Origin: a virus
Reading direction: 5' to 3' (one strand)
Length of the DNA: 21,459 nt
IMG/VR virus record: IMGVR_UViG_3300037847_000296
Span: 1-21,459 of that record
Of this stretch, positions 1 through 21,459 are shown one piece after another. Numbering within the stretch: position 1 is the first letter of the stretch; every line of letters starts with the position of its first letter. A model generated the notes under the pieces. The model saw nothing but the letters and a program-made list of their open reading frames with translations, searched no databases and was not told the origin of the DNA. The position numbers and the translations under genes are program-made.

Positions 1-87
1 ATTAAGACTGCAGGTAATTATTATAATCTTCGCTGTCCTATGGATGGTGAATACAAAGTTGGGAGGGATTGGAGTGAGACACATTAA
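1..87 (+). CDS. Family-A (T7-type) DNA polymerase, C-terminal end only (partial)
   Basis: Frame 1 is open from the window edge to a TAA at 85-87 and encodes a 28-residue C-terminal tail ending RCPMDGEYKVGRDWSETH. It resembles the end of T7 gp5 DNA polymerase as I remember it, which closes with an Arg-Cys/Leu-Asp stretch, a Gly-x-x-Trp and a final His; here the pattern is GRDW followed by ETH. In T7 polymerase the terminal His is functionally important. The genes that follow (exonuclease, endonuclease I, ribonucleotide reductase) are the usual neighbours of polymerase in T7-like marine podoviruses. The start and all catalytic motifs lie outside the window, so the call rests on a short tail plus context. 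The next gene starts inside this one. Confidence 0.62.
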   Translation: MKTAGNYYNLRCPMDGEYKVGRDWSETH

Positions 88-370
88 TGGACATAGTTCT
101 AGTAGAAAAGGAGACTTAGCAGAATTTTACGCAGTAACTTGGCTTTGGGATAATGGATATGAAGTCTTTAAGAACTGCGGTTGTGATGGACCTGTAGATT
201 TAATTGCGACTAAAGATGGAGAAACTACCATGATTGATATAAAGACAAGATCAAATGGAGGTTCTAATAGTTCTACAAGAAGATCAGATGTACAAAAAGA
301 AATGAACGTACAAATATTACTTTACTTGTCAGATACAAGAGAGTTAAGATTTGTAAATCATAAGGACTAA
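74..370 (+). CDS. Small PD-(D/E)XK-family nuclease-like protein
   Basis: This is a 98-aa protein from the GTG at 74, chosen because GGGAGG at 61-66 lies seven bases upstream. The in-frame ATG at 44 has no Shine-Dalgarno and would lengthen the overlap with the polymerase. From the GTG, the residues fit a minimal PD-(D/E)XK core: KGDLAEF (Glu17), a PVDLI strand (Asp42) and IDIKT (Asp55, Lys57). This core is found in Holliday-junction-resolvase-like and restriction-like nucleases. The rest is a short helical tail with little else recognisable. Its place between DNA polymerase and exonuclease suggests a role in replication, recombination or host DNA breakdown. It could instead be a structure-specific resolvase. 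The fold is fairly secure, the substrate unknown. Confidence 0.68.
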   Translation: MRHINGHSSSRKGDLAEFYAVTWLWDNGYEVFKNCGCDGPVDLIATKDGETTMIDIKTRSNGGSNSSTRRSDVQKEMNVQILLYLSDTRELRFVNHKD

Positions 371-372
371 AT

Positions 373-1242
373 ATGACAGATAAAAAATTAGATACATTAA
401 TTGAAGACATATACAGTACCTTGTCTGTACTAGGCGAAGGTGAAGCTCTTGATGTAAGTGAAGAAGTACTAGACGAGTTTGGTAACTCTATGAAAGAAGC
501 ACTACGTCATTGGGCTACACCTAAGTCAAGAGATAAAGAAACTCTTAGAATGTCTAACATAGGTAAACCTTTACGACAGCTTTGGTATGATATGAAATCA
601 GAAGGTGAGGATACACAGAAGCTTGATCCACATATCTTTATAAGATTTTTATATGGACATATCTTAGAAGAAGTTATGTTATTCTTGGTAAAACTTTCAG
701 GTCATGAAGTTTCTGATGAGCAGAAAGAAGTTAAGGTTAGTAATGTTCAAGGACATATGGATTGTAAGATTGATGGTGAAGTTGTAGATATAAAAACTGC
801 ATCTAGTTTTGCATTCAGGAAGTTTGCGAATGGTACGTTAGCAGACGATGATCCTTTTGGATACTTAACACAACTGTCAGGATATGAGGAAGCAGAGAAG
901 ACAAAGGCAGGTGGTTTCCTTGTAATGAATAAGGAGAGTGGTGAGCTAACTTTACACAGACCTAGTTTCTTTGATAAACCAAATGCAAAGAATAGAATAA
1001 GAGAGGTAAAGAAAGCTCTTAAGCTTGACAAGCCGCCTGAATTATGTTATACTACTATACCTGAAGGCAAAGCAGGAAACATGAAACTTCCTAGAGGTTG
1101 TACTTATTGTAGGCATAAGAATGAATGTCACAAAGATGCAAATGATGGTCAAGGTTTAAGAGTCTTTAAATATTCTAAAGGTCTTATGTACTTAACTAAG
1201 GTAGTGAAAGAACCTAACGTGCAGGAGATAACTAGAAAATGA
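373..1242 (+). CDS. PD-(D/E)XK exonuclease, RecB/Cas4-like
   Basis: This 289-aa protein is probably the exonuclease that replaces T7 gp6 in this phage. Such enzymes degrade host DNA and remove RNA primers. The nuclease core is visible in order: Glu99/Glu100 after a helix (GHILEEV), GHMDCKIDG with Asp130, VVDIKTAS with Asp139 and Lys141, and the downstream QLSGYE helix with Gln167, typical of the RecB/Cas4 branch. Four cysteines near the C-terminus (225, 243, 246, 252; GCTYC then NEC) could bind an Fe-S cluster or zinc. An N-terminal SNIGKPLRQLWYD segment resembles the start of other phage exonucleases of this type. AAGGA about eight bases before the ATG supports the start. It ends in an ATGA overlap with the next gene. 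Confidence 0.8.
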   Translation: MTDKKLDTLIEDIYSTLSVLGEGEALDVSEEVLDEFGNSMKEALRHWATPKSRDKETLRMSNIGKPLRQLWYDMKSEGEDTQKLDPHIFIRFLYGHILEEVMLFLVKLSGHEVSDEQKEVKVSNVQGHMDCKIDGEVVDIKTASSFAFRKFANGTLADDDPFGYLTQLSGYEEAEKTKAGGFLVMNKESGELTLHRPSFFDKPNAKNRIREVKKALKLDKPPELCYTTIPEGKAGNMKLPRGCTYCRHKNECHKDANDGQGLRVFKYSKGLMYLTKVVKEPNVQEITRK

Positions 1243-1520
1243 ATGGTAAACAATCAAAACGAATAAGGCAACATGCTAAACTTATGTTGCTTGATTGGTT
1301 AAAAGATATGGTTACTCCTGAAGAAGCGGAGGCTATCAACGAAAAGAACTTTAAGGATTACTTACCTAAAGAAGGACATGTGTTTGCAAATAGAAAGTTT
1401 TTATTGTCAGCATATAGTTTTAAATGGTTTGTAAAGAAGATTAAAAATATAATTAAAAAGGAGAACAAGGATGTCGAATCAATTCGATTTGAAGAACTAC
1501 TCAGAGATGGAAGAGAATGA
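1239..1520 (+). CDS. Conserved-type hypothetical phage protein, 93 aa, basic
   Basis: I do not recognise this protein. It is 93 aa, rich in lysine and arginine, and predicted mostly helical. It has a QSKRIRQHAK start, a hydrophobic helix LMLLDWLKDM and a basic FKWFVKKIKNIIKKE segment near residues 62-76. There is no signal peptide and no obvious metal-binding motif. It starts inside the exonuclease stop codon (ATGA), so it is very likely co-translated with it. The basic character and position among nucleases would fit a DNA-binding accessory protein, but that is inference. Its last 50 bases overlap the start of the next gene in another frame. Confidence 0.7.
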   Translation: MNGKQSKRIRQHAKLMLLDWLKDMVTPEEAEAINEKNFKDYLPKEGHVFANRKFLLSAYSFKWFVKKIKNIIKKENKDVESIRFEELLRDGRE

Positions 1521-1680
1521 TATAATGCAACAAGATTTAGCTACTATGATAATAGTGTTAGGTAGTTTTTTATATGCGGGAGGATCACTAGATGAAGTAG
1601 ATCATTTTGTTTTAGATAGGATGGCAGAACTTATAGACAATCGTTTAGATGGTATACCTGAAGATGCGAGTATACATTAA
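1471..1680 (+). CDS. Small acidic hypothetical protein, 69 aa
   Basis: This 69-aa acidic protein has no recognised family. Its ATG is preceded by AAAAAGGAG at a seven-base spacing, a stronger ribosome-binding site than most in this operon. That makes the 50-base overlap with the preceding gene credible rather than a miscalled start. The N-terminus is polar and acidic, followed by an amphipathic helical stretch (TMIIVLGSFLYAGGSL) and an acidic C-terminal helix. The stop shares one base with the ATG of the endonuclease I gene (TAATG), indicating coupled translation. No function can be assigned. Confidence 0.68.
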   Translation: MSNQFDLKNYSEMEENDIMQQDLATMIIVLGSFLYAGGSLDEVDHFVLDRMAELIDNRLDGIPEDASIH

Positions 1681-2123
1681 TGAGAGGATATAGAAAACCT
1701 AGAAAGCCTAGACCTATAGAGAAAGATGTTCCTAAAGGATATGATTCTAATTGGGAATACAAATTACATACTGAACCTCTACAGGATTGGGATCATCATA
1801 GTGATAAGATTAACTACACAGTTGAACACACCTATGAGCCTGACTTCAGAAGAACGATTGATGGTACGGAATATCTTCTTGAAGCTAAAGGAAGGTTTTG
1901 GGATTACGCAGAGTATAGTAAATATGTTTGGATCAGGAAGAGTTTAAAACCTAATCAAGAATTAGTTTTCATATTCTCTAAACCTGATGCGGCTATGCCT
2001 GCAGCAAAGAAAAGAAAGGATGGTACTAAACGGAGTCATGCAGAGTGGGCTGAAGCTAACGACTTTACTTGGTACTCAGAATATAATTTACCTAAAGAAT
2101 GGATAGCAGAATATGGAATATAA
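1680..2123 (+). CDS. T7 endonuclease I homologue (Holliday-junction resolvase)
   Basis: This 147-aa protein is almost the length of T7 gp3 (149 aa). It should resolve branched phage DNA and help degrade host DNA by paired nicking at four-way junctions. The catalytic layout of the family is present: Glu26 in the N-terminal helix (SNWEYKL), Asp55 in YEPDF, and Glu68 and Lys70 in LLEAKGRF. These correspond to T7 Glu20, Asp55, Glu65 and Lys67. The downstream pattern, ending in a LPKEWI-like motif, also follows T7 endonuclease I. A basic proline-rich N-terminus (KPRKPRP) may contact DNA. The gene is coupled to its neighbours by TAATG upstream and an 11-base overlap downstream. Confidence 0.88.
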   Translation: MRGYRKPRKPRPIEKDVPKGYDSNWEYKLHTEPLQDWDHHSDKINYTVEHTYEPDFRRTIDGTEYLLEAKGRFWDYAEYSKYVWIRKSLKPNQELVFIFSKPDAAMPAAKKRKDGTKRSHAEWAEANDFTWYSEYNLPKEWIAEYGI

Positions 2124-2379
2124 ATTTGATGAAAACATAAACTTAAGAAGTGTACATCAGTACATTGATGATACTTATACACAGCACTACGCTCATTCAA
2201 AGTACCAAGCAACCGATATGATTATTGATGCAGGTCATGGTGAAGGTTTTTGTATAGGTAATATAATGAAGTATGCTATGAGATATGGTAAGAAGAATGG
2301 TAAGTCAGATAAAGACTTACTTAAAATTATACACTACGCACTGATTGCATTACATTTAAATGACAAGGAGGAAGGCTAA
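2113..2379 (+). CDS. DUF3310-like protein (T7 gp1.7-related nucleotide-metabolism type)
   Basis: This is an 88-aa protein. Its second half, FCIGNIMKYAMRYGKKNG followed by a DLLKIIHYALIALHL helix, matches the signature I know for DUF3310: a GN-x-x-KY-x-x-R block, a Lys/Gly turn, then a helix containing Lys and Tyr. Some members, including T7 gp1.7, are described as nucleotide kinases or nucleotide-metabolism factors. A place directly before ribonucleotide reductase fits such a role, but no P-loop is visible and catalytic function cannot be read from the sequence. It overlaps endonuclease I by 11 bases. Its stop shares one base with the nrdA start. It could equally be a regulatory small protein. 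Confidence 0.6.
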   Translation: MEYKFDENINLRSVHQYIDDTYTQHYAHSKYQATDMIIDAGHGEGFCIGNIMKYAMRYGKKNGKSDKDLLKIIHYALIALHLNDKEEG

Positions 2380-4274
2380 TGGTCGAAGACAAAGTAGGCA
2401 AGAAGCCTTACTTAGGTATAGTTATAGACTATGATAAGGAAAAGAAACTAGACAAGTTTAGTTTAGATACATTAAAGGATAGATATTTTTGGGAGGAAGA
2501 GACTCATGCTCAAGAAGCTTTTGCGAGGGCTAGTGTTTTTGGGGCTACTTATAAAGGTGAGACTGACTTTGATCTTGCACAGAGACTTTATGAGTACAGT
2601 TCCAATCTATGGTTTATGTTTAGTACTCCTATACTTTCTAACGGAGGAACGACTCGTGGCTTACCTATTAGCTGCTTTCTCAACTACGTACCTGATAGTA
2701 GGCGTGGGCTATCTGATCACTATGATGAGAACATATGGCTCGCGAGTTCAGGTGGAGGCATTGGTGGATATTGGGGAGATGTTAGAAGCAATGGTATTGG
2801 TACTTCTAACCATTCTCGTTCTACTGGATCAATCCCATTCATGCATGTAGTAGATTCTCAAATGCTTGCCTTTAATCAGGGAGTAACTAGACGTGGTTCA
2901 TATGCTGCTTACATGGATATATCACATCCTGAAGTAGAAGAGTTTATAAACATGCGTAAAGAATCAGGCGGGGATATAAATAGGAAGTGTTTAAATATAC
3001 ATAACGCTATTAATATTACCAATGAATTTTTGGAAGCAGTCAAAGAAGATGAAGACTGGAGACTGATTGATCCTAAGAGTGGTGAAGCAGTTAAGATTGT
3101 AAATGCTAGAGATTTATGGTGGCAGATGTTAAATGCTAGAGCAGAGACAGGCGAGCCTTACATGATAAATATAGATACATGTAATGAGCATCTACCTAAA
3201 CAACAAAAAGATTTAGGACTAAAAGTAAATCAAAGCAATCTATGTTCTGAAATAGTATTAGCTACAAATGAAGAACGTACAGCAGTATGTTGTTTGTCGA
3301 GTGTAAATCTAGAACACTTTGACAAATGGAAAAAGAATGAACAATTTATAGATGATCTAATTACAATGCTTGATAATGTATTAGAACATTTTATTGAAGC
3401 TATTGTAGACACCAGTAAGCTAGGTGGTTACAGTGCAAATTTTGAGAGGTTTAAAAAATATGTTAGAAAAGAAAAAGAAGGACTACTTAAAGCTGCTTAT
3501 TCAGCGTATAGAGAAAGGTCGGTGGGTCTTGGAGCGATGGGCTTTCATGCTTTACTCCAAAGCAAAGGACTACCTTTCAACGGGCTACGATCTACTAGTA
3601 TCAACAATGTCGCCTTCTCTCACATCAAAGAGCGATCTCTCGAAGCTACTAAAAGATTGGCTAATGAACGTGGGGAAGCTCCTGACATACATGGTAGCCA
3701 TAAGCGTAACGCTCATCTTTTGGCTATTGCTCCTAATGCCAGTAGTAGTATTATATGTGGCGGTACTTCCCCTAGTATTGAACCATATCGTGCTAACATA
3801 TATACGCACAAAACTTTATCAGGTTCGTACCAAGTTCGAAACCAATACTTAGATAAGGTTCTTAAAAAGAAAGGTTTAAATTTAGATGAGAGAGAACAGA
3901 TATGGAGAGACATGACTGCTGCGAATGGATCAGCACAAGGTATAGATGTTCTTACTGAAGAAGAAAAAGAAGTATTTAAAACAGCTACAGAGATTAATCA
4001 AATCTACTTAGTTGAACATGCACATATGAGACAAGCTTATGTATGTCAAAGTCAAAGTGTAAATTTATTTTTCACTATGCCTAAAGCTACTGAGCCTCAA
4101 TCAGTTCATGATGAATACTTACAATATGTTAACGATGTTCATTGGTATGCGATGAATAAATTAAAGTCACTATATTATTTTAGATCAGATGCTGCTCGTA
4201 GTGCTGAGAATGTAAATGTTAAAGTACAAAGAGTTAAGCTTGAAGATGTAGAATGTTTAAGTTGTGAAGGATAA
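2379..4274 (+). CDS. nrdA: Class I ribonucleoside-diphosphate reductase, alpha (large) subunit
   Basis: The product reduces ribonucleoside diphosphates to deoxy forms, using a radical delivered by NrdB (gene at 4660). At 631 aa it is shorter than E. coli NrdA (about 760), because it starts directly in the catalytic helical domain and lacks an N-terminal ATP-cone. dATP feedback inhibition is therefore probably absent, as in many phage enzymes. Visible catalytic residues are Cys99 (PISCF), the thiyl-radical site NLCSE (Asn287, Cys289, Glu291), the partner Cys304/305, and the radical-transfer pair Tyr599-Tyr600 (LYYFRSD). A C-terminal CLSC (626/629) serves re-reduction. SGGGIGGYWGD and APNASSS are typical glycine-rich family blocks. 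GGAGGAAGG precedes the ATG; the start shares a base with the previous stop. Confidence 0.95.
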   Translation: MVEDKVGKKPYLGIVIDYDKEKKLDKFSLDTLKDRYFWEEETHAQEAFARASVFGATYKGETDFDLAQRLYEYSSNLWFMFSTPILSNGGTTRGLPISCFLNYVPDSRRGLSDHYDENIWLASSGGGIGGYWGDVRSNGIGTSNHSRSTGSIPFMHVVDSQMLAFNQGVTRRGSYAAYMDISHPEVEEFINMRKESGGDINRKCLNIHNAINITNEFLEAVKEDEDWRLIDPKSGEAVKIVNARDLWWQMLNARAETGEPYMINIDTCNEHLPKQQKDLGLKVNQSNLCSEIVLATNEERTAVCCLSSVNLEHFDKWKKNEQFIDDLITMLDNVLEHFIEAIVDTSKLGGYSANFERFKKYVRKEKEGLLKAAYSAYRERSVGLGAMGFHALLQSKGLPFNGLRSTSINNVAFSHIKERSLEATKRLANERGEAPDIHGSHKRNAHLLAIAPNASSSIICGGTSPSIEPYRANIYTHKTLSGSYQVRNQYLDKVLKKKGLNLDEREQIWRDMTAANGSAQGIDVLTEEEKEVFKTATEINQIYLVEHAHMRQAYVCQSQSVNLFFTMPKATEPQSVHDEYLQYVNDVHWYAMNKLKSLYYFRSDAARSAENVNVKVQRVKLEDVECLSCEG

Positions 4275-4277
4275 AAT

Positions 4278-4499
4278 ATGACAGAAGATAAATTTGATAA
4301 TATGTACGAAGGAAGATTTGATGCCTTACAAAAAAAGTATGAAGCTGAAATAGCTATTGCTAAATCAGAATTAAATACATACTTCTCGTTAGGTATGGGA
4401 GTAGCAGAACATCCCCATATAATCGAGTCTATGGATTTACTTTTAGATAAGATGGCAAATGCACAAGAGAAACTAGACTTACTACTTAAGGAGTTTTAA
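4278..4499 (+). CDS. Small coiled-coil-like hypothetical protein, 73 aa
   Basis: This unrecognised 73-aa protein lies between nrdA and nrdB, three bases after the nrdA stop and with AAGGA upstream of its ATG. It is predicted nearly all helical. Two amphipathic segments (about residues 15-35 and 50-72) have Leu/Ile/Met spaced as in a coiled coil, separated by a Gly-Met-Gly-Val/His-Pro-His turn, so a helical hairpin is plausible. No catalytic motif is seen. Its stop codon TAA shares its last A with the ATG of the next small gene. A role connected with ribonucleotide reductase is suggested only by location. Confidence 0.7.
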   Translation: MTEDKFDNMYEGRFDALQKKYEAEIAIAKSELNTYFSLGMGVAEHPHIIESMDLLLDKMANAQEKLDLLLKEF

Positions 4500-4675
4500 A
4501 TGGCACATTCCACATTTCGTCAGTTCTGTACTAGAATGTACCTAGACTATTCAGATGAGTTTAGTTCATGTGGTTCGGAAAGACTAAGTGAAAAAGAATA
4601 TATAAAACAATATAACGAATGGCTACTAAAAAAGTATGCCGAACAAGTGGAGAAAAGCAATGAGTTTACTAAGTA
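4499..4675 (+). CDS. Small hypothetical protein, 58 aa, between the nrdA and nrdB genes
   Basis: This is a short gene that a 60-residue cut-off would miss. The ATG at 4499 overlaps the previous stop by one base (TAATG) and has AAGGAG at 4488-4493, well placed for initiation. The 58-aa product begins MAHSTFRQFCTRMYLDYSDE, followed by a Tyr/Lys-rich helical half with KEYIKQYNEWLLKKY. It has two cysteines (10, 24), no membrane segment and no signal peptide. The stop at 4673-4675 lies inside the start of nrdB, so the nrdB ribosome-binding site is within this gene. I do not recognise a family. Confidence comes from the coupling and the strong ribosome-binding site. Confidence 0.75.
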
Positions 4676-5628
4676 ACAGAGAATATTATAAACCCTTTGA
4701 TCATCCTTGGATGTTTGAAAAGTATGTAGAGCAAAACCAAATGCATTGGTTACCTGAGTCTGTACCTCTACATACAGATGTGAAAGACTGGCAAGAACTT
4801 ACGGATGAAGAAAAGAATTTATTAACACAGATATTTAGATTGTTTACACAGTCTGATGTAGATGTAGGATCAGGATACATCGATAAATACATGCGTATAT
4901 TTAAGAAACCTGAAGCACGAATGATGATGTGTTCCTTTGCAAACATGGAGTCTATTCATCAACATGCTTACAGTTTACTTTTAGATACAGTTGGTATGCC
5001 TGAAATAGAATACAAAGCTTTTGCTGAGTATGAAGAGATGGCAAACAAGCATGACTACATAAAAGACTTTAAACCTACTAGGCGGGATAAGCAGGCTATC
5101 GCAAGAACACTTGCAGTTTATTCCGGATTTACAGAAGGCTTACAACTTTTTAGTAGCTTTGCAATCTTGTTAAACTTTCCTAGATTTGGAAAGATGAAAG
5201 GTATGGGGCAGATAGTTACCTACTCTATACGTGATGAATCATTACACGTAGAAGCTATGACTAAACTGTTTCGTGAATTTATACAAGAGAACCTAGACAT
5301 ATGGACAGACGAGTTTAAGAAAGAACTCTATCAAATATGTAGAGAGATGGTCGAGTTGGAAGATAAGTTTTTAGATTTAGTATTTGAAATGGGAGACATG
5401 AAAGGACTTACAAAGAAAGATATGTATGCTTACAATAGATATATTGCAGACAGAAGGCTATTACAACTCGGATTAAAAACTAACTTTGATCAAAGAGAGA
5501 ACCCCTTACCTTGGCTTGATGAAGTACTAGGTGTTGAGCATCAGAACTTCTTCGAAGGTAGAGCAACAGCTTATATGAAAGCAGGACTCAGAGGTAAGCA
5601 AGACAAAGTAACATTTACGGAGATATAA
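4660..5628 (+). CDS. nrdB: Class I ribonucleoside-diphosphate reductase, beta (radical) subunit
   Basis: This di-iron ferritin-like subunit generates the tyrosyl radical used by NrdA. I place the start at 4660 (MSLLSNREYY, 322 aa): GTGGAG lies seven bases upstream, and the earlier in-frame ATG at 4636 would add eight residues with no ribosome-binding site. The full ligand set is present and spaced as in E. coli NrdB: Asp66 (SDVDV), Glu97 and His100 (MESIHQHAY), radical Tyr104, Glu159 (FTEGLQ), Glu193 and His196 (RDESLH). It is therefore a normal tyrosyl-radical enzyme, not one of the Tyr-less or Mn-only variants. It is somewhat shorter than E. coli NrdB (about 376 aa). The gene overlaps the 58-aa gene by 16 bases. 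Confidence 0.95.
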   Translation: MSLLSNREYYKPFDHPWMFEKYVEQNQMHWLPESVPLHTDVKDWQELTDEEKNLLTQIFRLFTQSDVDVGSGYIDKYMRIFKKPEARMMMCSFANMESIHQHAYSLLLDTVGMPEIEYKAFAEYEEMANKHDYIKDFKPTRRDKQAIARTLAVYSGFTEGLQLFSSFAILLNFPRFGKMKGMGQIVTYSIRDESLHVEAMTKLFREFIQENLDIWTDEFKKELYQICREMVELEDKFLDLVFEMGDMKGLTKKDMYAYNRYIADRRLLQLGLKTNFDQRENPLPWLDEVLGVEHQNFFEGRATAYMKAGLRGKQDKVTFTEI

Positions 5629-5629
5629 A

Positions 5630-5857
5630 ATGAAAGCAACGGAAGCGAATATATTATCCTTCCATATACTTTTCGATAGTAAAGGTAGACTAATGACAGA
5701 GACAAGCGGCTTACCTTTACACGAAGCTAAGAAAGTTTTTAAAGGTTACGATTTAAAAATAATAGAAACTATAATCAGAGAATCAAGGCAGAAGATATTA
5801 GATATACACAATCAGTTAGAGTCTGAGTTAGATGCCTTGAACTCTACAATTAATTAA
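5630..5857 (+). CDS. Small hypothetical protein, 75 aa
   Basis: This unrecognised 75-aa protein starts one base after the nrdB stop, using an ACGGAG ribosome-binding site inside the end of nrdB. The N-terminal half looks like a short beta hairpin (ILSFHILFDSKGRLMTETSG). The C-terminal half is a long amphipathic helix with Leu/Ile spacing compatible with dimerising coiled coil (about residues 40-72). There are no cysteines and no membrane segment. Its tight linkage to nrdB indicates co-expression. In other phages glutaredoxin or thymidylate synthase genes may sit here, but nothing in this sequence looks like either. Confidence 0.68.
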   Translation: MKATEANILSFHILFDSKGRLMTETSGLPLHEAKKVFKGYDLKIIETIIRESRQKILDIHNQLESELDALNSTIN

Positions 5858-5873
5858 AATAAGGAGACACATC

Positions 5874-6242
5874 ATGGAATGGTTTGAGAATAAAACTACA
5901 CAGCTTATAGCATTGGTTAGTATAGTTGCAACCCTAGCAGGTTTTGGATATACTGGTGCTACCTATGTAAATAGGTTAGAGAATCTTGAAGCACAGATCG
6001 GTGGTATTGGAGATACAGAAACAGCACAGCAAGCAATCGAAGAAAGGTTTGCAGCTATTGAAACATCTGTTGATTATATCAATAAGAGTATTGATGAAGG
6101 TATAAATCCTTCGTTGAAAACTATTGCTGAATCAGTAAACGGTGATCGTCAAGATATCATTGCTTTAGAATCTGAAGTAAGATTCATACAAGATGAGATT
6201 GATAAGATATTAGAGGATAATAAAAATCCACTAGCTAATTAA
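5874..6242 (+). CDS. N-terminally membrane-anchored coiled-coil protein
   Basis: This 122-aa protein has one hydrophobic segment at about residues 10-31 (LIALVSIVATLAGFGYTGAT) after a short charged N-terminus. A long acidic, heptad-like helical region follows (about 33-115), broken by NPSLK. The expected topology is N-in, with the coiled coil in the periplasm. That arrangement is shared by inner-membrane spanins and by many small phage membrane proteins. It has no lipoprotein partner nearby and lies in the replication operon, away from the holin/endolysin block, so spanin is only one possibility. TAAGGAG lies eight bases before the ATG. It is the last gene of the + arm, and its stop overlaps the stop of the opposing 707-aa gene. 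Confidence 0.7.
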   Translation: MEWFENKTTQLIALVSIVATLAGFGYTGATYVNRLENLEAQIGGIGDTETAQQAIEERFAAIETSVDYINKSIDEGINPSLKTIAESVNGDRQDIIALESEVRFIQDEIDKILEDNKNPLAN

Positions 6243-8362
6243 AGATTAGGCTGAAGACTTTGCAACTCGTTTAGTTTATTTAGATTTACACTAGACAGCC
6301 CATTAAAGGCTCTTGTGTTATCATCTAAAACTACATCGGTATATATTGCTCTTGGTTCATACCAAGTATCTTGTTGCGGGATACTTAAATCTCGATAGGC
6401 ATCAAAGCCTACAACGTATCCCAAGTATGCTACTAGAGTAGACTCATCAGAGTATTGTCCAGTTTCTTGTTGCTCGGCTTCAGCTTGCTCTTGTTGTTCC
6501 TGAATATTTTGAGCAACAATCTGATCAGCAATTTGATCGGCTTCACTTACTGTCATAACTCCTGATATTGCAGTATTAATTTCACCTTGCATATCTTGTA
6601 CCTGTACATCAGCCATCGCAACCTGTGGAGTTCCGTCTAGATCAGGCATAATATTTATAGTTATACTGGATGTTGAAGACGTGTCTACATCTGAACTCAT
6701 AGATAAAACTTGTTGGTTTTGTGCTGATGCAGATACAACTTGATCAGAAATACTAGGCGAGCTTGTCGTACTTATCCCACCAGTAGATGACATAGACGAG
6801 CCTGAAGCCCCACTTGTACTATTACTAACTGCAGCTACTGATGAGTTTCTATTCGTTCCACCAGAGCCACGTATGGAGCTAGAAACACTATTCCTAGCAG
6901 ACTGTATAGTACTAGCTACAACGTCTAGTGCAGATACTCTTACTGAGCTTTTTTCTTCGTTGACTTCTTCCGTACTTTCTTCTTCGGCTTCGGCATATAA
7001 CTCTTCAGGTTCTTCTTCCATGATTTCATCATCTTCTTGAACTTCTTCCAGTTCTTCTTCAAACCACTCTTCGATTTCTTCCAACGCTTCAACAAGTTCT
7101 TCTTCATCTGTTTCATCATTTCTAAGTTCATCTTCTAATTCCTCTCTTATAATTTCAAATTCAAATACTTCTAATAGATCAGGTGTATGTGTAATTAGAA
7201 TAGGATCATCAAGTATATCAAAGCTTACTAAGTATTCTTCTTCTATACTTGGCAGAGCTTCGTAAGACTCTTCAATAAATATTTCTTCAAAGTATATTTC
7301 CTCTTCTTGTATGTCTTCAAACATAATAACAAACACTTCTTCTTCATATATATCTTCAATAAATATATAATCTTCGATAGGTTCTTCGTACCATTCCTCT
7401 TCAAATATAAACTCTTCGTAGTACTCTTCTTCTTCATAGCCATAGTCAAAATCATCTTCAACATAATAAGCTATCGATTGTTCTTGTTGATAACCTGCAC
7501 AGAACGGAGCATACTGTGGGTCTTCAGCACACTGTTGGTCGTCATAAGCTTCCCAATATGAAGGGCATGCCATATCATATAAAGCATCTAAGTCACATTG
7601 CTGTGTTAAATAAGCTGCCGCATATCCTGCACAACTAGAATCATTCAATGGATCACTACAATCTATACTGTTCCCTGAACCTACACCATATAAACTACCA
7701 CCATTCTCTAATGATGTATTACTAGCTGTACCATTCCAATCTGTATTTACACATGTACCTGCAATGTTTGTTGTACCTGTATTACATTCATCATGAAAAA
7801 GGTACTGATAGTATTGTGATGTACTTCCCTGCTCACCAATTAAAACATCATGCTGTATAATATCTAATGCACCATATCTATATTCAAATGTATTGTTGGT
7901 CCAAAGAATAACTTCAAAGCTGTTATCAGTATTATTCCTGTTGTATTCTTTTAAATTATACCAACCAAAAACTGCTTTATCACTAAAGTTCTTGGCAAGC
8001 ATTTTAGATTGATTGTCTCTGATTAAGTCTGTCCAGAATACAAACATAGTATTAGTGTACTGAGGAAGAGGATCAGGCGTATAATCACCACAATAGTTAT
8101 TGTAATTTACATTACCTGTACCTAAACCAAAATGCAGACACCCATTTGTAGCCATACGTGCTGAGTCATAAGCAGTACCATAGAAAGTAAATGAATTGTC
8201 TAGATTAAATGCTGCAGATAACTGATCGTCACCTGAGTTTAGGTTAGTAGTTCCTGTTTGATTTGTAAGGTCAATTAAAGATTGATTGCCTTCGTAGATA
8301 TATGCAGAGCTTACAAGTGTACTAAAACACAGTAGACTACTGGCTATAAAATTCTTTAGCAC
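6239..8362 (-). CDS. Secreted NIDO-domain protein with Cys-pair repeats and acidic tract
   Basis: This 707-aa protein starts at a GTG with AGGA seven bases upstream inside the preceding gene. Residues 1-20 form a Sec signal peptide, probably cut after VSSA. Residues about 25-200 resemble a nidogen-like (NIDO) domain: FTFYGTAYDSARMATNGCLHFG, a later FWTDL, and FEVILW/FEYRYG strands. Residues 235-288 hold three Cys-pair units of about 22 residues. Residues 302-471 are dominated by Glu/Asp with aromatic residues. A Ser-rich linker (about 484-570) and a helical Gln-rich stretch precede a C-terminal segment (about 643-707) containing a WYEPRAIYTD block. It is presumably exported and disulfide-bonded. 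The role is unknown: adhesion, host-surface modification, superinfection exclusion or a virion appendage are all open. It overlaps the 350-aa gene by 26 bases. Confidence 0.8.
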   Translation of the reverse strand: MLKNFIASSLLCFSTLVSSAYIYEGNQSLIDLTNQTGTTNLNSGDDQLSAAFNLDNSFTFYGTAYDSARMATNGCLHFGLGTGNVNYNNYCGDYTPDPLPQYTNTMFVFWTDLIRDNQSKMLAKNFSDKAVFGWYNLKEYNRNNTDNSFEVILWTNNTFEYRYGALDIIQHDVLIGEQGSTSQYYQYLFHDECNTGTTNIAGTCVNTDWNGTASNTSLENGGSLYGVGSGNSIDCSDPLNDSSCAGYAAAYLTQQCDLDALYDMACPSYWEAYDDQQCAEDPQYAPFCAGYQQEQSIAYYVEDDFDYGYEEEEYYEEFIFEEEWYEEPIEDYIFIEDIYEEEVFVIMFEDIQEEEIYFEEIFIEESYEALPSIEEEYLVSFDILDDPILITHTPDLLEVFEFEIIREELEDELRNDETDEEELVEALEEIEEWFEEELEEVQEDDEIMEEEPEELYAEAEEESTEEVNEEKSSVRVSALDVVASTIQSARNSVSSSIRGSGGTNRNSSVAAVSNSTSGASGSSMSSTGGISTTSSPSISDQVVSASAQNQQVLSMSSDVDTSSTSSITINIMPDLDGTPQVAMADVQVQDMQGEINTAISGVMTVSEADQIADQIVAQNIQEQQEQAEAEQQETGQYSDESTLVAYLGYVVGFDAYRDLSIPQQDTWYEPRAIYTDVVLDDNTRAFNGLSSVNLNKLNELQSLQPNL
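6950..7459 (-). repeat. Acidic low-complexity tract (Glu/Asp with Tyr, Phe, Ile)
   Basis: Residues 302-471 of the 707-aa protein are dominated by Glu and Asp codons, seen on the + strand as runs of TTC and CTT. The first half alternates acids with aromatic or aliphatic residues (YEEEEYYEEFIFEEEWYEE). The second half is helical (VEALEEIEEWFEEELEEVQ). Calcium binding or electrostatic surface interaction is possible but not shown. Confidence 0.8.
7499..7660 (-). repeat. Three tandem Cys-pair repeats within the 707-aa secreted protein
   Basis: Residues 235-288 contain six cysteines (235, 244, 256, 266, 278, 288) in the pattern C-x8/9-C-x11. Units read roughly C-acidic/polar-C-(A/P)-(G/S)-Y-...-QQ, with QQC joining one unit to the next. 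The even number and the export signal suggest one disulfide per unit or a chain of them. Confidence 0.8.
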
Positions 8363-9389
8363 AGGTACGTCCTGATTTCTTTTTACCGTTTGAGTTTCGT
8401 TGTGTCTTACAATGTGCCACGTATTTATCTTTGAGTTCTGCGTAGTCTGGTCTGTCGTGTCTATTTTCTTTCCAAGCTTTTGCAGCTTCTTTACCTATCT
8501 TACCTTGATAAGGACATGGAGTTCCTGCCATTTCCATAGCACTAAATACTCGTGGGTCTTGACAAAGTATAGACACAGACGCAACTTTCATTCCTGTATC
8601 ATATAAGTATTTAGAAAGCTTTAGACGTTCACAGTTTTCGTCACGTACTGCCTTCCCTCCTGACAATCCAAATACCTGCCCCTGAAAAGCACCTGAGACT
8701 CCTGTGGTACATAGGTCTTGAGAGTAAGACATGATACTAGGAGCAATAGCAGAAGCCGGAGGGGCTTTGGTTTTAACATTCTGATTTATATTCTGGGTAG
8801 AATTTGATTCGTTAATATTTCTGTTAGTATTATCAGATACGGTATTGTTGTTATTGGTATTATTATTCGTGTTATCAGTTGTGACATTAGATTCGGAAGT
8901 CGATTGATTTACATTTTTGTTTGTATTGTTTGTAGTACTAGTCGAGTTTGACGTGTTTACGTTAGTGTTTGTATTATTAGATGTGCTTGTTGTTGTGTTC
9001 GTAACATTCTGATTTACACTAGAGTTTACTGTACTAGTCGAAGTGTTTGTGTTTACGTTAGTGTTCTGATTAGTAGCAGTAGATGTATTTGTATTTACAT
9101 TCGTATTACTGTTTGTATTTGTACTAGTATTTGTATTCGTATTTGTATTGGTATTAGTATTAGTATTTGTATTTGTTGAAGTATTTGTGTTAGTGTTTGT
9201 GTTTGTATTAGTATTTGTATTGGTGTTTGTATTAGTATTTGTATTTGTATTAGTTGTAGTCGTAGTATTAGTTGTCTCTAAACTATTCTGTTCGCAGTAT
9301 TGTTCACCTGCTGTACAATCACCTGTCTGATCTGAGTAAGCTACAGATGCAAACAATGATAAAATTAGTGTGCCTAATAATTTTTTCAT
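8337..9389 (-). CDS. Secreted Asn/Thr-repeat protein with Cys-rich C-terminal domain
   Basis: This 350-aa protein begins with a clear Sec signal peptide (MKKLLGTLILSLFASVAYS, cleavage near residue 19). Two cysteines (25, 32) precede a low-complexity Asn/Thr/Ser tract (about 39-206) that begins as nearly pure NT dipeptides and decays into mixed N/T/S/V. Residues 209-350 form a distinct domain with six cysteines (227, 253, 276, 292, 327, 343), a QVFGLSGGKAVRDENCERLK block and a CQDPRVFSAMEMAGTPCPYQ block, ending in a basic tail. I believe similar C-terminal domains occur in marine phage hypotheticals but know no function. The tract may act as an extended spacer between membrane or envelope and the folded domain. 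GGAGAG precedes the ATG. The following NIDO gene starts inside this one, so the two are co-expressed. Confidence 0.82.
   Translation of the reverse strand: MKKLLGTLILSLFASVAYSDQTGDCTAGEQYCEQNSLETTNTTTTTNTNTNTNTNTNTNTNTNTNTNTNTSTNTNTNTNTNTNTNTNTSTNTNSNTNVNTNTSTATNQNTNVNTNTSTSTVNSSVNQNVTNTTTSTSNNTNTNVNTSNSTSTTNNTNKNVNQSTSESNVTTDNTNNNTNNNNTVSDNTNRNINESNSTQNINQNVKTKAPPASAIAPSIMSYSQDLCTTGVSGAFQGQVFGLSGGKAVRDENCERLKLSKYLYDTGMKVASVSILCQDPRVFSAMEMAGTPCPYQGKIGKEAAKAWKENRHDRPDYAELKDKYVAHCKTQRNSNGKKKSGRTCAKEFYSQ
8772..9275 (-). repeat. Asn/Thr coding tract with hexanucleotide period
   Basis: About 500 bases encode residues 39-206 of the secreted 350-aa protein. The 5' part of the tract (about 9100-9270) is a near-perfect six-base repeat, AAYACN on the coding strand, giving Asn-Thr dipeptides with only synonymous third-base changes and occasional Ser. 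The rest is degenerate. Such arrays change length easily by slippage. Confidence 0.88.
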
Positions 9390-9557
9390 TACTCTCCAAT
9401 TTTAAGGTGCACTTTTCTTGTGAAGCTAACAATAGCGTTCTTTGAATTACTTCTTAGTTTTTTGTACTGTTAGAAAAAGTAATAGTATCCCGAAACTATT
9501 ACATATGCCCAACAAACTATACATACAACGCAGACACTACTGGTCACTGCTTTCAGT
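9390..9557. other. Intergenic region between lysis block and secreted-protein genes
   Basis: This is the largest non-coding stretch of the window, 168 bases in a genome where genes otherwise abut or overlap. On the - strand it holds a hairpin with a U-tract (9473-9502) and then about 80 bases leading to the ribosome-binding site (GGAGAG) of the 350-aa gene. A promoter for the secreted module would have to lie in 9390-9470. I see only a weak -10-like TAAAAT next to the ribosome-binding site and no well-spaced -35, so none is called. Very short hydrophobic reading frames occur here but are not convincing genes. Confidence 0.6.
9473..9502 (-). terminator. Candidate intrinsic terminator after the lysis block
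   Basis: On the - strand GTAATAGT, an eight-base loop TTCGGGAT, and ACTATTAC form a perfect eight-base-pair stem directly followed by TTTTTC. The stem is AT-rich and hence weak, but perfect pairing plus an immediate U-tract in the only real gap of the late arm make termination or attenuation likely. It would separate the structural/lysis genes from the two secreted-protein genes. Confidence 0.55.
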
Positions 9558-9728
9558 TTATTTACACTCCTTCTTATTAAATTCATTCCATCTTAGGAAT
9601 TCTTTGGTTTCTAAATCCCAAAACAATCCTTTGTAACAATTATCGTCTTGCGATTCTTCTTCTTCTTCTGCGAGTCCGTACCAATTCCAACGTCCGTCCT
9701 CGATAACGTCTTTTAATTTCTGTTTCAT
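9558..9728 (-). CDS. Small acidic hypothetical protein, 56 aa, after holin
   Basis: This short gene is easily overlooked. Its ATG (9728-9726) shares one base with the holin stop (TAATG). The frame runs 56 codons to TAA at 9558. The product starts MKQKLKDVIEDGRWNWYGLA, then has a Glu run (EEEEE), one CYKGLFWDLE segment and a basic end (FNKKECK). Aromatic residues (four Trp) are frequent for so small a protein. There is no membrane segment or signal peptide. It is the last gene before the putative terminator, so it belongs to the lysis block by position, but no lysis role can be read from it. I do not recognise a family. Confidence 0.72.
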   Translation of the reverse strand: MKQKLKDVIEDGRWNWYGLAEEEEESQDDNCYKGLFWDLETKEFLRWNEFNKKECK

Positions 9729-10198
9729 TAATCCGATTTATGTGATGCTCCAAAGTAAAAGCTAATCACTGCTGATGCCAATCCACCTAGATATCCTAAG
9801 ACTAGGTTTATCAAGGCTTCTGAATTTTGCTCTGGAGGTTGAAGGGTTACTAAAAATATATACCCCATAAATCCACCAACTACAGATACACCTACTATTC
9901 TAGCTGTCCAGTCTTTACTAAAAGCCTTCCTAGCATCTTGTGTATCACCTACTTCTAACTTAAATACATCAACATCGAGTTCTTTCATTTGAAGTTCAAA
10001 CTCTTGTTCAGCTTTTTTAAGTTCAAGCATTTGTTCTGGTGTAGCTTCTTGTATAGCTTTCTCAATAGCCTTTGGTGTATTAGGTACTCCTAACACATCC
10101 GCTATCATGTTTGCAGCCATACCACCCATTGGACCGCCTAGAGCAGTACCTATTGTAGGTGCAACCGCTCCTACTAGATTCTTTAACATATCTTTCAT
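9728..10198 (-). CDS. Holin, three-TM (GTA_holin_3TM-like)
   Basis: This 156-aa membrane protein is expected to open the inner membrane so that the endolysin can reach the cell wall. It has an Ala/Gly-rich hydrophobic N-terminal segment (about 8-37). A charged helical middle (about 52-98) contains the MLELKKAEQEFELQMKELD pattern typical of the GTA/phage three-TM holins. Two strong membrane helices follow (about 101-118 and 129-150), with a short charged tail (SHKSD). A DWTAR motif precedes the second membrane helix, as in the family. It starts within the stop of the 50-aa gene (ATGA), and the lysozyme gene is two genes upstream. This confirms a lysis cassette. Confidence 0.87.
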   Translation of the reverse strand: MKDMLKNLVGAVAPTIGTALGGPMGGMAANMIADVLGVPNTPKAIEKAIQEATPEQMLELKKAEQEFELQMKELDVDVFKLEVGDTQDARKAFSKDWTARIVGVSVVGGFMGYIFLVTLQPPEQNSEALINLVLGYLGGLASAVISFYFGASHKSD

Positions 10199-10347
10199 GC
10201 TTCTTCGTCCTTATATATAACTTCCATTAAGTCTTCAAACATATTTCTAAAATCGTCTAGACTCATGAAGGGCATATCTTGTTTTATTTGATGTAGACAA
10301 TATTGCCTATAGCATCCTTCTAGTTGATCCTCTAAGTACAATATCAT
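10195..10347 (-). CDS. Small hypothetical protein, 50 aa, between endolysin and holin
   Basis: A 50-codon frame starts at ATG 10347-10345, ten bases after the endolysin stop, with AAGGA a suitable distance upstream. It ends in TGA overlapping the holin ATG by four bases. The product starts MILYLEDQLEGCYRQYCLHQ and continues with MPFMSLDDFRNMFEDLMEV. It is acidic and helical, with two cysteines spaced C-x4-C and no membrane segment. The MSLDDFR-x-MFE block looks like a compact helical motif I associate with small phage proteins in similar positions, but no function is known to me. Its location between endolysin and holin makes an effect on lysis timing conceivable, which is inference only. Confidence 0.72.
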   Translation of the reverse strand: MILYLEDQLEGCYRQYCLHQIKQDMPFMSLDDFRNMFEDLMEVIYKDEEA

Positions 10348-10357
10348 TATACGGTCC

Positions 10358-10819
10358 TTATTTTAATTTGTCAATAGCTGTAACAAAATCTTCTACTCTA
10401 ACTGGTGTTTGTTCTTTCCATTTAGATTGTCCATCCTTTCCAGAGCCTGTTGAGACTTGTTTTATAGCCTCATCGTAGTCTTTACTAGCCAAGGCTCTAT
10501 AGGCTGACGGGAACTTATCCATCCATCTAGTGCCTAGTTGAAAGTTTACTGAGCCTAGTGCAATTATAAAGTCTGTATCTTCTATCCCAAGGTCTTGAAT
10601 CTGTTGTGCTGCAGCCTCCCATGCTTTCACAGCATCTTGTTCTAACCATGCATTTCTTTGTTCTTCGGAAACCTGATCACCTACTTGGTATACTTGACGT
10701 TCTCTTTCTGTCAAGAGATGTCCAACACCACAGGTAGGTTTGCCTAGTGTATCAAGGTATACGCATTCTTCGTTACCTTCTCTAAGTTCAAGGTGTTCTA
10801 AGTAGTCGTTGTATTTCAT
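10358..10819 (-). CDS. Endolysin, T4-type lysozyme (glycoside hydrolase family 24)
   Basis: This 153-aa muramidase should cleave the glycan strands of host peptidoglycan at the end of infection. The T4-lysozyme catalytic triad is present with exact spacing: Glu14 (LREG), Asp23 (VYLDT) and Thr29 (KPTCGVGHLL), matching T4 Glu11, Asp20 and Thr26. The conserved GVGHLL loop follows. A later FIIALGSVNFQLG block corresponds to the C-terminal lobe. There is no signal peptide or SAR anchor, so it should stay in the cytoplasm until the holin (9728-10198) triggers. It starts inside the stop of the 1560-aa gene (ATGA), with AGGA close to the ATG. Confidence 0.93.
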   Translation of the reverse strand: MKYNDYLEHLELREGNEECVYLDTLGKPTCGVGHLLTERERQVYQVGDQVSEEQRNAWLEQDAVKAWEAAAQQIQDLGIEDTDFIIALGSVNFQLGTRWMDKFPSAYRALASKDYDEAIKQVSTGSGKDGQSKWKEQTPVRVEDFVTAIDKLK

Positions 10820-13800
10820 GATCCTAACATTTTGTAAATTAAATGTTCTTCAATTTCATCGGTAGCTAAACCACCATCATTAAAGTTAAATTTCTTACCC
10901 TCACCTTTTTTGAAAAATCTATCTATTTCAAACTGTTTGTCTGTTGGTTTAGTTTTTTTAATATTTTTTGCAAGAACTAATGGACCAATCTGTATTACTT
11001 CAGATGCAGAAACTACCGGATCACCTGTTGCTTTTTCATAAAAGTAACTGTGTCTATATGGGTTAAAACCAACCTGTGTCCACTCAGGATCATTTAAAAG
11101 TTCTTTAGCTTTTTTGTTTAAAAATTCAGGATCGTGTTTTTTCCACTTACCAAACATTCTTCCTATAGTACTTTTAGGTTTACTCGTAGCAATATTAAAA
11201 GCAGCTAATGGACTAGTTCCAAACTCAACATCTTTTATCCACCCCGTTTGAGAATATGCTTTAGCTTTACCTGATGTTTTTGTACCGTCATGTATAGAAA
11301 CTATCCAAGTATCATAGCTATTATAAGCAGGTATATCTAAACGTAAACCGACTAATTCATTCTGTTTTAGTTTAGTATTAACATTTAAAATACCTTTCTC
11401 TACTTGATCTGATTTTAAAGCTGCAGCTATTTCAACATTTGTAGGCATGGGAGGAACTTCTTTTGCAAGCTTTATAGGCATCTGTTCTCTAACAACTCTA
11501 ATATATTCATCTTGGTTTATATCACCTTCTTTTAATTTATTTGCAGCAGCAACAACTTCGTTATTACGCTCAACTCTTTGAGGTAAGCCTGACTGTTCTT
11601 CTTTTATTTTAACTTCAATATCTTTATCGGCTCTCCATTTTGTTATAAATTTTTCATCAATACCTAACTCATCATAAGCATTTTTTATTATTTTGGATAA
11701 TGGACCGCCTATACCTAAAGCAACTCTATCTCTTTGATAAAGTGCAGTATAAGGTTCACCTGTAAAAGGATTAACTCTTTCCTTGGAGTCTTCTTTTACA
11801 TAAGGAACATCATCAACTTTATACTCATCTCCTATTGCACCGCCTGTACTTTTTAAAAGTCTTTCCAATTCAGATAAAGTTTCTCTATTAGGATCATCTT
11901 TAATATCTACTACACCTGCTTTACGTAACATATTTTTGAAGTCTCTACCAAATGGAGTAACATCTAAAACATTAGAAGCAACTCCAACATAATCATCTGC
12001 TCTAACATTAAGATAAGATTTCTTAGGTACTCTAACTAAATCATCCATTAATGATAAAACTGGAACCATTGATGTAACTGGAGATGTAGCTCCCGGACCT
12101 GCAAAAGCATTAGCAATTTTATCTACTTGAAAAGGAACATTGCCTGACAATGTAAAAGCTTGACCTAGCCATTTACTTGAAAATCTTTCAGGAACATTGT
12201 CTTCGTTTTCAAAGTAGGCTGATGGACTAAGAGCAATTTGCAATTCTCGGACACCCCCATATAAAGATAGAGCAGCTAACATTCTAACAGCTTGTTTAGT
12301 ATCACCATCTTCAATACGTGTAAGTAACGCATTTGTCTGTGTTGTTTTAGCTTGTGCCCATGACAAGAATTGTCCTAGTGCTCGTATTCCCGGATTATTA
12401 GATTGTGCAAAAAGTAATCTATTACCTACTGTTGGTATTAACGCATCTCTTTCAGCAGATTTAAAACCGGCAGTATGTAATATTTTTTTACCTACTGCAT
12501 CTTTATAAGCTTCTTCTGCATTTGTAAATTGACGTAAAACTTTTAACTCATTTTCTCCTAACCCTAAAGCTTCTGCTTCTGTTTTTAATGAACTTTTAAA
12601 TTTTTTCTTTTTAGATATGTCAAATGCACGATATACTCCTGCATCATAAGCCCTAGCCCTTGCATAGTTTGTTATCCTTTCTAACTGTACAATTTGAAAA
12701 AATTTCCTATTAAAATCTGCGATTCCTTTTTGCCAAACATTATTAGGATTGACTCCAAATTGCAACGCTCTTAATTCATTTTCAATTTGAGAACTATATT
12801 TGATACCTAATCCCTGATCAGCAAAGGTTTTACCTTCTCTAAATTGTTTACCATATGCTCTTATCACAGGCATAAAACCACTATTCTGTAAAGGTTGTAT
12901 TAAGTCTCCTAAACTAGGTATGGCTACACGAGTCAGCATAGTACTGTTAGCTAATCCTGTTAAGCCTGCTACTGTTGTTTGTGCTGTATCGCTCCATCTT
13001 TGATTAGCTTGATACAAACCAAAGTAACCATCTATAGAATTATTTAATTGATCTAATTCTTTCTGTTTTAATTTCCTACTTCTAATACCTTTAGGGTCTA
13101 CTTCTTCAATAGAATATTTATCATGGACTTGTTTTCTAATACTTCTTAATAGCTCGCCTTTTGGTCCAAAGGTTCTAGCAAACTCAACACTCTTTGTTGT
13201 GTTATTTACTAATGTTTGTAAAGTTAAACGAGGATCATTTATCAAAAAATCCTCCATTAATAATCTTGATTTTTGATCTGTTAGTATTCTTTTCTTTTCA
13301 AAGTTTTTAGTTAAAGGGATAATGACATTATTGTTTTTATCAAAAACTGTTTTAGTTTGTAAGCCTGCTAATGAAGCTGTAAATTCATCTGCTATTTTTT
13401 CAATTCGAGTAGAGTCTTTTAATGGATGTAAACTATTTTGTTGTGCAATAGCAGAATATAATTTTTCTTTAAATTTAACAGGAGACTTGTGAATTGCATC
13501 CCAATCCCACATTTGCGTAAGACCATAAACTTCATTTTCATCAAGCCTATTCCAAACAATACCTACATCATCTACGGAATTTGCAATTTCATCTGTAAAT
13601 TTTTGAATATTATCCCTATATAAAAGAACTTTACGTGCTTTATCTTCAGAAAATTTAGCAAATACATCCTGCTCTGTTATGAATCTATTCTGTAATTTAC
13701 CTGCAGCTATAGCCATCTCATCATCAATAAACGGAAGCACCTCTTCATTTATAACTCTACTATATTCTTGTATAGCTAACATCTCTCTCTCTTCTACAGA

Positions 13801-15498
13801 TAAAGATGCCTTACCTTTTAAAGTTGCTCCCTGTTGTTTAAATAACAATTTACTAGTAGTGTCTAATGGACCTCCATACGCACTTAATCTAGAAGCAGTA
13901 GTGCCCGCAGTATTAATTTTAGCCCACGTAGCTACGCTTCTTCTTAATTGCTTTTCAACAACTTCTTCAGCTATCTTTTTATTCTTAAAAGAAAAATCAC
14001 TTTCTTGTATTCTTTTTTGAAATACTCCTGCTGTAATACCTAAAGCAGTTAAACCCCACATTAAACTACTATCATCTTCATCACCAAAAGCAGAACCAAG
14101 ACCATAACCTACTGCTCCTCCAAAAATAGGTCTAGTAGTTTCAAACATAATAGAACGAGTTAAATTTTCAGTAAGGTTTCCTTTTTTATTTAACTCAACT
14201 GCAGCCGATAATCCAACATCAGCAATATTATTAGCTTGGTCATATAATTTATCATATTGAGAACTACTAGCTTTTCTAGCATTATTTGCAGCTTCTTTTA
14301 ATTCATCAAAATTCTTGACACCTACCCTAGTATATATTGAATTTAATTCTTCTAAAGGTTGTTTTAATACTTCATCAACATCATAAAGTTTGTTTAATTC
14401 TTTATTTAAAACTTCAGATTGATTTATTTGTTTTTTAACTATACCACGTTCTTTATTAATAACAGACTCTCGTATTTTAGATAGTGGAGTATATGTAGGA
14501 CTAACTTTACGAGCAGGAGCTTGTCTAATTTTATCTAAATCTTCTTTACTTACGACTCTCATTTTTTGATCGTCACGTAAGACAGCAGGTTTTGCTCTTA
14601 ATTCAGCTAACTCCTTACCATATTGTTTTTCTTTAAGAGATATATCTTTTTCTATTTTTTTCTTTTTACCCTCTAAACTTTTATAGTCTCCACCCCTCAT
14701 ACTTTTTTTAAGTTTAACAGCATCTAAATACGCATATCTAACTTTTTCTAGATCGTTTACAATTTGCCCATTATTGGGGGCATCTTGTAAAGCCATTACA
14801 CTTTTTTGAACATAAGGTTGGGCTAATGCACTAGACGTAACTTCGTCAAGGTCTGTTAATTCTTTATCAGATAATGTGCCCCTGCCAAATTTTCTAGCCA
14901 CCACATCTCCTAATAAACTAGAACCACCGCCTATTGTTCCTGCAATAGCTAGAGTTGTTGGATCAACTTCTCCATATAAAGTTTTTTCTCGTAATGCCAC
15001 GTCTGCTGTAGTTATTCCTGCTCCGGTAGCAGCTACAGCAACCTTTCCAGATTTAGCAATTTTGGTCCAAGGAACTAAGAATGTTATAGGGTCTGCTAAA
15101 GCAACACCTACTCTTCCTGATAATATTGCAGCATCTTCCTCTTTTTCTTTTAATCCTTTAAATTCAGGGAAGTCTTCATATATCTTTGCTTGTCTCTCAG
15201 CTTCTATTCTTTTAGAAGCCTCATCAAAAGTTTCTTCTGAAAATGCAGATTGTAATGCTGCTTTACCTAATCTATAAGCACTCCCTATTATAGCAGGCTC
15301 TTGAGCAGCCCCATATGCAAATTTTCTAGAAGTGTCTATGTTTTCTAGATTTACGGATTGTGCGAAGTCTATAGGTTGAGTAGGAGAAGATGAAGATGAA
15401 TCTTGCAATTCACTAAACATAGTTTGAAAATCATTAGATTTTTCTTCTTTTTCATCAGACTCTAACTGACTAAAAAGATTTTGAAAATTATTAGACAT
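10816..15498 (-). CDS. Giant internal virion / DNA-ejection-type protein, 1560 aa
   Basis: This is the largest gene in the window, placed just before the lysis cassette as T7 gp15/gp16-like ejection proteins are placed in late operons. The 1560-aa product mixes Ala/Gly-rich hydrophobic stretches (about 125-200 and 455-495) that could insert into membranes with long charged helices (about 260-420). A GFMPVIRAYGKQFREGK-type block and a RKFFQIVQLERITNYARARA helix recall large polyvalent-protein domains in phage internal proteins. The N-terminus carries a duplicated SN(N/D)FQ motif and the C-terminus a DGGLA-containing tag. I see no clear transglycosylase Glu motif, so enzymatic activity is not claimed. 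There is no Shine-Dalgarno before the ATG; it lies six bases after the upstream stop, suggesting reinitiation. The family call is inference from size, position and composition. Confidence 0.72.
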   Translation of the reverse strand: MSNNFQNLFSQLESDEKEEKSNDFQTMFSELQDSSSSSPTQPIDFAQSVNLENIDTSRKFAYGAAQEPAIIGSAYRLGKAALQSAFSEETFDEASKRIEAERQAKIYEDFPEFKGLKEKEEDAAILSGRVGVALADPITFLVPWTKIAKSGKVAVAATGAGITTADVALREKTLYGEVDPTTLAIAGTIGGGSSLLGDVVARKFGRGTLSDKELTDLDEVTSSALAQPYVQKSVMALQDAPNNGQIVNDLEKVRYAYLDAVKLKKSMRGGDYKSLEGKKKKIEKDISLKEKQYGKELAELRAKPAVLRDDQKMRVVSKEDLDKIRQAPARKVSPTYTPLSKIRESVINKERGIVKKQINQSEVLNKELNKLYDVDEVLKQPLEELNSIYTRVGVKNFDELKEAANNARKASSSQYDKLYDQANNIADVGLSAAVELNKKGNLTENLTRSIMFETTRPIFGGAVGYGLGSAFGDEDDSSLMWGLTALGITAGVFQKRIQESDFSFKNKKIAEEVVEKQLRRSVATWAKINTAGTTASRLSAYGGPLDTTSKLLFKQQGATLKGKASLSVEEREMLAIQEYSRVINEEVLPFIDDEMAIAAGKLQNRFITEQDVFAKFSEDKARKVLLYRDNIQKFTDEIANSVDDVGIVWNRLDENEVYGLTQMWDWDAIHKSPVKFKEKLYSAIAQQNSLHPLKDSTRIEKIADEFTASLAGLQTKTVFDKNNNVIIPLTKNFEKKRILTDQKSRLLMEDFLINDPRLTLQTLVNNTTKSVEFARTFGPKGELLRSIRKQVHDKYSIEEVDPKGIRSRKLKQKELDQLNNSIDGYFGLYQANQRWSDTAQTTVAGLTGLANSTMLTRVAIPSLGDLIQPLQNSGFMPVIRAYGKQFREGKTFADQGLGIKYSSQIENELRALQFGVNPNNVWQKGIADFNRKFFQIVQLERITNYARARAYDAGVYRAFDISKKKKFKSSLKTEAEALGLGENELKVLRQFTNAEEAYKDAVGKKILHTAGFKSAERDALIPTVGNRLLFAQSNNPGIRALGQFLSWAQAKTTQTNALLTRIEDGDTKQAVRMLAALSLYGGVRELQIALSPSAYFENEDNVPERFSSKWLGQAFTLSGNVPFQVDKIANAFAGPGATSPVTSMVPVLSLMDDLVRVPKKSYLNVRADDYVGVASNVLDVTPFGRDFKNMLRKAGVVDIKDDPNRETLSELERLLKSTGGAIGDEYKVDDVPYVKEDSKERVNPFTGEPYTALYQRDRVALGIGGPLSKIIKNAYDELGIDEKFITKWRADKDIEVKIKEEQSGLPQRVERNNEVVAAANKLKEGDINQDEYIRVVREQMPIKLAKEVPPMPTNVEIAAALKSDQVEKGILNVNTKLKQNELVGLRLDIPAYNSYDTWIVSIHDGTKTSGKAKAYSQTGWIKDVEFGTSPLAAFNIATSKPKSTIGRMFGKWKKHDPEFLNKKAKELLNDPEWTQVGFNPYRHSYFYEKATGDPVVSASEVIQIGPLVLAKNIKKTKPTDKQFEIDRFFKKGEGKKFNFNDGGLATDEIEEHLIYKMLGS

Positions 15499-15504
15499 TA
15501 TAAA

Positions 15505-17427
15505 TTAACTTAAAAATTCAGATATTCTATCTAGTAGAGTAGGGTCTTTTTCTAATCTTTTTTCTAACGTAATACCCATTCCTCTGGTTGCTTCTTTTAC
15601 AAATGTATCCATACTGAAACCAAACAACTCTTCAAATTGCTCTTGTTTGTTTTGAGATTCTTTTAGTTTTTGTTCATAAGCATCATATTCTGAAGCAGTT
15701 AATGTATATTTAAATCTAGGTTTAGAAACAGAGCTTCTTCTTATATCTACAATCATATTAGTAACATTATCTAAAACACTTTGTTCTTTTTCTTGTGCTT
15801 CATCACGTGCTTGTTGCTCTCTTCGTTTGTCAGGTATTCCTGCTTCTATTTGATATTTACTGTATACATTTCTATCATCTACACTTTCATCAAAAGTTAA
15901 TGGAAAGTCTCCTCCTAACTCCTCACCATACTCTGCTTCAAAACTTCTAGCAAATTCTTGTCTAAATTCATCCGTTAAACCTCTCCATTTTTTCATGGTA
16001 ATCATTCTTCTTGCTTCTTCTGCATTCGTAGGAATACCTGTATTTTCATACTCTTCTTTTTCATATGGTTGACTATCAAAAACATATTCATCTTTAGTAA
16101 AGCCACTAAACAAACCTTCTTTATTCGCTAAACTAATACCACGTAATTGTGTTTTTAATGCATATTCAATTGCTACTGGTTCTAAATTTGTATTTAGTGT
16201 ACCTTTCTCAACAATACCATATCTAATTGCATAGTCAGCATTACGTATAACTTCGTCTAGAAAATATGCCATTTCTCCGTCATTTAAGTTTTTAATTTTT
16301 TCGGCTTGCTTTTCAGGTAATCTAGTAATTTTAGAAAGTATAGCATTTTTTGTTTCTTTAACATTAAAAGAAGATTGTGGTAAAGGTACAATACCTTCTC
16401 TAGTTATAGCACTATATAATCTTTTATCAGATTGTTTTTCAGATTGTCTTAATTTATTTAGTAATTGATTTTCATTTAATGCTTCATCTACAAAATTAGT
16501 TTGTTTCCAATTACTCCAATCAGCCACATACTCACTCCTATCTTTCGGTTTTAATCGTATAGATATTGAAGGCTTTAACATGTCTCCCATTTCCTTTTCA
16601 GTAAACATTGTAAATGATTCGTTACCGTCTACGTCTGTTATTATTTTATAGGCTTTACCATCCCTAAACTCAATTCTAGTTTTTTCTTTTCTAAACTGAC
16701 CTTTGGCAGGATTAAATAAATCTAGATCAGCAGCTACTTGAGTACTAACTCCTGCTTTCCCTGTACCTCTTCTAGATTCTAATAAATCAGGAGAATATGT
16801 TGTTTTAGTTTTATCTATATCAGCAAGTTCAATTGGATCACGCCATCCAACTTTTTCTGCTATAAAATTGAATACTCCTGCAGGAACTTCTTTTTTCTGC
16901 ATATCTCGTAATGGTGAAATATATTCTTCTAATGTAGGAGCAGGCATACTAACTCTATTTTTGTTATAAGCATCTAGTTTAACTTGAGCAATCCTATCTA
17001 AATCAGCTAAATAATCTTTAGAAAATTCATCATTTGCATCTATAGTACTAAAATCTGCGTCAGCATATTTAGGTAGTTTAGCTAAGTCAGCAGCAGCTAA
17101 TGTTCTTGCATGATACATAGCCCCATCACCATTTTCTATAGCATCTCTAAAACCTTTTTGACTGTCATACTCTTTTTGAAGTCTATTATAATCTGCTTTT
17201 TCTTTTATAATTAATTTTTCAATTTCGTTGTTGCGTTCATCTAAATTTCGAGTTGCTCTATTTTTCATTATTTGATCAATAGTAGAAATTCCTGTAAGCC
17301 AATTTTCAATTTTTACATCTTTAGCAACTCTTTTTTGATATTCTTCATCTCGTCTTTGTTTTTGCTGCAACAACTGACTTCCATATTCTACCGAGGAAAG
17401 ATTTGTTGGGTCTATTTTATCTACCAT
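15505..17427 (-). CDS. Probable internal virion protein, 640 aa
   Basis: This 640-aa, highly charged, mostly helical protein has no recognised catalytic motif. The first 100 residues are coiled-coil-like with many Lys/Glu/Arg/Gln (QLLQQKQRRDEEYQKRVAK and later KLIIKEKADYNRLQKEYD). The centre contains mixed alpha/beta segments. The last third is again helical and charged, ending in RLEKDPTLLDRISEFLS. It has no signal peptide and no membrane helix. It stands between the 210-aa and 1560-aa genes in the late operon. By order and size it could be the counterpart of T7 gp15-like ejection proteins, which is inference. GAGAG upstream of the ATG serves as ribosome-binding site. One base separates it from the preceding stop. 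Confidence 0.68.
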   Translation of the reverse strand: MVDKIDPTNLSSVEYGSQLLQQKQRRDEEYQKRVAKDVKIENWLTGISTIDQIMKNRATRNLDERNNEIEKLIIKEKADYNRLQKEYDSQKGFRDAIENGDGAMYHARTLAAADLAKLPKYADADFSTIDANDEFSKDYLADLDRIAQVKLDAYNKNRVSMPAPTLEEYISPLRDMQKKEVPAGVFNFIAEKVGWRDPIELADIDKTKTTYSPDLLESRRGTGKAGVSTQVAADLDLFNPAKGQFRKEKTRIEFRDGKAYKIITDVDGNESFTMFTEKEMGDMLKPSISIRLKPKDRSEYVADWSNWKQTNFVDEALNENQLLNKLRQSEKQSDKRLYSAITREGIVPLPQSSFNVKETKNAILSKITRLPEKQAEKIKNLNDGEMAYFLDEVIRNADYAIRYGIVEKGTLNTNLEPVAIEYALKTQLRGISLANKEGLFSGFTKDEYVFDSQPYEKEEYENTGIPTNAEEARRMITMKKWRGLTDEFRQEFARSFEAEYGEELGGDFPLTFDESVDDRNVYSKYQIEAGIPDKRREQQARDEAQEKEQSVLDNVTNMIVDIRRSSVSKPRFKYTLTASEYDAYEQKLKESQNKQEQFEELFGFSMDTFVKEATRGMGITLEKRLEKDPTLLDRISEFLS

Positions 17428-17428
17428 T

Positions 17429-18061
17429 TTATGTTCTCTCTAATAAACTATTATTTTTTTCTTCTTTACGTCTTTCCAAAAGACTAACCAGTTCTTGAGG
17501 AGGTTCAAAATTTTCAACCACTTCTAATGCTTCTTCTGGTACAGATTGTTTAGTAATTTGTGATGGTCTTAAATCTTTAAATTTTAAATGTTGACTCATT
17601 TGAGAATTTATATTTTTTATATCCTCTAAAGATTTTTTATCATTTTCTTCTTCATCTTCTTCATAAGATTCAAACGTATCGCCTTCATATAATAGATAAT
17701 CAATACCACACTGCTCGGCAATAGATGCTAGTATATACATAGTAGGCTCTATTAGTAACATCATTAAATCTGGATTCCATTTACCTTCTTGAAATCCGGC
17801 TTGAAGAATTAATGACGCTAAACTACCAACGGGCATACCATCTGCTAAAGTTAAAGCAATCATTTCATATGTTTCTTTTTCATATGAATCAGCAACAATT
17901 TCCATAGTAGCAGAAGATACGTTTGTAAACTTAGGAGGTTGCTCCCAAGGATACTTAGTATCAGGGTCATTTGTTAATGACTGTCCGGGAACAGGTCTTT
18001 CAAAAGGTGTTCTTCCCCCGAAACCTTCTACATTTATTAACTCATCTGGATTGATTGACAT
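17429..18061 (-). CDS. Probable structural protein, 210 aa, acidic
   Basis: This unrecognised 210-aa acidic protein sits in the late operon. Its N-terminal quarter contains a proline/glycine-rich PVPGQSLTNDP then YPWEQPPKF segment, an arrangement I associate with small structural proteins of marine phages. The middle is a compact helical, moderately hydrophobic domain (about 50-125; GMPVGSLASLILQAGF, MLLIEPTMYILASIAEQCG). A Glu/Asp-rich linker (YEEDEEENDKK) and a charged C-terminal helical tail follow. No signal peptide is seen. AAGGAG is well placed before the ATG. It is followed after one base by the 640-aa gene. It may help assemble the internal core or tail tube, but that is inference. 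Confidence 0.66.
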   Translation of the reverse strand: MSINPDELINVEGFGGRTPFERPVPGQSLTNDPDTKYPWEQPPKFTNVSSATMEIVADSYEKETYEMIALTLADGMPVGSLASLILQAGFQEGKWNPDLMMLLIEPTMYILASIAEQCGIDYLLYEGDTFESYEEDEEENDKKSLEDIKNINSQMSQHLKFKDLRPSQITKQSVPEEALEVVENFEPPQELVSLLERRKEEKNNSLLERT

Positions 18062-18072
18062 GTATATTCTCC

Positions 18073-19152
18073 TTAACTAGCTAACAGGGTCGTGTCGTAA
18101 ATATGTCCTGCTTGTTTATATTTGTTTAATAAACTTAACGCAGTGGTAGGTGAAGGGCTTGGTAAACTCGTTTGAGATGCAAACTGCTCCATTGGCATTT
18201 GTCCATAGAGTCTTTCTTCATTTGCTGATAATGCACTAATTGCTCCTGAAGTATCGCTCCTTCCTTGAACATAAGGATCAGGAGGGCTTGCTAATAAACT
18301 TGCAACTGTCATACCTTCTCCAATAGTAGTATTTCTTACAAACTTTGGTAGGTTAGTATCTTGAAGCGGAGCATAACCTAATGATTTATCATATACTTCT
18401 GTTAAAGTTTTAGACTCATCTAAAATATCTGCAACTCTAGGAAAGTTCCTTTCTATAAATCCGGGTTGTTTAGGGTTTACTGTAGGTAACGTAGGATCAG
18501 TTAATGCGAAATCAGGAGATACACTTTCCATTGCTAGGTCTGTACCAAATTCTACTGGTTTAGTAGATTCTAATAAAGATGTAGGTGTTTGTTTCATAGA
18601 ACCTACTCGACTTGTTTCTTCAAGTAATCTTCCTCCTCCAGTTTCTGTTCCTGCAGTTACAATACTACCATCTGTTGTAGTTCTTACAGCTTGCTCAGTT
18701 ACATCTGTAGGAGATGGCATACCGGCAAGTTTATCTCCAATTATATCTGCTTTTTGTCCTCCACTTACAACTGCATCACTTGCAAAATCAACTGATGATC
18801 CTGCATTTTTCGCAACTTCATTACTTAATTTTTCAGCACTTGCTTTTTGTGCTGTTGCAGTTTCACCAAACATTCCTTTAATACCATCGGTAATTGTACT
18901 AAACGTAGCATTGGCAGCATTACCCATAGCTCCTAAACCATTAGAAAATGCTGTGCCCATTCCTTGTCCTGCCCATAAAGTACTCGTAAAAGCTTTTGCT
19001 CCACTTAGCATCCAACCTCCAATCATCATCATACCTATAGTACCGACAATCTTGCCTAGTTTAGTTTTCATAAGTTTCTTAAAAGGCTTACCAATAGCTT
19101 TACCTATTTTCTTTATTCCTTTACCTATCTTTTTAACAAATTTCTTAAGCAT
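18073..19152 (-). CDS. Probable ejection/internal virion protein with cationic amphipathic N-terminus
   Basis: This 359-aa protein starts with a strikingly basic amphipathic helix. Residues 1-34 contain 14 lysines and no acidic residue, with a repeated K-K-I-G-K pattern. A hydrophobic segment follows (about 35-55, IVGTIGMMMIGGWMLSGA) and then a Gly/Ala/Ser-rich stretch. The remainder is low in recognisable structure: Thr/Ser/Pro-rich, with repeated small residues, ending in YKQAGHIYDTTLLAS. The cationic helix plus hydrophobic helix resembles membrane-active peptides. In a virion protein it suggests insertion into the host membrane during DNA entry, analogous to T7 gp14. No Sec signal is called because the basic region is too long. 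GGAAGG lies upstream of the ATG; the preceding 708-aa gene ends five bases before it. Confidence 0.68.
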   Translation of the reverse strand: MLKKFVKKIGKGIKKIGKAIGKPFKKLMKTKLGKIVGTIGMMMIGGWMLSGAKAFTSTLWAGQGMGTAFSNGLGAMGNAANATFSTITDGIKGMFGETATAQKASAEKLSNEVAKNAGSSVDFASDAVVSGGQKADIIGDKLAGMPSPTDVTEQAVRTTTDGSIVTAGTETGGGRLLEETSRVGSMKQTPTSLLESTKPVEFGTDLAMESVSPDFALTDPTLPTVNPKQPGFIERNFPRVADILDESKTLTEVYDKSLGYAPLQDTNLPKFVRNTTIGEGMTVASLLASPPDPYVQGRSDTSGAISALSANEERLYGQMPMEQFASQTSLPSPSPTTALSLLNKYKQAGHIYDTTLLAS

Positions 19153-19157
19153 AATTT

Positions 19158-21284
19158 TTACCTTCCATAATCTGGATCATCCGCACCAGTAGCAGTTTGT
19201 GTAGTATATCCATTAAAAACTCCTTGAACTGCCTTTAATGCTTGACTAACATTCCTACCTTTATATATTAAACCATCATTACCAAGCGCAGCAATCGTTA
19301 ATGAAGCTTTACGTTGTAGTTCATTCTCATCTCTTTTAAATGCAAAGTCAGCTTCATCTCTAAGTTCTTGCCATAAAAAAGCTTGAGCTTGCATACTCAT
19401 ACCAAAAGCATTCTGTGCATTCTGTTGATTAATTGCATTTTGTGCTGCAGTATTAATTGTATTTGCCTGTCTTCTCCATTGTGTATTAGCTTGTTCAATA
19501 GCCTGTGCATTCTGTACATTCCATTGATTCTTAGCAAACTCTTGTTGAGCATTGTATTGATTAATCTGTGTTTCAAGCTGTGCATTTAATTTAGAAACAT
19601 CGGCTGCTCTATTTGCATTCTGTGCAGCAATTGCATTTTCTTGTTGTACATTAAACTGTTCCATTGCATTTTGCTGTCTAGTATTATCCATTGCAACTTG
19701 CGTAGCTAAGTTAGCCATAAACTGATTAGTTTGATTTTCACTAGCAGCATTAAATTGTCTAGCTGCATTTGTCGCAGCTTGATTACTTAACATAGCTTGC
19801 TGTTCTGCTTGAGCAGTAAACATCTTAGCTTGTTGATCATTAGACAGGTTTGCCATATCCATTTGTAGAAATGCTGCTGCATTCTGTGCAGTTAGTTTAG
19901 TTATGTTGTTTGCTTCTGCTAAATTAATCTGTGACTGTATAACTGCATTTTGTATTGTAGCTTGTTGATCAGCACTAGCCTCGGTTAAACTAACTGTTTG
20001 TAAGAATTTACTGTTACTTAATGCTGTTTGTTGATCAGCACTAAACTGTGCCATGTCCATTTTAAAAACATTACTAGCATTAGTCAATGCAGTTTGCTGT
20101 GCTCTTTGTGCATTAGCTTCAGCTTCTGCAGCCTCTATACTTCTTTGCTGTGTTGCTGCTTGTTGTAGTGCAGTTGCATTACTTTGAGCAAGAGGCATAG
20201 CAGCTTGTATAATAGAATTAAATAAAGCATCTCTTCCTACACTAGAAGCACTTAAACCTCTAGCTGCTAACATTTGTTCTACTTTAGCTACTGCCGGAGA
20301 AGCCCATACAGGTATTTCTCCATTTTCCATTCCCTCTAATAAACCATTCAATTGCCCTGTGACTAGAATTTGTTTATCTACTCCTGCAATAATTCCTCTT
20401 TCTTCTTCTGTAAAATCTGTAAGCCTATCTTCAAGAGCTTCTATATCATCACCAATTTCAGCAATTTGATCTTCTGTAAGACCTGCATTTCTTAATTGTT
20501 TTTTAGCTCTAGTAATTTTTCTTAAACTTGTACCTGCATTAACTGCGGCTGTAGCTTTTGCACCATCACTAATTTTACCTACAACTCTTTTTGTTAAAGC
20601 ACCTTCCTGTATTTCTACATCTGCTCCTTCAATTTTTTCAACATCTGCAACATCTGCTGCTGCTGCGATTTCATCTTCAGTTAGTTCTGCATCTTCGGAT
20701 ACTTCACCTTGAGCAGCTTCAGCTACTGCAGAATCTGTCTGAACAGCATCCATTTTAGCTGCAGTTACTGTATCTGGTGCAGCAGTTGTAGTAGCAGTAC
20801 CTGTAGTTGCGGTAGCATCTGTAGCTGTAGCAACTCCTGCTTCTGCAACTGACAAATCTGCATCAGTCATTTGCTTAGTTTCAGCCTCTATAGTCTCATC
20901 AACTTTTTCAGCATCAGGTATAACAGCTTCCGGAGGTACTTCTCCTTTAGCAGAAGACTCAACAGTTTCTGTAGTTCTTGCTATTCTTTTTCTTCTTTCA
21001 TCCGGATCAACTGAGGGAGGTGGTTCTGTAGGAGTTGGAGTAGGAGTAGGAGTAGGCGTAGGAGTAGCAGTCGGCGTAGGCGTAGGCGTTGGTGTTGGTG
21101 TTGGTGTTGGTGTTGGAGTAGGCGTAGGAGTTGCGTCACTTCCATTTTCCTGTTGAGCATCCATCTCATCTTGACGACCTGTTTCACGCTCACCACCATC
21201 TTGATAACCTACACGTCCACCTTGAGTATAGTCTTCTCTCAATCCTTTATTATACCTTTTTCTCTGTTTAGTTTTATTCTTCAT
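19158..21284 (-). CDS. Probable virion protein with Pro-Thr repeat and Gln/Asn/Ala-rich helical domain, 708 aa
   Basis: The N-terminus is basic (MKNKTKQRKRYNKGLR), followed by a glycine tag TQGGRVGYQDGG. A Pro-Thr dipeptide repeat (residues 52-86) and an acidic Ala/Thr/Glu-rich region (about 95-230) come next. A compact helical part (about 250-370) includes VWASPAVAKVEQMLAARGLS. The C-terminal half (about 360-640) is Gln/Asn/Ala-rich helix with recurring MDMA-x-x-S-x-DQQ units (409-419, 475-485), and a charged end follows. I recall similar Gln/Asn-rich repeat proteins among structural proteins of marine cyanophages and pelagiphages. No enzymatic motif or signal peptide is seen. GAGG precedes the ATG, which shares one base with the upstream stop. 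A role as a long helical tail or internal virion component is inferred. Confidence 0.7.
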   Translation of the reverse strand: MKNKTKQRKRYNKGLREDYTQGGRVGYQDGGERETGRQDEMDAQQENGSDATPTPTPTPTPTPTPTPTPTPTATPTPTPTPTPTPTEPPPSVDPDERRKRIARTTETVESSAKGEVPPEAVIPDAEKVDETIEAETKQMTDADLSVAEAGVATATDATATTGTATTTAAPDTVTAAKMDAVQTDSAVAEAAQGEVSEDAELTEDEIAAAADVADVEKIEGADVEIQEGALTKRVVGKISDGAKATAAVNAGTSLRKITRAKKQLRNAGLTEDQIAEIGDDIEALEDRLTDFTEEERGIIAGVDKQILVTGQLNGLLEGMENGEIPVWASPAVAKVEQMLAARGLSASSVGRDALFNSIIQAAMPLAQSNATALQQAATQQRSIEAAEAEANAQRAQQTALTNASNVFKMDMAQFSADQQTALSNSKFLQTVSLTEASADQQATIQNAVIQSQINLAEANNITKLTAQNAAAFLQMDMANLSNDQQAKMFTAQAEQQAMLSNQAATNAARQFNAASENQTNQFMANLATQVAMDNTRQQNAMEQFNVQQENAIAAQNANRAADVSKLNAQLETQINQYNAQQEFAKNQWNVQNAQAIEQANTQWRRQANTINTAAQNAINQQNAQNAFGMSMQAQAFLWQELRDEADFAFKRDENELQRKASLTIAALGNDGLIYKGRNVSQALKAVQGVFNGYTTQTATGADDPDYGR
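21027..21131 (-). repeat. Pro-Thr hexanucleotide repeat in the 708-aa gene
   Basis: About 105 bases encode alternating Pro and Thr (residues 52-86, with a single Ala). On the coding strand it is a six-base period, CCNACN, with varied third bases, so the amino-acid pattern is kept while DNA identity drifts. It probably forms a stiff, extended linker between the glycine-tagged basic N-terminus and the helical body. Confidence 0.88.
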
Positions 21285-21459
21285 TATTTAACCTCGAAAA
21301 GCTTGTCAAGTTTCTCTTCAATTTTATCTAACGTATCAAACACTCTATTCATTCCATCTGATAGTTCTTGTTTAGTTACGTATTCTTTTGCCATCTCTTC
21401 TCTTGTTTTATTTAAAAGTATGTCAAGTCTTTTAAGCTCTGACGTGTTTGCACGGATGC
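21284..21459 (-). CDS. C-terminal end of a coiled-coil protein (partial at window edge)
   Basis: The - strand frame is open from the window edge to TAA at 21286-21284, giving at least 57 residues. The sequence is helical with heptad-like Leu/Ile spacing: ELKRLDILLNKTREEMAKEY, then DTLDKIEEKLDKLFEVK. An in-frame ATG exists inside (codon before AKEYVTKQ), so a shorter complete gene is possible, but the open frame continues upstream. The stop shares one base with the 708-aa gene start, showing it belongs to the same late operon. No family is recognised from this fragment. Confidence 0.6.
   Translation of the reverse strand, partial: IRANTSELKRLDILLNKTREEMAKEYVTKQELSDGMNRVFDTLDKIEEKLDKLFEVK

Follow-up and report, generated by a model that had tools for sequence, protein, structure and literature searches.

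Few viruses on Earth are as common as the pelagiphages, the majority of whose genes are without a function. Among the described systems closest to the locus analyzed here, the curli/T8SS genes of pelagiphages encode Sec-dependent envelope proteins in a block conserved across SAR11 podo- and myoviruses (PMC7029224, PMC9599517, PMC9004378). Rz/Rz1 spanins, as part of lysis cassettes, combine a position in the lysis region with a coiled-coil protein that carries an N-terminal transmembrane (TM) segment and stands beside exported proteins. The Mu gp25 releasin (DUF2730) is a short N-out/C-in protein with an N-terminal TM segment and an acidic coiled coil, encoded near the endolysin (PMC9239132). 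The host-recognition protein of Mizuno et al. (PMC3909814) lends its name to one type of the large protein treated below, in MedDCM-OCT-S28-C10 and HTVC033P.

The locus is a block of three genes, A, B, and C, in the window, that is, the whole stretch of 21,459 nucleotides analyzed (positions 1 to 21,459 of IMG/VR virus record IMGVR_UViG_3300037847_000296). It resembles the pelagiphage curli system in its apparently Sec-dependent envelope proteins and its conservation across SAR11 podo- and myoviruses, but CsgG was absent from 50 module-bearing records, and the block instead features a coiled-coil membrane protein as partner and a head of the glycan type. Its position and composition recall the spanins, but the signals of A and B are type I-like and their cleavage regions are without a lipobox Cys. 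C shares size, TM segment, acidic coiled coil, and endolysin proximity with releasin but has no DUF2730 match and two exported partners, and the window endolysin is without a SAR segment. Where the name given by Mizuno et al. denotes a protein of host recognition, B here has a signal peptide and stands between A and C. No earlier description of the trio was found in the literature, with open-licence papers covered. The block is common, spans unrelated phage families, costs about 3.5 kb, and shows where to seek envelope-level interaction between phages and SAR11.

Gene content and predicted products

The features of the window are collected in Table 1. A and B form the adjacent overlapping pair that the preliminary description had reported; its two-gene module captured this pair correctly and overlooked a third member, C. 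In the window, C is convergent with B, overlaps the B stop by 4 bp, and lies on the strand opposite A and B, closing the nrd operon.

Table 1. Features of the A-B-C locus and its lysis-gene neighbors in the window
Feature	Position	Strand	Evidence or remark
Gene C, 122 aa, one N-terminal TM segment and coiled coil, ends NPLAN	5874..6242	+	ORF listing, hhalign
Gene B, 707-aa predicted exported protein, GTG start	6239..8362	-	ORF listing; overlaps A by 26 bp
Gene A, 350-aa predicted exported protein, PHROG 20531 family	8337..9389	-	phrog_20531, E 2.8e-10
Holin-like membrane protein, PHROG 1544	9728..10198	-	PHROGs match; function not assigned there
Perfect sigma-70 promoter match, TTGACA-17-TATAAT	10346..10374	-	recurs in clade
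Lysozyme-type endolysin	10358..10819	-	PF00959, E 5e-9; phrog_7

The product of A starts with a typical n-h-c signal peptide with a small-residue cleavage site (MKKLLGTLILSLFASVAYS before the site and DQTGDC after it), continues into an Asn/Thr/Ser region of approximately 173 aa with period-2 alternation, and ends in a six-Cys domain. The Asn/Thr region holds 64 Asn and 61 Thr among 173 residues, and its alternation reached 0.53 compared to 0.28 ± 0.03 in shuffled sequences. Its codons are mixed, with all four used for Thr and both for Asn, so the region is not fresh DNA slippage; the mixed codons point to selection on the protein level. Four of the six Cys (C22, C48, C71, and C87) were invariant in 12 diverse phages, including Roseobacter phages. 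The AlphaFold model of A has a beta hairpin and helices with pLDDT of 75 to 91 from about residue 250 and lower values upstream, and the Asn/Thr region is unstructured in it. Composition, periodicity, and Cys alignment thus agree with the Asn/Thr-repeat protein with a six-Cys domain proposed beforehand. The phrog_20531 profile was also matched by A of HTVC023P and Mosig; PHROGs lists neither function nor partner for this family. A fold search with A had zero PDB matches at E ≤ 0.001.

The N-terminus of B, too, is a typical n-h-c signal peptide with a small-residue cleavage site, MLKNFIASSLLCFSTLVSSA before it and YIYEGN after it. The signal peptide is followed by a beta-rich NIDO-like head (residues ~30 to 200), Cys repeats (~235 to 290), an acidic stretch (~300 to 480), and a C-terminal WYEPxxIYxDxxxxDN motif. 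In the AlphaFold model the beta-rich head was confident (pLDDT mostly 78 to 93), with long low-confidence stretches elsewhere. The acidic stretch and Cys repeats described earlier are visible; the NIDO-like label comes from 1 of 51 B homologues that matched the PF06119 (NIDO) profile, at E 4.4e-4, and B of the window itself had no match. CBM_4_9 was weakly matched by 2 of the 51. A fold search with B gave zero PDB matches at E ≤ 0.001. A sequence search of PDB and an Rfam search had no matches, and BFVD returned uncharacterized phage proteins only, the one from Achromobacter phage phiAxp-2 being distant and borderline. B found no match in cultured phages by tblastn. In PHROGs, B of the window gave a spurious match only, and of the proteins scanned from other phages (four B, two C) none matched at E ≤ 0.01.

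For A and for C, homology between the phage groups is clear. The tails of NIDO-type and CBM-type B gave no alignment (hhalign 0.7%); both types share a short [WF]YxxxxIYxD motif, with five of the seven CBM-type tails, which are related sequences, in the top 6 of 3007. The hhalign value lends no support to full-length homology between the two types of B tail, and the short motif is all they share. By hhalign, C of the window falls into one family with the HTVC023P-type C (97.7%, E 1.6e-12). The charge bias flanking the C segment leans weakly to N-out/C-in (59 versus 11, with 44 ties), the topology of Mu gp25 releasin (PMC9239132), which would make the coiled coil cytoplasmic. The depositors' assignment of the MedDCM C to DUF2730 (PF10805) was not reproduced by a Pfam scan. 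The lysozyme annotations of CRP-207 gp73 and CRP-810 gp51 were rejected, both proteins resembling C and having no lysozyme match.

Recurrence and genomic neighborhood of the block

Of the 11 phage records in which tblastn found the A domain, six are Pelagibacter phages and two are Roseobacter phages; the others are a fosmid from the Mediterranean and two genomes from freshwater springs. Each of two scans for A in IMG/VR gave at least hundreds of loci. In HTVC202P, HTVC023P, Mosig, Baldr, HTVC033P, and MedDCM-OCT-S28-C10, A precedes a large predicted exported protein, after which comes a C-type protein, which is small and has one N-terminal hydrophobic segment, a coiled coil, and an NPL ending. 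One additional small ORF lies within the block in Baldr and HTVC023P. In HTVC115P, A-B is followed four genes on by an NPL-ended protein, with a similar protein without NPL between. B of MedDCM-OCT-S28-C10 matched four records only. Mosig is a myovirus.

Of 102 distinct loci that extend at least 4 kb past A on its downstream side, 100 carry C no more than 5 kb downstream; the two genes share a strand in 95 of these and lie on opposite strands in 5. In 94 of 111 loci, C comes second among the genes that follow A. In a search starting from C, A was nearby in all 62 informative distinct loci, i.e., those with A found or with both flanks longer than 4.5 kb, so that no full-flank locus was without A. 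A and B were neighbors across the loci checked, in keeping with the co-occurrence and adjacency anticipated for marine viromes. Judged by this linkage, A-B-C is a recurrent block inherited together, and it is spread over unrelated SAR11 podoviruses and myoviruses and Roseobacter phages.

The nearest cultured phage to that of the window is HTVC115P (nrdB 71% identical), and the best matches of the 1560-aa protein of the window were in HTVC104P, HTVC103P, and HTVC115P, all three infecting Pelagibacter HTCC7211. HTVC115P has A; across the whole records of HTVC103P and HTVC104P no A match was found. These two retain a C-like protein that does not end in NPL and is homologous to gp52 of HTVC115P, and the genes flanking the site are otherwise similar in the three phages. 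The module is thus dispensable for infecting or lysing HTCC7211, and the A-B-C block, to judge from these relatives, is accessory.

Placement after the lysis cassette, as first described, holds on the same strand, with the lysozyme and holin-like genes directly upstream. A ~56-aa ORF alone separates the holin-like gene from A in the window, and the unit headed by the promoter opens with a 49/50-aa ORF and continues through the holin-like gene to A and B. About 20 loci of the window clade have a perfect sigma-70 site ahead of this same family of 49/50-aa ORFs; perfect TTGACA-17-TATAAT sites numbered 37 in 2.9 million strand-bases of these loci, most of them at this place. Among 61 loci with both flanks, 45 had an endolysin, holin-like, or Rz gene near the module, and no recognized lysis gene was seen nearby in the remaining 16. 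In a second set, lysis-type genes were in the flanks of 12 of 15 CBM-type loci. The nearest lysis gene was one to two genes off in 38 of 42 loci having one by clustering.

By profile, the neighbor families included endolysin phrog_7, Rz phrog_739, and Rz1 phrog_812. Rz and Rz1 adjoin the module at some loci, and the phrog_812 o-spanin is a separate gene in 5 of 50 whole records. A plain replacement of spanins by the module was rejected, Rz/Rz1 coexisting with it in some phages. An M15 peptidase gene directly follows C in HTVC023P, and the holin-like gene before A in Mosig matches PF11351 (GTA_holin_3TM). Tail-fiber and other variable genes occupy the same genome region as the module, and because of this sharing the neighborhood is weak evidence.

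Export, selection, and possible function

Signal peptides were called by a home-made rule-based scan in distinct homologues or loci, with other ORFs of at least 100 aa as the control. The scan was passed by 116 of 139 A proteins (83%) and 88 of 105 B proteins (84%), compared to 81 of 864 control ORFs (9%); of these control hits, many were holin-like membrane proteins. In the window it also flagged the holin-like protein, a 359-aa protein (18073-19152), and a cut-off frame (2-370); it is thus unspecific for single proteins, and its weight lies in the contrast between families. The Sec-exported appearance attributed to both products was upheld by this contrast, and A, B, and C very probably constitute an exported trio. 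The pN/pS values of the window versus relatives were 0.05 to 0.25 for A, 0.21 to 0.32 for B, and 0.07 to 0.56 for C, and purifying selection acts on all three. The strong selection expected in the preliminary description is therefore seen for the sequence and not for presence, HTVC103P and HTVC104P being without A.

CsgG was absent from 50 module-bearing records in a search in which positive controls worked, and a curli identity was rejected on this result; other outer-membrane exporters were likewise not seen. With no such exporter found, periplasmic residence of A and B is more likely than true surface display, so that of the two locations suggested earlier the periplasm is favored.

Our best guess, to which we give a probability of roughly 40%, is that A-B-C forms an envelope complex that works in the periplasm at the lysis stage. 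The Sec machinery of the host would, late in infection, move A and B into the periplasm, where they may be disulfide-bonded and, with no outer-membrane exporter encoded, would remain. C would sit in the inner membrane, the elongated acidic B with its glycan- or matrix-type binding head would span the periplasm, and A could bind B, the wall, or the outer membrane. At lysis the complex might help breach the outer layers or set the timing of their failure, supplementing the usual endolysin and holin as well as Rz/Rz1 in phages that have them. That the proteins act in the envelope of the host and not in the virion is likely; action at the lysis stage is a more tentative component, somewhat short of an even chance. 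That the block represents an undescribed periplasm-spanning phage machine, neither holin, endolysin, spanin, nor curli, that late in infection targets the outer envelope of streamlined marine bacteria, is less likely than not. The envelope and lysis reading is supported by the trio linkage in both directions, the cultured phages of unrelated families, the lysis-gene flanks, the Rz/Rz1 neighbors, the promoter of the window clade, the export signals, and purifying selection. It is weakened by HTVC103P and HTVC104P, by the 16 loci without a lysis gene, by the strand of C in the window and its charge bias, and by the missing PDB fold match for A and B.

The main rival is superinfection exclusion, in which exported A and B anchored by C would occupy or alter envelope glycans and block adsorption, wall crossing, or DNA injection of a second phage. 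The module is accessory among phages of one host strain, A and B appear exported, the binding-type head of B varies by phage group (NIDO-like versus CBM-like), and the host-type promoter in the window clade would permit expression without a phage polymerase, all consistent with exclusion. Against it, A and B are grouped by gene order among the late genes for structure and lysis, and exclusion genes are often early; in PADLOC, the one similarity to known defense or exclusion models was between the coiled coil of C and LmuB. Exclusion fits the data nearly as well as the lysis-stage complex does and is held somewhat less likely. A role as surface adhesin or in the aggregation of infected cells, akin to the "sibling capture" idea for pelagiphage curli, would suit the beta-prone look of the Asn/Thr alternation in A, the adhesion-type NIDO and CBM heads, and the curli genes of other pelagiphages (PMC7029224, PMC9599517); with CsgG absent from the 50 module-bearing records, no other outer-membrane exporter seen, and the Asn/Thr region unstructured in AlphaFold, it is improbable.

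Only a slight chance is left to C as a releasin-like protein that, as Mu gp25 (DUF2730), frees or activates the endolysin with A and B as periplasmic partners. The depositors annotated the MedDCM C as DUF2730, C has one TM segment, an acidic coiled coil, and the weak N-out/C-in bias, and endolysins are close to it; however, Pfam found no DUF2730 in the scanned C proteins including that of MedDCM, C of the window had none at E ≤ 1, and the window lysozyme, which begins MKYNDYLEHLELREG, is without a signal-anchor segment to release. Location of A and B in the virion, with B as a carbohydrate-binding host-recognition protein, draws on exactly that name for B of MedDCM-OCT-S28-C10 (PMC3909814) and on the tail-fiber genes that often adjoin the module. 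It is very improbable given the excess of signal peptides in both families over other ORFs and the partnering of B with a second predicted exported protein and a membrane protein. The block also suggests another fate for the product of at least one gene with a carbohydrate-binding, host-recognition annotation, which may be exported into the host and not built into the virion.

Module-bearing contigs and C-family annotation

The A-B-C module was present in MAG contigs (L168-L191) assigned to many unrelated bacterial and archaeal groups; in most likelihood these contigs come from phages and were placed in the MAGs by binning. Among them, the 335,231-bp contig PBPT01000016.1 (L178), listed under a Neomarinimicrobiota MAG, has the module beside phage-like genes and is possibly a misbinned jumbo phage.

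CRP-207 gp73 and CRP-810 gp51, both filed as lysozyme, resemble C proteins in their transmembrane segment, coiled coil and NPL end and had no lysozyme match in Pfam; their label is likely a misannotation. In PADLOC, the C protein of the window had a weak match to the LmuB model (E 6.5e-5) that was confined to the coiled coil and is probably compositional.

Positions of the features described (L-numbers, other phage or contig sequences)
Feature	Sequence	Position	Strand
Perfect sigma-70 promoter, at lysozyme gene end	window	10346-10374	-
Tiny Cys-containing protein families	L271	16800-17021	
	L273	4894-5109, 5106-5318	
	L161	4549-4770	
CRP-207 gp73	L165	3292-3873	
CRP-810 gp51	L166	7198-7620	
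C	window	5874-6242	+
Distant A-like exported protein, Achromobacter phage phiAxp-2	L269	3599-4156	
708-aa protein, long Thr-Pro repeat	window	19158-21284	-

Distant A-like and Thr-Pro repeat proteins

The A-like protein of phiAxp-2 (BFVD Foldseek, E 4.8e-3) is encoded on the strand opposite to the structural genes, with neither B nor C recognised adjoining it. The adjoining gene encodes a further protein whose start resembles a signal peptide. The Thr-Pro repeat protein is a likely counterpart of HTVC115P gp47 and HTVC104P gp61, which are similar to it in their Gln/Ala-rich region and in position.

Small genes near the lysis genes

Near pelagiphage lysis genes, including those of the module-free phage HTVC104P, lie families of Cys-containing proteins of ~70-75 aa with hydrophobic N-termini, possibly further exported proteins. 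The sigma-70 promoter is kept in ~20 related loci, ahead of a 49/50-aa ORF. The product of this ORF contains Cys (sequence MILYLEDQLEGCYRQYC...).
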